Shown piece by piece: positions 1 to 64,000 of a stretch of DNA of 64,000 nt. Origin of the DNA: Novosphingobium sp. RL4 (GTDB lineage Bacteria > Pseudomonadota > Alphaproteobacteria > Sphingomonadales > Sphingomonadaceae); the NCBI RefSeq assembly GCF_035658495.1, contig NZ_CP141944.1, forward strand, positions 2,196,001-2,260,000, given 5' to 3'. Position numbers and translations under genes: made by a program. Each line of letters starts with the position of its first letter. Position 1 is the stretch's first letter. The notes under the pieces were generated by a model. That model worked only from the letters and a program-made list of their open reading frames with translations, was not told the DNA's origin and did no database searches.

Positions 1-699
1 GCTTTCGAGCACCAGCTCGGGGGAATGGAGCCTCAGGGTTTCGAGGTGGCCCTTGAAGTCGGTGGCGGTGACGAACAGATTGATCGGGTGTCCGTGTGGA
101 AGGAGCGCAGGTCCCGCGTTTGCGCGTTCCATCGCCGAAAAAGCGCCCGCCAGCAATCGTGACAGGCCGATACCGCTGAAGGGGGGCTCGAACCAGCGTG
201 ATCGGATCAGGCGCGAGAGTTTCTCGCGTACTTCTTCCCGTGTTTCCGGCGCTACGCTGGTGCTCACCGCGTTGCCGGGGCGGTGCAACAGGTAGGATAC
301 GATCGGTCTGGCCCAGAACTTGGTCGCCTGCGACCGTGCGCGCGCTTCGGGATCGAGCAGCACATCGATATCGGCATTTTCCAGCCAGAGTTCGGTCAGC
401 GGCTCGAGCGACTGGCCTGAATGGATCGCCTGGGAAAGGAACACGCTGTTGATCCCGCCCGCGCTCGCGCCGGCGACGATATCCGTCAGCACCCGTAGTC
501 GCAGGTTGCTTCCTTCTTCCAGCCGCTGCAGCAATCGTCGGTAGACGCGGGCGGTTCCTTCGGGAGCTTCTTCGCCCGCCCAGAACGCGCGGCTTGCCTG
601 AAGGGTCTTCCACAACTCCTTGGTAACGCCGTGCATGTAGACGGCCAGACTGATACCACCGTAGCAGACCAGCGCGATCCGCAGTTCCTTTTGCCGCAT
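1..699 (-). CDS. Patatin-like phospholipase family protein, 3' end beyond the window
   Basis: The reading frame is open from an ATG at 697-699 down to base 1, giving 233 N-terminal residues; the C-terminus lies outside the window. The N-terminus (MRQKELRIALVCYGG) has the glycine-rich oxyanion turn of patatins. About 75 residues in, IVAGASAGGINS supplies the GxSxG nucleophile elbow, so a lipid acyl hydrolase activity is expected from the family. The catalytic Asp would be further along and is not visible. Of the patatin-related families it most resembles the long bacterial proteins that carry a DUF3376-type C-terminal region, but that part cannot be checked. It is transcribed divergently from radA, with 71 bases between the starts. 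Confidence 0.85.
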   Translation of the reverse strand, partial: MRQKELRIALVCYGGISLAVYMHGVTKELWKTLQASRAFWAGEEAPEGTARVYRRLLQRLEEGSNLRLRVLTDIVAGASAGGINSVFLSQAIHSGQSLEPLTELWLENADIDVLLDPEARARSQATKFWARPIVSYLLHRPGNAVSTSVAPETREEVREKLSRLIRSRWFEPPFSGIGLSRLLAGAFSAMERANAGPALLPHGHPINLFVTATDFKGHLETLRLHSPELVLES

Positions 700-770
700 G
701 GCTCCATGTTGGCGGCATATTGGAAGAAAGGCAATTGCGTTCTCATTCCGTTCCAGATACCCGGAACCTC

Positions 771-2144
771 ATGGCAAAGCCCAAACGTCGATATGTCTGC
801 CAGTCCTGCGGGGGAGTTTCCAGCCGCTGGCAAGGCCAATGCGCCGATTGCGGCGAGTGGAACACATTGGTCGAGGATGCGCCGCAAACGGTGTTTTCGT
901 CCAAGCATGATCTGTCTTCGGGCGGCCGTCCGATCCAGTTCACGCCGCTCGATGCCCCCGGCGAACTGCCCAAACGCCGCGCGAGTGGATATGCGGAATT
1001 CGACAGGGCTCTGGGCGGAGGTCTTGTCCCGGGCTCCGCCATCCTGATGGGCGGCGATCCGGGCATCGGCAAGTCGACGCTGTTGCTTCAGGCTTCCGCG
1101 CATATCGCAAACTCGGGTGGCAGCGTCGTCTATGTAAGTGGTGAAGAGGCGGCAGGGCAGGTCCGGCTGCGGGCGGAGCGGCTTGGCCTATCGAAATCCC
1201 CGATCCTGCTGGCTTCGGCAACTTCGGTACGGGACATTCTCACCACGCTGGGCATGATGGATGCGCCAGCCCTGCTGGTCATCGATTCGATCCAGACCAT
1301 GCATTCCGATTCGATAGAGGGCGCTCCCGGCACAGTCAGCCAGGTGCGCGGCTGCGCGTTCGAATTGATCCGGTACGCCAAGGAAAACGACGTCACGCTC
1401 GTGCTGGTCGGTCACGTTACCAAGGATGGTTCAATCGCCGGTCCGCGCGTCCTTGAGCACATGGTCGACGTGGTAATGAGCTTCGAGGGTGAGCGTAGCC
1501 ATCAGTACAGGATCCTGCGCAGCCTGAAGAACCGGTTCGGCCCGGTCGATGAGATCGGGGTCTTTGCCATGGAAGGGGCGGGTCTGACCGAAGTCGGCAA
1601 TCCTTCCATGTTGTTCCTGTCCGGTCGCGATCAGGAAATGCCCGGGAGCGCGGTTTTCGCTGCCATGGAAGGCACGCGGCCTGTGCTGGTCGAAATCCAG
1701 GCGCTGATCGTGCGACTCCAGAGCGGGGCGACTCCGCGGCGTGCGGTAGTGGGGTGGGATTCGGGACGCATGGCGATGCTGCTTGCGGTTCTGGAAGCGC
1801 GCTGCGGGCTCAACTTTTCCAGTGCCGAAGTCTATCTGAACGTCGCCGGCGGCTATCGGCTTGCCGATCCGGCCGCCGATCTGGCCGTGGCTGCGGCGCT
1901 TGTTTCGGCACTGGGCGATCGCCCGCTACCGAAGAATGCCGTCTGGTTCGGCGAGGTTTCGCTGGCAGGAGAAATCCGGCCGGTTTCCCATTCATCTATC
2001 CGTCAGCGCGAATCGGCCAAGCTTGGATTCGGGCGCGCGATAGGTCCGGCAGGCGGTGCAAAAGCGGAATCCGCCAAGGACATCGACTTCACCGGACTTG
2101 CGATGCTGCCCAATCTCGTTGACCGTATCCTGGGGGATGCCTAG
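771..2144 (+). CDS. radA: DNA repair protein RadA
   Basis: A 457-residue protein of the usual RadA length. It starts with a C4 zinc finger (CQSCG followed by CADCG, about residues 10-27). A RecA-like ATPase follows, with Walker A GDPGIGKST, the RadA-specific KNRFG motif (in SLKNRFGPVDEIG) and a C-terminal Lon-protease-like domain. RadA drives branch migration of recombination intermediates in the cytoplasm. The open frame extends upstream to 720, but the ATG at 771 (MAKPKRRYVCQ) puts the zinc finger at its normal place and is chosen. cvpA follows after 10 bases, so the two genes are probably cotranscribed. Confidence 0.97.
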   Translation: MAKPKRRYVCQSCGGVSSRWQGQCADCGEWNTLVEDAPQTVFSSKHDLSSGGRPIQFTPLDAPGELPKRRASGYAEFDRALGGGLVPGSAILMGGDPGIGKSTLLLQASAHIANSGGSVVYVSGEEAAGQVRLRAERLGLSKSPILLASATSVRDILTTLGMMDAPALLVIDSIQTMHSDSIEGAPGTVSQVRGCAFELIRYAKENDVTLVLVGHVTKDGSIAGPRVLEHMVDVVMSFEGERSHQYRILRSLKNRFGPVDEIGVFAMEGAGLTEVGNPSMLFLSGRDQEMPGSAVFAAMEGTRPVLVEIQALIVRLQSGATPRRAVVGWDSGRMAMLLAVLEARCGLNFSSAEVYLNVAGGYRLADPAADLAVAAALVSALGDRPLPKNAVWFGEVSLAGEIRPVSHSSIRQRESAKLGFGRAIGPAGGAKAESAKDIDFTGLAMLPNLVDRILGDA

Positions 2145-2154
2145 TTCGTAGCTT

Positions 2155-2676
2155 ATGACCGGTTTCGATATTGCTGTTCTGGTGTTTGTCGGCGTGGGGG
2201 CCGCCACCGGGTTTCTTCGTGGTTTCGTGCAAGAGATACTGGCGCTGGGCGCCTGGGTCTTTGCGGTGTTTGCCATCCGCGCTTTCCATGAGCCGGTGTC
2301 GCTCCTGCTCGAGCCCTATTCCGGCACGGGATCGGCGACACCCGTCCTGGCATTCGCGCTTCTGCTGCTGGTTCCGTTCTTTGCCGTAAAGCTGATCGCA
2401 GGCTGGGCAGGCAAGCGGAGCCGCGCGTCGGTGCTTGGCCCGATCGATCGCGTGCTGGGTTTCGGTTTCGGGGCGGTGAAGGGCATGATTATCGTGGTTC
2501 TCGCGTTTTCGGTGCTGGTGCTTGGTTATGACACGATCTGGGGTGCAGGCGGCCGGCCGGACTGGATAAAGCAGGCGCGAACCTATCCGTTCGTCAACGC
2601 GAGTAGCGAAGCGCTCGTCAAGATGATTGCCGAACGCCGACACGAAGCCGCAGCAAGCGAAGCGGCAGACAATTGA
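2155..2676 (+). CDS. cvpA: CvpA family membrane protein
   Basis: A 173-residue inner-membrane protein. It has about four hydrophobic segments (near residues 5-25, 27-47, 65-85 and 100-120) and the CvpA-type N-terminus ending in GFLRGFVQEI. CvpA was named for colicin V production in E. coli, and the family is linked to envelope homeostasis; the molecular role is unknown. It lies 10 bases after radA, and its TGA stop overlaps the ATG of the following IscU-like gene (TGATG at 2674-2678), so the three genes look like one transcription unit. Confidence 0.9.
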   Translation: MTGFDIAVLVFVGVGAATGFLRGFVQEILALGAWVFAVFAIRAFHEPVSLLLEPYSGTGSATPVLAFALLLLVPFFAVKLIAGWAGKRSRASVLGPIDRVLGFGFGAVKGMIIVVLAFSVLVLGYDTIWGAGGRPDWIKQARTYPFVNASSEALVKMIAERRHEAAASEAADN

Positions 2677-3095
2677 TGTCGACGGCAGTGCTCTATACGC
2701 CAGAAGTCCTGGGGCTAGCCGTTCAATTGGCGGGCCACCCCTGGGACGAAGCACTGTCGCTGAAGGCAGAGGCGCGCTCGCAAAGCTGCGGCAGCACGAT
2801 CGCGCTGGGTCTCGACCTGGACGCTGAAGGCAGGATCGTGCACGTGGGGGTCCGCAGCCAGGCCTGCGCGATCGGACAGGCTGCCGCTGCAATTTTTTCA
2901 GACGCTGCAATCGGCCGGACTTCTGCACAAGTGCATGATGCGGCTGCGAAAATTACACGGTGGTTGGCGGGTGAGGAAGGTCTTCCCGATTGGCCCGGCT
3001 TTGTTTTGATCGCTGCTGCGCGTGATTATCCGGCACGCCATGGTGCGGTCATGCTCCCTTGGAAGGCGGCGACGCAGGTTCTTCCCATCGGCTGA
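2676..3095 (+). CDS. Iron-sulfur cluster scaffold-like protein (IscU/NifU-N fold)
   Basis: A 139-residue protein resembling the IscU/NifU N-terminal scaffold family. Two expected cysteines are present, in QSCGSTIAL (about residue 36) and QACAIGQAA (about residue 64). The third ligand Cys of classical IscU appears to be replaced by glycine in ARHGAVMLPWK. It may therefore not assemble clusters as IscU does; a role in Fe-S metabolism is inferred from the fold only. The ATG at 2676 overlaps the cvpA stop. A TTG at 2673 is also open in frame but less likely. Confidence 0.75.
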   Translation: MSTAVLYTPEVLGLAVQLAGHPWDEALSLKAEARSQSCGSTIALGLDLDAEGRIVHVGVRSQACAIGQAAAAIFSDAAIGRTSAQVHDAAAKITRWLAGEEGLPDWPGFVLIAAARDYPARHGAVMLPWKAATQVLPIG

Positions 3096-3154
3096 AAGCG
3101 CGGTTAGATCGCGTTGACGGATCTCGAAATCGGGACCGGCGGGGGAAGATCGAA

Positions 3155-4783
3155 ATGGCAGAGGTAGCACCTGGGAAACCGGTTCAGCCGAGCGTGTCCG
3201 ACATCAGGCTGGTAATAGCCGCGTCCTCGATGGGCACGGTTTTCGAGTGGTACGATTTTTTCATTTACGGCACGCTTGCTGCGGTTATCGGCAAGACCTT
3301 CTTTCCTTCCGGCAATGCGACTTTGGAGACCCTGTTGGTCTGGGCCGGCTTCGCCGTGGGCTTCGGGTTCCGGCCGCTTGGTGCGATCCTGTTCGGATAT
3401 CTCGGCGACAAGTTGGGTCGCAAGTACACGTTTCTCGTGACGGTCACACTGATGGGCGTGGCGACAGCCGGCGTGGGCCTTATTCCCTCCGCCGATGCCA
3501 TAGGCTGGGCGGCTCCTGCGATTATCCTGGTGCTCCGCGTGCTGCAGGGGCTCGCACTCGGCGGGGAATATGGGGGCGCCGCGATCTACGTGTCCGAGCA
3601 TTCGCCGCCGAACAGGCGCGGGTTCTACACCGGCTTCATTCAGGCCAGCGTCGTCGGAGGTTTCGTGCTGAGCCTGATCGTGGTGCTTGGCTGTAAATCG
3701 GTCATGAGCCCAGCCCTATGGGAGGCGTGGGGCTGGCGCCTGCCATTCATCCTCAGCCTCGCATTACTGGCGATATCGCTCTGGATGCGCCTCAAGCTAT
3801 CGGAAAGCCCGGTCTTCAAGGCGATGCGGGCGCAGGGCGAAATTTCCGGTAACCCCTTTATCGAAAGTCTCACTTACCCCGGTAACAGGAAGCGGATTTT
3901 CATCGCTCTCTTCGGGATCGCCGCCGGACTGACCGTGATCTGGTATACCGCGATGTTCTCCGCTCTGAGCTTCCTCAAGGGAGCCATGCGCATGGAGGAC
4001 AGGCCGGCGGAACTGATCGTTGGTGCGTCCGCGGCGCTGGGCATGGTCTTCTTCGTAATATTCGGCAGCCTGTCTGACCGTATCGGTCGCAGGAAGCCGA
4101 TCATATGGGGCTATGCCCTGACCTTGCTCCTGCTGTTTCCCGCTTTCTGGTTGATCGGGAGTCATTCCAATCCCCAGCTTGCGCATGCGGCTCGGGAGGC
4201 GCCGGTCTTCGTTGTCGGGCCTGACTGCAGCTACAATCCCTTCGATATCGAGCAGAAGTCGAACTGCGGGAAATTGCTTGGAGATCTCGCCGGAGCGGGC
4301 GTGACCTATCGCCTGTCCGCCGCGCCGGAGCTTGTCTTGCAGGTCGGCGGCAAGGCGCTTCCGCTCGAAACCTATCCGTGGGGCGACAGGAAAGGCCGAG
4401 GCGCTGTCCTGCAGGGATGGCTGCGCGAGGCGGGCTACGATTTCGCCAAAGTCACACCAGGCGCGCGAGATGCCGTGACGATCGGAGTTGTGCTAATCGT
4501 GCTGATGGCCTTGTCCGGTGCCACTTACGGTCCGGTAGCGGCCCTGCTTTCGGAAATGTTTCCGCCGCGCATCCGGTACAGTTCGATGTCCATCCCCTAT
4601 CACATCGGGACGGGCTACTTTGGCGGTTTCCTTCCGCTGATTTCCAGCTACATGGTCGCGAGCAGCGGCAACCCCTATCAGGGTCTCTGGTATACGTGGG
4701 GTGTTGTCGCGATGGCCCTCGTCGTCTCGCTGTGGGGGCTGCGAGGCGGCCCTCCGCGCGATTATGGTGACGATGCTTCCTGA
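3155..4783 (+). CDS. MFS transporter, metabolite:H+ symporter type
   Basis: A 542-residue major facilitator, longer than the usual 430-450. The start region SMGTVFEWYDFFIYG and the loop GYLGDKLGRKYTF are typical of the ProP/ShiA/KgtP-like proton symporters. A second conserved loop, GSLSDRIGRRKPI, opens the C-terminal half. About 100 hydrophilic residues (bases 4159-4467) are inserted between two late transmembrane segments and contain two cysteines. The substrate is unknown; organic acids or compatible solutes are typical for the family. The ATG at 3155 follows a purine-rich GGGGGAAGA; the frame is open further upstream without family similarity. The alanine racemase gene overlaps its end. 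Confidence 0.88.
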   Translation: MAEVAPGKPVQPSVSDIRLVIAASSMGTVFEWYDFFIYGTLAAVIGKTFFPSGNATLETLLVWAGFAVGFGFRPLGAILFGYLGDKLGRKYTFLVTVTLMGVATAGVGLIPSADAIGWAAPAIILVLRVLQGLALGGEYGGAAIYVSEHSPPNRRGFYTGFIQASVVGGFVLSLIVVLGCKSVMSPALWEAWGWRLPFILSLALLAISLWMRLKLSESPVFKAMRAQGEISGNPFIESLTYPGNRKRIFIALFGIAAGLTVIWYTAMFSALSFLKGAMRMEDRPAELIVGASAALGMVFFVIFGSLSDRIGRRKPIIWGYALTLLLLFPAFWLIGSHSNPQLAHAAREAPVFVVGPDCSYNPFDIEQKSNCGKLLGDLAGAGVTYRLSAAPELVLQVGGKALPLETYPWGDRKGRGAVLQGWLREAGYDFAKVTPGARDAVTIGVVLIVLMALSGATYGPVAALLSEMFPPRIRYSSMSIPYHIGTGYFGGFLPLISSYMVASSGNPYQGLWYTWGVVAMALVVSLWGLRGGPPRDYGDDAS

Positions 4784-5816
4784 AGTTCCTGCTTCCGCCC
4801 TCCGCCTCTCCTTTGATGGGGAGGCCCTGAAATCAAACTGGCAAGCGCTGGACCGTCTTTCGGGAAGTGCACTGGCAGGGGCGGCGGTGAAGGCCAACGG
4901 TTATGGTCTTGGCGCGCGCGAAGTCGTGCCGGTCCTGCGGGAGGCTGGTTGTCAGGATTTCTTCGTAGCTCATTGGGGTGAAGCCGCCGATCTGCTCGAC
5001 TGTATCGGCTCTGCCGGTCTTTCCGTTCTGCACGGCCCGCTTAGTGCAGGGGATGCCGCCTTTGCCCGTGCAACAGGAACGGTTCCGGTGATCAATTCGA
5101 TTGCGCAGGCCCGGCGCTGGATCGAATGCGGCGGTGGGCGTTGCCATTTGATGGTGGACACCGGGATGAACCGTCTCGGCGTTTCGCTTTCCGAACTGGG
5201 TGACGAGGCGGTCGAAGCGCTGGATGTCGACATCGTGCTATCGCATCTCGCATCGGCCGAGGAAGAAAGCGATCTTAACGAACGGCAGCGGCTTCGCTGG
5301 CGGCAGGCGCTCGGACAAGTGCGTCATGAACGCGCCAGCCTTGCCAACAGCGCCGGGATTGCACTTGGCAGCGCTTACCACGGGGACATCACGCGGCCGG
5401 GAATCGCGCTTTACGGCGGCGTGCCACGGGCGGAGATGGCGGACGATCTCAGGCAGGTGGTCCTGCCGGAAGCGGCCATCCTTCAGGTGCGTTCGGTCTC
5501 CGCCGGAGAAACGATCGGCTATAATGCTACGTATGAGGTTACCTCCCCCATGCGCGTGGGAACCGTCGCGCTGGGTTATGCCGACGGCTATCTGCGGTGC
5601 TGGTCGGACAGGGGTGTGTTCCGCGCCGGGGGACACGTATTGCCAGTGCTCGGCAGGGTCAGCATGGACATGACCGTAATCGATCTGACCCATGCTCCTG
5701 AACTGGGAGAGGGCGATTGGGTCTCCGCAGACTATGCACTTCCCGAGGCTGCTGCAAAGACGGGATTGTCGCAATACGAACTGCTCACGCTTTTGGGGCG
5801 CAGGTTCGGTCGCTAA
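4764..5816 (+). CDS. alr: Alanine racemase
   Basis: A 350-residue PLP enzyme that interconverts L- and D-alanine for peptidoglycan. The PLP lysine lies in AAVKANGYGLG near residue 36. The substrate-side region RPGIALYGG and the C-terminal catalytic tyrosine region (TIGYNATYE, with ALGYADGY after it) are present. The ATG at 4764 overlaps the end of the MFS gene by 20 bases; a second ATG at 4773 is also possible. Coupling to the transporter is positional only. Confidence 0.94.
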   Translation: MVTMLPEVPASALRLSFDGEALKSNWQALDRLSGSALAGAAVKANGYGLGAREVVPVLREAGCQDFFVAHWGEAADLLDCIGSAGLSVLHGPLSAGDAAFARATGTVPVINSIAQARRWIECGGGRCHLMVDTGMNRLGVSLSELGDEAVEALDVDIVLSHLASAEEESDLNERQRLRWRQALGQVRHERASLANSAGIALGSAYHGDITRPGIALYGGVPRAEMADDLRQVVLPEAAILQVRSVSAGETIGYNATYEVTSPMRVGTVALGYADGYLRCWSDRGVFRAGGHVLPVLGRVSMDMTVIDLTHAPELGEGDWVSADYALPEAAAKTGLSQYELLTLLGRRFGR

Positions 5817-5834
5817 CGCGATTAACCCGGAGTT

Positions 5835-5848
5835 TTGCTGCGCAGCAA
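5835..5848. promoter_or_regulatory. Perfect 14-bp TGC-rich palindrome upstream of phaR
   Basis: The sequence TTGCTGCGCAGCAA is its own reverse complement and lies 64 bases before the phaR ATG, with further TTGCG/TGCGAC repeats just after it. PhaR proteins are known to bind TGC-rich palindromic DNA and to repress their own gene, so this is a plausible autoregulatory operator. That role is inferred. Confidence 0.5.
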
Positions 5849-5911
5849 TTTGTGTTGCGTTGCGACAACACCGGGTGGTAACATGTTGTCATTCTGGACT
5901 GGGGATTGGCA

Positions 5912-6469
5912 ATGGCTGAAACGGCGTCGCAGGACGACAACACGGTAATCATAAAAAAGTACGCAAACCGTCGTCTCTACAATACACGTTCCTCGAGCTA
6001 CATCACGCTCGATCATCTTGCGAAGATGACCCGTGAAGGTGTCGATTACAAAGTGCTCGATGCCAAGAGCGGTACCGACATTACGCACACGATCCTCACG
6101 CAGATCATCATGGAGGAGGAATCCAACGGAGAGCAGATGCTTCCGGTGAATTTCCTTCGCGAACTTATCAGCATGTACGGCAATTCGATGCAGTCGCTGG
6201 TTCCGCACTATCTCGAAGCTTCGATGGACAACTTCCGGGCCAATCAGACGAAGCTCCACAAGGCTTTCGAGGACAGCCTCGGCAACAACCCGTTGGCGAA
6301 GCTGGCCGAACAGAACATGGCGATGTTCAAGGCCGCCGCCGCCGCGTTCATGCCGGGAGCGGAAAAGCCCGAGCCCAAAGCCCCTCCAGCCGGAGAGGCA
6401 GGCGATCTTTCGGCACTGCGCGATCAGATGGCCGAAATCCAGAAGAGGCTTGACGCGCTGGGCAAATAA
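5912..6469 (+). CDS. phaR: Polyhydroxyalkanoate synthesis repressor PhaR
   Basis: A 185-residue cytoplasmic regulator. The N-terminal PHB/PHA accumulation DNA-binding domain is unmistakable (VIIKKYANRRLYNTRSSSYI, about residues 10-30), followed by the PHB-binding region and an Ala/Pro/Glu-rich C-terminal tail. PhaR represses phasin and its own gene and is released by binding nascent polyhydroxyalkanoate granules. The ATG at 5912 is preferred over a TTG two codons upstream. No pha biosynthesis genes are adjacent. A perfect palindrome at 5835-5848 may be its operator. Confidence 0.93.
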   Translation: MAETASQDDNTVIIKKYANRRLYNTRSSSYITLDHLAKMTREGVDYKVLDAKSGTDITHTILTQIIMEEESNGEQMLPVNFLRELISMYGNSMQSLVPHYLEASMDNFRANQTKLHKAFEDSLGNNPLAKLAEQNMAMFKAAAAAFMPGAEKPEPKAPPAGEAGDLSALRDQMAEIQKRLDALGK

Positions 6470-6567
6470 GGGTCTGCGCATGGTCCTTCGCGGCGCGAAC
6501 AAGGCGCCGCGAATTGCCTTGAATGCAACGGATGGTCCGTCGCATCGCAGATCAGGAAGAAGCAATC

Positions 6568-8106
6568 GTGTCCGCCATTCGTCACGCCCTCTCGACCAAG
6601 CGCGAGGACGACTTCGCCCAGTGGTATCAGGAAGTCATTTCCGAGGCCGAAATGGCCGAGGAATCGGGCGTTCGCGGATGCATGGTGATCAAGCCGTGGG
6701 GCTACGGTATCTGGGAGCGCATCCAGCGCCTGATGGATGACCGCATCAAGGCTGCCGGCGTCACGAACTGCTACTTCCCGCTGTTCATTCCGCTTTCGTA
6801 CTTCGCCAAGGAAGCCGAGCACGTCGAAGGCTTTGCGAAGGAAATGGCGATTGTCACTCACCATCGCCTCGTCGGTGACGGCAAGGGCGGCCTTGTGCCC
6901 GATCCCGAAGCGAAGCTGGAAGAACCGCTGATTGTCCGCCCGACTTCGGAGACGGTGATCGGCGCTGCCATGGCGCGTTGGGTGCAGTCCTGGCGCGACC
7001 TGCCGCTCATGGTCAACCAGTGGGCCAACGTCGTACGCTGGGAAATGCGCACCCGCATGTTCCTGCGGACGAGCGAATTCCTTTGGCAGGAAGGGCACAC
7101 TGCCCACGCCGACCGTGACGATGCCATGATCGAGACGCTGCGTGCGCTCGAGATGTATCGCGACTTTGCCGAGAACGAGCTGGCCATGCCGGTGATCGCG
7201 GGCGAAAAGCCTGAGAATGAACGCTTCCCCGGCGCGGTCGCGACTTACTCGATCGAAGCCATGATGCAGGATGGCAAGGCGCTTCAGGCGGGCACCTCGC
7301 ACTACCTGGGGACGGGCTTCGCCGAAGCGGCAGGCATTCAGTATCAGGACAAGGAAGGCACCCAGCAGTACGCGCATACGACGAGCTGGGGCACTTCCAC
7401 GCGCATGGTCGGCGGTGTCATCATGACGCACGGCGACGATGATGGTCTTCGCGTGCCGCCGATGATCGCGCCGCACCAGATCGTCATCCTGCCGATGCTG
7501 CGCGACAACGACGAAGACGCAGCATTGCTCGCTTACTGCGAGGAACTCCGCAAGGCGCTCGTCACGCAATTCGCACTTGGGGAACCGCTGCGCGTCCTGC
7601 TCGACAAGCGTCCGGGCAAGGCGACCCAGAAGCGTTGGGCCTGGGTCAAGAAGGGCGTTCCGCTCATCCTCGAGATCGGCGGCCGCGATGCTGCCGGCGG
7701 GCAGGTCTCGATGCTGCGCCGCAACAAGCTCTGGAACGAGGCGGCCAAGGCTAACTTTGCTGCCATGGCGAAGGAAGATTTCATCGCCCGCGCGGCCACA
7801 GAAATCGAGGATATCCAGACCTCGCTCTTCGCCGAGGCGAAGGGCAAGCTCGATGCGAACATCTCGCGCGCTGCGAGCTTCGACGAACTTGCTTCCTTCT
7901 TCTCGGAAGGCAAGCGTTATCCGGGCTGGGTCGAGGTCGAATGGTCGCGGCCGACCGGTGCCGAACTCGAAGCCGTGGTGCATAAGCTGAAGGCGCTGAA
8001 GCTCACCATCCGCAACACCCCGCTGGACGCTGCGCCGGTCACTGGCCCTTGCGTATTCTCCGGAGAGCCGGCGGTCGAGCGGATCTACGTCGCAAGGTCC
8101 TACTGA
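6568..8106 (+). CDS. proS: Prolyl-tRNA synthetase, eukaryote/archaeal-like type
   Basis: A 512-residue class II aminoacyl-tRNA synthetase that charges tRNA-Pro. Motif 2 is seen in VVRWEMRTRMFLRTSEF, and the class II core in VRPTSETVIG. The architecture (NCYFPLFIP, WQEGHTAHA, C-terminal anticodon-binding and extra domain ending in a conserved Tyr) is that of the archaeal/eukaryal-like ProS, not the long bacterial form with an editing domain. I chose GTG at 6568 because AGGAAGA lies about 8 bases upstream; an ATG at 6523 would add 15 residues without family similarity. Confidence 0.93.
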   Translation: MSAIRHALSTKREDDFAQWYQEVISEAEMAEESGVRGCMVIKPWGYGIWERIQRLMDDRIKAAGVTNCYFPLFIPLSYFAKEAEHVEGFAKEMAIVTHHRLVGDGKGGLVPDPEAKLEEPLIVRPTSETVIGAAMARWVQSWRDLPLMVNQWANVVRWEMRTRMFLRTSEFLWQEGHTAHADRDDAMIETLRALEMYRDFAENELAMPVIAGEKPENERFPGAVATYSIEAMMQDGKALQAGTSHYLGTGFAEAAGIQYQDKEGTQQYAHTTSWGTSTRMVGGVIMTHGDDDGLRVPPMIAPHQIVILPMLRDNDEDAALLAYCEELRKALVTQFALGEPLRVLLDKRPGKATQKRWAWVKKGVPLILEIGGRDAAGGQVSMLRRNKLWNEAAKANFAAMAKEDFIARAATEIEDIQTSLFAEAKGKLDANISRAASFDELASFFSEGKRYPGWVEVEWSRPTGAELEAVVHKLKALKLTIRNTPLDAAPVTGPCVFSGEPAVERIYVARSY

Positions 8107-8124
8107 TCTGAAGGGGAAGAGGGC

Positions 8125-8709
8125 GTGCTGGGATCGATCAAGTACAACCTGTCGAACCTGTTGAACTTCAGGGGACGTGATGCCCGCCAGACGTTCTGGC
8201 TCTACGTCCTCTTCCTCGTCGTCATCCAGTATCTCGTCGGCATGGTCATGGCCATGCCGATGATGGGTGGAATGATGAAAGGCGCTTTCAGCGCCGCTCA
8301 ACAAGGTGCCACTGCGGCCGACATGCAGGTCCGCCTGATGGCCCAGATGGCCGGTTACATGAGGACGTCGATGACGGTGTCCTCCATCGTTTCGGTTCTG
8401 GCCGGCCTCCTGCTGATGGCCGCTTTCGCCCGCCGCCTGCACGATTCCGGGAGGCCGGGCTGGATATCGGTTCTGACGTTCCTGCTCTCACTCTCTTCGA
8501 AGGCGATTGTCTGGTCGAAAATGAACGAGATCGTTTCGACTATGCGCACCGTTTCGCCGGAGAATTTTGAAACGGCATTCGCGATGCAATCGAAATTGGT
8601 GGGCGCCAGCCTGCTCGGTTACGCGGCCATTTTGCTTGTCATCGTGTTCGGCGTATGGCCTTCCAGCCCAGGGACCAATCGCTACGGACCTCCGCCGGTT
8701 CGCGTCTGA
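8125..8709 (+). CDS. DUF805 family membrane protein
   Basis: A 194-residue inner-membrane protein. It starts with the DUF805 signature (LLNFRGRDARQTFW) and has about four hydrophobic segments; RRLHDSGRPGW is the second conserved DUF805 motif. The function is unknown. It uses GTG at 8125 preceded by AGGGGAAGAGG, 18 bases after proS, so the two genes are probably cotranscribed. Confidence 0.87.
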   Translation: MLGSIKYNLSNLLNFRGRDARQTFWLYVLFLVVIQYLVGMVMAMPMMGGMMKGAFSAAQQGATAADMQVRLMAQMAGYMRTSMTVSSIVSVLAGLLLMAAFARRLHDSGRPGWISVLTFLLSLSSKAIVWSKMNEIVSTMRTVSPENFETAFAMQSKLVGASLLGYAAILLVIVFGVWPSSPGTNRYGPPPVRV

Positions 8710-8749
8710 CCTCTTGCCAACCCGGATATCCGGCGTGACAAGCGCGTAC

Positions 8750-10090
8750 ATGAACAAGCTTCTGGCCGCGACTGCGCTTTCCGCCTCGATCATTTACGCC
8801 GTCCCCGCTTCAGCCGGTGATTCGGCCGAAGTTTCCGAAGGCCGGATGCGCGCCGATGTGGAAAAACTGGTGTCCTTCGGCACCCGCCACACGCTTTCAT
8901 CGGATACCGACCCAAAGCGCGGGATCGGCGCGGCCCGGCGCTGGGCCGCCGACGAGTTCCGCAAAACCTCCAAGGCTTGTGGCGGTTGCCTCGAAGTCAC
9001 CATGCCGGAAGCCATTGTGAGCGGTACGCGCATTCCGACGCCAGTCAGGATGGTGGACGTGGTTGCGATACAGCGCGGTACCGAACGGCCCAATGAAGTG
9101 GTGATCGTCCAGGCTCATATCGACAGCCGCGTGACCGATGTGATGGACATCAAGAGCGATGCACCGGGTGCCAATGACGATGCTTCAGGCACCTCGCTCG
9201 TTCTCGAGGCCGCCCGCGTGCTGTCCAGGCGAAAGTTTCCGACCACGATCGTCTACGCCGCCCTTTCGGGCGAGGAGCAGGGGCTATATGGCGGCAAGCT
9301 GCTGGCGGAGTACGCCAGAAAACAGGGCTGGACTGTCAAGGCCGTCTTCAACAACGATATCGTTGGCGGCACTCATGGTTCCGACGGCCTCGTGGATGAT
9401 CGGCATGTGCGCGTGTTTTCCGAAGGGCCGCGTGCCGACGCAACGGACAAGACACGCGCTGATGCCCGCCGTTTTGGTGGTGAAAACGATAGTCCCGGCC
9501 GCAATATCTCTCGCTACATTGCCGCTCTGGCAGGAGGCGTTCAGGATGATCTCGCGGTTCGGCAGGTCTGGCGCGCCGACCGTATGGGGCGCGGCGGCGA
9601 TCAGATTCCGTTCCTGGAGCAGGGAAATCCGGCGGTGAGATTCTCGGTCGCGATCGAGGATTATGACCATCAGCATCAGGACCTGCGCACCGAAAACGGC
9701 GTGAAGTTCGGCGATACCATCGATGAGATGGATTTCCCCTATCTCGCCAAGGTCACGCGCCTCAACATCGCAGGTCTGGCTGCGCTCGCCAGCGCACCCA
9801 TGCCACCGGAGCCGGTGGCGGACGCCGCGGTCAAGACCTGGACCGACGTGACCTGGAAGGCAGTGGCGGGGGCTGCCGGCTATTCGGTATGGCGCCGACG
9901 CACCGATGCGCCGGAATGGGAAGCGCAGCCGTTGGTGGCGAAGACTTCGCAAACCAGCGTGAAGCTTGAAGGACTGCGCGGCGACGACTGGATACTCGGC
10001 GTAAGATCGATCGCGGCTGACGGCAGCGTCAGTCCGATTGCAGCCGCCGTTCCGGGCGGGGGTTTTACTCCGCTTGCGCAATTGCCTTGA
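8750..10090 (+). CDS. Secreted M28 family metallopeptidase
   Basis: A 446-residue exported protein. A Sec signal peptide (MNKLLAATALSASI, ending near VPASAG) is followed by an M28 aminopeptidase domain. Metal ligands are seen in VQAHIDSR, in GANDDASGTS and in the catalytic ALSGEEQGLYG. A C-terminal fibronectin-like stretch of about 90 residues (TWTDVTWKAVAGAAGYSVWRR) follows. It should hydrolyse N-terminal residues from peptides in the periplasm or outside the cell using two zinc ions. The ATG at 8750 gives the signal peptide; the longer open frame from 8567 overlaps DUF805 and is not used. Confidence 0.9.
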   Translation: MNKLLAATALSASIIYAVPASAGDSAEVSEGRMRADVEKLVSFGTRHTLSSDTDPKRGIGAARRWAADEFRKTSKACGGCLEVTMPEAIVSGTRIPTPVRMVDVVAIQRGTERPNEVVIVQAHIDSRVTDVMDIKSDAPGANDDASGTSLVLEAARVLSRRKFPTTIVYAALSGEEQGLYGGKLLAEYARKQGWTVKAVFNNDIVGGTHGSDGLVDDRHVRVFSEGPRADATDKTRADARRFGGENDSPGRNISRYIAALAGGVQDDLAVRQVWRADRMGRGGDQIPFLEQGNPAVRFSVAIEDYDHQHQDLRTENGVKFGDTIDEMDFPYLAKVTRLNIAGLAALASAPMPPEPVADAAVKTWTDVTWKAVAGAAGYSVWRRRTDAPEWEAQPLVAKTSQTSVKLEGLRGDDWILGVRSIAADGSVSPIAAAVPGGGFTPLAQLP

Positions 10091-10378
10091 AACGGATGTT
10101 TCAGGCATTGCCGAGGGAAGATCCGATGCGTCCAATTCGGTTGCCAATGCCTGCAATCGGGAGTGTGCTGACCGAGGATGGTGCATTCTCGGTTCGCAGC
10201 TCGCGGATAGGCTTGTTATGCAGCAGTGATGCGGGAAATTCGGGCTGAAGGGGATCTGGATGACAATCGCAAGGCCGGGGCACAACCCGGGATATATCGC
10301 AACAACTTGCCATTATCGCTTGCCAAAGCGTGGGAATATCTGGACGGCGCCGTTATCCAAGGGAAACGGTAAGCGATC

Positions 10379-11254
10379 ATGGGCCTGACACAACATTTCG
10401 ACCTGTTGCATGCCTTGGCCGGTATGCTGGTGGGTATTTTGGTGGGGCTGACCGGGGTTGGCGGAGGCTCGCTCATGACGCCGCTGCTGGTGCTTTTGTT
10501 CGGCGTAAGCCCGCAGACAGCGGTAGGCACCGACCTGTTGTTCGCCGCGGTGACCAAGATCGCCGGTTCCGCGGTTCACGGCAAGCGCAACACTGTCGAC
10601 TGGACGATCGTGCGCCGCATGGCTTGCGGCAGCGTGCCGGCAGCCATCGTAACTCTCGGTTTCCTGTCGTACTTCGGCAAGATCGGCAATTCCACCGAAC
10701 ATCTCATCATGATCTCGCTGGCGGTCCTCCTCGGCCTGACGGCGGTGGCGGTTGTCTGTCGGAAATGGCTGCTCAAGTTCGCGCATGACATTAATCCGGA
10801 CCAGCCCCGCTCTCGGGTCGTGGGAGGGACGGTGCTGCTCGGAGCGGCAATCGGCGTTGCGGTATCGATTTCGTCGGTAGGAGCGGGCGCGATCGGCATG
10901 ACTGTGCTGCTCATGCTCTATCCCAAGCTGCCCGTCGCCCGCATCGTCGGCTCCGATATTGCCCATGCCGTGCCGCTGGCTCTTATCGCCGGCGTGGGGC
11001 ACTGGTTTATCGGTGATGTGGACTTCGGACTTCTGGCGGTATTGCTGCTGGGATCGATCCCCGGGGTCATTCTTGGAAGCTACCTCTCGTCCCATGCGCC
11101 GGACAGGATTCTGCAGCCTCTTCTGGCCTGCGTTCTCGCCGTTTCCTCCTGGCAACTGTTCCTGAAGGCCAATTCGGCAGACAAGGCGCTGCCAACGCCG
11201 GCAACAGCCCATGCCGCAACAATCGAGGGTGAAATTCCCGAACAGCACCCGTGA
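10379..11254 (+). CDS. TSUP family (TauE/SafE) anion transporter
   Basis: A 291-residue polytopic membrane protein with two repeats of the TSUP motif. The first carries GILVGLTGVGGGSLMTP near residue 25, the second VAVSISSVGAGAIGMT near residue 160. Family members export sulfite, sulfoacetate or related organosulfur anions; the substrate here is unknown. It starts at the ATG at 10379 and is followed by a 9-bp-stem hairpin, so it is probably monocistronic. The 288-base gap before it shows no gene. Confidence 0.88.
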   Translation: MGLTQHFDLLHALAGMLVGILVGLTGVGGGSLMTPLLVLLFGVSPQTAVGTDLLFAAVTKIAGSAVHGKRNTVDWTIVRRMACGSVPAAIVTLGFLSYFGKIGNSTEHLIMISLAVLLGLTAVAVVCRKWLLKFAHDINPDQPRSRVVGGTVLLGAAIGVAVSISSVGAGAIGMTVLLMLYPKLPVARIVGSDIAHAVPLALIAGVGHWFIGDVDFGLLAVLLLGSIPGVILGSYLSSHAPDRILQPLLACVLAVSSWQLFLKANSADKALPTPATAHAATIEGEIPEQHP

Positions 11255-11258
11255 TGAC

Positions 11259-11280
11259 GGCGCCGCAATGATGCGGCGCC
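11259..11280 (+). terminator. Hairpin after the TSUP gene
   Basis: GGCGCCGCA and TGCGGCGCC pair perfectly around an ATGA loop, starting 4 bases after the TSUP stop. The tail (ATTGCAAT) is only weakly T-rich, so termination efficiency is uncertain. Confidence 0.65.
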
Positions 11281-11316
11281 ATTGCAATAAGCCCTGAACG
11301 GGCGCATGGCGCTGTC

Positions 11317-13569
11317 ATGCCTCCCAAGAACCGGCCCGAGCCTGGCCTGCCGACACGCCAGCAAATCCTCGATCTCATTCAGAATTCGTCCGACCCCGTC
11401 GGCAAACGCGAAATTGCGCGTGAATTCGGCTTGAAAGGGCAGGAGAAAATTCAGCTCAAGTCGCTGCTGAAGGACATGGCCGAGGAAGGCCTGATCGACG
11501 GCAAGCGCACAGCATTTCATCGGATGGGCGGTATGCCCAAGGTCACTGTTCTTCGCGTGGTCCAGATCGAGGAAGGCGAGGCGATCGCCATTCCCGACAC
11601 CTGGACACCGGACGATGCAACGCCGCCACCGCGCATTCGCCTGGTGGAGAAGGGGCGTGGTTCAGCGCTCAAGAAGGGCGATCGCGTACTTTCGCGCACC
11701 GAGGAAACTCCCACCGGGTGGCGCGCCTGGCCGATGAAGAAGCTCACCCTGCGATCCGAGCAGCTTCTCGGGGTCGTCGAGATCGACGGTGCGGGCAAGC
11801 CATGGTTGGCACCTGTTGACAAGCGTGTCCGCAGTTCTGCCCCGATTTCCGACCTTGGCGGCGCCGAAAAGGGCGAGTTGGTTCTGGCCGAACCGATCGG
11901 GCGATCCGCGCGTCCATCGGTGAAGGTCACGGAAATCCTGGGCGAGCCACTGGCGCCCAAAGCGTTCAGCCTTATCGCCATTCACAAGCACGGTATCCCG
12001 AACCGCTTCAACGAAGAGACCATCGAGGAAGCCGAGGCCGCGGCGAAGATGCCGCTCAGCGCCGAGAAGCGCGAAGACCTGCGGCATCTGCCGATAGTCG
12101 CCATTGATCCTTCGGACGCCCGCGACCATGACGATGCGATCTGGGCCAAGCCGGACGGCGAGGGCGGATTCGATGCACTCATCGCCATCGCCGATGTCTC
12201 TTTCTATGTGCGGCCGGGTGGTGAGATTGACCGCGAGGCGCGGCGGCGTGGCAATTCGGTCTATTTCCCCGACCGCGTCGTGCCGATGCTGCCCGAAGTG
12301 CTCAGTGCCGACGTGTGTTCGCTGCGCTCGGGAGAGGACCGCGCGGCCATGGCGTGCCACCTCAAGATCGATGCACAGGGGAAGGTCGTTGGTTGGCGGT
12401 TCACACGCGCGCTCGTCCGCATCCATGAAGTGATCGCTTACGAGGAGGCCCAGGCAAGCATTGATGAAGGCCGTGCCGAATCGCACCTTCAGGATCTGTG
12501 GGCTTGCTGGAAGGTGCTCGCCCAGGCGCGCAGCGACCGCGATCCGCTCGAACTTGAACTGCCCGAGCGCAGGGTAAAGCTGGACGATCAGGGCCGCATT
12601 GCCGAGATCGCCCTGCGCGAGCGTCTCGACGCGCACCGCGTGGTCGAGGATTTCATGATCTCCGCCAACGTTGCAGCAGCCAAGGCCCTTGAAGCCAAGG
12701 TTGCGCCGGTGGTCTACCGTGTCCATGAAGTGCCCAGCCGTGAAAAGCTCATGGCGCTGAAAGACTATCTTGCCACCTTCGGGCGCAAGCTTTCGCTTGG
12801 GCAGGTCATCACGCCGGGCCTGTTCAACCGCATGCTCAAGGACATCGCGGATGAGAGCGAGAAGGCGCTCATCATGGAAGCGGTGCTGCGCAGCCAGACA
12901 CAGGCCTATTACGGGCCGCGCAACGAAGGTCACTTCGGCCTCGCGCTCGGTTCTTACGCCCATTTCACGTCGCCGATCCGTCGCTATGCCGACCTTCTGG
13001 TCCACCGCGCGCTGGTCGATGCCTATGGACTGGAGCAACCGGCGCCCAAGGGCAAGATTCCCGCGACCTCCGGCTTGTCCGAGCGCGACCGTGACGATCT
13101 CGGCCGCGTCAGCGAGGCCATCAGCGCCGCCGAGCGCCGCGCCATGGAGGCCGAGCGCGAGACGATCGACCGATACGTTGCGGCATGGCTTTCCGCCCGT
13201 GTCGGTGATGTGTTCGACACGCGCATCACCGGAGTTCAGAAGTTCGGGTTCTTCGCCACGATCATCGGCCTTGGTGGCGATGGTCTGGTGCCGGTTTCGA
13301 CTCTGGGCGCGGAACGCTTCTCTTATGACGAGAAGGCACAGATTCTCGAAGGCGAAAGCACGGGCACCACTTATGCAATGGGCCAGATCCTGCGGCTGCG
13401 CCTGGCCGAGGCCAATCCGCTTACCGGTGCGCTCAAGTTCGAGCTGGAAGAGGGTGGCGGCCGTATCGAGCCGCGCGGCAAGCCCCAGGAATTGAAGAAG
13501 AAGGGCAAGCACTTCGTCGGCAAGCGCGGGCGGCCCGGCAACATTCGCCATCAGGGGCGCAGGAAGTAG
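11317..13569 (+). CDS. rnr: Ribonuclease R
   Basis: A 750-residue processive 3'-5' exoribonuclease of the RNase II/R family. An N-terminal winged-helix segment (residues 10-70) is followed by cold-shock domains. The RNB catalytic core has the metal-binding acidic motif VAIDPSDARDHDDAIW near residue 265 and SPIRRYADLLVHRAL near residue 550. An S1 domain follows (VFDTRITGVQKFGFF, about residue 630), then a Lys/Arg-rich tail. It degrades structured RNA. It ends in a convergent arrangement with the universal stress protein gene, with a hairpin between. Confidence 0.96.
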   Translation: MPPKNRPEPGLPTRQQILDLIQNSSDPVGKREIAREFGLKGQEKIQLKSLLKDMAEEGLIDGKRTAFHRMGGMPKVTVLRVVQIEEGEAIAIPDTWTPDDATPPPRIRLVEKGRGSALKKGDRVLSRTEETPTGWRAWPMKKLTLRSEQLLGVVEIDGAGKPWLAPVDKRVRSSAPISDLGGAEKGELVLAEPIGRSARPSVKVTEILGEPLAPKAFSLIAIHKHGIPNRFNEETIEEAEAAAKMPLSAEKREDLRHLPIVAIDPSDARDHDDAIWAKPDGEGGFDALIAIADVSFYVRPGGEIDREARRRGNSVYFPDRVVPMLPEVLSADVCSLRSGEDRAAMACHLKIDAQGKVVGWRFTRALVRIHEVIAYEEAQASIDEGRAESHLQDLWACWKVLAQARSDRDPLELELPERRVKLDDQGRIAEIALRERLDAHRVVEDFMISANVAAAKALEAKVAPVVYRVHEVPSREKLMALKDYLATFGRKLSLGQVITPGLFNRMLKDIADESEKALIMEAVLRSQTQAYYGPRNEGHFGLALGSYAHFTSPIRRYADLLVHRALVDAYGLEQPAPKGKIPATSGLSERDRDDLGRVSEAISAAERRAMEAERETIDRYVAAWLSARVGDVFDTRITGVQKFGFFATIIGLGGDGLVPVSTLGAERFSYDEKAQILEGESTGTTYAMGQILRLRLAEANPLTGALKFELEEGGGRIEPRGKPQELKKKGKHFVGKRGRPGNIRHQGRRK

Positions 13570-13577
13570 TCGGTCGT

Positions 13578-13604
13578 TTCGTCCCGAATTCGCTTCGGGA
13601 CGAA
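13578..13604. terminator. Bidirectional hairpin between rnr and the usp gene
   Basis: TTCGTCCCGAA pairs perfectly with TTCGGGACGAA (11-bp stem, loop TTCGC). It lies between the convergent stops of rnr (13569) and usp (13621). A short T-run (13611-13614) follows on the plus strand. Confidence 0.75.
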
Positions 13605-13620
13605 CGCCGCTTTTGCGATC

Positions 13621-14076
13621 CTAGCTCAGGCGCTCGATCGCTTCGGCATCGAGGGTGCCGGGAATCACGAAAACGGGGCAGGGCATCTGCCCCAGTCCGG
13701 CGCCGGTGAAGTGCGCAACGAGTGGGCCCGGCCCGCCTTCCCGGGCGGCGCCGAGCACGAGTGCCGAGACCTCGGCGTGCTCTTTCAGGTACTGCCGCAC
13801 GATCTTGATGTCCTCGCCCATGCGGACCGAGATTACCGGCATCTTAGCGCCTTGTGATAAAAGGTTGCCGGCGGCGGCCGTCACCAGCGTTTCCGCACGG
13901 GCGCGGGCCTCTTCCTCGATGGTAGCCTGAACCCCCCCGAAGGCATTGAACGGCTGGGGCGGCACGAGGGCCAGCAGATGCAGTGCACCATCGGTCTTCG
14001 CGGCGCGGCGCGCCGCGAATTGCAGCGCCACCAGCGCTTCTTCCGTTTCGTCGACGATGACCAGGTAGATGCGCAT
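13621..14076 (-). CDS. Universal stress protein (UspA family)
   Basis: A 151-residue single USP domain. It starts with the core strand [18 protein letters not shown] and contains a late glycine-rich segment ([20 protein letters not shown]) that resembles, with changes, the ATP-binding GxxGxxxxxxxG(S/T) loop; the final Ser/Thr is less canonical here. Usp proteins help cells survive starvation and other stress; the ligand here is unknown. It is transcribed divergently from the pdhC cluster, with 166 bases between the starts. Confidence 0.85.
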
Positions 14077-14242
14077 AGTGTTCCCTCTTGAACACGGGTT
14101 ATCGGGCTATTCAGGTCACGGTGCAAGCCATCACGAATGCGAAAAAAGGCGTGCGAAGGCGCTTGTGCGCGCGGCTCAACTTGTCCAAGGAAAGGCGGAC
14201 CCCGCACACCTCCCCAGGAAAACAAGGGACACACAAGCTTCC

Positions 14243-15553
14243 ATGCCCATCGAGATCAAGATGCCCGCCCTGTCCCCCACGATGGAAGAGGGAAAACTGG
14301 CAAAATGGCTGGTTAAGGAAGGCGACACCGTCAGCTCCGGCGATATCATGGCCGAAATCGAAACCGATAAGGCCACGATGGAGTTCGAAGCCGTCGACGA
14401 AGGCACCATCGGCAAGATCATGATCGCCGAAGGTACCGAAGGCGTGAAGGTTGGAACCGTGATCGCCGTCCTCGCCGGTGAAGGTGAAGACGTCAGTGCC
14501 GTTTCCGCCGCACCTGCCGCCGCCAAGACCGAGGCCCCCAAGGCAGCCGATGCCGCTCCGGCTCCGGCTGCCGCCGCGCCTGCCCCGGTCGCCTCTGTGC
14601 CTGCTGCCAAGGACGGCCGCGTTGCCGCTTCGCCGCTTGCCAAGCGTATCGCTGCCGACAAGGGCGTAGACCTTGCCACCGTGAAGGGTTCCGGCCCGAA
14701 CGGCCGCATCGTCAAGGCAGACGTCGAAAGCGCGCAGCCCGGTTCGGCCAAGCCTGCGGCCGCCGCTCCGGCGCCTGCTGCCGCCGCGCCCGCCGCCGCC
14801 GAAGCCAAGGCTCCTCCCGTCGACATGGCACCGGAAACCCGTGCGCTGCTCGACGATCGGGTTCCGCACGCGGTCACCAAGCTTTCGGGAATGCGCAAGA
14901 CGATCGCCAAGCGCCTTACCCAGTCCAAGCAGGAAGCGCCGCACATCTACCTTTCGGTCGATGTCCGCCTCGACAAGCTTATGGCGCTGCGCGCCGAACT
15001 GAACGCCATGCTCGAAAAGCAGGGCGTGAAGGTCTCGGTCAACGACATGCTGGTCAAGGCACTTGGCCGCGCGCTGATCGACGTGCCGGAGTGCAACGTG
15101 ACCTTCGCCGGCAACGAACTGATCACTTACGCCCGAGCCGACATCTCTGTCGCAGTCTCGATCCCCGGCGGGCTCATCACCCCGATCGTCACCGATGCGA
15201 GCGGCAAGTCCTTCTCGCAGATCGCCAAGGACATGAAGGATCTTGGCACGCGTGCCCGCGAAGGCAAGCTTGCTCCCGGCGAGTATCAGGGCGGCACCGC
15301 CTCGATCTCGAACATGGGCATGATGGGCATCAAGCAGTTCTCGGCCGTCATCAACCCGCCGCAGTCGACCATCCTGGCGATCGGCGCGGGTGACAAGCGC
15401 CCGTGGGTCATGCCCGACGGCACGCTCGGCGTGGCGACCGTCATGAGCGCAACCGGCAGCTTCGACCACCGCGCGGTGGACGGCGCCGATGGTGCGCGCC
15501 TGATGGCCGCGTTCCGCGAATACGTCGAGACCCCGCTCGGGATGGTCGCCTGA
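14243..15553 (+). CDS. pdhC: Pyruvate dehydrogenase E2, dihydrolipoamide acetyltransferase
   Basis: A 436-residue E2 core enzyme. One lipoyl domain (lipoyl-lysine in [12 protein letters not shown], about residue 42) is followed by an Ala/Pro linker and a peripheral subunit-binding domain ([18 protein letters not shown]). A second Ala/Pro linker leads to the acetyltransferase domain ending with the catalytic [12 protein letters not shown]. It transfers acetyl from E1 to CoA. The ATG at 14243 matches the family N-terminus [14 protein letters not shown]; the upstream in-frame extension is rejected. E1 genes are not adjacent; E3 (lpdA) lies two genes downstream. Confidence 0.95.
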
Positions 15554-15554
15554 C

Positions 15555-15935
15555 GTGAGCGAGCATCCACGCGATCCGGTGATCCGGGTCACGGCCATGC
15601 CGGCTGACGCCAACGCCTATGGAGACATCTTCGGCGGCTGGCTGATGAGCCAGATGGACATGGGTGCCGGCCTCGTCGCCGCCCGTCGCTCGCGCGGACG
15701 CGCGGTGACGGTGGCGATGGACGGCATGCAGTTCCACCTGCCGGTCAAGGTTGGCGACGAGGTTTCGGTCTACGGCGAAATTCAGCGCGTGGGCCGTACT
15801 TCGCTGACCATCGCCATCGAGGCATGGCGTCGGCACCGGCATGAAGAGGAAGAAGTGAAGGTGACACAGGCGGTGTTCACCTTCGTCGCGGTGAACGAAT
15901 TCGGCAAACCGCGCGTCATCGATCAGGAGAAATAA
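15555..15935 (+). CDS. Acyl-CoA thioesterase, YciA-like hotdog fold
   Basis: A 126-residue single hotdog domain with the family segment NAYGDIFGGWLMSQMDMG, containing the catalytic Asp, and a central GMQFHLPVKVGDEV strand. It hydrolyses acyl-CoA to CoA and free acid; the chain-length preference is unknown. GTG at 15555 starts one base after the pdhC stop, and lpdA follows within 4 bases. The gene therefore sits inside the PDH operon, where recovering CoA or trimming acyl-CoA would fit. Confidence 0.88.
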   Translation: MSEHPRDPVIRVTAMPADANAYGDIFGGWLMSQMDMGAGLVAARRSRGRAVTVAMDGMQFHLPVKVGDEVSVYGEIQRVGRTSLTIAIEAWRRHRHEEEEVKVTQAVFTFVAVNEFGKPRVIDQEK

Positions 15936-15939
15936 CTCA

Positions 15940-17358
15940 GTGGCTGATACTTACGACGTCATCGTCCTCGGTTCCGGCCCCGGCGGCTACGTTTCGGCGA
16001 TCCGCTGTGCGCAACTCGGACTGAAGACCGCCATCGTCGAGCGCGAACGCCTCGGCGGCATCTGCCTCAACTGGGGTTGCATCCCGACCAAGGCGCTGCT
16101 GCGCTCGGCCGAGGTGTTCCACCAGATGAAGCACGCCAAGGATTACGGCCTGGCGGCGGACAACATCACCGCCGACCTCGACGCGGTGGTCAAGCGCTCG
16201 CGCGGGGTAGCCGACAAGCTCAATCAGGGCGTTACGCACCTGATGAAGAAGAACAAGATTGCCGTGCACTTCGGCAACGGCAAGCTCGTGGCTCCGGGCA
16301 AGCTCTCCGTCACCGATGCCGACGGCAAGGCGACCGAACTGGCCGCCAAGCACATCATCATCGCCACGGGTGCCCGCGCGCGTGACCTTCCCAAGCCCAA
16401 GGCCGACGGAGAGCGCGTGTGGACCTATCGCCACGCGATGACGCCGAAGGAAATGCCGAAGAAGCTCCTGGTCATCGGTTCGGGCGCGATCGGTATCGAA
16501 TTCGCCAGCTTCTACAACGACATGGGTGTCGATACGACCGTCGTCGAGATGATGGACCGTATCGTTCCTGTTGAGGACGCCGACGTCTCCACCTTCCTCG
16601 AGAAGGCGCTGACCAAGCAGGGCCTCAAGATCATGACGGGCGCCAAGACCGGCGATATCGCGGTCGGCAAGGACGGCGTGAAGGTTGCGTTGACCGACAA
16701 GAAGGGCAAGACCGAAACGGTCGAGTTCAGCCATGTCATCGTCGCGATCGGCATTGTCCCCAATGTCGAGAACATCGGGCTGGAAGATCTCGGTATCGAA
16801 CCCGACAAGCGCTTCCACATCAAGGTCGATCCCTACGGCCGCACCAACGTCAAGGGCGTGTGGGCCATTGGCGACTGTGTGGAAGGCCCCTGGCTGGCAC
16901 ACAAGGCCAGCCACGAAGGTGTCACCACTGCCGAAACCATTGCTCAGGAACTGGGCAACAAGGACGTTCACCCGCACCCGCTCGATCGTAACAACATCCC
17001 GGGTTGCACCTACTGCCACCCGCAGGTGGCGTCGGTCGGCATGACCGAGGCCAAGGCCAAGGAAGCGGGCTACGAGCTGAAGGTCGGCAACTTCCCGTTC
17101 GTCGGTAACGGCAAGGCGATCGCTCTCGGCGAGCCGGAAGGCTTCATCAAGACCGTGTTCGACGCCAAGACCGGCGAATTGCTGGGGGCTCACATGATCG
17201 GCGCGGAAGTTACCGAGTTGATCCAGGGCTACGTGGTCGGCAAGACCCTCGAAACCACCGAGGCCGAACTGATCCAGACCGTGTTCCCGCACCCGACACT
17301 GTCGGAAATGATGCACGAGGCGACGCTCTCGGCTTACGGTCGCGCTATCCACTTCTAA
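15940..17358 (+). CDS. lpdA: Dihydrolipoyl dehydrogenase (E3)
   Basis: A 472-residue flavoprotein disulfide reductase. The FAD motif VLGSGPGGYVSAIRCAQ is near residue 10 and the redox-active CxxxxC lies in GGICLNWGCIPTKALL (about residues 42-47). An NAD-binding GSGAIGIEFASFY and the C-terminal catalytic HPHPTLSEMMHEA follow. It reoxidises the lipoyl groups of E2. GTG at 15940 lies 4 bases after the thioesterase stop. The gene ends in a strong terminator. Confidence 0.96.
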   Translation: MADTYDVIVLGSGPGGYVSAIRCAQLGLKTAIVERERLGGICLNWGCIPTKALLRSAEVFHQMKHAKDYGLAADNITADLDAVVKRSRGVADKLNQGVTHLMKKNKIAVHFGNGKLVAPGKLSVTDADGKATELAAKHIIIATGARARDLPKPKADGERVWTYRHAMTPKEMPKKLLVIGSGAIGIEFASFYNDMGVDTTVVEMMDRIVPVEDADVSTFLEKALTKQGLKIMTGAKTGDIAVGKDGVKVALTDKKGKTETVEFSHVIVAIGIVPNVENIGLEDLGIEPDKRFHIKVDPYGRTNVKGVWAIGDCVEGPWLAHKASHEGVTTAETIAQELGNKDVHPHPLDRNNIPGCTYCHPQVASVGMTEAKAKEAGYELKVGNFPFVGNGKAIALGEPEGFIKTVFDAKTGELLGAHMIGAEVTELIQGYVVGKTLETTEAELIQTVFPHPTLSEMMHEATLSAYGRAIHF

Positions 17359-17386
17359 GGATCGCGTCTCCGGACGAAAATGAGAA

Positions 17387-17419
17387 GGGCGGGTCCTTGC
17401 GGGCCCGCCCTTTCTCTTT
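17387..17419 (+). terminator. Rho-independent terminator of the pdhC-lpdA cluster
   Basis: GGGCGGGTCC and GGGCCCGCCC form a 10-bp stem (one G-T pair) around TTGC, followed by TTTCTCTTT. It lies 28 bases after the lpdA stop. Confidence 0.9.
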
Positions 17420-17442
17420 GGTTCGGTAGCGGAGGATCGCGC

Positions 17443-17955
17443 TCAGCCGAAGTTCTTGGAGAGTATGACCAGAGTGGGATCGCCGATGAAGGGTTCGGGG
17501 ATGAAACCCTTGTCACGTTCCACCTCGATGGCAGCGCTGTTTTCGCGGCTTTCGATGGCGATGATGCGCTTGCAGCCGCGGGCATCGGCCTGTTTGCCGA
17601 GGAAGTCGAGCATGGCCCAGCCGACGCCCTTGCCCTTGTGATCCGCTCGCACTGAAATCGCTACTTCGGCGGAATCGCTGTTGTCGTCGAAGGCGAGCAC
17701 GCCCGAGGCGATGATCCCGCCGTCTTCAGAGAATCCCAGCCACGATTCGGTACGGTAATGGTCCGCTTTGACGATGGGTGCGATCTGCTGCGGGCTGACC
17801 CTGTCGGCGGCGGCGAAGAAGCGGAACCGCCGGTCGTCATCGGTTACCCGTTCGAAGAATTCCGCCAGAGCCTCGGCATCGTTCTGGGTGGCCGGGCGGA
17901 CGTCGAGCACGATCCCGGAACGGGTTGGCAGCGTGATGGCGTCATTGAGGGACAT
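17443..17955 (-). CDS. GNAT family N-acetyltransferase
   Basis: A 170-residue acetyltransferase fold. The VRPATQNDAEALAEFF opening and the acetyl-CoA pyrophosphate loop in VRADHKGKGVGWAMLD (RxxxxGxG/A type) are clear. The substrate is unknown; the sequence resembles the GNAT modules found in protein acetyltransferases of the Pat type. The ATG at 17955 is used; a longer open frame to 18027 runs into the intergenic region. It is convergent with lpdA and divergent from acs. A link to Acs acetylation is an attractive guess from the neighbourhood only. Confidence 0.85.
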   Translation of the reverse strand: MSLNDAITLPTRSGIVLDVRPATQNDAEALAEFFERVTDDDRRFRFFAAADRVSPQQIAPIVKADHYRTESWLGFSEDGGIIASGVLAFDDNSDSAEVAISVRADHKGKGVGWAMLDFLGKQADARGCKRIIAIESRENSAAIEVERDKGFIPEPFIGDPTLVILSKNFG

Positions 17956-18072
17956 GGGTCGAACTCCACTGGAATTGTGTCGGTTCCTTAGGCGCTTGTA
18001 CCATGATCCGGCATTGATCGGGATCATCGAACGCCGTCGCCTGCGGCCAAGGCTAACACGACCTGTCGGTTA

Positions 18073-18090
18073 TGTCCCGCTAGTGGGACA
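18073..18090. promoter_or_regulatory. 18-bp dyad between the GNAT gene and acs
   Basis: TGTCCC and GGGACA flank a CTAG core; the full 18 bases are palindromic except for one pair. The site lies 123 bases upstream of acs and 117 bases upstream of the divergent GNAT gene, so it could serve either as an operator. No regulator is assigned. Confidence 0.35.
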
Positions 18091-18213
18091 AGTCGTTGCA
18101 AGACAGGTAGCGCTTGGCGATTCATCGGTTAATGTAGGGAGGAACCGGCCGCTCGCGAAGCTGGCCTAGAAAGTCGTTTGCCGGGCAGTGCCTGGCGAGA
18201 GGAGTAGGAAGTC

Positions 18214-20163
<1,950 letters not shown>

Positions 20164-20182
20164 AGATCCCAGGACCGCAGCG

Positions 20183-20229
20183 AAAAGGGGCGGGAGGCGA
20201 ATATGAAAGATTCGCCTCCCGCCCCTTTT
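20183..20229. terminator. Long bidirectional terminator between acs and the spermidine-synthase-like gene
   Basis: A perfect 20-bp stem: AAAAGGGGCGGGAGGCGAAT pairs with its exact complement around the loop ATGAAAG. It has A-runs and T-runs at both ends, so it can act on both converging transcripts. Confidence 0.93.
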
Positions 20230-20278
20230 GCAAACGGTCTGTTCGATCAGGCTTTCGCCCGGCCTGCGGCCGGACTGA

Positions 20279-21001
20279 TCACGGCTTCTGCGCAAACAGG
20301 ATGACGTGCTCCAGCGGTTCGTCGCCGGGTGCCTCCTGGCCGGGCGCTTCGCCGATGCAGGCTTCGACGGAGACGACCGTCACTTCGAAACCCATCGCGG
20401 CGAGCAGCGCCGAAAACTCGGCGTCCGGCGTTGCCGACCAGATCGCCAGGATACCTTGTGGCTTCAGCGCCGTCATGGCGGCCCTGAGGCCCATTCGCGA
20501 ATAGAGCCAGTCGTTCACCCGGCGGGTGAGCCCTTCGGGACCGTTGTCGACATCGAGCAGGATCGCGTCATAGGCGCTATCCGCCGCATTTATCAGTATC
20601 GCGACGTCGTCCTGCACGAGCTGGACCCGGGCGTCGTCCAGGCAGCCGGCCGTGAAGGCCCGCATCGGTCCGCGCGCCCATTTTATGATCTCGGGCACGA
20701 TCTCCGCCACGATGACCTGAGCGTCGGACGCCAGGGTTTCGAGGGCGGCGCGCAAGGTGAAGCCCATGCCATAGCCGCCGATGAGCATCTGCAGGTCGGC
20801 ACGGGTGCCGAGCCGCTCGCAGGTCATCGTGGCAAGTGCCTCTTCCGACGAAAAGAGATCGGTACTCATGAGCTCGTGCTTGTCGAGCAGAATGACAAAA
20901 TCGTCACCGTTGCGCACGAGCCGTAAACGGTCGCCGTTCGGAACGTGCGCTATATCGATGAGCTCGTCGCCGGGCAGAAGGTCGGAAACAGGAGCGTTCA
21001 A
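20279..21001 (-). CDS. Spermidine-synthase-fold methyltransferase-like protein
   Basis: A protein of about 240 residues with a Rossmann-type SAM/decarboxy-SAM binding fold. Visible elements are MLIGGYGMGFTLRAALE (glycine-rich loop), VIVAEIVPEIIKWAR (acidic strand end) and DAILLDVDNGPEG. It is related to spermidine synthases, but catalytic aminopropyl-transfer residues cannot be confirmed, so the substrate is unknown. The start is uncertain: the frame has no ATG after the upstream gene's stop, and TTG at 20999-21001 is the best codon. It is convergent with acs and 61 bases downstream of the DUF6481-type gene. Confidence 0.7.
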   Translation of the reverse strand: MNAPVSDLLPGDELIDIAHVPNGDRLRLVRNGDDFVILLDKHELMSTDLFSSEEALATMTCERLGTRADLQMLIGGYGMGFTLRAALETLASDAQVIVAEIVPEIIKWARGPMRAFTAGCLDDARVQLVQDDVAILINAADSAYDAILLDVDNGPEGLTRRVNDWLYSRMGLRAAMTALKPQGILAIWSATPDAEFSALLAAMGFEVTVVSVEACIGEAPGQEAPGDEPLEHVILFAQKP

Positions 21002-21062
21002 CTCCTGATCCCGGCATCGGTCGCGGAATGGACGATTGCGGACTGGGGGTGAGGGTGCAGAA

Positions 21063-21377
21063 TTACTTCCCGCGTGCCTTGCGCGCGGCGTAGCGGGCGT
21101 CACGCGCCGCCTTGCGCTCTTCCTCGGTAGGCTCGGGCTTGGGCGCGGCTGCTGCGGCCTGTTCCGCCTTGGCTGCAAGGTCACGCTCGCGCTTTTCCTT
21201 GGCCGCCTTGCGCTTTTCCGCAAGGGCCAGCTCGCGCGCTTCAGCCTTCGCCACGCGTTCCGCCTGGACGGCCGGATCGATCGGAGCCTTCGCCTTCAGC
21301 GCTGCGAGCGCCTTGGCCCGCGCCTCAGCCGCGGCGTTCTGCCGGGCTGCCACGCCCGGCTCCTTGTATGCTGCCAT
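21063..21377 (-). CDS. Small charged DUF6481-type protein
   Basis: A 104-residue protein rich in Ala, Lys, Glu and Arg, almost certainly helical or coiled-coil throughout. The N-terminus MAAYKEPGVAARQNAAAEA resembles the DUF6481 family found in sphingomonads. No function is known. It has a clean ATG and precedes the spermidine-synthase-like gene on the same strand. Confidence 0.7.
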   Translation of the reverse strand: MAAYKEPGVAARQNAAAEARAKALAALKAKAPIDPAVQAERVAKAEARELALAEKRKAAKEKRERDLAAKAEQAAAAAPKPEPTEEERKAARDARYAARKARGK

Positions 21378-21835
21378 TGTATTCTACCTAATTGCGTCGT
21401 CGCCACCGGCTGCGGATGTGATGGGATCATCATCCTTGGAGGTGTTGAAGAACGGGATGGTTCCGGACGATCATGGACATCGTCCCTGATCTTTTGTTGA
21501 CGGGCCTGGTCCAACGCGGCGCAGGCCCTGCTTGCAGCGTCTTGAGGACAGGTGAGGTGCACGTCGCACCCAGCCATTATCCTTCAAAGGGCGACATCAG
21601 TGGAATCGCCCATTATCAAGACATGCGCTTTCTGTCACGGACTGTTGCTTCGTGCAGGAATGGCCCTCCCGCCGTACCGGCCGGACAGGCGCCGCAAAGG
21701 TAATGGTGTTCCCACGGCGCAACAATCTGTATGCGACCTGCAAAGCCGCTCCCGCGGTTCCACGATGCCGCGCCGGCATTGCCCGGGCCAGGACGAAAAC
21801 CTGGACCCGGATCAAAGAAAGTCCCTGCCGAGTTC
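21378..21835. other. 458-base gene-free stretch between divergent genes
   Basis: This lies between the DUF6481-type start and the rsgA start. Open frames here have no recognisable similarity and start inside rsgA-type shadow frames. I see no strong promoter or hairpin. It presumably holds the two divergent promoters. Confidence 0.5.
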
Positions 21836-22870
21836 ATGGAAGCCTCTGACGCCATTCTCGAAGACCTCGGCTGGAATGCCTTCTTCAGCAGCCAGCTTGT
21901 CCCCGGTGAAGAACAGGGCGAAGCGTGCGTCGTGCGGGTGATGGCGGTGCACCGGGGCATGATCGAGATCGCGGGGGTCGGCCAGGAAGGAATGATCTCT
22001 TCCACTCTTCCGCATTCGAAGGGGCCGGAGGATCGCCCCACCGTTGGCGACTGGCTGATGGTAAACCGCGAAACGCGAGAGCCGCTGCGCCTGCTTGAAC
22101 GGATGAACCTGTTCAAGCGCAAGGCTCCGCTGGACCAGCGGCGGATTCAGCTCATTGCAGCCAATGTCGATACGCTGTTCATCGTCACGTCGTGCAACCA
22201 GGATTTCAATATCGCGCGCCTCGAACGCTATCTCGTGCTTGCGCGGGACGTGGGCGTGAAGCCGGTGATCGTGCTGACGAAGATCGATCTTGCGGAAGAT
22301 CCGGAACGCTTCCTCGAAGCCGCGCGCGCCTTGCAGCCGGGGCTGGAGGTCGAGATGGTCAACGGCCGCGATCCGCAGAGCGTGTCGAACCTCGCGCCGT
22401 ACTGCGGCAAGGGCAAGACCGTTGCCTTGCTCGGATCGTCGGGCGTGGGCAAGTCCACCATGGTCAATACCCTGCGCGGGTCGAAGAGCATCGCCACCCA
22501 GTCCATCCGCGAGATCGACGGCAAGGGCCGGCACACCACCACCGTGCGGCAGTTGCACCGGCTGGACGGCCCGATCAAGGGCGGCTGCCTGGTGGACACT
22601 CCCGGCATGCGGGAGTTCCAGTTGCCTGATGCCGCTTTCGGCATTGCCGAAGTGTTCGACGATATCGTCGCCCTCACGCTGGAATGCCGCTTTACCAATT
22701 GCAGCCACGGTTCGGAGCCGGGATGTGCGGTGCAGGCCGCGCTGCGGCAGGGATCGCTGACGCCCGAACGGCTTGAACGCTGGCGCAAGCTCATCATCGA
22801 GGACACCGAAGGCACCGCCAGGACGGCGGGACGCCGGTCGGGTCCGAAAAATCCCCGAAAGAGGAAATGA
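21836..22870 (+). CDS. rsgA: Ribosome small subunit-dependent GTPase A
   Basis: A 344-residue circularly permuted GTPase that checks 30S subunit maturation. An N-terminal OB domain precedes the GTPase, where the G4 motif (TKIDL) comes before G1 (GSSGVGKSTMVN) and G3 (DTPGMREF). A C-terminal zinc-binding region follows (CRFTNCSHGSEPGC). The ATG at 21836 is chosen because it is the first Met before the OB domain; the frame is open to 21731 with low-complexity Pro-rich sequence. No strong Shine-Dalgarno is seen. Confidence 0.94.
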   Translation: MEASDAILEDLGWNAFFSSQLVPGEEQGEACVVRVMAVHRGMIEIAGVGQEGMISSTLPHSKGPEDRPTVGDWLMVNRETREPLRLLERMNLFKRKAPLDQRRIQLIAANVDTLFIVTSCNQDFNIARLERYLVLARDVGVKPVIVLTKIDLAEDPERFLEAARALQPGLEVEMVNGRDPQSVSNLAPYCGKGKTVALLGSSGVGKSTMVNTLRGSKSIATQSIREIDGKGRHTTTVRQLHRLDGPIKGGCLVDTPGMREFQLPDAAFGIAEVFDDIVALTLECRFTNCSHGSEPGCAVQAALRQGSLTPERLERWRKLIIEDTEGTARTAGRRSGPKNPRKRK

Positions 22871-22874
22871 AACA

Positions 22875-23030
22875 ATGGCAGATCTCTACCTCAAGGCCCT
22901 CGAATCCGAGCGCCGGAGCCTGTGGGCCGAATGCCGCCTGAAGGGCCTTGCCAAGGGCACGCCCGAGCGGCTCCGGATCGACGAACTCGACAAGCTCCTC
23001 GCTGAGCACAAGGCCAGGAAGGCGGACTGA
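22875..23030 (+). CDS. Small hypothetical protein
   Basis: A 51-residue highly charged, probably helical protein (MADLYLKALESERRSLWAE at the start). It begins 4 bases after the rsgA stop with GAAAGAGGAAATGAAACA in front, so it is translationally linked to rsgA. I do not recognise a family. Confidence 0.6.
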   Translation: MADLYLKALESERRSLWAECRLKGLAKGTPERLRIDELDKLLAEHKARKAD

Positions 23031-23163
23031 AACAGCCGTGCCCCCGGCTTGGCCTGATGGGGTCGGGCCGGGGCCGGGCATTGCCTTTTACCGTTCCCTA
23101 TCAATGTCGTTGAGGTTTCATCGCCGCGGCCTATCATCCTGATGGGGTAGATTCGGGGGTAGC

Positions 23164-24564
23164 GTGGCGATCGAGTTGCAGGCGGTGGAAAAGCTCGCCG
23201 CCGACCAGGCATCGCTCAAGGCGGCCGCCGGGCTGGCCCGGCCGGGAAAATGGTCGGGCGTGGGCGCCAGTCACGATGCAGCCCTGATCTGGGGCGAGTG
23301 CGCGGGCTCGGGCGCCAATCCCTACCGCGTCATGGCCGATCTGCGCGATCTCGGGAACAAATGTACCTGTCCCTCGCGCAAGTTTCCCTGCAAGCATGTG
23401 CTCGCGCTGCTCTGGCTCCGGGCAGAGGCAGTGGTTCCTTTCCCCGGCGGCGAAACGCCGGATTGGGTGAGCGACTGGCTGGGACGTCGCCGGCCTTCCG
23501 GCACTTCCGCCCGCCCGCCTGCCGAAAGCGCGCCCGCTGCGGAAAAGGATCTTGCGGCGGCGCGCCGCGCGGAACCTGCGGCGGCTGAAGACCCCAAGGC
23601 AGCGGCCCGGCGCGAGGCCGCTTCGGCGAAACGCGCCGAGGATACGCACCAGGCGATCCTCGATGCACTCGGCGCGCTGGAGCAATGGGTGAGCGACCAG
23701 CTTCGCCTCGGCCTCGGCGGTTTCATCGAGGATGCGACCTCGCGGTGCCGCCGCATCGGCGCCCGCCTTGTAGACGGCAAGGCAGCGGCACTTGCCGGTC
23801 ATGTCGATGAACTTCCGGCCCGTGTCCTTGCCTTGCCGGCGGGAGACCGCATTCGCGGAGCCACGGTGGAGCTGGCGCGGCTCGTCATGCTGTCCCGCGC
23901 CTACCGCGCCTACCGCGCCTCGCCCACCGATCCCGAGATCCGCCGCGCCGTTGCCGCCGCCGAAGCCCGCGAGGCGCTGCTGGCGGACGGCGCGGCCCTT
24001 CGCGTCTCTTCCACCTGGGAAGTGCTGGGCGAGCGTGTGCGCACGCGGCGCGACGGGCTGGTGTCCCAAACCGGCTGGCTGTTGAACCTTGGCGAGAGCG
24101 GACCGCGCTTTGCGATGCTGCTCGATTTCTTCCCCGCCGGCACCGGGCGCCGCGGATCGGTTTTCACGCCGGGCGAACAGTTCGAGGGCGAACTGGCGTT
24201 CTATCCGGCGCGTCATCCCTTGCGCGCCGTGCTGGTGCAGCGGGGCACTGCGCCCACCGATGACCCGCCCCTCCGATGGCCGGTGACCTCGGCGGCGCTG
24301 GAAGACGTGTTGACGGCGCCCTTCCTGGAGGAACCCTGGGCGATCGAGCGGCCGATCTTGCTTGGCCGGGGGCGCATCGGTTTCGACAGTGCCGACCTGC
24401 CATGGTGGCAGCCGAGCGACGGGGGCGCGGCGCTTCCGCTGGCCGGCGAGGTCAGCGGGGTCATCGCCGGAACCGAGCTGACGCAGGCCGCCGTGCTCTG
24501 GTCGGGCGGGCGGATCGAACTGCTCGCCGCGCACACGCCGTGGGGGCGCATCGGCCATGGTTGA
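23164..24564 (+). CDS. SWIM zinc finger protein (YehQ-like)
   Basis: A 466-residue protein. The SWIM finger CTCPSRKFPCKHVLALLWL (CxCx6CxH, about residues 62-72) probably binds DNA or protein. An Ala/Glu/Arg-rich linker and a long conserved helical C-terminal region without known catalytic motifs follow. It is the first gene of a tightly packed five-gene operon and overlaps the DUF5691 gene by 8 bases. It starts with GTG at 23164. The gene set matches the E. coli yehL-M-P-Q neighbourhood, in which YehQ is the SWIM protein. The function is unknown. Confidence 0.85.
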   Translation: MAIELQAVEKLAADQASLKAAAGLARPGKWSGVGASHDAALIWGECAGSGANPYRVMADLRDLGNKCTCPSRKFPCKHVLALLWLRAEAVVPFPGGETPDWVSDWLGRRRPSGTSARPPAESAPAAEKDLAAARRAEPAAAEDPKAAARREAASAKRAEDTHQAILDALGALEQWVSDQLRLGLGGFIEDATSRCRRIGARLVDGKAAALAGHVDELPARVLALPAGDRIRGATVELARLVMLSRAYRAYRASPTDPEIRRAVAAAEAREALLADGAALRVSSTWEVLGERVRTRRDGLVSQTGWLLNLGESGPRFAMLLDFFPAGTGRRGSVFTPGEQFEGELAFYPARHPLRAVLVQRGTAPTDDPPLRWPVTSAALEDVLTAPFLEEPWAIERPILLGRGRIGFDSADLPWWQPSDGGAALPLAGEVSGVIAGTELTQAAVLWSGGRIELLAAHTPWGRIGHG

Positions 24565-25981
24565 CGGGATTCCCGGCGCACTGGGGTCGGTGCTGACGCG
24601 CTGGACGATGGGCGGCAGCGCGGTTGACGCTGCTCCTGCCGCGTGGCGCGGACCGATGGGAGATGAAGCGCAGGAGGCGGAACTGCGGCTGCTGGCGCTG
24701 TCCGGCCAGTTTCTCGGCGTGCTCACGCTTGCCGAACCGACAGGTGAAGTCCGCATGCTGGCCGATCTGCCCCGGCTGACGGACCCGCCGCTTGCGGAGA
24801 ACCTGCGTCCACGCGCACGCCGCCTGCTGCAGCAGGTTCGCGAGCCGGGCTATCTCCGGGCCTTTCTTGCATTCCTGAACTCTCGCGGCTGGACGCTCCA
24901 TCCCGGAGACTGGCTGCCCGGCGCGAATGACGATGTGCCGGACATCTACGCACCGTGGCAGGACTGGGCCGCCTCGGCGGAGCGGGCTACATCGTCCCAT
25001 CGGGCGGAAGCGGACGGCGAGGGCCTGACGGCCGAGAACTGGAGCCTGTGGCAGCCCGCCGTGCGGCGGGCGGCATTCGCCGTGCTGCGAGGGAAAGAGC
25101 CGGAGCGCGCGGTGGCCCTGCTGTCCGCGAAGATCGGCGGCGAAACCGCAGACCTGCGTGTGAGGCTGCTGGAACTGCTCGACTGCGGCCTGTCGGAGGC
25201 CGATATCCCGTTTCTCGAAGGGCTGGGCGGGGATCGAGCGCCCCGCGTCAAGGCTCTTGCCGCTTCGCTGCTGGCGCGGCTCGGCCATGGGGTCCGGGGC
25301 GGCGAGGATGCGGCGGAGCTTGCCGGTTTCTTTTCCGTGCAGGCCAGGGGCCTGCTCCGGCGTGGGCGCGTTGTCGTGCCGCAAGCGCTCAAGACGCCCG
25401 CCCAGCGCAATCGCCGAAACACCTTGATGGAGGCGCTCTCCTTCGCCGCTTTCGCTCAGGCTCTGGACCTTGAACCGGAACGGTTGATCGCTGCCTGGCC
25501 GTGGAACGGCGATGCCATGGCCGACCGTGCCCTGGCGGAGATGGCTGCGCGCTCTGCTTCCGATAGCATCGTCGCGCTGCTTGCCGAGGCGCTTACGGGC
25601 AGCGATGCCCTTGATCCGTTCCGGTTCGGCCCGCTGGTCCCGCGTCTCGCGCCCGGGCAGCGCCGCGCCGCCGCGATGCAGGCGCTGCGCGGTGCGGGCG
25701 CCAGCTTCGCGCAGGCGCTCGGCATCATGGGCGGCGATGGCAGCATGGAGAATGTCATCGCCACGCCTGCCGGCGCCGCCTTGCGGAAAAAGCTCGGCGA
25801 GGATGGCGCGCGGCCCGGCGATCACGCGGCCGAACTGCTCGCGCTGGGCCTTGTGGCCTCGCGCGCGGCAGCCGCGCAGGCACTGGAACATCTGGCGGCG
25901 GCGGGGATGCTCGCATCCGATCCGCGTCTCGACATGCTGAGATTGAACGCCGCACTGGACGATAGAGGAGCGATACCATGA
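24557..25981 (+). CDS. DUF5691 family protein
   Basis: A 474-residue protein. The C-terminal two thirds is made of Ala/Leu-rich helical repeats of HEAT type (for example VRLLELLDCGLSEADIPFLE followed by APRVKALAASLLARL). It resembles DUF5691, a family that occurs next to SWIM, MoxR, DUF5682 and VWA genes. It starts inside the end of the SWIM gene and its stop overlaps the MoxR gene by ATGA. It is probably an adaptor or scaffold subunit of this ATPase system; that is inference. Confidence 0.82.
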   Translation: MVDGIPGALGSVLTRWTMGGSAVDAAPAAWRGPMGDEAQEAELRLLALSGQFLGVLTLAEPTGEVRMLADLPRLTDPPLAENLRPRARRLLQQVREPGYLRAFLAFLNSRGWTLHPGDWLPGANDDVPDIYAPWQDWAASAERATSSHRAEADGEGLTAENWSLWQPAVRRAAFAVLRGKEPERAVALLSAKIGGETADLRVRLLELLDCGLSEADIPFLEGLGGDRAPRVKALAASLLARLGHGVRGGEDAAELAGFFSVQARGLLRRGRVVVPQALKTPAQRNRRNTLMEALSFAAFAQALDLEPERLIAAWPWNGDAMADRALAEMAARSASDSIVALLAEALTGSDALDPFRFGPLVPRLAPGQRRAAAMQALRGAGASFAQALGIMGGDGSMENVIATPAGAALRKKLGEDGARPGDHAAELLALGLVASRAAAAQALEHLAAAGMLASDPRLDMLRLNAALDDRGAIP

Positions 25982-27057
25982 GCGAGATTCTGCGTCTCCC
26001 GGCGGAGACCATCCATGCCGGCGAACTCGCCGCACTGGCGGCGGGCGACAGCGATCGTCGCCCTCCCGGCTGGGCACTATCCCCGCAGCGCGTGGTCACT
26101 TACCTCATGGGGGGAACCACGGCGGACGGAACCGTCATCACCCCCAAGTACGTCGGCAACCGGCGGCTGATCGAGACGGCCGTGGCCACGCTCGCCACCG
26201 ACCGTGCGCTGCTGCTGCTGGGTGTGCCGGGTACGGCCAAGAGCTGGGTCTCGGAACATCTCGCCGCCGCGATCACCGGCGATTCCACGATGGTGATCCA
26301 GTGCACTGCCGGGACGGACGAGAACCAGGTGCGCTATGGCTGGAACTACGCCCAGTTGCTCGCGCACGGGCCGAGCCGCGAAGCCCTGGTACCCACGCCG
26401 ATGATGCGGGCCATGGAAGCGGGCAAGCTCTGCCGTCTGGAGGAACTGACCCGCATGGGCAGCGACGTGCAGGACACGCTCATCACCGTGCTCTCGGAAA
26501 AGATGATGCCGATCCCCGAACTCAACAGCGCCGTCTATGCGCAGCGGGGGTTCAATATCATTGCCACGGCCAACAACCGGGACAAGGGCGTGAACGAGCT
26601 GTCTTCCGCGCTGAAGCGGCGATTCAACGTCGTGGTCCTGCCGCTGCCGGACAGTGCGGACGAGGAAGTGGCGATCATCGTCAAGCGCGTGGGCGAAATG
26701 GCGCAGAGCCTCGATCTGCCCGCCCCCCGGAACGTTGCCGAGGAAGTGGCGCGGGTCGTTTCGATCTTCCGCGAACTGCGCTCCGGATCGACGGAGGACG
26801 GCAAGGTCGCGCTCAAATCGCCGTCGGGCGGGCTCTCCACGGCAGAGGCCATCGGCGTGATGGTCGGCGGGATCAGTCAGGCGACCTTCTTCAACGACGG
26901 CAGGCTGACGCCGGAAACGCTGGCGGCCAACATGATCGGCGCCGTGGTGAAGGACCCGGTGCAGGACAGGGCGGTGCTGGGCGAATACCTGGAAACGGTG
27001 CTCAAGAAGCGGCGCGGCTTCGAGAGCTATTACGCCTCACTCACCGAGATGATCTGA
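25978..27057 (+). CDS. MoxR-type AAA+ ATPase (YehL-like)
   Basis: A 359-residue AAA+ protein. Walker A is LLLGVPGTAKSWVSEHL, with Ala in place of the usual Gly before Lys. The Walker B position reads CRLEELTRM, with Glu where MoxR proteins normally have Asp. Sensor-like IIATANNRDKG and the arginine-finger region SSALKRRFN follow. MoxR ATPases act with VWA proteins as chaperone-like machines that insert cofactors or remodel targets. It overlaps DUF5691 (ATGA) and lies 4 bases before DUF5682, so subunits are probably made together. Confidence 0.9.
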   Translation: MSEILRLPAETIHAGELAALAAGDSDRRPPGWALSPQRVVTYLMGGTTADGTVITPKYVGNRRLIETAVATLATDRALLLLGVPGTAKSWVSEHLAAAITGDSTMVIQCTAGTDENQVRYGWNYAQLLAHGPSREALVPTPMMRAMEAGKLCRLEELTRMGSDVQDTLITVLSEKMMPIPELNSAVYAQRGFNIIATANNRDKGVNELSSALKRRFNVVVLPLPDSADEEVAIIVKRVGEMAQSLDLPAPRNVAEEVARVVSIFRELRSGSTEDGKVALKSPSGGLSTAEAIGVMVGGISQATFFNDGRLTPETLAANMIGAVVKDPVQDRAVLGEYLETVLKKRRGFESYYASLTEMI

Positions 27058-27061
27058 GCCC

Positions 27062-29290
27062 ATGGCGGCAGAGGTATCGCTGTTCGGCATCCGCCACCAT
27101 GGCCCCGGCTCCGCGCGCCGGCTGGTGGAGGCGCTCGACCTGCTCCAGCCGGCTACCGTGCTGATCGAGGGACCGTCCGATGCCTCCCACCTGCTGCCGA
27201 TGCTGGCCGACCCGGCAATGGAAACGCCGGTCGCGCTGCTGACGTATGCCGAGGACAATCCCTCGGAGGCCAGCTTCTTCCCCTTCGCGGATTATTCGCC
27301 GGAGTATCAGGCGGCGCGCTGGGCAATGGCGCGGGGCGCGGGGCTGCGTTTCATCGACCTGCCCGCGTCTGACCGTCTCGGCGAACACGCTGGCAGCGCC
27401 GGGCAGGAAGCGGCCGCCTGTGCGGGTGACGATCCGATCAGCCACGATCCCATCGGCGTGCTGGCCGCCGCGGCGGGTTACTATGACGGCGAAAGCTGGT
27501 GGTCGGACGTGATCGAGGAAACGCCTTCATCGGGGCCAGTGTTCGATGCGGTGGCCGACGCGATGACCGCGCTGCGCAGCGAAGCGGGCGCTATCCCCGC
27601 GCGTGAAGCGGCACGGGAGGCGCACATGCGGATCGAGATCGCGCGGGCCGCAAAGGAGAGCGAGGGACCGGTTGCGGTCATATGCGGGGCCTGGCACGTG
27701 CCCGCACTCGCCGCGCGGCACAGCCTCACCGCTGACCGTGCCTTGCTGAAGGGGCGTGCGAAAGTCAGGATGCGGGCAACCTGGGCACCGTGGACGGAAC
27801 CGCGTCTCGCCCGGGCGAGCGGTTATGGCGCCGGTGTGGTGGCGCCGGGCTGGTGCGCGCATCTCTGGAACACCCGCGATGCCTCCGACCGGGATGCGAT
27901 CTGGCTGGCCCGCATCGCCCGCATCATGCGCGAACGCGGCCATTTCGTCTCCACCGCCTCGGTGATCGAGGCGCAGCGGCTGGGCCATGCGCTTGCGGCA
28001 ATGCGGGCGCGGCCGCATCCCGGCTTCGAGGAATTGCGCGATGCAGCCGTCGCCTGCCTGTGCAACGGCGAGCGGGCGGTGTGGGACGATATCGCGGCGG
28101 AACTGCTGGTGGGGTCAGGTGTGGGCACGATCCCGGCCGACACCCCGCTGGCTCCCCTGCTGGAAGATCTGCAGCGCCAGCAGAAGGCGGCGCGGCTCAA
28201 GCCCGAAGCGCTGGAGCGCGCGCTGACGCTGGACCTGCGCAGCGAGAGCGGGCTTGCCCGCTCGACCCTGCTTCACCGGCTGGCGGCGCTGGACGTGCCG
28301 TGGGGCAGGGCGGCCGATGCCGGGCGGAGCAGGGGCACCTTCCGGGAGAACTGGCTGCTGTGCTGGGAACCGGAATTTGCCGTGCGGCTGGTGGAGAACC
28401 TCGTCCACGGCTCGACGATCGCGGAGGCGGCGACCGGGCGTCTGACCGATGCGATGCGCGCCGAACCCGATCTCGCCGCGCTAGCCGGGCTGGTTCGCAG
28501 CGCGATGATCGCCGGTCTGCCCGCTGCAGCGGAGTTCGGCACCGGGCTGCTCGAAACGAAGGCGGCGCTCACCAGCGACTGTCTTGCCTTGCTGGCCGCG
28601 CTGCCCGCCATGGCCGACATTTTGCGCTACGGCGAAGCGCGCAGCGGCATGGCTGGGCATCTTGCCGATCTCATGCCGCGCATGGTCGTCCAGGCGGCCC
28701 TGGCGCTGCCCTACGCGGCGCGCGATCTCGATGCCGAGCCGGCGGCCGCCCTGCGCGATGCCATCCTCGCGGCCGAAGCGGCCATCCAGCTTGCCCAGCT
28801 CGGCGGCGCGATCGCCGGAACCTGGCACGATGCGCTTCGCAGGTTGATCGGCGATGACCGGGCGACGCGCCTCATTGCCGGTGCCGCCGCGCGCCTGCTC
28901 TACGAGGCCGATCTGCTCACCGCGGAAGAAGCGGCCACGCTGCTAGGCCGGATGCTGTCGCCGGGGACACCGGTTCCGCAGGCGGCGGGTTTCTTCGAAG
29001 GTTTCCTTGCGGGCATGGGTGAGCGACTGGTCCATGATGCGCCCCTGCGCGATGCCGTAGACGGTTGGCTTACCGGGCTTGACGAAGAGACGTTCATCAC
29101 CAACCTGCCACTGTTTCGCCGCGTCTTTTCCAGCCTTGACCGCAGCGCGCGGCGGCGGCTCATGGATGCGGCGCTGGGCCGCGGCGCATCGAATGCGCGC
29201 GGCTATCGGCTGCTGCCCGGCGCCGACGCGATCTGGCCCGCGCATGAAGCCCGCGTCCTGGGCCTCATGAACGCAGGAGCACCGCGATGA
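27062..29290 (+). CDS. DUF5682 family protein (YehM-like)
   Basis: A 742-residue protein, the largest of the operon. The N-terminus VSLFGIRHHGPGSARRLVEAL and VLIEGPSDA are typical of DUF5682. The motif GAWHVPAL near residue 208 recalls the His-containing core of TraB/ChaN-like folds, so a hydrolytic N-terminal domain is possible but unproved. The C-terminal half is Ala/Leu-rich and helical. It overlaps the VWA gene by ATGA. The function is unknown; it is always seen with the MoxR/VWA pair in related loci as far as I know. Confidence 0.85.
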   Translation: MAAEVSLFGIRHHGPGSARRLVEALDLLQPATVLIEGPSDASHLLPMLADPAMETPVALLTYAEDNPSEASFFPFADYSPEYQAARWAMARGAGLRFIDLPASDRLGEHAGSAGQEAAACAGDDPISHDPIGVLAAAAGYYDGESWWSDVIEETPSSGPVFDAVADAMTALRSEAGAIPAREAAREAHMRIEIARAAKESEGPVAVICGAWHVPALAARHSLTADRALLKGRAKVRMRATWAPWTEPRLARASGYGAGVVAPGWCAHLWNTRDASDRDAIWLARIARIMRERGHFVSTASVIEAQRLGHALAAMRARPHPGFEELRDAAVACLCNGERAVWDDIAAELLVGSGVGTIPADTPLAPLLEDLQRQQKAARLKPEALERALTLDLRSESGLARSTLLHRLAALDVPWGRAADAGRSRGTFRENWLLCWEPEFAVRLVENLVHGSTIAEAATGRLTDAMRAEPDLAALAGLVRSAMIAGLPAAAEFGTGLLETKAALTSDCLALLAALPAMADILRYGEARSGMAGHLADLMPRMVVQAALALPYAARDLDAEPAAALRDAILAAEAAIQLAQLGGAIAGTWHDALRRLIGDDRATRLIAGAAARLLYEADLLTAEEAATLLGRMLSPGTPVPQAAGFFEGFLAGMGERLVHDAPLRDAVDGWLTGLDEETFITNLPLFRRVFSSLDRSARRRLMDAALGRGASNARGYRLLPGADAIWPAHEARVLGLMNAGAPR

Positions 29291-30450
29291 GCGACATGGA
29301 GCGCGACCGCCGATGGACGCTGGCGCTGGGAACCGAAGCCGAGGAGGGTACTGCGGCGCTGTCCGACGGCGACCGGCGGATGTCCCGGGCGCTGTCCGCG
29401 CTCTATGGCGATGGCACTGAGATGAAGGGACGCGGCGGGCTTGGCGGATCGGCTCCGCGCGTCGCCAAATGGCTGGGCGACATCCGCGAGTTCTTTCCCG
29501 GCTCCGTCGTGCAGGTGATCCAGAAGGACGCGTTCGAGCGCAAGGGCCTGCGCCAGATGCTGCTCGAACCCGAATTTCTCGCCACGGTCGAGGCGGACGT
29601 GAACCTCGTCGCCGATCTGGTGGCGCTGCGCGGCGTGATGCCGGAAAAGACCAGGGAAACCGCCCGTGTCGTCATCGGCAAGGTCGTTGCGGAACTGATG
29701 GAACGGCTGGAGCGGCGCACTGCAGAGGCCATTCGCGGCGCGCTGGACCGGTCTCGCCGCACCAGCCGCCCGCGCTTCTCGGATATCGACTGGCCGCGCA
29801 CCATTCGCGCAAACCTCAGCCATTATCAGCCGGAGCATCGGACCGTCGTTCCGGAACGGCTGATCGGCTTCATGCGCCAGCAGCGACGGATCGTGGATCT
29901 GGATGAGGTCGTGCTCTGCGTCGACCAGTCCGGCTCGATGGCAAGTTCGGTGGTCTATGCCTCGATCTTCGCGGCGGTGATGGCCTCGCTGCCGGTGGTG
30001 ACCACCCGGCTGGTCTGCTTCGACACGGCAATCGTCGACCTGACCGGGGAACTGGCCGATCCGGTGGAAGTGCTGTTCGGAATCCAGCTCGGCGGCGGCA
30101 CCGACATCAACCGCGCCGTGGCCTATTGCGAGGACCGGATCGAACGTCCCTCCAAGTCTCACCTGATCCTGATTACCGACCTTTACGAAGGCGGGAACGC
30201 GGAAGCGCTGGTTGACCGTCTGGCCGCACTGGTGCTGTCGGGCGTCAATGTCATCGTCCTGCTCGCGCTGACCGACAGTGGCCGCCCGTCCTACGATCCC
30301 GCCCTGTCCGCACGGGTGGCGGCGCTTGGCATCCCGGTCTTTGCATGTACGCCCGACCAGTTTCCCGGCCTCATGGCGGCCGCGCTGCGCCGGGAGGACA
30401 TAAACGGCTGGGCCGCCGATCAGGATATCAAGACGGTCCGCGCGGAATGA
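29287..30450 (+). CDS. VWA domain protein (YehP-like)
   Basis: A 387-residue protein with a C-terminal von Willebrand A domain. The MIDAS metal site is CVDQSGSMASS (DxSxS) near residue 214, with the later GGGTDINRAV (MIDAS Thr) and LILITDLYEGG. The N-terminal 200 residues are helical and rich in Arg/Glu. VWA proteins of this kind partner with MoxR ATPases. It is the last gene of the operon. Its end overlaps the convergent cupin gene by 23 bases, so no terminator fits between them. Confidence 0.9.
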   Translation: MSDMERDRRWTLALGTEAEEGTAALSDGDRRMSRALSALYGDGTEMKGRGGLGGSAPRVAKWLGDIREFFPGSVVQVIQKDAFERKGLRQMLLEPEFLATVEADVNLVADLVALRGVMPEKTRETARVVIGKVVAELMERLERRTAEAIRGALDRSRRTSRPRFSDIDWPRTIRANLSHYQPEHRTVVPERLIGFMRQQRRIVDLDEVVLCVDQSGSMASSVVYASIFAAVMASLPVVTTRLVCFDTAIVDLTGELADPVEVLFGIQLGGGTDINRAVAYCEDRIERPSKSHLILITDLYEGGNAEALVDRLAALVLSGVNVIVLLALTDSGRPSYDPALSARVAALGIPVFACTPDQFPGLMAAALRREDINGWAADQDIKTVRAE

Positions 30451-30967
30451 CGGCCGCCGCTTCGCGGTATTGTTCTTCGCTGACCGGCTCCATCCACGTG
30501 ACGGAGCTGCCATCCTGAACTTCGGCAATGGCGACATGGGTCATGCCGTCATCCGGGGCCGCGCCGTGCCAGTGCTTGGTCTGGGGCGGTATCCAGACGA
30601 CGTCCCCGGGCACGAACGCCTGCGCGGGGCTCCCCCATTCCTGGACGAGGCCACGGCCGCGCGTGACGACCAGCGTCTGTCCCAGCGGATGCCTATGCCA
30701 CGCCGTGTGCGCGCCCGGTTCGAAGGTCACGGTTGCTCCGCCCACCCGCGCCGGCGCTTCACGCTGAAAGCGACCTTCCACGCGGACCGTCCCCGTGAAG
30801 TTCTGTGCCGGCCCTTTTGCCGCAGGACCAGTTCCCGCCCGGATGACCGAAACGCCCCGCCGTTCGGCTTTTTCGGGTTCTTGCGCCAGAGCGGTGACGG
30901 ACAGGCAGGCCATTCCCAGTGCCGCGATCGTGCGGCCCGCCCGATTGCTCATCCCAAGATACCTCAT
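30428..30967 (-). CDS. Exported cupin domain protein
   Basis: A 179-residue protein with a signal peptide (hydrophobic AALGMACLSVTALAQ) and a single cupin barrel. Metal-binding residues are seen in GAHTAWHRHPLGQTLVV (HxHx4-6 type) and later TKHWHGAA. It resembles the small cupins found beside carboxymuconolactone decarboxylase genes. The start at 30967 is fixed by ATGA overlap with the upstream decarboxylase-family gene. The activity is unknown. Confidence 0.85.
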   Translation of the reverse strand: MRYLGMSNRAGRTIAALGMACLSVTALAQEPEKAERRGVSVIRAGTGPAAKGPAQNFTGTVRVEGRFQREAPARVGGATVTFEPGAHTAWHRHPLGQTLVVTRGRGLVQEWGSPAQAFVPGDVVWIPPQTKHWHGAAPDDGMTHVAIAEVQDGSSVTWMEPVSEEQYREAAAVIPRGPS

Positions 30968-31380
30968 TTTGAATGAAAGACCTCGCGAGCGATGCCGACG
31001 GCGGCGATGGCGTTTGGCCAGCCCGCGTAGAACGCAAGCTGCGTAATCGTTTCCACCAGTTCGGCTTCGGTCACGCCGTTCTGCCGGGCAAGCCGCATGT
31101 GGGAGCGAAGCTGCTCAGGCCGGTTGAGCGCGATCAGCGCGGCGACGGTGATGAGGCTGCGATCGCGTTTGGCGAGGCCGGGACGTTCCCACACGTCGCC
31201 CAGCAGCACTTCGTCGGTGAGTTCGGCGAGCTTGGGGGCAACATCGCCCATCAATTGCTGCGCCCGCGATGGCGGCTTGTCGTCCGGTTCGGGAGCGGTC
31301 TGGGCCCCGGCCATCGTCGAAGCGCTTCCGGCAAGCAGCACCATCGCGGCGAAAAACAGGTTTCGGGTCTTCTTGCTCAC
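30964..31380 (-). CDS. Exported carboxymuconolactone decarboxylase family protein
   Basis: A 138-residue protein with a signal peptide (MSKKTRNLFFAAMVLLAGSA) and one CMD/AhpD-like helical domain (RDRSLITVAALIALNRPEQL, LVETITQLAFYAGWP). No AhpD CxxC pair is present, so it is not a peroxidase of that type. It overlaps the cupin gene by 4 bases; the two are cotranscribed and both exported. The reaction is unknown. Confidence 0.86.
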   Translation of the reverse strand: MSKKTRNLFFAAMVLLAGSASTMAGAQTAPEPDDKPPSRAQQLMGDVAPKLAELTDEVLLGDVWERPGLAKRDRSLITVAALIALNRPEQLRSHMRLARQNGVTEAELVETITQLAFYAGWPNAIAAVGIAREVFHSK

Positions 31381-31530
31381 TCGGGCGGCTCCTTTTTCAG
31401 TGTCGGGGATCGCGGCGTCAGCGCTCGGCTCAGCCGCTCAGCGCTGCGGGAAAAGAGCGGGGCAAGTTGTGCCAATGCAGCTTCGTGGAGGTGAGGACGA
31501 GCGGTGGGCTGCGATGGAGGATGGAACCGG

Positions 31531-32616
31531 TCATTCCGGGTGCTCCGACTGATCGAGCCCCTTTTCGGCAAGGAACTTCGATACCTCGTCCGCGATCTGG
31601 AGGTTGTTCAGGTCGGACATCATGAAGTGCGTGTTCCCGCGAATGCCGAGGTCGGGCAGATGGATGAGACGGGCATCGCCGCCATGCCGGTTGACGCAGT
31701 CCACCCACAGTCTCGCCATGGCCAATCGGACCCGCCAGTTATCCTTTCCGCGCTCCGCGGTCGGATCGGCGGGGATATTGTCGCCGTAGAAGATCGCGAT
31801 GGGAATGCGGGTGAGCAGGGCGAAGTCCGCAGGCGCTATTTCCACCGGTTTCAATGTCCCGGCGGCACTGGGCATTTCCGGCGGCGCCTCCCCCTTCGGA
31901 AAGACGAACCCGCTGCCCGGCTCGAATGCCACCACGGCCTTTACATTCGGGCTTGCCATGGCGGTCAGCCACCCGGGCTCGCCGCCCTGCGAATGCGTGA
32001 AGAGGATTGCAGGCCCGGTCTTTTCGAGCAGCGCGGTCATGGCGCTCGAAATGACCCTGGCATCGTAAGGGCCGGTGTTCGGCGTGACGGAACGGAAGAA
32101 CTGCTCCAGCGTCTCCGGCCGGCGATCGAACTGCACGCCGCCGAAGAATTCCGGCCAGGCCCCCAGGCGGAACTGATCGAAAAAGAGCTGGTCGTTGGGC
32201 GCGGGCTCTATCGCCGCCGCCACGCTGCTGTTGCCGGCTCGCCCCCTGCGCGGCTGGTCCACGACATATGTCGTGAAGTGGCGGCGCAGGAAAATCGTCT
32301 GGAAACCTTCGCGGCCATCCGGCGTGGTTTCCCAGCTCCGCCCCGACTGATAGGCACCGTGAAGCATCACGACAGGCAGCCGCCTCGGCTTTTCAGGCAC
32401 CTGATAGAACGCATAGAGATGGTCTGCGTGGAGACTTTGGCCCGCTGCCGTCGGAGCGTTGTTGGCGAAGGTGCCGGGTTCGGTGTGTATCGTTCCACCG
32501 ACCGCGAAACTGCCTTGTTCGCTGATGACGAGGGGGGAGGGCGCGGCCTGCGTGGACACGGCGAACAACGCCAACAGGAGCGGCATCGCTGCAGATGTGA
32601 TCGCGCGTCGCGACAT
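31531..32616 (-). CDS. Exported alpha/beta hydrolase
   Basis: A 361-residue protein. A signal peptide ends near STQAAPS. The alpha/beta-hydrolase fold is shown by VVMLHGAYQSGRSWE (oxyanion region) and the nucleophile elbow in FTHSQGGEPGW, with a C-terminal catalytic His candidate in IRGNTHFMM. It is probably a secreted esterase or lipase with unknown substrate. It is followed after 150 bases by the CMD and cupin genes on the same strand, suggesting a common transcript. Confidence 0.85.
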   Translation of the reverse strand: MSRRAITSAAMPLLLALFAVSTQAAPSPLVISEQGSFAVGGTIHTEPGTFANNAPTAAGQSLHADHLYAFYQVPEKPRRLPVVMLHGAYQSGRSWETTPDGREGFQTIFLRRHFTTYVVDQPRRGRAGNSSVAAAIEPAPNDQLFFDQFRLGAWPEFFGGVQFDRRPETLEQFFRSVTPNTGPYDARVISSAMTALLEKTGPAILFTHSQGGEPGWLTAMASPNVKAVVAFEPGSGFVFPKGEAPPEMPSAAGTLKPVEIAPADFALLTRIPIAIFYGDNIPADPTAERGKDNWRVRLAMARLWVDCVNRHGGDARLIHLPDLGIRGNTHFMMSDLNNLQIADEVSKFLAEKGLDQSEHPE

Positions 32617-32749
32617 GGCGTTTTCTCCTGTTTTCCGGGAGAAGGTAGCGCCAGGAAAATTCCATGATTAGATGGCTAAATGCGCATGTAGTAGTAAGCG
32701 CTGCTAATCAATGGCTTGCCTTCCGTACCGTGGCCTCTCTCTTCGAGGC

Positions 32750-33748
32750 TCAATGCAACAGCATCGCCTGCAGTCCTCGCACCACGCATCCGCACGCATC
32801 GGCTGCCGTCCGCACCGAAAGGCCGGTTTCCTTTGACATGAGCGAGCCGAGCAAGGGCGAAAGCGCGCCTCCGCCGGTCAGCACGATGCCGTCCGCCAGA
32901 ATGTCATGGCTGAGTTCCGGCGGAGTTTCGCTGAGCAGTTGACGTACGGCTTCGATAATCACGCGGAAATGCTTCTCCGCGACAAGATCGAGTTCTGCGC
33001 AGGAGAGCGACAGGATAGCCGGCATCTGAGTGCGAAGGCTGCGTCCCTTGACCTCGATCGGTACGGAACGATCGCCGTTTTGCGCGTGGTTGCTGTACTC
33101 CTCCATCACGCGTTCCGCGGTGAGATCGCCGACGAGCAACTTGTGCCGCAGGTGCAGATCGTCGGCGATGGCACGGGCCAGTGATGCACCGCCGACACGT
33201 ACCGATCGCGTCCCGCAGATGCCGCCAAGCGATATTATCGCCACTTCGCTGGTACCGGCGCCGCATTCGACGATCATGGTTCCGGAGGGACGCTCGATGG
33301 GCAATTCGGCACCGATCGCGGCGGCCAGCGGTTCGGGGACAAGCCGGACCGAGGCCAGGCCAGCGTCGCTTGCCGCGGTAAGAAGCGCTGCCCGCTCCGC
33401 CTGAGTGGCATCCGAAGGCACCCCGATCAGGACGCGCGTCCGGCCCAGCCGCGTGCGTCCCATCGCGCTGCGCAGCGCATAGCTGAGCATGTGCGTGGCC
33501 GCATCGATGTCCTGCAGGACTCCGCGACGAAGCGGACGCTTGATCCGCATGTGGCTTGGCGTGCGATCCACCATCGCCCGCGCGCTTTGTCCGGCTGCAA
33601 GAAGTCGCTCGGCACCCGAAGGACCAGTGAAGCAGCAAAGCGAAGGTTCATCGAACAAAATGCCATCGGAGCGATGAACCACGCGAACATTCGCAGTGCC
33701 GAAATCAATCGCGATTTCCGGCTTTTTCAAGGAAAAAATTGAAGCCAT
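32750..33748 (-). CDS. MreB-like actin paralogue
   Basis: A 332-residue actin-fold protein. Phosphate-1 is AIDFGTANVRVV. The phosphate-2 loop reads VECGAGTSEVAIISLGG, where classical MreB has DIGGGTTE, so the metal-ligand Asp is replaced by Glu and one Gly by Cys. The adenosine motif GIVLTGGGALSPLLG is conserved. No mreC/mreD genes are nearby, and the protein is shorter than true MreB (about 345). It probably forms filaments or binds ATP differently; the role is unknown. Confidence 0.8.
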   Translation of the reverse strand: MASIFSLKKPEIAIDFGTANVRVVHRSDGILFDEPSLCCFTGPSGAERLLAAGQSARAMVDRTPSHMRIKRPLRRGVLQDIDAATHMLSYALRSAMGRTRLGRTRVLIGVPSDATQAERAALLTAASDAGLASVRLVPEPLAAAIGAELPIERPSGTMIVECGAGTSEVAIISLGGICGTRSVRVGGASLARAIADDLHLRHKLLVGDLTAERVMEEYSNHAQNGDRSVPIEVKGRSLRTQMPAILSLSCAELDLVAEKHFRVIIEAVRQLLSETPPELSHDILADGIVLTGGGALSPLLGSLMSKETGLSVRTAADACGCVVRGLQAMLLH

Positions 33749-33836
33749 GGCTGCCCTCTAGCAGCCCGCTGGATCGTTGTCTTCAACAACTCTCCGGACG
33801 TTTTCGGGCGTTTCTCATTGGACGGACCAGCTTTCT

Positions 33837-34019
33837 ATGGGCCTGCTGCCCGATGCACGGACGCCTTCGTCCCATCGGCTTCAGCCGTTACGGGGGCCTC
33901 TTCAACGGCAACCGCCGCGCGGTAAAGTATCAGCCCATTCGTTGATCGGCATTCTCTCTGCAGCCACGATCGTCCTGGTTCTTTTCAGCCTTTTCGTGCT
34001 GCCGGCTTTTGCCAGATAA
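33837..34019 (+). CDS. Possible small membrane protein
   Basis: A 60-residue frame ending in one hydrophobic segment (LIGILSAATIVLVLFSLFVL). It has no clear Shine-Dalgarno. A perfect 15-bp hairpin starts 14 bases after its stop, which slightly favours a real transcript. In-frame TTG at 33777 is an alternative start. Low support otherwise. Confidence 0.33.
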   Translation: MGLLPDARTPSSHRLQPLRGPLQRQPPRGKVSAHSLIGILSAATIVLVLFSLFVLPAFAR

Positions 34020-34032
34020 GGCAGGCCAGCCC

Positions 34033-34069
34033 CGCCAACGTTGCGCATCGATCTTGCGCAACGTTGGCG
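34033..34069. terminator. 15-bp perfect hairpin
   Basis: CGCCAACGTTGCGCA pairs with TGCGCAACGTTGGCG around TCGATCT. It lies 14 bases after the small plus-strand frame and 49 bases beyond the minus-strand GH9 stop, so it could end either transcript. There is no long T-run on either side. Confidence 0.7.
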
Positions 34070-34117
34070 TAACAAGTAATTGTATCCAGAAACAGGAATT
34101 GGTATAATATTCCAAGT

Positions 34118-36361
34118 TTAATTACCGCTGATCGTCATAATATTGTGGGGTTCATTCGCTGTACCAAACGCGACGATCCACGGTTTTGACGGATCAGTGA
34201 TTTCAAGTGAAATCGGATAGGTTTTTGCCGTTTGTGTTGCGATGACCTGCTTGGGACCGCTCACTGCAGCGTTCCACGTCCGGACCGTCAGTTCATGTGT
34301 ACCCGCACCGGAAACTGTCAGATCGATTTGGTGCCGTCCGCCCTCAGTTAGGCGCGAAGTTGCCGAAAGGATTGCAGTGCGCAGTGGATCGAGCGACAGA
34401 ACCACAGAAGAGGCGTCGGCGACGGCAAGTTGCCTTTCGATGGAGCCATATCGGACATCGTAACGACCGGCATCGAGTTGCAGATCAAACTTGCCCGGAC
34501 GCACCCGAGTCGTCTTCTTTGTTCGCGAGTTCCGGAACTCGGCTCCCTGTGGTGCTGTTCCCTTCAGCCGAGCGCCAATTCCCACGCGGGAAAAATTCAT
34601 CGCCATGCGACAGCTCGAGTAAACCCACATCTCCTTGTACGGGAACACCGCATTGTTACCCCAGGCGGGCGCGTCTTCCTCATAGGAATTGAACCCGAGC
34701 GACATGCCACCAACGAAGTTTGGCAGTGCCACTGTGAAATTCTGCCAAAACGCGTTGCCTACGCCGTACAGAAGCGAGCGGGAAAATGGGTTTGCGCCGA
34801 GGACCCACTGAACCTGACGCGCTGCCAAGTCGGAGAGGTCGGCTCGTTGGAGCGTCGCGGCCGCTGCACCGAGACCGATGGTCTTGCTCATATGAACCGT
34901 ACTCGATCCCTTACGAACGTGATCGTACCAGAGCGGGAAGATGCGCAAGGTATGATTGGGTCCGAGCGAGGTTCCAGCATCGTACTGCTGTTGCATTTGG
35001 CGGCGGATCACGTCCGGCATGGGCGGTGTGGGGAACACAGCGCTGGGCTTTTGCGCTAGCATCATGCCCGTCCGATCAAGAGGTTGCGGAGCGTCTAGGT
35101 CAGACTTGCGCCAGACCGCCGCTGGAATGATGTTGAATGGACCCGATGCCTCTGAGCCGGTCACACAGAAATGATCGGCGTAGATTGCCAACCCCGCGTA
35201 CCAGTCCATCCAGTCAGGGTGATCGGGCAGCGCATCACACAGCGCCGAGAACGCGAGAAGACCGCAATCCTCGAAGCTGTTGTGGTATTCGTGGACTATG
35301 CGTGTCCTTCCAGCGTCTTCGTAAAAATAGCCGGTTATGCCAATGCCGTCGATAAAGGTGCGTTCCTGGATGGCCACGAGCCATTTGGCAAAGCGAGCCG
35401 CTTCGGTTGCATATTGCCGCTCGCCCGTTGCGCGGTACATTTCGACGGCAGCCAGCGTCGCATAGCCGATAAAGTCCCGCCAACTCGGCTGGTTGATCTC
35501 GAGCGGAGGAGCATCCTTCGGAGGTTGGATTGCCGCCGCAACGAGAGCGAAGTCCTCGCGCGCAGCCTTGAGCACATTCGATGCAAGCTTGGCATCCCGC
35601 GTCCGCAAAGTTCGCACAGAGCGTGCACCAGCAAGAACACCGAGGATGTTCTGGAAATCATCCCGGCCAACTGAACTGCGCTCGTCGTCCTGAATGACAT
35701 CGTCTGCGGTGCCGACCTTGCTGTCGGTCCAGTAGGACACATGGTTGTAGAGCGCGCGCTGAGCCGGAGCGAAGCGGGTACGAACCGACCAGTCCAAGCC
35801 CCAGAGAGCTTCTTCCAATGCGCGCTCGGCCAGCGCCGACTTCCCGCGCAGTTTCAACGCATCGTGCAAATCAAGCAGCGCGTAGATCGAGAGGTGGGTT
35901 CGATAGGGGCTCTGGGTCAGGTTTGCGGCATCATGCCATCCGCCTTCGACGCTGCGCTTTTCTCCTTTGTAGAGCGCAAAGACGTCCCGATGGCACGCAT
36001 CCTGGACACCTGGCACAGGGAAGCCGCACCTCAACCCGTAAAAGGCGTTGAGCGTGGCTTCGATCACTGGCTCCCAGGCGTCGTCGGAAATCAGGAAGGG
36101 ATCGCTGTTGGTCGAGCCATGCCGCAGCCGATAACGCCCAGGCTTACTGAATGAGGTGAAGTCCAGCTTACGATAGGAGCCGCGCGAGTTAATGACCGGG
36201 GCGGCGTCCAAGGTCGCCACTACCTGGTTGCTATCAGCTTCAACAATCTGAAACGAGTGGGAGCCCTCGTGTGCGATGGCGATCTTTGGTCCGGCAGGTT
36301 GATAGCCGACGTGGCTGAAGGCGATGGTTCCAGGGGCAATGGCCCAGCCCTTAGGCTGCTC
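34118..36361 (-). pseudogene. Glycoside hydrolase family 9 gene, 3' part, cut by an IS
   Basis: This fragment carries the CelD-like N-terminal Ig domain (IAFSHVGYQPAGPKIAIAH) and the GH9 (alpha/alpha)6 catalytic domain (GGWHDAANL near the start, YKEMWVYSSCRMAMNF near its end). A C-terminal beta-rich domain follows. The usual GGWYDAGD motif is changed to DAAN, so the second Asp, the catalytic base in characterised GH9 enzymes, is Asn. The open frame runs to 36439 only because it reads into IS DNA. Removing the IS and one target copy joins it in frame to the 5' part (VERIDAE-QPKGWAIAP) for about 1012 residues. Confidence 0.85.
36358..36361. repeat. Target-site duplication, left copy (GCTC)
   Basis: GCTC immediately precedes the IS left end TGATCTGCCCCC and is repeated at 37628-37631. 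Four bases is the size expected for the IS407 group. Confidence 0.88.
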
Positions 36362-36424
36362 TGATCTGCCCCCTTCTGAGTGGCCCAAAATCTGTTTTAG
36401 ATTTGGCCACGAAGGAGGACTTGA

Positions 36425-36700
36425 ATGGCGAGGAAGCACAAGCCGGAAGAGATCATCGGCAAGCTGCGTGAAGCGGAGATCGTGCTGGCGCAGGGCGGAA
36501 CGGTGGCGGATGCGTGTCGCCGGATCGGCGTCACCGAGCAGAGCTACTACCGCTGGCGCAAGGAGTATGGCGGCCTGAAGATGGACCAGGCTCGGCGCAT
36601 GAAAGAGCTTGAGAAGGAAAACGCCCGGTTGCGGCGGGCGGTGTCAGATCTGACGCTGGACAAGTTGATCCTACAGGAGGCCTCGCGGGGAAACTTCTGA
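36425..36700 (+). CDS. IS407-group transposase OrfA
   Basis: A 91-residue HTH_Tnp_1 protein: KPEEIIGKLREAEIVLAQGG helix-turn-helix, then a leucine-zipper-like C-terminus (MKELEKENARLRRAVSDLTL). It binds the IS ends and is normally joined to OrfB by ribosomal frameshifting. GAAGGAGGACTTG precedes its ATG. Confidence 0.93.
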   Translation: MARKHKPEEIIGKLREAEIVLAQGGTVADACRRIGVTEQSYYRWRKEYGGLKMDQARRMKELEKENARLRRAVSDLTLDKLILQEASRGNF

Positions 36701-36741
36701 GCCCCGCGCGCCGCAGGCGCTGTATCGATCATATCCGGGGC

Positions 36742-37593
36742 ATGATGCCGGTGTCCGAGCGGCGGGTCTGCCGCGTGCTCGGGCAACATCGATCGACGCA
36801 GCGCAAAACGCCGCGTGGGGCGGATGACGAAGCAGCCCTGACCGAGGATATCATCGCGCTTGCCCGGCAGTATGGCCGCTATGGCTATCGCCGGGTGACG
36901 GCCTTGCTGCGCGATGCCGGTTGGCATGTGAACCGCAAACGGGTGGAGCGCATCTGGCGCCGTGAAGGGCTCAAGGTGCCGCAGAAGCAACCGAAGCGTG
37001 GAAGGCTCTGGCTCAACGACGGATCATGTATCCGCCTGCGACCGGAATATCCGGGCCATGTGTGGTCTTACGACTTCGTCGAGGGACGCACACATGATGG
37101 CCGCAAGTTCCGCATCCTGTCGATCATCGACGAGGCCAGCCGCGAGTGCCTCGCCTTACCCATCGCGCGACGGCTGCGCAGCGAGGACGTGCTGGCGGCT
37201 CTCGCCGAGTTGTTCGTCACACGGGGGCCGCCGGCGCACATACGGTCAGACAATGGCCCTGAATTTATCGCCAATGCCGTGCAGCAATGGCTGGCGAAGA
37301 TCGGCGTGAAAACGCTCTACATTACACCCGGCAGCCCATGGGAAAATGGCTACTGTGAGTCCTTCAACGGCTCGATGCGTGATGAGCTCTTGAACGGGGA
37401 GATCTTCTACACCTTGGCCGAGGCGAAGATCCTGATCGAGGCCTGGCGGCGGCACTACAACACCGTCAGGCCTCATAGTTCGCTGGGGTATCGACCGCCG
37501 GCCCCGGAGACGGCGACGGCGCCATGGCTGCCCTCCGGTTCCGCTACGCTGCACCTACGGCCAGCCATGGCGCCGGAGGCAATCTTACACTAA
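36742..37593 (+). CDS. IS407-group transposase OrfB (DDE integrase domain)
   Basis: A 283-residue rve-type catalytic subunit. DDE residues are seen in WSYDFVEGRT, IRSDNGPEF and GYCESFNGSM. The frame is open upstream of the ATG at 36742 toward the end of orfA, in a different phase. This fits the usual OrfAB fusion made by programmed -1 frameshifting, with the coordinates given being the part with its own start. Full length, no visible damage. Confidence 0.92.
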   Translation: MMPVSERRVCRVLGQHRSTQRKTPRGADDEAALTEDIIALARQYGRYGYRRVTALLRDAGWHVNRKRVERIWRREGLKVPQKQPKRGRLWLNDGSCIRLRPEYPGHVWSYDFVEGRTHDGRKFRILSIIDEASRECLALPIARRLRSEDVLAALAELFVTRGPPAHIRSDNGPEFIANAVQQWLAKIGVKTLYITPGSPWENGYCESFNGSMRDELLNGEIFYTLAEAKILIEAWRRHYNTVRPHSSLGYRPPAPETATAPWLPSGSATLHLRPAMAPEAILH

Positions 37594-37627
37594 CAAACAA
37601 CCCGGACCACTCGGTGGGGGCCGGTCA

Positions 37628-37631
37628 GCTC
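37628..37631. repeat. Target-site duplication, right copy (GCTC)
   Basis: GCTC directly after the right IS end GGCCGGTCA, matching the copy at 36358-36361. Confidence 0.88.
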
Positions 37632-38426
37632 AGCATCGATCCTCTCGACTGCCAGCTCATCAAAATCATAAGTGATACGCGTGTCTGCTCCGCCGATGCT
37701 GACACCGGAAAGCGTTTGGAAAATCATAAACTCGGAAACGCGATCGCGGTGCTGCTCGGGAATTTCCCACACCAAATGATTCCACTCACCCGGTTTCAGG
37801 TCGCCAATATAGTGCACTGCAACCGGATCGAGTGGGCCTGCTGGGGCGCCTTCACAGGTGAACTGCAGCGATATCACATTGACCGGATTAGTAGTCGGGT
37901 GGACGTAAGCCCACATGGAAATGCGATTGAACGCGCTCCAGTCCTGTGGCTCCTTGAAGGTGCGTCGTGCGAAAGCTGCGAATGGCTGCCCTTCAAAGAG
38001 CACACCCTCACCATGGAACGTGCCGTTGGGACGGCGCGCCGCCCGAATGTAGTCCTCGTTACGTAGCAACGTGCTGAACCGAAGCGAACGGCTACCGGAT
38101 CGCGCCCGTTCGCTGGTGTAGCTTAGCGAGACCGCCGCAGATGCTACCCAGCCATTGTCAGACTCCATGTCATCGATCAGCCTGCGCTCATGGACAGGCT
38201 TGGCGCGACCTTTCTCGTCCAGAAGCTTTGACAGGTCCGCCTTGAGCAAAGGACGGATCGGCCAGCGCCCTTGCCACATCGCTGGAGTGGAAGTTCCACG
38301 GCCTATGCCCGCGGCGGCCAGTTGGCCCGGCATCAAACTAATGACGGCCAGCGTCGAAGTAGATTTGAGAAGTCCTCTGCGGGTTACATCGAACCGAGGC
38401 GCGGCTTGCGTTACCTTCATGTTCAA
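37628..38426 (-). pseudogene. Glycoside hydrolase family 9 gene, 5' part, cut by an IS
   Basis: It encodes 266 residues: an RR-containing export signal (VTRRGLLKSTSTLAVISLMP, Tat-like) and a beta-rich carbohydrate-binding-like domain (LIDDMESDNGW, ARSGSRSLRFS). It stops 12 codons into IS sequence. It is the N-terminus of the GH9 protein whose catalytic half lies at 34118-36361. The ATG at 38426 overlaps the end of the DUF1080 gene by four bases, so the intact gene was the next in that operon. A secreted truncated binding domain could still be made. Confidence 0.85.
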
Positions 38427-39376
38427 TTCCTAACAACAATCTGCGGAACGGTCGTGATCGGTTCGATCCGAATGTCGCGGAAATAGATTTCGGTGCCTTC
38501 GGACTGGAGCTGGATCATTCCGCTGGTGAGCGGCCGCGCTTTACCGTCGTCTCCGATGGCCTTGAGATTGGACAATGCCATCACCGGTTCGCCGTTGATG
38601 ACGTGGACAGAGTTCTCGCCGGCGACATATAGATCGAGCCGGTTCCACTGCCCGAGTGGATGCTCGGCATCGGTTGCCTGCCGGACCTGGGTCGGCATAC
38701 GGATGGTGGCAAGCCTGCCCCCGGCTAGGAAACGATAGTCGGGTCCGCCCATCGACCCTTTTTCAGAACCTTCACCGATTGTCACATCCATGCGGACACC
38801 TAGCCCGACCGGCATGACCATGCCTGTCCTGGGTGGGGAAATCTCGAACTCAACCGAGCTAGCCAAAGCACCCAGTATGGCGCCCTCCTTGCCAAAGCTA
38901 TGATACAACACGCCGCTGTTCGGCGGTGTCTCGGGCGACCATTGCCTGCCGAATTTATAAGACAGGCTGAGATGGTACTTCGAGTAGGCTCGCCGCGTAT
39001 TGAGTGCCCCCCATGTACGACCGGAGACATAGATCGCGGGAGCCCCGTCTACCCGGACAACACGGAATATGTCGCCGATACCGGTCCTTCCCAGCGGTTG
39101 CTCCGGGGCACCGGGAAAGATCATGCCGCCCCCTGGCTTGCCGAGCCACGGCGTGAATGCGCTGAGATCGCGGCCGTTAAAGAGCGATTCCGCTTTTCCG
39201 CTCGGTCGCGGAACTTCGGCCAGCGCCAGCTTTTGGATTTTGAATGGCGGAGTGCCTGGAATAATCTGAATCGGTGGAAGATCAGCGGCCGGCGGGGGAG
39301 CAGCCAGGATGGTCTGGGTCACTCCTGCCGCGGCAACGCTTAGTCCGGCCATCGCGACCGCCAATCTGGTGCTCAT
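38423..39376 (-). CDS. Exported DUF1080 (3-keto-disaccharide hydrolase-like) protein
   Basis: A 317-residue protein with a signal peptide (hydrophobic AMAGLSVAAAGVTQTILA) and a DUF1080 concanavalin-like domain (SLFNGRDLSAFTPW, NSGVLYHSFG, GQWNRLDLYVAGENSVHVINGE, IYFRDIRIEP). Family members act on 3-keto-glycosides or bind glycans. It is second in a Dabb-DUF1080-GH9 operon, which points to glycan or glycoside use. The stop overlaps the GH9 ATG. Confidence 0.88.
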   Translation of the reverse strand: MSTRLAVAMAGLSVAAAGVTQTILAAPPPAADLPPIQIIPGTPPFKIQKLALAEVPRPSGKAESLFNGRDLSAFTPWLGKPGGGMIFPGAPEQPLGRTGIGDIFRVVRVDGAPAIYVSGRTWGALNTRRAYSKYHLSLSYKFGRQWSPETPPNSGVLYHSFGKEGAILGALASSVEFEISPPRTGMVMPVGLGVRMDVTIGEGSEKGSMGGPDYRFLAGGRLATIRMPTQVRQATDAEHPLGQWNRLDLYVAGENSVHVINGEPVMALSNLKAIGDDGKARPLTSGMIQLQSEGTEIYFRDIRIEPITTVPQIVVRN

Positions 39377-39377
39377 C

Positions 39378-39686
39378 TCAAGGTGTTCCTTCGAACTTGC
39401 TGGGATTGAGGTCGAGTTCCACAGCCTCGATCAGCGGCAACAGCCATTCGAGAAGCGCTACGTGGAGAGGATGGTCTGCATACGCTGCGCAAGCCGCTGC
39501 GTTCGCAAACTTCATATATCCGCCAAAACCGTAGCCCCCGTGGTTGACTGCAACGTTCGGTCCAACTGCAACTTCGAGCAGCCCGGGAATCTCGCCGCGG
39601 AAACCTTCGATTGCGTGGGTCGCACGCGAGCAGTCATCGGCTGTCGCATCAGGCTTCCAGCGAAACAAAAAGATGTGAATGTACAT
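39378..39686 (-). CDS. Dabb (stress-responsive alpha/beta barrel) protein
   Basis: A 102-residue ferredoxin-like dimeric barrel (MYIHIFLFRWKPDATADDC; GGYMKFANAAACAAYADHPLH). Many such proteins sit in sugar-degradation operons with unknown activity. The ATG at 39686 is used; the open frame to 39776 has no similarity. The DUF1080 gene starts 1 base after its stop, so they are cotranscribed from the TetR-gene intergenic region. Confidence 0.82.
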   Translation of the reverse strand: MYIHIFLFRWKPDATADDCSRATHAIEGFRGEIPGLLEVAVGPNVAVNHGGYGFGGYMKFANAAACAAYADHPLHVALLEWLLPLIEAVELDLNPSKFEGTP

Positions 39687-40078
39687 CGGCTTCCCTCGGT
39701 TTCGGAGCGGCGGAACTGATCGGTAATTTGACCTTGTCGGTGCACGCTCGGGTAATCGACAAAGCATTCGTACCATTCGCGAATGGGCCGGCGGGCTTCC
39801 GACCCAAGCGCCAGTCTTTTCTTGTGGGTCGTCACCTGCGGGGGCTGTAGGTAGCCGCGCCGACGATAGCTTGCGGCCCGATCAGCCGAGACACGCAGTC
39901 CTCGCGATGCCCCATAAAATCTCTCCCAAACAGCAAGGATTTGTTCGGTGATGTGACGAATCACGACCCGTTGATCTCTCGTTGACAGGGTCTGCATATT
40001 GACATTTGTACGGCCGTACAAATCATAATTCGAGTGGTGGCATTGATGGCAGGGGCGCCAGCAGCCATGGGAGGACTG
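39687..40078. other. 392-base divergent control region of the GH9 operon and its TetR gene
   Basis: The region holds the palindrome and promoter listed separately. A frame of up to 202 codons crosses it on the minus strand (39512-40120), but it covers the palindrome and the Dabb gene in another phase and shows no family, so it is not called. Confidence 0.5.
39999..40029 (+). promoter_or_regulatory. Candidate promoter with embedded 20-bp TetR operator
   Basis: A -35 TTGACA (39999-40004) and a -10 CATAAT (40024-40029) flank a perfect 20-bp palindrome at 40004-40023 whose half is ATTTGTACGG. Occupation of the palindrome would block this promoter, which drives the TetR gene 50 bases downstream. 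On the other strand TTGTAC and TATGCA with a 17-base spacer could drive the Dabb-DUF1080-GH9 operon. Roles are inferred from position. Confidence 0.7.
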
Positions 40079-40720
40079 ATGGCAAATCCCGAACTTTCGA
40101 CCCGGCAGCGGATCCTCCAAGCTGCAGAACCCCTGTTCGCAAAACTGGGATTTGCGGGCGTATCAATGCGAGCAATTGCTGGAGCCGCAGGTGTTCACCT
40201 GGGACAACTGCCGTATCACTTCGGTACGAAAGAGACGCTCTACCGTGAAATTTGGGAGAATTGGATCAGCCAAGTGGATGCAGGCACTTTACTCTTGGAG
40301 AAGCAGCCTGCTTCTGATGCGCCGCAAAAGGAGCAACTTCGGGCCGTAGTGCGGGCTTTTTTTGATGGCCCCGCCCGGATGCTTAGTGATCCGCGCGGCA
40401 GGCACTTCGTCGCGATCATGGTCAAGGAGGCACATGACCCTGCCAGTGCCTCTCGCGGTTTGCTGGAAGAATTCATCTATCCAAACGGCAACAGATTCCG
40501 CCTCGAGCTTGCTCGACTTTTCCCTGAGATGGATGCGACGTCACAAGACGCCGGCTTTGAAATGATCCTGGCAGCGCTGCGGATAGTGATCGAGCGAGAT
40601 CGGCCGACTGCGGACGGACAATTGCACCCCGACGAAGCAGCCCACTTAGTCGGGCTTTTGACTCATTTCATTGTCGACGGGTGGATGGCATTGGCTGAGA
40701 TTTCGCAGAGAAGCGTCTAA
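40079..40720 (+). CDS. TetR/AcrR family transcriptional regulator
   Basis: A 213-residue repressor with a TetR helix-turn-helix: RQRILQAAEPLFAKLGFAG, VSMRAIAGAAGVHLGQLPYH, FGTKETLYREI. The ligand domain is variable and untyped. The ATG at 40079 is preferred over GTG 40034 and ATG 40046 because GGGAGGA lies 5 bases upstream. It is divergent from the Dabb-DUF1080-GH9 operon, with a perfect palindrome between, so it probably controls both units. Confidence 0.9.
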   Translation: MANPELSTRQRILQAAEPLFAKLGFAGVSMRAIAGAAGVHLGQLPYHFGTKETLYREIWENWISQVDAGTLLLEKQPASDAPQKEQLRAVVRAFFDGPARMLSDPRGRHFVAIMVKEAHDPASASRGLLEEFIYPNGNRFRLELARLFPEMDATSQDAGFEMILAALRIVIERDRPTADGQLHPDEAAHLVGLLTHFIVDGWMALAEISQRSV

Positions 40721-40793
40721 AGTTCACCACTCAAAACGCAGAACGGTACGAGGAAAAACACCTGCAACAGGTCAGCGCGGCCTTGTGGAGGGC

Positions 40794-41143
40794 TGAGTAG
40801 CCCCTAGTTTTCTAGACGCCTTCCGCTTTCAAAATCTGCAGCCGCTCGAACTGTGCGGGTGACAGCATCCCGTTCCTGACCTGCTTGCGGAGCGGATTGT
40901 AGAACATCTCGATGTAATCGAACACGTCCTGCCGGGCTTCGTCGCGCGTTTTGTAGGTTCGGCGCCGGATGCGTTCTCGCTTGAGCGACGAGAAGAAGCT
41001 CTCTGCCACCGCATTGTCATGGTAGTTGCCGCGCCGGCTCATCGAATGCTCAAGATTGTGAGCCCGGATGAAGGCCGCCCAGTCCATGCTGGTGAACTGC
41101 GAGCCTTGATCCGAGTGGATCAATACCCGTTGTTTTGGGATGT
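40794..41143 (-). mobile_element. IS3-family element remnant, transposase C-terminus
   Basis: One end carries TGAGTAGCCCCTAGTTTTC, typical of an IS3-family terminal repeat. The reading frame (about 41143 to 40812) encodes the end of an OrfB transposase: LIHSDQGSQFTSMDW with a DDE Asp and NAVAESFFSSLKRER with the Glu. Similarity stops abruptly near 41143, so the N-terminus and the other end are missing. Non-functional. Confidence 0.85.
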
Positions 41144-41420
41144 CTTGGGAAGGACCGTTGGCGGGCCACGCCCGACGAAGATGAGCACTATGTCTACGCT
41201 ATAGCACTCTAACGCCGCACGGCGTCTGTCCAGCACGACCTGACACCGTTTTATCAACGCCCTTAGGCACTCTATGAATGGCAAGGTCTGATGGACTGCC
41301 GACCGGCAGGTTTTGGGAATGCGGAGGCGATAGCTGCCGTTGCTGGGTGAGCGGCTTTCCCGATTGGGATGGTGAATCGGGACCGTCAGCGCCGCCAAGC
41401 CCATTCCCTCGCCGGCTGGC

Positions 41421-42140
41421 TCAGAGTTTCGCGATCATCCTCTCGATCGTTTTCGGTGCGATACGCAGCAGCGTCGGAAGGAGCCTGGTATCACCCGGCA
41501 GTACCATTGAGCGATGCTGTGCCAGCGCCTTCAAGGTCGCATCCGCCACATCCGCCGGCGCCATCTTTTTGCGGTTGAGCTTGGCGTTCATCTGCGTATC
41601 CACCGTGGGGGGCAGCAGTTCGAGAACATGGGTTCCATCCGCTGCAAGCTGACGCCGCAACCCCTCGGCAAAGGCGTGCAAGCCGGCTTTCACGGCACCG
41701 TAGGTCGGTGCGCGCGTGGGAGAAACGAGCGCGAAACCCGAGGTGACGAACACCAACGCGGCAATGGAAGGCCAGCGTGCCAAAACCTCGCCCGTCAACT
41801 GGATCGGGGCGGTCAGGTTGAGCGCCACCTCCTGTTCAAGGCCCTCGGTCGCGCGACTGCCGTCAAGGAAGTCGCGTTCCACAAACGTGCCGGCGTTGTT
41901 CACCAGCACGTCGAGACGGCCGAACCGGTCGGCTACCGCATCAAGCATGGCAGCCCTGTCCTCGGCGCTGGTTACGTCGGCCCGGATCGCCAGCGCTTCC
42001 GGGTGCGCATGGGAAAAACTGTCGAGCGCATCGGCGGATCGACCGCAGACCGCCACGGCAGCGCCTTGCGCCATGAACGCCTTTGCCAAAGCAAGGCCGA
42101 TCCCCATGGTGCCGCCCGTGATGAGAACAACCTGTTTCAT
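41421..42140 (-). CDS. SDR family NAD(P)-dependent oxidoreductase
   Basis: A 239-residue short-chain dehydrogenase. The cofactor loop is LITGGTMGIGLALAKAF. NNAG, the active-site Ser in FVTSGFALVSP and the YGAVK (Tyr/Lys) are all in order. It resembles DltE/sepiapterin-type SDRs. The substrate is unknown. GGAGCGCATT precedes the ATG. It is divergent from an HxlR regulator that probably controls it. Confidence 0.9.
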   Translation of the reverse strand: MKQVVLITGGTMGIGLALAKAFMAQGAAVAVCGRSADALDSFSHAHPEALAIRADVTSAEDRAAMLDAVADRFGRLDVLVNNAGTFVERDFLDGSRATEGLEQEVALNLTAPIQLTGEVLARWPSIAALVFVTSGFALVSPTRAPTYGAVKAGLHAFAEGLRRQLAADGTHVLELLPPTVDTQMNAKLNRKKMAPADVADATLKALAQHRSMVLPGDTRLLPTLLRIAPKTIERMIAKL

Positions 42141-42150
42141 AATGCGCTCC

Positions 42151-42188
42151 GGTATCCAGCCTCAAGGAGGTGATCTCTTTTTGATACC
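42151..42188. promoter_or_regulatory. Possible HxlR operator between the SDR and HxlR genes
   Basis: GGTATC (42151-42156) and GATACC (42183-42188) form an inverted repeat, and a TATAAT box lies just downstream at 42194-42199. The arms are short and the 26-base spacer is long, so this is weak. Confidence 0.3.
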
Positions 42189-42233
42189 TGCTATATAATG
42201 GCGAGCGCCACTACCTGCCAAGGAGGCACTATT

Positions 42234-42605
42234 TTGGAACGAAGTAACATCACTGGAACCGTCGATTGCCGCCCCGTTACCGATGCGTTGGCGCGCACGG
42301 GTGACAAGTGGACGATCCTGATCGTGATGCAGTTGGAGACCGGGCCAAAGCGCTTCAGCGCGCTGCGCCGGACCATCAGTGGCATCTCACAGAAGATGCT
42401 GGCGCTCACGCTGCGCGGGCTGGAGCGAGACGGTTATGTCTCACGCACCGTCCACCCCACCAAACCGCCGAGCGTCGAGTACGCGCTGACGGACCTTGGG
42501 CATGAACTGGTCGTGCCGGTCCGAATGCTCGGAAATTGGGTCATGGCCAACCTACACCGGATTGAGCGTGCTCGATCCGAGTTCGATGTCCGCAGTGAAG
42601 CATAG
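42234..42605 (+). CDS. HxlR family transcriptional regulator
   Basis: A 123-residue winged-helix regulator. CRPVTDALARTGDKWTILIV opens the domain, and RFSALRRTISGISQKMLALTLRGLERDG covers the recognition helix. I start it at TTG 42234: AAGGAGG lies 7 bases upstream, and the ATG at 42198 would sit on the probable -10 TATAAT (42194-42199). HxlR proteins often sense redox or electrophile stress and regulate an adjacent oxidoreductase, here the divergent SDR. Confidence 0.85.
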   Translation: MERSNITGTVDCRPVTDALARTGDKWTILIVMQLETGPKRFSALRRTISGISQKMLALTLRGLERDGYVSRTVHPTKPPSVEYALTDLGHELVVPVRMLGNWVMANLHRIERARSEFDVRSEA

Positions 42606-42813
42606 AAGGTCGCAACCTCTGTCTCAATTGCGAAGGTCCAACGGGACACCGCCGTTGCGAGATACGCCGCGCGTTCCGGCCGGGTCACGCTTTCCCAAAA
42701 CCTGTTCCCGATTTGAGTTTCTTAAATTGCCAAGCGGACATGGAGAAACAGGAATGCGGCGAGCGATGTGGTTCCGGCGTGTCGTGCGGATCGATTGAAC
42801 GACTGACAGTGGG

Positions 42814-44039
42814 GGTGGGTTCAACGGGTGGCGGCAACACAGGCTTGAAAGCGCTCTGCGGGTGTTTGGTATTCGAGCGTTTTCCTTGGCCGTTCGTTGA
42901 GTTGCCGGGCAACGGCACTCAGTTTGGCCTGGCTGTATAGCGATAGATCGGTTCCTCTGGGAAAGTATTGTCGTAGCAGACGATTGGTGTTTTCGTTGGA
43001 GCCGCGCTGCCAAGGCGATTGCGGATCGCAGAAATAGACTTCGACATCGGTAGCCAGTGAGAGGCGCGGATGATCGGCCAGTTCCTTGCCGCGATCCCAG
43101 GTGAGCGACTTGTAGAGTTCGCGCGGTAGGCGCTGCGTCTGCCTGATCAGCGCCGACACCACGCTCCTTGTTTCCTTGTTGGCGACCTTGACCAGCATCA
43201 CGTAGCGCGAATGCCGTTCGACCAGCGTCGCGATGTAGCTGTTCTTTGTGCCTCCGATCAGATCGCCTTCCCAGTGGCCGGGAATGGCGCGGTCCTCGAC
43301 CGACGCGGGACGCTCGCTGATCGACACGGCATCCTTGATCTGTCCCAGCCCGTTGCGCTTGAGGCTGGCGTGCCGCGACCTGCGGATGGTGCGCCGGGCG
43401 CGCAGATGCTCCAGCAATTCCTTCTTAAGAACTCCCCGCGCCTGTATGTACAGGCTTCTGTAGATAGTCTCGTGCGACACTTGCCTATGCGGCTCCTCGG
43501 GAAAGCTGCGCCTGAGCCACCCCGCAATCTGCTCTGGTGACCATTTGCGGCACAGCTTGGCCGATACTGCCCGGGCCAATGGCGGCGAGCAAGCCAACTT
43601 GCAGGGCTTGGGCCGCAAGGCTCGGTCCCAGGCCGCCTGATCGGACACGGTCGCCCGATACCGTGCAAGGCCGCCGTTACGCCTGACTTCGCGACTGATC
43701 GTCGAAGGCGCGCGGCCCAGTCGCCGTGCTATCGCACGCAAGGGTTCACTGACGCTCAGGCCCCGCGATATCTCCTCCCGTTCGGCAAGGCTCAGCGCAA
43801 GGCGGCCACGCTTGCGATCGGCGGGCCTGATACCGCCGGTCGGCGAAATCACCGAAAATACCGACGATGACTCTCGATCAAACCTTCGCCCGATCGAACT
43901 CATCGATTCCCCGCGCTGCCAACGATCCCATATCTCCGCTCGCTGGCTGGCCGTGTAATATATCCGACGACGCTGCTTCATCGCGACACTCCATCTTCCT
44001 CAAAAGATTAAAGTGTTGCCACCACCCGTTGAACCCACC
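42814..44039 (-). mobile_element. IS30-family insertion sequence
   Basis: The ends are inverted repeats of 27 bases with one mismatch: GGTGGGTTCAACGGGTGG at the left and its complement at the right, then GGCAACAC. The element is about 1226 bp and contains one intact transposase gene. A 2-bp GG duplication is possible but not informative. Boundaries are accurate to a few bases. Confidence 0.87.
42821..43981 (-). CDS. IS30-family transposase
   Basis: A 386-residue transposase. An N-terminal helix-turn-helix (YYTASQRAEIWDRWQRGESM) and the IS30 HTH (LRAIARRLGRAPSTISREVRR) precede the rve domain. DDE residues lie in PGHWEGDLIGG, LTWDRGKELA and SNENTNRLLRQYFP. Full length, with no visible frame damage. 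It reaches almost to both IS ends. Confidence 0.93.
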   Translation of the reverse strand: MKQRRRIYYTASQRAEIWDRWQRGESMSSIGRRFDRESSSVFSVISPTGGIRPADRKRGRLALSLAEREEISRGLSVSEPLRAIARRLGRAPSTISREVRRNGGLARYRATVSDQAAWDRALRPKPCKLACSPPLARAVSAKLCRKWSPEQIAGWLRRSFPEEPHRQVSHETIYRSLYIQARGVLKKELLEHLRARRTIRRSRHASLKRNGLGQIKDAVSISERPASVEDRAIPGHWEGDLIGGTKNSYIATLVERHSRYVMLVKVANKETRSVVSALIRQTQRLPRELYKSLTWDRGKELADHPRLSLATDVEVYFCDPQSPWQRGSNENTNRLLRQYFPRGTDLSLYSQAKLSAVARQLNERPRKTLEYQTPAERFQACVAATR

Positions 44040-44336
44040 GGCGATTCCTACCTTACGTGCGGGCCCTCGTGTTAATCGAATTCCGGATGGTGGTTCATGC
44101 GGCAATCGGCGGTGAATGAGTAGCCATCGCGCGGAATGTCGCGCCATAGAGTAGAATCGGCGGGGATGGCGGGCCGCGCTCGAAGATGATGAGCACTATA
44201 TATCACTCTAGAGCCACCTTTTGATTACAGTTCGGGATCGAGCATCAATCTCGACGATAACCAAGGCTGAAGTCGGGGGGGGCTCCAAAGGCGGGATACC
44301 AGATCTTTTAGTTTATTTTAGAAAGAGGAAATCATA
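43982..44336. other. 355-base stretch: IS30 end and unassigned remnant DNA
   Basis: The IS30 right repeat ends at 44039. The rest has no gene. Bases 44168-44212 encode, with a stop upstream, the tail ...WRAALEDDEHYISL, which resembles the tail ...WRATPDEDEHYVYAIAL at about 41160-41217. The last 40 bases turn AT-rich just before the foreign gene. Confidence 0.5.
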
Positions 44337-44876
44337 ATGACTACGCAAAATAATGCCACTTATCTAAAACAAAAGGACAAAATGCCTTCTATCTGCCCTA
44401 AAGAACGTGAAGACGAAATTAGGGAGGCAATATTACAGAAACTTTACTCTGCTGAACTTATGTATTTATCTACAATATCGCCTGACGGATGGCCGATAGT
44501 TGATTGCATCCATTTTACAACTATAAAAGGGAATAATAAAAAGCCAATATTTTATATATTTACGCATGAAAATGTTAGAAAAATTGAGAACATCCTAAAT
44601 GATAATCGTGTGGGTATTTCTATATGCCATGCCGTAAGCTATGAACAGCGAAATGAAACTTGGTCATTTCAATTTATGGGTAAAGCTACCATTATAGGTG
44701 ATAATTTAGAAAAACAACTTGCTATCAACTCTAGTAGAGAGAAGGTAGGCTATGACTTTACTAAGTATCTACCTTTAGAAAAACAGCCGTGCATTAAAAT
44801 TGAACCAATATTTGGTTCTTGGATGAGTGGACAACTCAATCCTCCGGCATGCTCCATCGATTATTTTGCAGAGTAA
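44337..44876 (+). CDS. Pyridoxamine 5'-phosphate oxidase-like protein, AT-rich and foreign
   Basis: A 179-residue flavin-binding split-barrel protein of the PNPOx-like superfamily (LMYLSTISPDGWPIVDCIHF, KPIFYIFTHENVRKIENI, WSFQFMGKATII). The cofactor and substrate are unknown. The gene is strikingly AT-rich, with AAA, ATA, TTA and AGA codons, and is quite unlike its roughly 63% G+C surroundings. AGAAAGAGGAAATCATA precedes the ATG. It sits between an IS30 element and a transposase remnant, so transfer from a low-G+C donor is likely. The frame is intact. Confidence 0.83.
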   Translation: MTTQNNATYLKQKDKMPSICPKEREDEIREAILQKLYSAELMYLSTISPDGWPIVDCIHFTTIKGNNKKPIFYIFTHENVRKIENILNDNRVGISICHAVSYEQRNETWSFQFMGKATIIGDNLEKQLAINSSREKVGYDFTKYLPLEKQPCIKIEPIFGSWMSGQLNPPACSIDYFAE

Positions 44877-44892
44877 AATCAATATCATAGAT

Positions 44893-45021
44893 TCTGTCGG
44901 CCAAAGACATCTGCGGCAGGGCGCCCGTGTTTTTCTGCGTCGCCTCCACCATCGGCACCAGATGGTGGATGTCGTTGCCCGCATCGATCACCTCGATGGC
45001 CACGATCAGACCGCTCTCCAT
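44893..45021 (-). pseudogene. Transposase fragment, IS1182-like
   Basis: A fragment reading IEVIDAGNDIHHLVPMVEAT then NTGALPQMSLADRIYD. This matches the region around the second catalytic Asp of IS1182/IS5-type DDE transposases. Both ends are lost, and it abuts the AT-rich gene. Confidence 0.6.
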
Positions 45022-45050
45022 GATTTTCGTTCACAGCTTCCTGCAAGGCA

Positions 45051-45252
45051 CGTCCTGATTTCGAGAAACCGGGCCAGCTTGCGACGCGATACGGTGATGA
45101 TGCGCTGGACGTTCTGCCGATTGGCTCCGAGATCTCGGGCGATCCAAGCCACCGGCTGCGGTCCTTCCGCATTCCGAGAGAACGATCACTCCGAGAATCT
45201 GCCAGTGGGCGCTGGTTAGCCCGAAAGATGCAACGAACCTATCTCCGGTACG
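45051..45252 (-). pseudogene. Broken duplicate of the MarR regulator
   Basis: In one frame it reads GDRFVASFGLTSAHWQILG, then after a one-base shift QPVAWIARDLGANRQNVQRI. Both are near-identical to the intact MarR at 45789-46265 (GDRLVAPSGLTSARWQILG, QPVAWIARDLGANRQNVQRI). The N-terminus, the middle frame and the C-terminus are damaged. It lies just beyond the cytochrome b561 gene, so a local duplication or exchange is likely. Confidence 0.75.
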
Positions 45253-45274
45253 TAACCGGATTGATTTCGAGCGA

Positions 45275-45808
45275 TCAGCGCCCGTACCACATGCGCCAGA
45301 GCAACCCGTCGTGGCGAATGAAGTGGTGATAGAGCGCAGCACCGACATGGGCGAGGAGCAGAGCGATCAGGAGGTTGGCTCCAAGGCCATGCGGAATACG
45401 CGGCGGATACTGAAGGAAGTTCGGTAGCTCGGCGCCCGTTCCGCCGAAGATGGCAGGACCCGCACCGCTCAACACGATCATGCCGATGCCGCTGGCGACC
45501 ATTCCGAGGATCACGCCATAAAAGAGCAGATGCACGGCGCGGGCGAGCCATTCCTGCCAAGCCGGCGATCCCTGTACAGGCAGCGGCTTCTTGTCGAGGA
45601 AGAACCACCAGACGATGCGACCCAGGGTCAGCAGAAGAATAACGATCGCGGCGGGAATATGAACGCGAAGCAATGCGGCCTTGGTGGCGGGGTCCATGCT
45701 GCCACCGGCACGGAAGCCGGTGATAACCGCCATCAGGATCAGGATGGCGGTCAGCCAGTGGATCGTGACGGGCACCGCACCATAGCGGCTAGGGTTGCTT
45801 TTCAGCAT
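45275..45808 (-). CDS. Cytochrome b561 family protein
   Basis: A 177-residue membrane protein with four hydrophobic segments. Histidines suited to two b hemes lie in VTIHWLTAIL, LLRVHIPAAI, RAVHLLFYGV and LLAHVGAALYHHFI. It shuttles electrons from quinol to a periplasmic acceptor. The gene overlaps the MarR regulator by 20 bases and is cotranscribed with it. Confidence 0.9.
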   Translation of the reverse strand: MLKSNPSRYGAVPVTIHWLTAILILMAVITGFRAGGSMDPATKAALLRVHIPAAIVILLLTLGRIVWWFFLDKKPLPVQGSPAWQEWLARAVHLLFYGVILGMVASGIGMIVLSGAGPAIFGGTGAELPNFLQYPPRIPHGLGANLLIALLLAHVGAALYHHFIRHDGLLWRMWYGR

Positions 45809-46265
45809 CTATCTCTCCTTCGAGTTTGTCTCGTAGCGCCGCCACCACGCGATGGGCGGTCTGGATGTCTTCAACCGAGAAACTTTCGGCCAGCGCCTCG
45901 ACTCTCGGATTGTAGGCGTTGATCGCCGCGTCATAAGCCTCGCGTCCTTTTTGGGTGAGAACGACGAGATGCGCCCGCCGGTGGTGCGGATTGGGCTCGA
46001 ACACCACGATCCCGTCTTGATGCAGATCATTGACGATGCGCTGCACGTTCTGCCTGTTGGCTCCGAGATCACGGGCGATCCACGCCACAGGCTGCGGCCG
46101 GTCGGCATGTACAATCGCCCCGAGTATCTGCCAGCGGGCGCTGGTTAGCCCGGAAGGTGCGACGAGCCTGTCACCCCAGATCAGAGTCAGGTTGTTCGCT
46201 CTGAACATGGTCAAGATCAGATCGCTCAAGGACTGGGCTTTCAGGCTGCGGCTCACTTTGTTCAT
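45789..46265 (-). CDS. MarR family transcriptional regulator
   Basis: A 158-residue winged-helix repressor: GLTSARWQILGAIVHADRP, then VAWIARDLGANRQNVQRIVN (recognition helix), then the wing PNPHHRRAHLVVLTQKG. It is divergent from the monooxygenase/DUF1772/oxidoreductase operon and overlaps the cytochrome b561 gene. A TTGACAT-N4-ATGTCAA dyad in the intergenic region is the likely operator. The ligand is unknown. Confidence 0.92.
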   Translation of the reverse strand: MNKVSRSLKAQSLSDLILTMFRANNLTLIWGDRLVAPSGLTSARWQILGAIVHADRPQPVAWIARDLGANRQNVQRIVNDLHQDGIVVFEPNPHHRRAHLVVLTQKGREAYDAAINAYNPRVEALAESFSVEDIQTAHRVVAALRDKLEGEIDAEKQP

Positions 46266-46284
46266 TTGCCATCATCTACTCTAA

Positions 46285-46302
46285 TTGACATCATCATGTC
46301 AA
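46285..46302. promoter_or_regulatory. MarR-type dyad overlapping a promoter
   Basis: TTGACAT-CATC-ATGTCAA is an 18-base inverted repeat. Its first six bases make a -35 TTGACA, with TATATG 17 bases further on, driving the operon at 46364. The MarR gene starts 20 bases to the left. Binding would repress the rightward operon and probably the regulator itself. Confidence 0.65.
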
Positions 46303-46363
46303 GTTGCTATATGGTTGAATGTAACGAATTGACAACATGCATACAACGCGGAAGGAGCCTGAT

Positions 46364-46732
46364 ATGTCCCACATGCAGCCGTTGGACGAGAATTTCCCCA
46401 TTGAACGCCAGCTTGCCGTCGAAGCAGCGCCAGTCGTGCTCATCAATCTCTTCACACTCGATGCCGCTGACGAAGCGCGCTTCCTCGACGTGTGGAAGGA
46501 CGACGCCGCGTTCATGAAGCGTCAGCCGGGCTTCATCTCGACCCAGCTCCATCGCGCCATCGGCGAGAGCCCGACCTACCTGAACTATGCAGTGTGGGAC
46601 TCGACCGAGGCGTTTCGCGCGGCGTTCACCCATCCCGAGTTCCGCTCGAAGCTCGGAGCCTATCCCTCGTCTGCGATTGCCAGACCGCATCTGTTCCAGA
46701 AGGTCGGCGTCGCCGGTATCTGCACGGCCTGA
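46364..46732 (+). CDS. Antibiotic biosynthesis monooxygenase (ABM) family protein
   Basis: A 122-residue dimeric alpha/beta barrel (VVLINLFTLDAADEARFLDV, MKRQPGFISTQLHRAIG). ABM proteins are cofactor-free oxygenases or heme/quinol-linked enzymes; the activity here is unknown. The ATG at 46364 has GGAAGGAG 6 bases upstream. It is the first gene of a three-gene operon with DUF1772 and an FAD/NAD reductase under a MarR repressor. Confidence 0.85.
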   Translation: MSHMQPLDENFPIERQLAVEAAPVVLINLFTLDAADEARFLDVWKDDAAFMKRQPGFISTQLHRAIGESPTYLNYAVWDSTEAFRAAFTHPEFRSKLGAYPSSAIARPHLFQKVGVAGICTA

Positions 46733-46767
46733 CGGCGCCTCACACAGCTGCATGAAGGAGAAGGCAC

Positions 46768-47214
46768 ATGACGCTTCTGTTCAGAATCCTTGCGATCACC
46801 GGACCGGCGATGTTCGCCGGCGTCATGCTCGCCATCGGCGTCATCCTCGGCGGTTACTGGAAAAGCCTGCCGCCAGAGGAATTCCTCGACTGGTTCGCTC
46901 AGCATGGGGGGCGTGTCCAGAACGCAATCCCGCTGGTCGTGCTTCCAACGTTGATCGGGCTTGGCGGCATGCTCTGGACCGACTGGAGCAACGTTGTCAG
47001 TCGCAACCTCTGGCTTGGCGCCGCTGGCTGCATCGTCGCCGTCCTCGTCCTGACAATGGCCTGGTTCGTGCCGAGCAACACCGCCTTCGCATCCAAAGCG
47101 ATTCCGCTCGATCAGGTGTCGGGGAAACTCGATACTTGGCTGCTCGTCCACAATGTCCGCATCGCACTCGCCTTCGCCGCTTCTGCGCTCGGCGTTTGGG
47201 CCATCAGCCGCTGA
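46768..47214 (+). CDS. DUF1772-like membrane protein
   Basis: A 148-residue protein with about four transmembrane segments (ITGPAMFAGVMLAIGVILGG; LWLGAAGCIVAVLVLTMAWF). It resembles DUF1772/anthrone-oxygenase-like proteins. The function is unknown. GAAGGAGAAGGCAC precedes the ATG. It is the second gene of the MarR-controlled operon. Confidence 0.78.
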   Translation: MTLLFRILAITGPAMFAGVMLAIGVILGGYWKSLPPEEFLDWFAQHGGRVQNAIPLVVLPTLIGLGGMLWTDWSNVVSRNLWLGAAGCIVAVLVLTMAWFVPSNTAFASKAIPLDQVSGKLDTWLLVHNVRIALAFAASALGVWAISR

Positions 47215-47229
47215 GAAAGAAAAAGCACC

Positions 47230-48387
47230 ATGCCGAGGATCATCCACCCCGTTGCCGGCCTGATCGCCCTCCTGACGATCGCGACCTTCTGGCTCTCGAC
47301 CGTCATCTCCGAACTGTTCCTGTCGGAAGCAGCCGTGGTCGCGGTGAAGACCACGCTCCCCTGGGGCTTCCTGCTGCTCGTACCGGCGCTCGCCGCGGCC
47401 GGCGGTTCGGGCTTCTTCCTGTCGCACGGACAGCGCACGGGGTTGGTCGGCGCGAAGTTGAAACGCATGCCCTTCATCGCCGCGAACGGCCTGCTCATCC
47501 TGATCCCGGCAGCGTTGTTCCTCGCTTCCAAGGCGCGCGCCGGAGAATTCGATACGGTTTTCTATGTGGTGCAGGCCGTCGAGTTGATCGCGGGAGCGAC
47601 CAACATCACGCTTCTCGGGCTTGGTATGCGCGATGGCATGAAGCTCACGCAGTGGCGGCGCGGGAACTTCCTTCGGCCAGCGGCAGGTTACAAGACAACC
47701 CTTGCCGGCAAGGAAGAGGTCGCGCGCGGCACCGTCGCCTTCCGCCTGAAAAAGCCCGCCGGCTTCACCCACGCTGCCGGTCAGGCCGTCTATGTGACGC
47801 TGCCTGGCCAGAAGGAAGCTGACAGCAAGGGCCGCGTCCGCACCTTCTCGCTTGCCAGCGCACCGCAGGAACCGGAACTGGTGATCGCGACCCGCATGAC
47901 CGATACCGCATTCAAACGCTGTCTGGCTGACTTGCCTGCCGGTTCGCCTGTCGGGATCGAGGGGCCTTATGGTGATCTGACGCTTGATGGTGGCACCACC
48001 CCGGTGGTGTTCCTCGCGGGAGGCATCGGCATCACACCGTTCCGCAGCATGATCCTCGATGCGGTAGGGCGCGGGCTGAGCCGCGACGTAACCCTATTCT
48101 ACAGCAACCGCAGCGCGGCGGACGCCGCTTACCTGCCCGAGCTGGAGCAGCTTGCGAGTAGCAACCCCCGCTTCAAGCTGGTGGCAACGATGACCGACGC
48201 GGCCGACTGGCAGGGCGAGCGCGGCTTCATCGACCGCCCAATGATCGAGCGGCATGCAGGCGACATCACCGCCCCGGTCTTTTATCTCGCCGGCCCACCG
48301 GCCATGGTCGCAGCCATGGAAGCCTTGCTTCTGGAGGCTGGTGTCAGGTCCGGGAACATTCGTGCTGAGGTGTTTACCGGATACTGA
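47230..48387 (+). CDS. Membrane FAD/NAD(P) oxidoreductase (ferredoxin-reductase fold)
   Basis: A 385-residue protein. The first 140 residues carry about four transmembrane helices. The C-terminal 240 form an FNR-type module with FAD motif RTFSLAS, NAD-binding GGIGITPFRSM, LAGPPAMVAAME and the terminal EVFTGY. It probably moves electrons from NAD(P)H through FAD into a membrane acceptor. The cytochrome b561 of the divergent unit is a candidate partner by position only. Confidence 0.85.
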   Translation: MPRIIHPVAGLIALLTIATFWLSTVISELFLSEAAVVAVKTTLPWGFLLLVPALAAAGGSGFFLSHGQRTGLVGAKLKRMPFIAANGLLILIPAALFLASKARAGEFDTVFYVVQAVELIAGATNITLLGLGMRDGMKLTQWRRGNFLRPAAGYKTTLAGKEEVARGTVAFRLKKPAGFTHAAGQAVYVTLPGQKEADSKGRVRTFSLASAPQEPELVIATRMTDTAFKRCLADLPAGSPVGIEGPYGDLTLDGGTTPVVFLAGGIGITPFRSMILDAVGRGLSRDVTLFYSNRSAADAAYLPELEQLASSNPRFKLVATMTDAADWQGERGFIDRPMIERHAGDITAPVFYLAGPPAMVAAMEALLLEAGVRSGNIRAEVFTGY

Positions 48388-48551
48388 TGGCCCGACACCG
48401 GCCGGGTAGGCTTCCTCGGCAGCTCCTGGGCGAGACGACCGCCGTTGCGGATCGATGTCGTGGAACAGGTATGTACCTGGCAAGATTGTCTGCCATTTTA
48501 GGTCTGCGTACCATAGATGCCTGCCCGTTGAGTAAATAGGATGCAAGATCT

Positions 48552-49604
48552 ATGTCTGAAGCTACGATGACTGCCCCGTACAGCGGCCCGCTCTTCGACG
48601 TGCAGGCCCACGCTGTGATGCCCAAGTCGGTCGCGATGATGTCGGCTGCAATTCGCAGCGGCTCTTTTCTCTCGGAGGACACCAAACGGATCATCATTGA
48701 AGATATCTTCGCGAAAGCGGCTGACGACTTGCAGAGCGACTTCCGCCGAGAGGCGGCCGGGACCGAGGGCATTCAGGTTGTGACTGTTAACATGGCGTTT
48801 CCCGAACTGCCGCCCGAGCAATTAATCGATATCTTCGAGGCCACGAATAAATGGATGGCAGAAAAGGTGGCCGGTCAGCGCCATCTGATCGGAACGGCCG
48901 TCCTTCCGCCTGTGCCGGCGCTGGCGGCCGCCGGATCGGCGCCTGATGGAAACACCTGGCTCGAGAAGGCGCTCCTGTCTCTTCGTATTGCGATCGAAGA
49001 GCAGGGATTGCGTGGCATCATGGCTTCTTCCCACTATGACGGCACGTTCCTGGGCGCGTCCATGTTTGAGCCATTCTTTGGATTGGCAGAGGAATTGCGC
49101 GCTCCGTTCATTATCCACCCGGCGGTTACGTCCGCCGAGACAGCCTTGGTGCCTCGCAAGCTCATTCCTATCGATAGTGGGTATCTGAATGACCAGCGGA
49201 CGGCGCTGCTAGACATCGTCAAGGCGGGTATCCTGGAAAGGCATCCCGATCTGACGATCATCGCTACCCATCTGGGTGGCGGAATTCTCACAAGCCTTGG
49301 GCGCTTCGACCAACTCGCCAATCGTTTTCCGGATGAACACTGGTACATGGACGCTGAGGGACATAGGAGCGAGCTTCGAGAGCCCGTCAGCTCCTATTTG
49401 AAGCGGATCTACTACGACTGCAATAATGCCGAGAAGGCCGACATTCTACATGCTGCATCCATGGTCGGCATCGACCATCTCCTTACGGGCACGGATTTTC
49501 CCTGGGCGACGGATGTGTTTACGCGGAAGGTTCTCGGCAGCCTGGAGCCGCTCACGGCGCAGAAGATTGCATTCGAAAATGCGAGCAAGCTATTTCGTAG
49601 GTGA
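48552..49604 (+). CDS. Amidohydrolase family protein (ACMSD-like)
   Basis: A 350-residue TIM-barrel of the amidohydrolase-2 type. Expected metal-site pieces are FIIHPAV (His), IIATHLGGG (His) and LLTGTDFPWA (Asp). The N-terminal HxH of the family reads FDVQAH here, so the first His is Gln. Decarboxylation of an aromatic or ring-opened acid is typical for the family, but the substrate is unknown. It lies alone, 164 bases after the oxidoreductase. Confidence 0.85.
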   Translation: MSEATMTAPYSGPLFDVQAHAVMPKSVAMMSAAIRSGSFLSEDTKRIIIEDIFAKAADDLQSDFRREAAGTEGIQVVTVNMAFPELPPEQLIDIFEATNKWMAEKVAGQRHLIGTAVLPPVPALAAAGSAPDGNTWLEKALLSLRIAIEEQGLRGIMASSHYDGTFLGASMFEPFFGLAEELRAPFIIHPAVTSAETALVPRKLIPIDSGYLNDQRTALLDIVKAGILERHPDLTIIATHLGGGILTSLGRFDQLANRFPDEHWYMDAEGHRSELREPVSSYLKRIYYDCNNAEKADILHAASMVGIDHLLTGTDFPWATDVFTRKVLGSLEPLTAQKIAFENASKLFRR

Positions 49605-49843
49605 ATGTCAGCGGACCCTTATGTCATTGAGCACGCGGTAAGTCGTTCTCAAAACTGGCTATTTTGACTGAAGTGGCGCATGCGGCAAATCGCAAAGTGG
49701 GCGCGCAAGCCGCCTGTCCTCCTCGTCGCAACTGAGGTGCTGCTCACATGACGCCGTTCGTTGCCCTTGGCGCGCAGCCAAGGCGAGGCGAGCGACAGAC
49801 TGCCGAGCAGACGTCTCCTCCAGTTTTCGGAGATGGATAGTCA

Positions 49844-50791
49844 ATGCGTCGTCGAAAATCGAAACAGGAGTTTGAAACCTCATCGACCCCGTTGCTGCTA
49901 CGCGGCCGCATTCCGATGGCCGCTCTAATCCAGACATTAGCGGTGGCCGAACATCTGAACTTCCGCCACGCGGCGAATGCGCTTGGCGTCGCGCAGTCAA
50001 GCGTCAGTACCCGCATCAAGCTGCTAGAGCAGGACCTTGGCATCCTGCTGTTCGAGCGCCTGCCGCGCGGCGTGCGGCTGACCGAGGCGGGCCGTCATTT
50101 CGTCGAAGAGGTGGCGATCGGCATCGATCATCTCAACCATGCATTAAAGACCGCCGGCTTACGGGCGCGCGGCGAACACGGACATCTCCGCGTCAGTGCA
50201 TATGCCCTGATCTCCAATGGCTTCCTAGCCGACCTCTTAAACCGCTACCGTGAACTGCACCCCGGCGTCGATATCAAGATCACGGAGTGCAGGGCCGGCG
50301 ACGCGGTGAAGCAGGTGCGTGACGGATATCTGGACGTCGCCTTCGTCCTGGGAACGCCGGATATTCCGGATTGTCATTCCAAGCCGATATGGACCGAGCA
50401 ACTTATGATCGCCTTGCCAGCGACGCATCCGCTTGCCGATGGTGAGCGTGTCGCTTGGGCCGACCTTTCGACCGAGACCTTTCTAGTTCGACACAATGGG
50501 ACAGGTCCACAGCTCCATGACCTTATCTTACTGCGGCTCACTGAGCATTGGCCACGACCGTTCATTCAGCGCTTCGATGTGGATCGGCTGACGCTGATAT
50601 CGATGGTGGAGCAGGGTTACGGTGTGACGCTCGCCACAAAAGCAACTTCGCAAATCCGATTTCCGGGCGTGGTGTTCCTGCCCGTTCTTGACGAGCCGGG
50701 ACCCGTTGTCTTCTCCGCTGTGTGGTCGCCAAACAACCGCGCCCCAGCACTCCGCGATTTCCTCGGTCTCGCCAAGAAGGCCAGTCGTTAA
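49844..50791 (+). CDS. LysR family transcriptional regulator
   Basis: A 315-residue LTTR. The N-terminal helix-turn-helix is LNFRHAANALGVAQSSVSTR with the following KLLEQDLGILLFERLPRGV. An effector-binding domain follows. The target is unknown; the amidohydrolase gene upstream on the same strand is a possible one. It has about 24 extra residues before the domain, so ATG 49916 is an alternative start. Confidence 0.9.
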   Translation: MRRRKSKQEFETSSTPLLLRGRIPMAALIQTLAVAEHLNFRHAANALGVAQSSVSTRIKLLEQDLGILLFERLPRGVRLTEAGRHFVEEVAIGIDHLNHALKTAGLRARGEHGHLRVSAYALISNGFLADLLNRYRELHPGVDIKITECRAGDAVKQVRDGYLDVAFVLGTPDIPDCHSKPIWTEQLMIALPATHPLADGERVAWADLSTETFLVRHNGTGPQLHDLILLRLTEHWPRPFIQRFDVDRLTLISMVEQGYGVTLATKATSQIRFPGVVFLPVLDEPGPVVFSAVWSPNNRAPALRDFLGLAKKASR

Positions 50792-51221
50792 CCCCGCACG
50801 TCTGAGCCTTCAACAAAACGCCGATTTGATATCTAGCCGCGCAATCTGTCTGAGGACGGCGACGCCCGCACAAACGTCTGCGCATTCGACAGCCCCGACG
50901 TAGCATGCGCTCAAGCTGAACCGAGGCGGCGAGGATCGTGCTATATCGCGATCCTATCCGGAGCGCTTGATTGCTACCGAAATAACAAGAAGCTCACCCC
51001 CAAATATGCCACCGTCGTTTTCTGGAAACTCCAGACTTCAAAGACGATCATCACCCGTCGTTCTTTCAGGTTGAGCTTCGTCGCGCTCAGCACGTCGAGG
51101 ATTTTCGACAGATGCAGACCTCGCGCGTCCACCGTTTCTGGAGCGCAGCGCGTTGACGACGGCGCAACGTCGCAAGGCTGTTGAACTGGGACACGCTCCA
51201 CCAGAGGGATAGACCGCGGCG
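50792..51221. other. Gene-free junction between chromosome-like and element-like DNA
   Basis: No convincing gene. Frames on the minus strand (such as 50974-51201) lack family similarity. The element's leader copy A begins near 51222. If the mobile element has its left end here, no attachment repeat is recognisable without the other end. Confidence 0.5.
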
Positions 51222-51550
51222 ATCAGGATGCACGGCTTTCCGGTTTGTCGGCTTTGCGCATCCTGATCCGTTCTTTGTGCCCGGCTCCCGCTGGCGCTCA
51301 CGCCGGGCGGGTTGCTTGGGGGCGCTGCCCCCTGGCGCGGGGCAAGGGTGAAGCGCGGCAAGCCGCGCCGTCCGGGGTGGTCTCCCCGACCTTCCGCGCG
51401 GACACGATTTTCAGCATATCCGTAATTATGGAAATCCGCTTGTGCAGGCCGGGTGATCCCCCTCCACCCCGGCCGCCCTTGCCCTTGCACCCCCCGGTCT
51501 CGCCGACGGGCAGGGTTGCAGCGCAGCGCTGCGCTTCAACCCAAGCCCAT
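51222..51550 (+). promoter_or_regulatory. Repeated long leader, copy A, before the ParB-like gene
   Basis: This 5' region shares long stretches with 56258-56551: ATCAGGATG at the start, GCGCATCC, CCCGCTGGCGCTCA, GGGGCGCTGCCCC, CAGGCCGGG(T/C)GATCCCC, CGGCCGCCCTTGC, CCCCGGTCTCG, and the final dyad. The last 30 bases (51513-51542) form a near-perfect dyad with arms GGGTTG and CAACCC around the core AGCGCAGCGCTGCGCT, 22 bases before the ATG. It could be an operator or an RNA hairpin in front of the ribosome-binding site. Confidence 0.75.
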
Positions 51551-51564
51551 TAGGAGCAAAGACC

Positions 51565-53613
51565 ATGACGACCATTGCAATCGAAACCACCGCCGCGCCC
51601 GCCGCCGAGAACGGCACGGAGGTGTTCATCCCGCTCAACAAGCTCAAGAAGCATCCCGACAACGCCCGGAAGACCCCGCATAGCGAGGCGTCTATCGAAG
51701 CGAAGGCCGCGAGCATCCACGCCAAGGGCATCCTGCAGAACCTCGTGGTGGAGCCGGAGCTTGACGCCGAGGGAGCCGCAACCGGCTTCTATCTCGTTAG
51801 CATCGGTGAAGGTCGCAGGCTGGCGCAGTTGCTGCGCGTGAAGCGCAAGCAGATCAAGAAGACCGAGCCGATCCGCTGCGTCATCGACACCGTGAACGAC
51901 GCGAGCGAAATCAGTCTGGACGAGAACGTCACCCGCGAAGACCTTTCGCCCGCTGATCAGTTCGAGCGCTTTCGCGAGCTATCCGAAACGCGCGGTTGGG
52001 GTGCGGAGGAAATCGCCGCCCGGTTCGGCGTGACGGCCCATGTCGTGCGTCAGCGGATGCGTCTCGGCGCTGTCAGCCCCAAGCTGATGCAGGTCTATCG
52101 TGACGGCGGACTGACGCTTGAGCAGTTGATGGCTTTCGCCATCGTGGACGATCCGGCCCGGCAGGAGCAGGTCTATGAAAACCTGTCGTGGAACAAGGAC
52201 CCCTCGACCATCCGCCGTGATCTGACCCGGATGCACATCGCGGCGACGGATCGGCGGGCGGTCTTCGTCGGGGCGGAAGCCTACACCGAAGCGGGTGGCG
52301 TGATCCTGCGCGATCTGTTCACCGAGGATCGCGGCGGCTTTTGTGAGGATGCCGCATTGCTCGACCGGCTGGTCATCGAGAACCTCCACGAAATCGCGGA
52401 GGGTGTGAAGGCCGGGGAAGGCTGGAAATGGGCGGAGGTCCATATCGACTACCCACACGGCAACGGCCTGCGCCGCACCTATCCGCATCCGGTGGAATTG
52501 TCGGAGGAAGACGAGGCAGCCTATGCCGCCGCGCAAGGAGAATATGATGCGCTGACCGAGCAGTATGACAGCGCCGACGAACTACCCGACGACGTGGATC
52601 AGCGGTTCGGGGAGCTTGAAGCAGAGATCGAGCGCATCGACGCTTTGCGTCACGCCTATGAGACGCAAGAGATCGCGCGCGGCGGCGTGTTCGTCATCCT
52701 CTCCCATGATGGGGAAGCCCGCATCGAGCGCGGCTTTATCCGCGCCGAGGACGAAAAGCCTGAAACCGTGGAAGATGCGGACGGTGAAGGCGGAAGCGTG
52801 ATCGATGGCGTTCGCGTCAACAGCGATGGCGAGATCATCGGGGATGGCGAGCGGGACGAGGACGGTAACCCGGCTTCCGCACTCGAGACGGAGGACGAGG
52901 ATGCCGGGGATGCAGGCAAGCCGCTGTCGGACCTGCTCATCCGTGACCTGACTTCGCACCGGACGCTGGGCCTTCGCCTTGCTTTGGGCGAGCAGCCGGA
53001 CATGGCGCTGATCGCCGTTACCCACGCGCTAGCGGCGCAGACCTTCTATCGCGGGGTGGACGCTGCTTGCCTCGAAATCCGCCCGACCAGCAGCTACCTC
53101 GCTTCCCACGCGGACGGCATCGAGGACACGGCGGCGGGTAAGGCGCTGGCGGATCGTCATGCCGGATGGGCGGAAGACATGCCGCGCGATGTGGCCGACC
53201 TGTGGAGCTTCGTTGCCGGTCTTGACCATGCCAGCGTCATGGCGTTGTTCGCCCATTGCGCGTCGCTTACCGTCAACGCGGTGAAGCAGCCTTGGGAGAA
53301 GAAGCCTCACGCCCATGCGACGGCCGACAAGCTGGCGACGGCGGTGGTGCTGGACATGACGGCGCACTGGACGCCGACCGTGCGGGCCTATCTCGGTCGC
53401 GTCACCAAAGCGCATATCCTCGCCGCCGTGCGCGAAGCCGTCAGCGACGAGGCGGCGGAGCGGATCGCGGGCTTGAAGAAAACGGAGATGGCAGACGCTG
53501 CCGAGCAGCTTCTGGCCGGGACAGGCTGGCTTCCCGCCGTCATTCGGACGACGCGGCCCGCTTGGCTGGACCAGCCACAGGACGGTGATGCCTTCCAGAT
53601 CGCCGCCGAGTGA
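51565..53613 (+). CDS. ParB/RepB/Spo0J-like nuclease-domain protein
   Basis: A 682-residue protein. The N-terminal ParB-like domain covers about residues 20-130 (IPLNKLKKHPDNARKT, SIGEGRRLAQLL in place of GERR). A KorB-type helix-turn-helix follows (WGAEEIAARFGVTAHVVRQR, about residues 150-175). A long acidic middle and a helical C-terminus are characteristic of large ParB homologues on integrative elements and plasmids. Partition of the element is expected, but here parA lies 6 kb away. TTAGGAGCAAAGACC precedes the ATG. It has its own repeated leader. Confidence 0.9.
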   Translation: MTTIAIETTAAPAAENGTEVFIPLNKLKKHPDNARKTPHSEASIEAKAASIHAKGILQNLVVEPELDAEGAATGFYLVSIGEGRRLAQLLRVKRKQIKKTEPIRCVIDTVNDASEISLDENVTREDLSPADQFERFRELSETRGWGAEEIAARFGVTAHVVRQRMRLGAVSPKLMQVYRDGGLTLEQLMAFAIVDDPARQEQVYENLSWNKDPSTIRRDLTRMHIAATDRRAVFVGAEAYTEAGGVILRDLFTEDRGGFCEDAALLDRLVIENLHEIAEGVKAGEGWKWAEVHIDYPHGNGLRRTYPHPVELSEEDEAAYAAAQGEYDALTEQYDSADELPDDVDQRFGELEAEIERIDALRHAYETQEIARGGVFVILSHDGEARIERGFIRAEDEKPETVEDADGEGGSVIDGVRVNSDGEIIGDGERDEDGNPASALETEDEDAGDAGKPLSDLLIRDLTSHRTLGLRLALGEQPDMALIAVTHALAAQTFYRGVDAACLEIRPTSSYLASHADGIEDTAAGKALADRHAGWAEDMPRDVADLWSFVAGLDHASVMALFAHCASLTVNAVKQPWEKKPHAHATADKLATAVVLDMTAHWTPTVRAYLGRVTKAHILAAVREAVSDEAAERIAGLKKTEMADAAEQLLAGTGWLPAVIRTTRPAWLDQPQDGDAFQIAAE

Positions 53614-53754
53614 GGATCGGGCCGGGATCGCATCAGCGGTCCCGGCCTTCCTTCCGATACCCCCAAAAATGCGGTCGCGCGGTGTTCACCGCGCGACCGG
53701 CTGACCTCGACTGTCCGATGACGGCGACCGTCGTCGGCGCTATGGAGAACCATC

Positions 53755-54171
53755 ATGATCGCCGTGATGTTGATGAGCGTGGCCGTGATCGCGGGACTGT
53801 GCGTCCTGGCCTACACGCTCGCCGTCTATGCACTGCCCTTTATGCTCGCCGTCGAAGCCGCGCGCTTCGCCTACGCCACCGGCTCCGGCCTGATCGGCGC
53901 GGGCCTTGTCGGTCTCGTCGCCGGCGCCGCAGCCTATGGCCTGCTGTTATTCGCCTTCGCTTCACTACGCTCGCCGATCCTGCGCCTGATGGTGGCGCTG
54001 GTCTTCGCCGCGCCCGCCGCCGTCGCAGGCTACGCCCTTGTCCACGGCGTCACGCGCGAGGCCGTGCCGTCCGAGGTCTGGCGGCAGATCTTCTGCATTA
54101 TGGGCGGCGGTTTCGTCGGCGCGTCTGCATTGGTGCGGTTGGCCGCTCCGACCTCTTCCCAAAAGAGTTGA
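53755..54171 (+). CDS. Hypothetical membrane protein
   Basis: A 138-residue protein with about four hydrophobic helices (IAVMLMSVAVIAGLCVLAYT; GLIGAGLVGLVAGAAAYGLL). I do not recognise a family. It is a typical accessory gene downstream of the large ParB homologue, on the same strand after 141 bases. Confidence 0.7.
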   Translation: MIAVMLMSVAVIAGLCVLAYTLAVYALPFMLAVEAARFAYATGSGLIGAGLVGLVAGAAAYGLLLFAFASLRSPILRLMVALVFAAPAAVAGYALVHGVTREAVPSEVWRQIFCIMGGGFVGASALVRLAAPTSSQKS

Positions 54172-54221
54172 ACGATGGTCCCCTCTCTACTACGACCGTG
54201 GCGCGGCTTCATGTTGCGTGC

Positions 54222-54629
54222 TCATCCTCCCCGAGCGGGCTTGTGTGCGAACACCTCCTTGGCGGCGAACAGCCCGTTGAGCGCGGCCGGAAAACCGGCG
54301 TAGACGGCCATCTGCATGATGACCTCGGTGATTTCGTCCCGCGACAGCCCAACATTCAGACCCGCCTCGATATGCACCTTCAATTGCGGGGCCGCGTTGC
54401 CCATGGCCGTCAGCGCGGCGATGGTGGCAATCTCACGGGCGCGCAGGTCGAGACCGGGGCGACTGTAGATGTCGCCGAATGGAAACTCGATCAGGTAGGT
54501 CGCGAAGTCCGGCGCGATATCGGCGAGCGAGGCGACGACCTTCTCTCCGGCCTCGCCGTCGATTTCAGCGAGTGCGCGCCGCCCGCGTTCCAGCCGGCTT
54601 TCGCCGACGCTCTGGTGGTGGTGTGTCAT
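54222..54629 (-). CDS. Carboxymuconolactone decarboxylase family protein
   Basis: A 135-residue cytoplasmic CMD protein (LDLRAREIATIAALTAMGNA; VGLSRDEITEVIMQMAVYAG). No CxxC pair. The substrate is unknown. It starts inside the MerR gene by 65 bases and is therefore translated from the same transcript. The pair is read opposite to the element backbone and looks like inserted cargo. Confidence 0.87.
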   Translation of the reverse strand: MTHHHQSVGESRLERGRRALAEIDGEAGEKVVASLADIAPDFATYLIEFPFGDIYSRPGLDLRAREIATIAALTAMGNAAPQLKVHIEAGLNVGLSRDEITEVIMQMAVYAGFPAALNGLFAAKEVFAHKPARGG

Positions 54630-54999
54630 AGTCCTTCATCCTCTGTTCCTGGCCGGCGTAACCGGCGATCTTGGTGTCGAGGACGAGAAGAGAGGCTTGC
54701 AGTTCGGCTGCATGGGTGCGGACGCGCTCGCGATGCTGTTCCAGCATGTCGCGTCGCTCCGTCTCCGTGCCGACGCCGCGCTCCCGCAAAGCTGCATAGA
54801 GTAGCATGTCGCGGATCGGCATCCCGGTCGTTCGCAGACGCCCGAGGAATTCGATCCAGATCAGGATTGATGCGTCGTAGTCCCGTTGGCTCGATTGATT
54901 CCTGTCCGCATAGGGAAGCAGCCCGATCCGCTCATAGTAACGGATGGTATGGGCCGACAATCCCGAACGCTTCGCCAGTTCACCAATCTTCATGAGCAC
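54565..54999 (-). CDS. MerR family transcriptional regulator
   Basis: A 144-residue regulator. The N-terminal winged helix is IGELAKRSGLSAHTIRYYER then IGLLPYADRN; a dimerisation helix and a Pro/Arg-rich tail follow. No metal-binding cysteines are conserved, so it resembles the aldehyde/electrophile-sensing (NmlR/AdhR-like) branch. It starts at 54999, or two codons later at 54993. It overlaps the CMD gene. The promoter in front has the 19-base spacer that MerR activators require. Confidence 0.9.
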   Translation of the reverse strand: MLMKIGELAKRSGLSAHTIRYYERIGLLPYADRNQSSQRDYDASILIWIEFLGRLRTTGMPIRDMLLYAALRERGVGTETERRDMLEQHRERVRTHAAELQASLLVLDTKIAGYAGQEQRMKDYDTPPPERRRKPAGTRAARTR

Positions 55000-55022
55000 C
55001 TGTTCTCGTCACGACGCAGAAA

Positions 55023-55053
55023 CAGATACGAGTTAGAGCGCACTCTAAGTCAA
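55023..55053 (-). promoter_or_regulatory. MerR-type promoter with 19-bp spacer
   Basis: Read on the minus strand: -35 TTGACT (55048-55053), a 19-base spacer holding the dyad TTAGAG-N4-CTCTAA, and -10 TATCTG (55023-55028). A long spacer with a centred dyad is the hallmark of promoters twisted open by MerR proteins. It lies 24 bases before the MerR start. Confidence 0.8.
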
Positions 55054-55060
55054 GGGCGTT

Positions 55061-55849
55061 TTCCGATGAATAGTGAAGGTCTGGGCGTTGCCCTTCGGGC
55101 CGCGCTTTCGGCTGCGCCGGAACCACGCCAGGGGCGCGTTTCCGCCATTCGGCTTCAATCGCTAACGCGCGAGCTGCGGTTGATAGCCCTTCCGCTGATC
55201 AAGCCCCGCTCGCGCGAACGATGGCATGGAGATATCCGCTCACCGCACCTGCTGCAGGACCATGAGGGCGGGTCTCCGTTCTCGGGATCGACATTTTCGG
55301 TCGGGAGTGCGCGCGCAAGTTTGAATCGCCGGTTGGTGAGAACGGTCACGTTGCGCTGGTGGGCGATCGTCTCCGGCCTGCCATGACGGCACGGCGAGGA
55401 AGTTGAAGATCGGGAAGCAGCCGTGTCCGCCCGTGGACGATGGACGGGCCTTGCCATCGAAAGTCAGGGAGGATTTTGCAGCGACCAGAGTTCGCCACCG
55501 TTTTCGTGTCTGGGAGGTCGCCGACCGCCACGAGTGTCGTGTTCCTCGGATTTCCCTGTCAGCCACGCCCACGGCGTCCTCGAATGGACTGGGTCTGACC
55601 GAAGACCGGCTGCGCCTCGCTCGTCTTCCCGCAACGTCCGTCGCCAGCTTTTTTCCGCCGCCTTGACCACCCCACGCGACAGGTCGCGCGGGGACCCCGA
55701 TCCGGCTTTGCATCGCGAAGCAAAAAAGCCGTCGTCGGCCGCCTTCCACTTCGTTCCAGCCCTGACGGGTGCGGGGCGATCGTCCCCGGTCGCACGACCA
55801 CCATCGAGGTCGCGATAGGCGCGGCCCGAAGGAAAAAGGAACACGACCA
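55061..55849. other. 789-base stretch without a credible gene
   Basis: Frames in this stretch on both strands have no recognisable domains and Arg/Pro/Gly-rich shadow-type composition. The right part probably holds the leader and promoter of the DUF736 gene. It could be decayed insertion DNA linked to the MerR cargo. Confidence 0.5.
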
Positions 55850-56173
55850 ATGGCGACCATCGGCACCTTCACCAAGAACGACAACGGCTCGGCTGGCTTC
55901 ACCGGCGCGGTCAAGACCCTGACCCTCAACGTCAAGACCGTGAAATTCGTCCCGACCGAGGGCGACAGCGAGCGCGGTCCCGACTTCCGTATCTTCGCAG
56001 GGGCCACGGAATTCGGTGCGGCCTGGAAGAAGACCGCCCGCGAGACGCAGCGCGAATATCTCTCCGTCAAGCTGGACGATCCGAGCTTCCCCGCCCCGAT
56101 CTACGCCAGCCTGGTCGAGGGCGAGGACGGCGAAGGCCACAATCTCATCTGGTCGCGCCGCAACGGCGACTGA
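55850..56173 (+). CDS. DUF736 family protein (first copy)
   Basis: A 107-residue single-domain protein ([41 protein letters not shown]). DUF736 proteins occur on conjugative elements of alphaproteobacteria, and their role is unknown. The ATG at 55850 has AAGGAAAAAGGAACACGACC before it. A second, divergent copy lies at 62078-62413. Confidence 0.92.
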
Positions 56174-56257
56174 AATCGGATACCTCCAGAAGCCCCGCTC
56201 GCCCGTGCGGGGCTTCGTCATGGTCATGGCCACCACCGCTTGTCAGGAAATACGGCA

Positions 56258-56551
56258 ATCAGGATGTGCGGTTTTCAGGATTTGCGGCTTCGCGCATCCC
56301 GATCAGATCCTGATGCCCGGCGCCCGCTGGCGCTCATGCGGGGGGGCTGGCTAGGGGCGCTGCCCCCGCGCGGCGCAAGGGATCGCTGGCGGCTCGTCCG
56401 GGCCGGTATCCCCGGCCTTCCTCCACGTCGTTCCGCCGTTCCGTGCAGGCCGGGCGATCCCCCTCCGGCCCGGCCGCCCTTGCACCTTGCTACCCCGGTC
56501 TCGGCGACGGCCAGGGTTGCAGCGCAGCGCTGCGCTCCAACCCAAGCCCAC
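56258..56551 (+). promoter_or_regulatory. Repeated long leader, copy B, before the DUF932 gene
   Basis: This is the second copy of the leader at 51222-51550. The last part again holds the 30-base dyad (56514-56543) with arms GGGTTG/CAACCC and the identical 16-base core. The only mismatched pair falls at the same position as in copy A. It ends 18 bases before the DUF932 ATG. Two genes of the element therefore share one 5' control sequence. Confidence 0.75.
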
Positions 56552-56561
56552 GGAGACAGAA

Positions 56562-57404
56562 ATGTATCATCAACTCGCCACCCGGTTCGGCCGGAATTCT
56601 CACCAGATCAGCGGGCGCGAAGCCCTCGACAACGAAGCCCTCTACCGCCACGTTCCGTCCGTCTTCGCCCGCGAGGCCCATGACAGCCGGTCGGATCGGT
56701 ATGTTTACGTCCCCACCATCGAGATCGTGGAGGGGCTGCGAAAGGAAGGATGGTTTCCGTTCTTCGCCGTGCAGTCGGTGCCACGCGATGGGAGCCGCCA
56801 CGGTCACGCCAAGCATATGCTGCGCCTGCGCCGCGATGGCGGCATCGGCAAGCCCGAGGCGGCGGAAGTTATCATCGTCAACAGCCATGACGGAACGTCG
56901 GCCTATCAGATGTTCGCAGGCGTGCTCCGTTTCGTCTGCACCAACAGCATGATCGCGGGCGAGCGGTTCGAGGAAGTCCGCGTCCCCCACAAGGGCGGCA
57001 TTCAGGATCAGATTATCGAGGGCGTCTATACGGTCGCGGAAGACTTCCCGCGCCTGATCGACGCGACGGAGACGATGAAGGAAACGCGCCTGTCGCAGGA
57101 CGAACAACGTGTTCTGGCCGAGGCGAGCCTTGTCGCCCGCTATGGCGAGGACGAAAGCCCCGTCCGCCCGGATCAGATCATCGCGCCCCGCCGCCGCGAG
57201 GATGTCGGGCAAAGCCTGTGGAACACATTCAACGTCATTCAGGAGAACATGATACGCGGCGGGCTGGACGGTCGCCGCACCAATGCCGATGGCCGTATCC
57301 GTCGCAGCCAGACCCGTGCGATCAACGGCATCGACCAGAATGTCGGACTGAACCGGGCGCTGTGGACGCTCGCGGAAGGGATGCAGCGCCTGAAGCGCGG
57401 ATGA
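56562..57404 (+). CDS. DUF932 domain protein
   Basis: A 280-residue protein of the phage/plasmid-associated DUF932 family (YVYVPTIEIVEGLRKEGWFP; LRFVCTNSMIAG; ATETMKETRLSQDEQ). It is common on integrative elements; the function is unknown. The ATG at 56562 follows GGAGACAGA. Its frame is open upstream through the leader, but the leader is clearly non-coding. Confidence 0.88.
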   Translation: MYHQLATRFGRNSHQISGREALDNEALYRHVPSVFAREAHDSRSDRYVYVPTIEIVEGLRKEGWFPFFAVQSVPRDGSRHGHAKHMLRLRRDGGIGKPEAAEVIIVNSHDGTSAYQMFAGVLRFVCTNSMIAGERFEEVRVPHKGGIQDQIIEGVYTVAEDFPRLIDATETMKETRLSQDEQRVLAEASLVARYGEDESPVRPDQIIAPRRREDVGQSLWNTFNVIQENMIRGGLDGRRTNADGRIRRSQTRAINGIDQNVGLNRALWTLAEGMQRLKRG

Positions 57405-57410
57405 TCGTGG

Positions 57411-57442
57411 AGCCGTGCAGCCGAATTTCCGGTTGCACGGCT
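57411..57442 (+). terminator. Terminator after the DUF932 gene
   Basis: AGCCGTGCAGCCG pairs with CGGTTGCACGGCT (13 bp, one G-T pair) around AATTTC, starting 6 bases after the stop. A TTTGCGTCTTT tail follows. Confidence 0.8.
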
Positions 57443-57599
57443 TTGCGTCTTTCCGGTTCCGCACATCCTCAGATTTTCCGCCGATCCGTGGAGCCGGATC
57501 GGCGGGCGCGGCCATGTCGATGACACGGCCGCCGCTCGCCGGGCTGCGCCCGGCTCGCCAAATCACGTTTGCGATGTTAAGTAATGATTCACCAATATT

Positions 57600-57616
57600 G
57601 ATCGCGTTGCGCGATC
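57600..57616. promoter_or_regulatory. 17-bp dyad upstream of the FseA-like gene
   Basis: GATCGCG-TTG-CGCGATC is a perfect inverted repeat in a locally AT-rich intergenic region, 96 bases before the activator gene. It has the size of an operator for a small HTH repressor; in ICEMlSym-type elements the activator is under antiactivator and repressor control. No repressor gene is in view. Confidence 0.5.
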
Positions 57617-57712
57617 TACATATCCGATATCAGCAAGTTCAAAATATACCTCAAGTTGTGAACACTTCATCTTTCCGGCGCCGACGGCGCATGGGAAGAA
57701 AGAGGTGACGCC

Positions 57713-58505
57713 ATGCCGAGTTCTGACTGGCGCGCGCTGGCAGCTTATGGACATGCCAAGAGCATTCCTGCCGCCGGCTTCGCTTGGGAATATCTCCGCC
57801 GCGACGACGAGTATCGCCGCGACTTCCATCGCATGAAACGGAAATCCCGTCACGACACCGAGGCCCGGACCGCGTTCTCCAACCGCTGGGGGTTACGATT
57901 TCGCTGCGGACCCGGACCAGCCCGCCGATCGCGCCGCGCTCTTCTGGACGCCCGAACTCCAGCCTGACGCCTTCGAGCTTCGTCCATCAGGCGATCCCCC
58001 CGGCGACTTCGCCATGCCCATCGCACTGCCGGAGCTTCCCGGTCTCGCGGCAAGATCGGCGATCGACAGCGCCTGGCACGGTCTTTGGCGCGGATCGGGC
58101 GGGGAGCATCGCTTCTGGCTCGCGGACCCGCCGCCCGATGGCCGGGCGAACTTCGTCGTCGTTCTGCCGCTCGACGCCCTGTTCGAGCTGCGCGCCGAGG
58201 CGGCACTGCGGTTCTGGCTGGCGCTGGCCGGACGACCGCCCGGCGACCGGCGGCACGACCTTCCGGCCCAGACGCGAGAGCGTCATATCCTGATCCTGCG
58301 CGCGCTCGACGCGAAACTGGCCGGGGCCAGCTATCGCGTCATCGCTGAAGCGCTGCTCGGCTTTCGCGGTCGATCGAAGAACGATTGGGAAGTCAGCCCT
58401 TTGAAGAACAAGGTGCGCCGTCTCGTCGCCGATGGCCTGTTCTACATGCGCGGCGGCTATCGCGAACTGCTCCATTATCCGGTCCGCCTGCCACGCCGCC
58501 GCTGA
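57713..58505 (+). CDS. FseA-like transcriptional activator (DUF6499 + DUF2285), joined by a +1 frameshift
   Basis: Two frames. The first, 57713-57967, reads as DUF6499 (DWRALAAYGHAKSIPAAGFA; FAWEYLRRDDEYRRDFH; RWGLRF) and then garbles. At 57899-57901 a TTT codon is followed by C. Slipping +1 onto TTC continues into frame 3 as FAADPDQPADRAALFWTPEL and on through the DUF2285 domain (RERHILILRALDAKLAGAS; NKVRRLVADGLFYMRGGYR). The joined product has about 263 residues. This is the msi172-msi171 (fseA) layout known from ICEMlSymR7A, where the fusion activates excision genes. GAGGTGA precedes the ATG. ATG 58014 could also start DUF2285 alone. Confidence 0.85.
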
Positions 58506-58544
58506 ACGGCGGCGTTGCCTGGGCTTGATCCGACACCGCCGGGG

Positions 58545-58610
58545 GTGCCGAATCCTGCCCTTCTAATTCCGGCATCGGGTGCCGGATTCATACCCCCCTG
58601 ATTCCGGCAC
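58545..58610. promoter_or_regulatory. Two tandem inverted repeats before the RdfS-like gene
   Basis: Site 1: GTGCCGAATC (58545) with AATTCCGGCAT (58565-58575), 31 bases overall. Site 2: GTGCCGGATTC (58579) with GATTCCGGCAC (58600-58610), 32 bases overall. The sites are spaced 34 bases apart, about three helical turns. They end 85 bases before the HTH gene. A binding site for the FseA-like activator or for an autoregulator is likely. Confidence 0.7.
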
Positions 58611-58695
58611 GCTGCAAGCCGCCGATCCTCCGCCACGGTTCGCCATAGCCCGCTGTCGCCGCCGACAGCCGCCGAACTGACCCGGAGACCCGATC

Positions 58696-58965
58696 ATGAT
58701 CGACCCGAAGACGGGGTTGCCGCCCCGATTCCTGCGCACGCCCGATGCGGCGCGTTTTCTCGGCATCTCGCTGCGGACGCTGGAGAAGCACCGCACCTAT
58801 GGCACCGGCCCGACCTATCGCAAGATCGGCGGTCGTGTCGTCTATGCGCTGGACGACCTGCAAGCCTGGACGGCGGTCGCCGCCCGCAAATCCACTACCG
58901 ACAAGGACGCAACCCGTGTTTTCCCGGCGCGTCCCCTGACGCCCGCCGAGCGGGGCGCACGCTGA
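58696..58965 (+). CDS. Excisionase/AlpA-like helix-turn-helix protein (RdfS-like)
   Basis: An 89-residue winged-helix protein: RFLRTPDAARFLGISLRTLE, then the recognition and wing part YRKIGGRVVYALDDLQAW. Such proteins act as recombination directionality factors (RdfS in ICEMlSymR7A) or as transcription factors. Directly downstream lies repA (TGA and ATG adjacent, 58963-58968), and the FseA-like activator is upstream, as in that element. The exact role is inferred from this order. Confidence 0.82.
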   Translation: MIDPKTGLPPRFLRTPDAARFLGISLRTLEKHRTYGTGPTYRKIGGRVVYALDDLQAWTAVAARKSTTDKDATRVFPARPLTPAERGAR

Positions 58966-60060
58966 ATGCGCGCCGGTTCATCTCCGGATGCCGGGCGGCG
59001 CTCGCAACGCCTTGTCGGCAGCGAGCGGGCGAGGCTCGACCCCTTCATCGTCGCGACGGGCGATGCGTCGCCCCGCGACCAGCGCGACCTGATGGAGCGG
59101 CCGTTCTTCTCGCTCGCCAAGGCCAAGCGGGTGACGCCGATCCTCTACGAATCCGGCGGCGTCCGCGTCGAGGTCTTCGCCATGCCCGAACATGGCATGG
59201 CGACGATCTGGGACGCCGACGTGCTCATCTGGGCGGCTAGCCAAATCGTCGAGGCCGAGAACCACGGCCTGAAGACATCCCGCTTCCTGCGCTTCACGCC
59301 GTACCAGCTCCTGATGGCCATCGGCCGGGGCACCGGGGCGCGTGAATACAGGCTGCTCAAGGGCGCGTTCGCCCGCCTGCAATCGACCGTCATCGCTACG
59401 ACCATCCGCCAGGGCGAGCATTGGCGTCGGCATCAGTTCTCCTGGATCAACGAATGGGAAGAACTGACCACGCATGACGGCCGCGTCGAGGGCATGGAGT
59501 TCGTGCTGCCCGACTGGTTCTATCGCGGCGTCATCGACCGCTCGCTGGTCCTGACCATCGACCCGGACTATTTCCGGCTGACCGGCGGGATCGAGCGCTG
59601 GCTTTACCGCGTCGCCCGCAAGCACGCCGGCCGGCAGCCGCATGGCTGGCTGTTCGAGGTCGCGCATCTCCACGAGAAGTCTGGCAGCCTGGCACGGCCG
59701 TCCGACTTCGCGCTCGACATCCGACGTATCGTCGCCCGCCAGCCGCTGCCCGGCTATCAACTCAAGATCGCCCGCCAGGGGCGGCGCGAACTGCTGCATA
59801 TCCGGCCCACCATGTTGTCCACAGTGCCTGTGGACGAGGCTGTGGAAACGCTCGTGACTTCGGGCGCAAACGGTATCGGGACTTCGGGCGCAGGACTATC
59901 GGGATTTCGGGCGCACGGACCGCAGTTAAATCTTTGGCCCGAAACGCGGAATCCGACCGCTAACTTAGAGTCTAACCAAGAATCTAACTCTTCTTCTTTG
60001 ACGCGCGCGGGCGCGACCCATGGTGCCGGTGCCGCCAGACGATCGAGGCGGGCGCCATGA
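58966..60060 (+). CDS. Replication initiator RepA-like protein
   Basis: A 364-residue replication initiator of the plasmid RepA (RPA) type. Core segments are RPFFSLAKAKRVTPILYESG, ATIWDADVLIWAASQIV, ENHGLKTSRFLRFTPYQLL, and the conserved WLYRVARKHAG. The C-terminal 100 residues are low complexity. It would open an origin for rolling or theta replication of the element or its circular form. It starts directly at the stop of the HTH gene, and its stop overlaps parA by ATGA. Confidence 0.88.
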   Translation: MRAGSSPDAGRRSQRLVGSERARLDPFIVATGDASPRDQRDLMERPFFSLAKAKRVTPILYESGGVRVEVFAMPEHGMATIWDADVLIWAASQIVEAENHGLKTSRFLRFTPYQLLMAIGRGTGAREYRLLKGAFARLQSTVIATTIRQGEHWRRHQFSWINEWEELTTHDGRVEGMEFVLPDWFYRGVIDRSLVLTIDPDYFRLTGGIERWLYRVARKHAGRQPHGWLFEVAHLHEKSGSLARPSDFALDIRRIVARQPLPGYQLKIARQGRRELLHIRPTMLSTVPVDEAVETLVTSGANGIGTSGAGLSGFRAHGPQLNLWPETRNPTANLESNQESNSSSLTRAGATHGAGAARRSRRAP

Positions 60061-60710
60061 TCGTCGCCCTGCTCAATCAGAAGGGCGGCGTCGGCAAGAC
60101 GACGCTCGCCCTGCATCTCGCCGGCGAATGGGCGAGGACCGGCCACCGCGTCACGCTGATCGATGCCGATCCGCAAGGCTCGGCGCTCGACTGGTCGCAG
60201 CAGCGGGCGCGTGAAGGCCGCCCACGGCTGTTCGGCGTCGTCGGCCTGGCGCGAGATACGTTGCACCGGGAAGCGCCCGAGCTGGCGCGCGATGTCGATC
60301 ATATCATCATCGACGGACCGCCGCGCGTCGCCGGGCTGATGCGCTCGGCGCTGCTCGCCGCCGACCTGGTGCTGATCCCGGTGCAGCCTTCGCCGTTCGA
60401 CGGCTGGGCCTCGGCCGAGATGCTAGAGCTGCTGACCGAGGCGCGCATCTACCGGCCCGAGCTTGCCGCCCGCTTCGTGCTCAATCGCTGTGGCGCGCGC
60501 ACCGTCATCGCCCGTGAGACGGCCGAGACGCTGGCCGATCACGATCCGCCCTTGCTTGCCGCCACCATCGGCCAGCGCGTCGTCTTCGCCGACGCCGCGC
60601 AATCCGGGCGGCTCGCCTCGGAGATCGATGCCGACAGTCCGGCCGCCCGCGAGATCGCCGCGCTCGTGAGCGAGATCGGCCGCCTCGGCATCGGAGGGAT
60701 CGCGCCATGA
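60057..60710 (+). CDS. parA: ParA family partition ATPase
   Basis: A 217-residue Walker-type ATPase. The deviant Walker A is NQKGGVGKTTLALHLA (residues 7-22), followed by DADPQGSALDW and IIDGPPRVAG. It distributes the element to daughter cells with a DNA-binding partner, here probably the small ribbon-helix-helix protein next door. It overlaps repA and the next gene by ATGA each, so the genes form one translational unit. Confidence 0.93.
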   Translation: MIVALLNQKGGVGKTTLALHLAGEWARTGHRVTLIDADPQGSALDWSQQRAREGRPRLFGVVGLARDTLHREAPELARDVDHIIIDGPPRVAGLMRSALLAADLVLIPVQPSPFDGWASAEMLELLTEARIYRPELAARFVLNRCGARTVIARETAETLADHDPPLLAATIGQRVVFADAAQSGRLASEIDADSPAAREIAALVSEIGRLGIGGIAP

Positions 60711-60961
60711 GCGAACGACCTCCGAAACGCGGTTTCGCGGCGCGTCCCGCCGATCCCGAACGCTGGGTCAAAGCCACCGAACCGCCATCGGCCCGCGCAG
60801 GCGACGGCGCGGCGTTCACTGCCCGGCTGACGATCGACATCACACCGGAGCTGCGCGGCCGCATCAAGATCGTCGCTTTCCAGCGCGGCGTCACCGTCAC
60901 CGTCATGCTGCGCGATCTGCTCGCTCACCAATTTCCACCCACCGAAGGAGATCCATCATGA
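60707..60961 (+). CDS. Ribbon-helix-helix partition partner (ParG/ParB-type)
   Basis: An 84-residue protein. A basic N-terminus (PPKRGFAARPADPERWVKA) is followed by a C-terminal ribbon-helix-helix (FTARLTIDITPELRGRIKIV, TVTVMLRDLLAHQFPP). It is the likely centromere-binding partner of the adjacent ParA. It overlaps parA and DUF2840 by ATGA on both sides. Confidence 0.78.
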   Translation: MSERPPKRGFAARPADPERWVKATEPPSARAGDGAAFTARLTIDITPELRGRIKIVAFQRGVTVTVMLRDLLAHQFPPTEGDPS

Positions 60962-61479
60962 CCGGCAACGCGGCTCCCCGCGTGCTCGGCGGCCCCGTGC
61001 CGTCAGCGCTTCCCTCCGACGGCCTGACCCATGTCGAGTTGACGTTCGTCGAGAAGAAGATCGAACACTGGATCAGGTTCGGCCGTGAAGCCCATGAACA
61101 GATCCTCGACCGTCGTCGGCGCATCTTTTCGTTCCGGCCGGACGCCATCTTTGCCTTCGTCCGCTGGGCCTCGAACGACTTCGGCACGATCATCTCGCGC
61201 ATCGACATCGTGCGTGCGGTGCGCCCAAGCGAACCCTATCAGACGCTGCCCTTCGTGCGTCCCGGCGGCGACATCCTGCTCAAGATCGACGGCTGGCCGA
61301 AGGTCGAACAGGTGCTCCGGCATATCGACGCCATCCAGGCGATCGGCATCGATCCGGAGGATGTTTCGCCCGATCACTGGCGCCACGTCCACAACCGGCT
61401 GACCGTGGGTCACGAGCCCCGCGCCTACACCGCTGACCAGCACCGGGCGTTCCTGCTGCGCCGGAGGGCCGAGCCATGA
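60958..61479 (+). CDS. DUF2840 domain protein
   Basis: A 173-residue protein of the DUF2840 family (THVELTFVEKKIEHWIRFGR; AIFAFVRWASNDFGTIISRI; EPYQTLPFVRPGGDILLKI). The function is unknown. It is a fixed companion of traF in conjugative elements of this group. It overlaps both neighbours by ATGA. Confidence 0.9.
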   Translation: MTGNAAPRVLGGPVPSALPSDGLTHVELTFVEKKIEHWIRFGREAHEQILDRRRRIFSFRPDAIFAFVRWASNDFGTIISRIDIVRAVRPSEPYQTLPFVRPGGDILLKIDGWPKVEQVLRHIDAIQAIGIDPEDVSPDHWRHVHNRLTVGHEPRAYTADQHRAFLLRRRAEP

Positions 61480-62033
61480 CCCGCTTCGGCTATGTGATGG
61501 TGACGTATTTTTCGATCATGGGCGTCGCCCTCGCGTCCTTCATTCCGACGCCGACCCGGCTGGTGTGGAACGTCTCCGCCAGCGCACCGATCGGCCTCTA
61601 CGTCATCGATTCGTTCGGCCATCTTCCCGGCGATCTCGCCGTCACCGATCTCGTCGCGGTCGCCCCCCCAAAACCGCTCGCCGAATTCATGGTCCAGCGC
61701 GGCTATATCGGCCGCGGCGTGCCGCTGCTGAAACGCGTCATGGCGCTGCCGGGGCAAGAGGTCTGCCGCGTCCGCCGCACCATCACGGTTGATGGGATCG
61801 AACTCGGCGCGGCGCTCAACCGCGACCGGACGGGCCGCGAACTGCCGATCTGGCAGGGCTGCCGCCGCATCGCCGGTGATGAGATTTTCCTGATGAACCC
61901 GGCTGTCCGCGACAGCCTGGACGGCCGCTATTTCGGCCCGATCCCGGTCAGCTCCATCATCGGCCGCGCGACACCGATCTACACCGACGAGGACGGCGAT
62001 GGCCGCTTCGTCTGGCGCGCCGCGACACGCTGA
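61476..62033 (+). CDS. traF: Conjugative transfer signal peptidase TraF (S26)
   Basis: A 185-residue inner-membrane serine/lysine peptidase. It has an N-terminal transmembrane segment and the Ser motif SASAPIGLYVI (about residue 38-48). The catalytic Lys is in LLKRVMALPGQEVC (about residue 88), and IAGDEIFLMN follows. In conjugation systems of the IncP kind, TraF processes and circularises the pilin TrbC; the trb genes themselves are outside this window. It overlaps DUF2840 by ATGA. Confidence 0.93.
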   Translation: MTRFGYVMVTYFSIMGVALASFIPTPTRLVWNVSASAPIGLYVIDSFGHLPGDLAVTDLVAVAPPKPLAEFMVQRGYIGRGVPLLKRVMALPGQEVCRVRRTITVDGIELGAALNRDRTGRELPIWQGCRRIAGDEIFLMNPAVRDSLDGRYFGPIPVSSIIGRATPIYTDEDGDGRFVWRAATR

Positions 62034-62077
62034 CGGCGCACCGAACCTCTTTCCCAACCCCAGCACAGGAGACTTCC

Positions 62078-62413
62078 ATGCCGCAGATCGGCCAGTTCAC
62101 GCGCGAGACGACGGGCTTCGTCGGGCGCGTCCACACGCTCACCCTCTACCGCGAACTCACCATCGTTCCGGCCGAGCCGTCCGATGCCGAGAATGCTCCG
62201 GACTATCGCATCCACCACGGCGCCGATGAAGGACCAGAGATCGGTGCGGGCTGGAAACGCACCGGCGAGCGCGCGGGCGAATACATCTCGCTGCTGATCG
62301 ACGATCCCGCCTTGCCGCAGCCGATCCGCGCCAATCTGTTCCGCGACGATGACGGCGGGGCCGCCTGGTCGCTGCACTGGACGCGGCCGATCAAGCGCGG
62401 CGAGAAGGACTGA
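62078..62413 (+). CDS. DUF736 family protein (second copy)
   Basis: A 111-residue protein with the DUF736 pattern (MPQIGQFTRETTGFVGRVHT; EGPEIGAGWKRTGERAGEYI). It has diverged strongly from the copy at 55850-56173 and is longer at the C-terminus. CACAGGAGACTTCC precedes the ATG. It lies between traF and the lytic transglycosylase, which is the usual place in this element type. Confidence 0.9.
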   Translation: MPQIGQFTRETTGFVGRVHTLTLYRELTIVPAEPSDAENAPDYRIHHGADEGPEIGAGWKRTGERAGEYISLLIDDPALPQPIRANLFRDDDGGAAWSLHWTRPIKRGEKD

Positions 62414-62627
62414 GGTCATGCGATCGATCATCAGGATCGCGTGGGGGATCGTACGAACAAGCCCCATCCCTTTGTTCGCGAACAAGCCGTCTCATCCCTT
62501 CGTCCCGCTCGAACGCAGGTCGGCCGGCGCGCGCAGCGAAGGTCAAGGGCGATCGAAGATCGGCGCTTCGCGCGAACCCTTGACCGCAGCGAGCACGCTG
62601 GCAGACTGGCGTCTGTGCGGAGACAGA

Positions 62628-63344
62628 ATGTCCGTCCGATCGGCGGTCCTTCTGCTTTCCGCTACGCTCACCGTCGCGATGCCGCTTCCCTGTAAGGCGC
62701 AGTCGGAGCCGGTGCAGCGTCAGACTGCGGTCGATCCCTATGCCGCCGCTATCGCCGAGGCGGCGCAGCGGTTCGGCATACCGGCGGCATGGATCAGGGC
62801 CGTCATGCGCGTCGAAAGCGCCAACGACGTGCGCGCAGTCTCGCCCAAGGGTGCAATGGGCCTGATGCAGATCATGCCCGCGACCTGGGCGGATTTGCGC
62901 GCCCGCCATCGGCTCGGCAGCGATCCCTACGATCCACGCGAAAACATTCTGGCGGGCGCGGCATACTTACACGAACTGCACGACCGCTACGGATCGCCGG
63001 GTTTTCTGGCTGCTTACAATGCCGGTCCTGGCCGTTACGAAGAGCATCTTGCCGGCCGTCCGTTGCCCACTGAGACCCGCGCCTATGTCGCCACGCTCGC
63101 ACCGCAGATCGGCGGCGGCGAGATCACCGGCCCGGTCGCGGTCGCAGCGGCCGATCCGCTGTCGTGGACTCGCGCGCCGCTGTTCGTCACGCAGGCCGAG
63201 CGCACATCGTCTGCCGATTCCGTGCAGCCTAGTGAGCGATCGGGCGACACTCCGGCTGCAACGCTGGTGCGCGATCTCTCCGCGATCATACCGCAGCCGG
63301 GCGGACTGTTTGTTGCCCGAGCGGAAACGGGAAGTCCGCGATGA
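62628..63344 (+). CDS. Lytic transglycosylase (SLT fold), conjugation-associated
   Basis: A 238-residue exported enzyme. The signal peptide is RSAVLLLSATLTVAMPLPC, and the SLT domain follows. The catalytic Glu lies in AVMRVESANDVRAVSPKGAM, followed by GLMQIMPATW and AAYNAGPGRY. It cuts peptidoglycan to allow assembly of the mating channel. The ATG at 62628 gives the signal peptide and has GGAGACAGA upstream; a longer frame to 62418 starts in the DUF736 tail and is rejected. Confidence 0.92.
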   Translation: MSVRSAVLLLSATLTVAMPLPCKAQSEPVQRQTAVDPYAAAIAEAAQRFGIPAAWIRAVMRVESANDVRAVSPKGAMGLMQIMPATWADLRARHRLGSDPYDPRENILAGAAYLHELHDRYGSPGFLAAYNAGPGRYEEHLAGRPLPTETRAYVATLAPQIGGGEITGPVAVAAADPLSWTRAPLFVTQAERTSSADSVQPSERSGDTPAATLVRDLSAIIPQPGGLFVARAETGSPR

Positions 63345-63636
63345 GCATGGTCCGAGGGTGCGGCTGGCGGTCTCTTCCAGTGTGCAGCGGGTATGGGCGG
63401 GGTCAGGCGGAAGCAGGGTCGGTAGGGGCGGAAGGGACAGAGAGGCGGGAGGGCAAGATTAAAGCGGACGGCACCCCATGGGTCCGATCCGGGGGGCAAG
63501 CCCTTGTCTGCACACTGTTTGGGACGGCACCGCCGTTAGGGCGGCATGGTGCCGCCGGTTGCCGCAAGCCCAGCATCCGCGGCGTTTCCAGCGGCACTCT
63601 CGCCCGAAATGGGCATTTTCGAGCGGATCGCCGCCA
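63345..63636. promoter_or_regulatory. 292-base intergenic region before the relaxase, oriT candidate
   Basis: It has no convincing gene. Inverted repeats cluster near 63525-63554 (CGGCACC ... GGTGCCG) and 63597-63621 (CCGAAAT ... ATTTTCGAG). In related elements oriT lies just upstream of the relaxase gene, so this is a fair guess; the nic site cannot be named from sequence alone. Confidence 0.4.
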
Positions 63637-64000
63637 ATGAGCACCGACGACGACAGCCGCTTCCGCCCGAAGCCCGGCCGCATCCGCTCCGATGCGTCGA
63701 AGGCCGGTCAGGCCAAGAGCTTCCTCACCAAGGTCAGGAAGATCGCCCGCCAGCATGGCGCGGCCTCCGGTCGGGTCTCGCGCGGCAGCGCCGGAGCATC
63801 CGGCAAGCCGGGCCGCAATGGCGCGGTCGCCTCCGGTCGGGGCGTCAAGCGTGGGCGTGGCGCAGCCTTCGTTCGTTCGCGCAACCTGTCGAACGGCTGG
63901 AGCCATCGCCAGCCCGGCAGCCGTCGCGTCATCGTCAAATCGCGCTCCGTCCGCGCCGCCGGCAAGAGCGGCAAGGCCGCCGCCCATCTGCGCTACATCC
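63637..64000 (+). CDS. Relaxase/mobilization nuclease (RlxS/VirD2-like), truncated at window end
   Basis: The first 121 codons of a relaxase. The N-terminus SRFRPKPGRIRSDASKAG, the very basic stretch with SRNLSNGWSHRQPGSRR, and SGKAAAHLRYI are typical of the relaxase-plus-DUF3363 proteins of alphaproteobacterial conjugative elements. The catalytic tyrosine and DUF3363 lie beyond the window. It follows the transglycosylase after the oriT-like region. Confidence 0.85.
   Translation, partial: MSTDDDSRFRPKPGRIRSDASKAGQAKSFLTKVRKIARQHGAASGRVSRGSAGASGKPGRNGAVASGRGVKRGRGAAFVRSRNLSNGWSHRQPGSRRVIVKSRSVRAAGKSGKAAAHLRYI

Follow-up and report, generated by a model that had tools for sequence, protein, structure and literature searches.

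The closest described system is the activator FseA of ICEMlSymR7A from Mesorhizobium japonicum R7A. Its DUF6499 domain is encoded in one frame and its DUF2285 domain in the +1 frame, and its production from msi172-msi171 by +1 frameshifting has been published; according to the available part of the source, such a shift is required in about 61% of 4709 curated homologues (PMC10359603). A conserved shift point with a TGGGGG-coded WGL is described in the same text. We analyzed a locus with the same two-frame arrangement and the same TGGGGG-coded WGL at the shift point in Novosphingobium sp. RL4. It lies in a stretch of 64,000 nucleotides, which is referred to as the window. The gene, here called fseA, is composed as follows:

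57702..57715, forward strand: ribosome-binding site and start codon of fseA, GAGGTGACGCC-ATG
57713..57967, forward strand: frame-0 ORF (Msi172-like), 84 aa, DUF6499 with AWEYLRRD; the part after F63 is an unshifted tail
57887..57898, forward strand: conserved run TGGGGG-TTA-CGA before the proposed slip site (GGG in 59/81 loci, CGA in 80/81)
57899..57902, forward strand: TTT-C, proposed slip site (frame-0 Phe codon, then C)
57903..58505, forward strand: +1-frame part of fseA (Msi171-like) with the middle region and the DUF2285/RovC_DNA-bd domain, assigned by Pfam and mismatch periodicity

Starting from the ATG at 57713, frame 0 ends with a stop codon at 57965, while the +1 frame ends at 58503–58505. 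The first-pass annotation had followed DUF6499 in frame 0 up to RWGLRF, had placed the family continuation in the +1 frame from TTT-C at 57899–57902 onward and had described this frame as open through DUF2285 to 58505, giving a fusion of roughly 263 residues. Coordinates and Pfam matches confirm this description, and joining 57713–57901 to 57903–58505 yields exactly 263 residues and a stop. PF20109, which we take to be DUF6499, matched frame 0 (E 2.3e-21, residues 5–64) and PF10074 matched the +1 frame (E 4.6e-30), both far above the Pfam cut-offs. The frame-0 protein carries AWEYLRRD as its N-terminal AWEFLRRN-like motif. The start at 57713 is supported by conservation of GGTGACGCC-ATG, which was found in all 19 nearest loci and in 47 of 79 overall. 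PF20109 scored higher for the frame-0 ORF than for the joined protein (76.4 versus 72 bits) and its match ends one residue beyond the shift (57899–57904), as if the model had been built from frame-0 readings.

Near relatives were collected by scanning contigs with the joined protein. The best 80 of 147 relatives together with a second fseA copy of the same genome gave 81 aligned loci, which are kin, so that the following counts do not represent independent events. In a frameshift-aware alignment the +1 shift was present at the fseA site in all 81 loci of this set, including one that aligned from residue 49 onward only (L026) and one with a further shift at residue 76 (L019). All 81 loci have TTT as the frame-0 codon at the site, with C as the next base in 69 loci and T in 12; over the rest of these genes TTT accounts for 246 of 824 Phe codons. 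The first-pass annotation had named a lack of TTT-C conservation as the finding that would speak against its reading; TTT-pyrimidine is kept throughout, and this check did not refute the claim. Directly before TTT, CGA is found in 80 of 81 near loci (elsewhere 184 of 2292 Arg codons), and the glycine before the site is encoded by GGG in 59 of 81 (elsewhere 124 of 1298 Gly codons). The G run resembles a Shine-Dalgarno sequence; 6 nt separate its end from TTT, and 3 nt separate it from CGA.

We further compared 770 nt with eight relatives (L005–L012) that are 86.5–93.6% identical. Before the site 95 of 153 mismatches fall on third positions of frame 0; after the site 381 of 558 fall on third positions of the +1 frame, and the bin from 57902 onward already follows the +1 frame (37/56). 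The third-position bias thus moves from frame 0 to the +1 frame at 57902.

A wider survey looked for PF20109 in two partly overlapping samples, one of 240 genomes from the class and one of 299 from the phylum; 13 and 27 genomes, respectively, gave a match. All 55 distinct places, including the window fseA and the second copy, were examined with our own profiles: 36 are split in +1, 12 are encoded in one frame, 1 gave no N-domain match and 6 gave no C-domain match. An in-frame TTT-C shortly after TGGGG is present in 35 of the 36 split loci. When considering the 12 fused loci, TGG[GA]G could be located in 10, and only one of these (L124) has an in-frame TTT-C (Fisher p about 9e-8, without correction for relatedness; the 36 split loci comprise 32 distinct 21-mers). 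GGG encodes the glycine in 21/36 split loci versus 1/10 fused loci. CGA precedes TTT at 15 of 35 survey sites; TTT-C is retained at all of them and is therefore the constant part, and CGA as a constant slip codon is unsupported by the survey. The sole split locus without TTT (L109, genome G267) reads TGT-C after TGGAGG and is either a broken copy or uses an alternative way of shifting. A weak extra match to the DUF2285 profile upstream of fseA was flagged in 17 of 54 survey loci; in L089, L091, L099, L106, L108–L110, L122, L129, L130 and L139 it lies about 150–350 nt before the DUF6499 start.

These data bear on three other explanations. The DUF6499 ORF and the DUF2285 ORF might encode two separate proteins, the latter of 163 aa from its own start at ATG 58014. 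Start and stop codons are present in both ORFs, the +1 ORF of the second fseA copy has an ATG (L003 1474) ahead of the shift point, and two proteins have been argued for rihF1b/rihF1a of Azorhizobium (PMC9601964, in the part available). In the window, however, the nearest upstream stop in the +1 frame ends at 57836 and no ATG, GTG or TTG follows until 58014, so that a protein starting there would lack residues 64–100. These are part of the conserved middle block, whose profile (M) matched the window gene with E 3e-33, this gene being in the training set. Two proteins would moreover leave unexplained why TTT-C is kept in split loci and not in fused ones, and we consider this explanation quite improbable. 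A pseudogene created by a recent frameshift, or a mistake in the sequencing, would account for the broken reading frame in the window, but the identical break occurs in the best 80 of 147 relatives and in the second copy, and third-position bias is maintained on both sides of the site. The flip in mismatch positions strongly disfavours an error or a fresh mutation, whose probability we regard as negligible.

The shift itself could also be real without involving tRNA-Phe on UUU, for example if the ribosome slipped one codon earlier on CGA or the G run. The joined protein would be identical, only 3 nt separate the end of the G run from CGA, and the frequency of CGA before TTT in the near loci (80/81 versus 184/2292 elsewhere) would suit such a slip. 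Against it, TTT-C is constant in the survey while CGA occurs at 15 of 35 of these sites, and by reasoning re-pairing of an Arg tRNA on GAU is not to be expected; a slip at the preceding codon seems improbable to us.

We consider it very likely that fseA is decoded by a +1 slip at UUU-C into a 263-residue activator of the rdfS operon, which would promote excision and transfer with the low yield of the slip as a brake. Translation would begin at 57713 with the DUF6499 domain, and at CGA_UUU_CGC a minority of ribosomes would slip by +1, the P-site peptidyl-tRNA-Phe re-pairing from UUU to UUC. Reading onward in the +1 frame would complete the DUF6499-DUF2285 activator FseA. This protein would then bind DNA, probably at an inverted-repeat box, and turn on the neighboring rdfS operon, leading to excision and transfer of the element; a low slip yield would keep transfer rare. 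Ribosomes may be stalled by the TGGGGG run, whose end lies six bases ahead of TTT; the accessible text of PMC10359603 suggests this for the FseA family. UUU_Ynn is reported to be a sequence on which +1 shifts occur with particular ease in bacteria (PMC5009743, in the part available). Domain order and the conservation of both the split and TTT-pyrimidine support an FseA-type gene read with a +1 shift at TTT-C. Further support comes from the fused relatives, which nearly all lack the site, from the flip in the codon position of mismatches, and from the location next to an rdfS-type gene in a conjugative element. Folding of the 98 nt that follow the site was predicted to be weaker than for shuffled sequences (z +1.26), so no downstream structural stimulator was seen there and a role of RNA structure is unsupported. 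Weighing against the main explanation are this lack of a stimulator, the TGT-C of split locus L109, the missing LuxR/LuxI match near the window's fseA and the position of the candidate box, both described below. Transcriptional slippage was set aside on theoretical grounds alone, since the run of T comprises three or four bases.

In the window fseA is located in a conjugative element, directly upstream of an rdfS-type gene. The features around it are:

57599..57617, no strand assigned: candidate operator, a dyad (TGATCG-N7-CGATCT) preceding fseA
58579..58610, no strand assigned: candidate FseA box, a dyad (GTGCCGG-N18-CCGGCAC) preceding the rdfS-type gene
58696..58965, forward strand: rdfS-type gene (HTH_17), 89 aa, named by domain and gene order
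58966..60060, forward strand: replication initiator A (RPA) gene
60057..60710, forward strand: parA-type gene
60958..61479, forward strand: DUF2840 gene
61476..62033, forward strand: traF-type S26 peptidase gene
62078..62413, forward strand: DUF736 gene
62349..63344, forward strand: SLT transglycosylase gene in msi107-like position, start provisional

The order rdfS-type gene, initiator, parA, DUF2840 and traF-type gene fits the arrangement of related elements, for which the available part of PMC8627217 places an initiator and DUF2840 between rdfS and traF. Past the window the element continues with an RlxS-like relaxase (DUF3363 E 1e-145; NCBIfam RlxS 667.8 bits, short of the model's cut-off of 850), the C-terminal part of TraG, and homologues of TrbC, VirB3, TrbE, TrbL, VirB8, CagX and TrbI; at the trbJ position of this element no trb family matched. 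The set of R7A-type ICEs, consisting of rdfS, traF, relaxase, traG and trb genes, is thus present. A large serine recombinase (Resolvase, Recombinase domains) is located at the far end of the element outside the window (L146 12303–14009), and its ORF terminates inside a tRNA-Ser(tga) gene, at the 3’ end of the latter. The left end was not found: the flanks of 3 of 7 other-genome loci with the tRNA-Ser region gave no match in the window, and 14-base words common to the right end of the element and the window are scattered. About 22 kb downstream, also outside the window, a lone DUF2285 gene of 99 aa is oriented divergently from a 70-aa HTH gene (the two at L145 17818–18535). The DUF2285 product scores 26.4 bits, which is at the Pfam cut-off, and contains 20 D+E and 13 K+R. 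The pair is arranged like qseM/qseC, and we refer to the protein as QseM-like.

In its strict form, GATCG-N5-9-CGATC, the candidate operator was found within 160 nt upstream of fseA in 24 of 79 loci and in 13 of the 19 nearest, which are related to each other; its rate in mononucleotide shuffles was 0.0008. The candidate FseA box was compared in 62 of 82 sequences, namely those with an rdfS match. Arms of 7 bases with an 18-base spacer matched at 6/7 or more positions in 61 of the 62 loci and at 7/7 in 44, whereas control spacers of 16, 20 and 22 reached 6/7 in 54, 57 and 56 loci and 7/7 in at most 14. At some loci matched changes occur in both arms. If the arms are taken as hexamers, the distance between them is 16 bp, like the geometry of the published FseA box, but the dyad is further from the start of the rdfS-type gene, at about 90 nt compared to 62–67 nt in the published logo, as far as the available description goes. 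GTGCCGG-N18-CCGGCAC is put forward as a candidate box by its likeness to the published geometry, not to the letters of the R7A box.

The second split fseA is located about 0.56 Mb away (G000:C1:1689415–1690204; L003 1314–2103). It is 35% identical to the first, carries both Pfam domains and shows the same +1 split with TTT-C at 1689610–1689613. Within about 27 kb we found a weak rdfS-like match, DUF736, a DUF3363 relaxase, TraG and TrbB/C/D/E-type genes. With these transfer genes nearby, the genome seems to hold two conjugative elements with a frameshift-type fseA. The candidate box was absent before the rdfS-like gene of the second element in a scan of two pieces, and elsewhere there only two-mismatch matches occurred. 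Genome searches for PF03472 (autoinducer-domain LuxR) and PF00765 (LuxI) returned a single match each, both adjoining the second fseA, and none by the window's fseA. A near-perfect palindrome, ctgtatcctacaggtgtaggatacag, precedes the LuxR gene (L003 338–363) and is perhaps LuxR's own binding site. A further DUF2285 gene, the QseM-like one, was found in the window's element only; the second element gave no further DUF2285 match. Since LuxI/LuxR were found in one element only and the QseM-like gene in the other, control in trans is conceivable: the two elements would divide one control circuit and might regulate each other's transfer, with the frameshift as a shared brake. We regard this as an unlikely, speculative scenario.

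Among the relatives surveyed, split loci retain TTT-C and fused loci almost all lack it. This natural control makes the minimal signal testable, that is UUU-C alone or together with the TGGGG run and CGA. The case also illustrates again that gene calling splits such activators.

The analogy to ICEMlSymR7A drawn in the first-pass annotation holds for the layout of the gene pair but not for a neighboring TraR/TraI pair, the LuxR/LuxI matches of this genome lying by the second fseA. According to the available part of PMC5882170, R7A fseA is under TraR and a tra-box. As here, the R7A element, taken from its published description, has an rdfS-type gene, a traF-type gene and a relaxase alongside fseA. 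Unlike in R7A, fseA is directly upstream of the rdfS-type gene in the window, and where R7A-type ICEs carry the tyrosine integrase IntS at the end, a large serine recombinase is found at the one end that was located; the other end might still carry a tyrosine integrase.

In Azorhizobium caulinodans ICEAc, rihF1b/rihF1a are called homologous to msi172/msi171; the available part of PMC9601964 holds that no frameshift occurs there, which differs from our reading, and the comparison is one of descriptions, not of DNA. RovC of Yersinia (PDB 6xz5) is a distant sequence relative (E 0.014) in which both the AWE-LRR and the DUF2285 stretches align, and it is called distantly related to FseA in the accessible text of PMC10359603. 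By the same account the RovC structure consists of a single continuous chain, and what RovC activates is a secretion system rather than the transfer of an element. UUU-pyrimidine and the +1 direction are shared with UUU_Ynn of E. coli (PMC5009743) and with UCC_UUU_CGU of influenza PA-X (PMC3498833), as described in the parts available; genes and hosts are unrelated, and the likeness is one of mechanism only. FseA +1 frameshifting being already published, the window gene adds a case and not a new mechanism: it is, judging from its sequence, a well-supported new example of the known FseA frameshift family.
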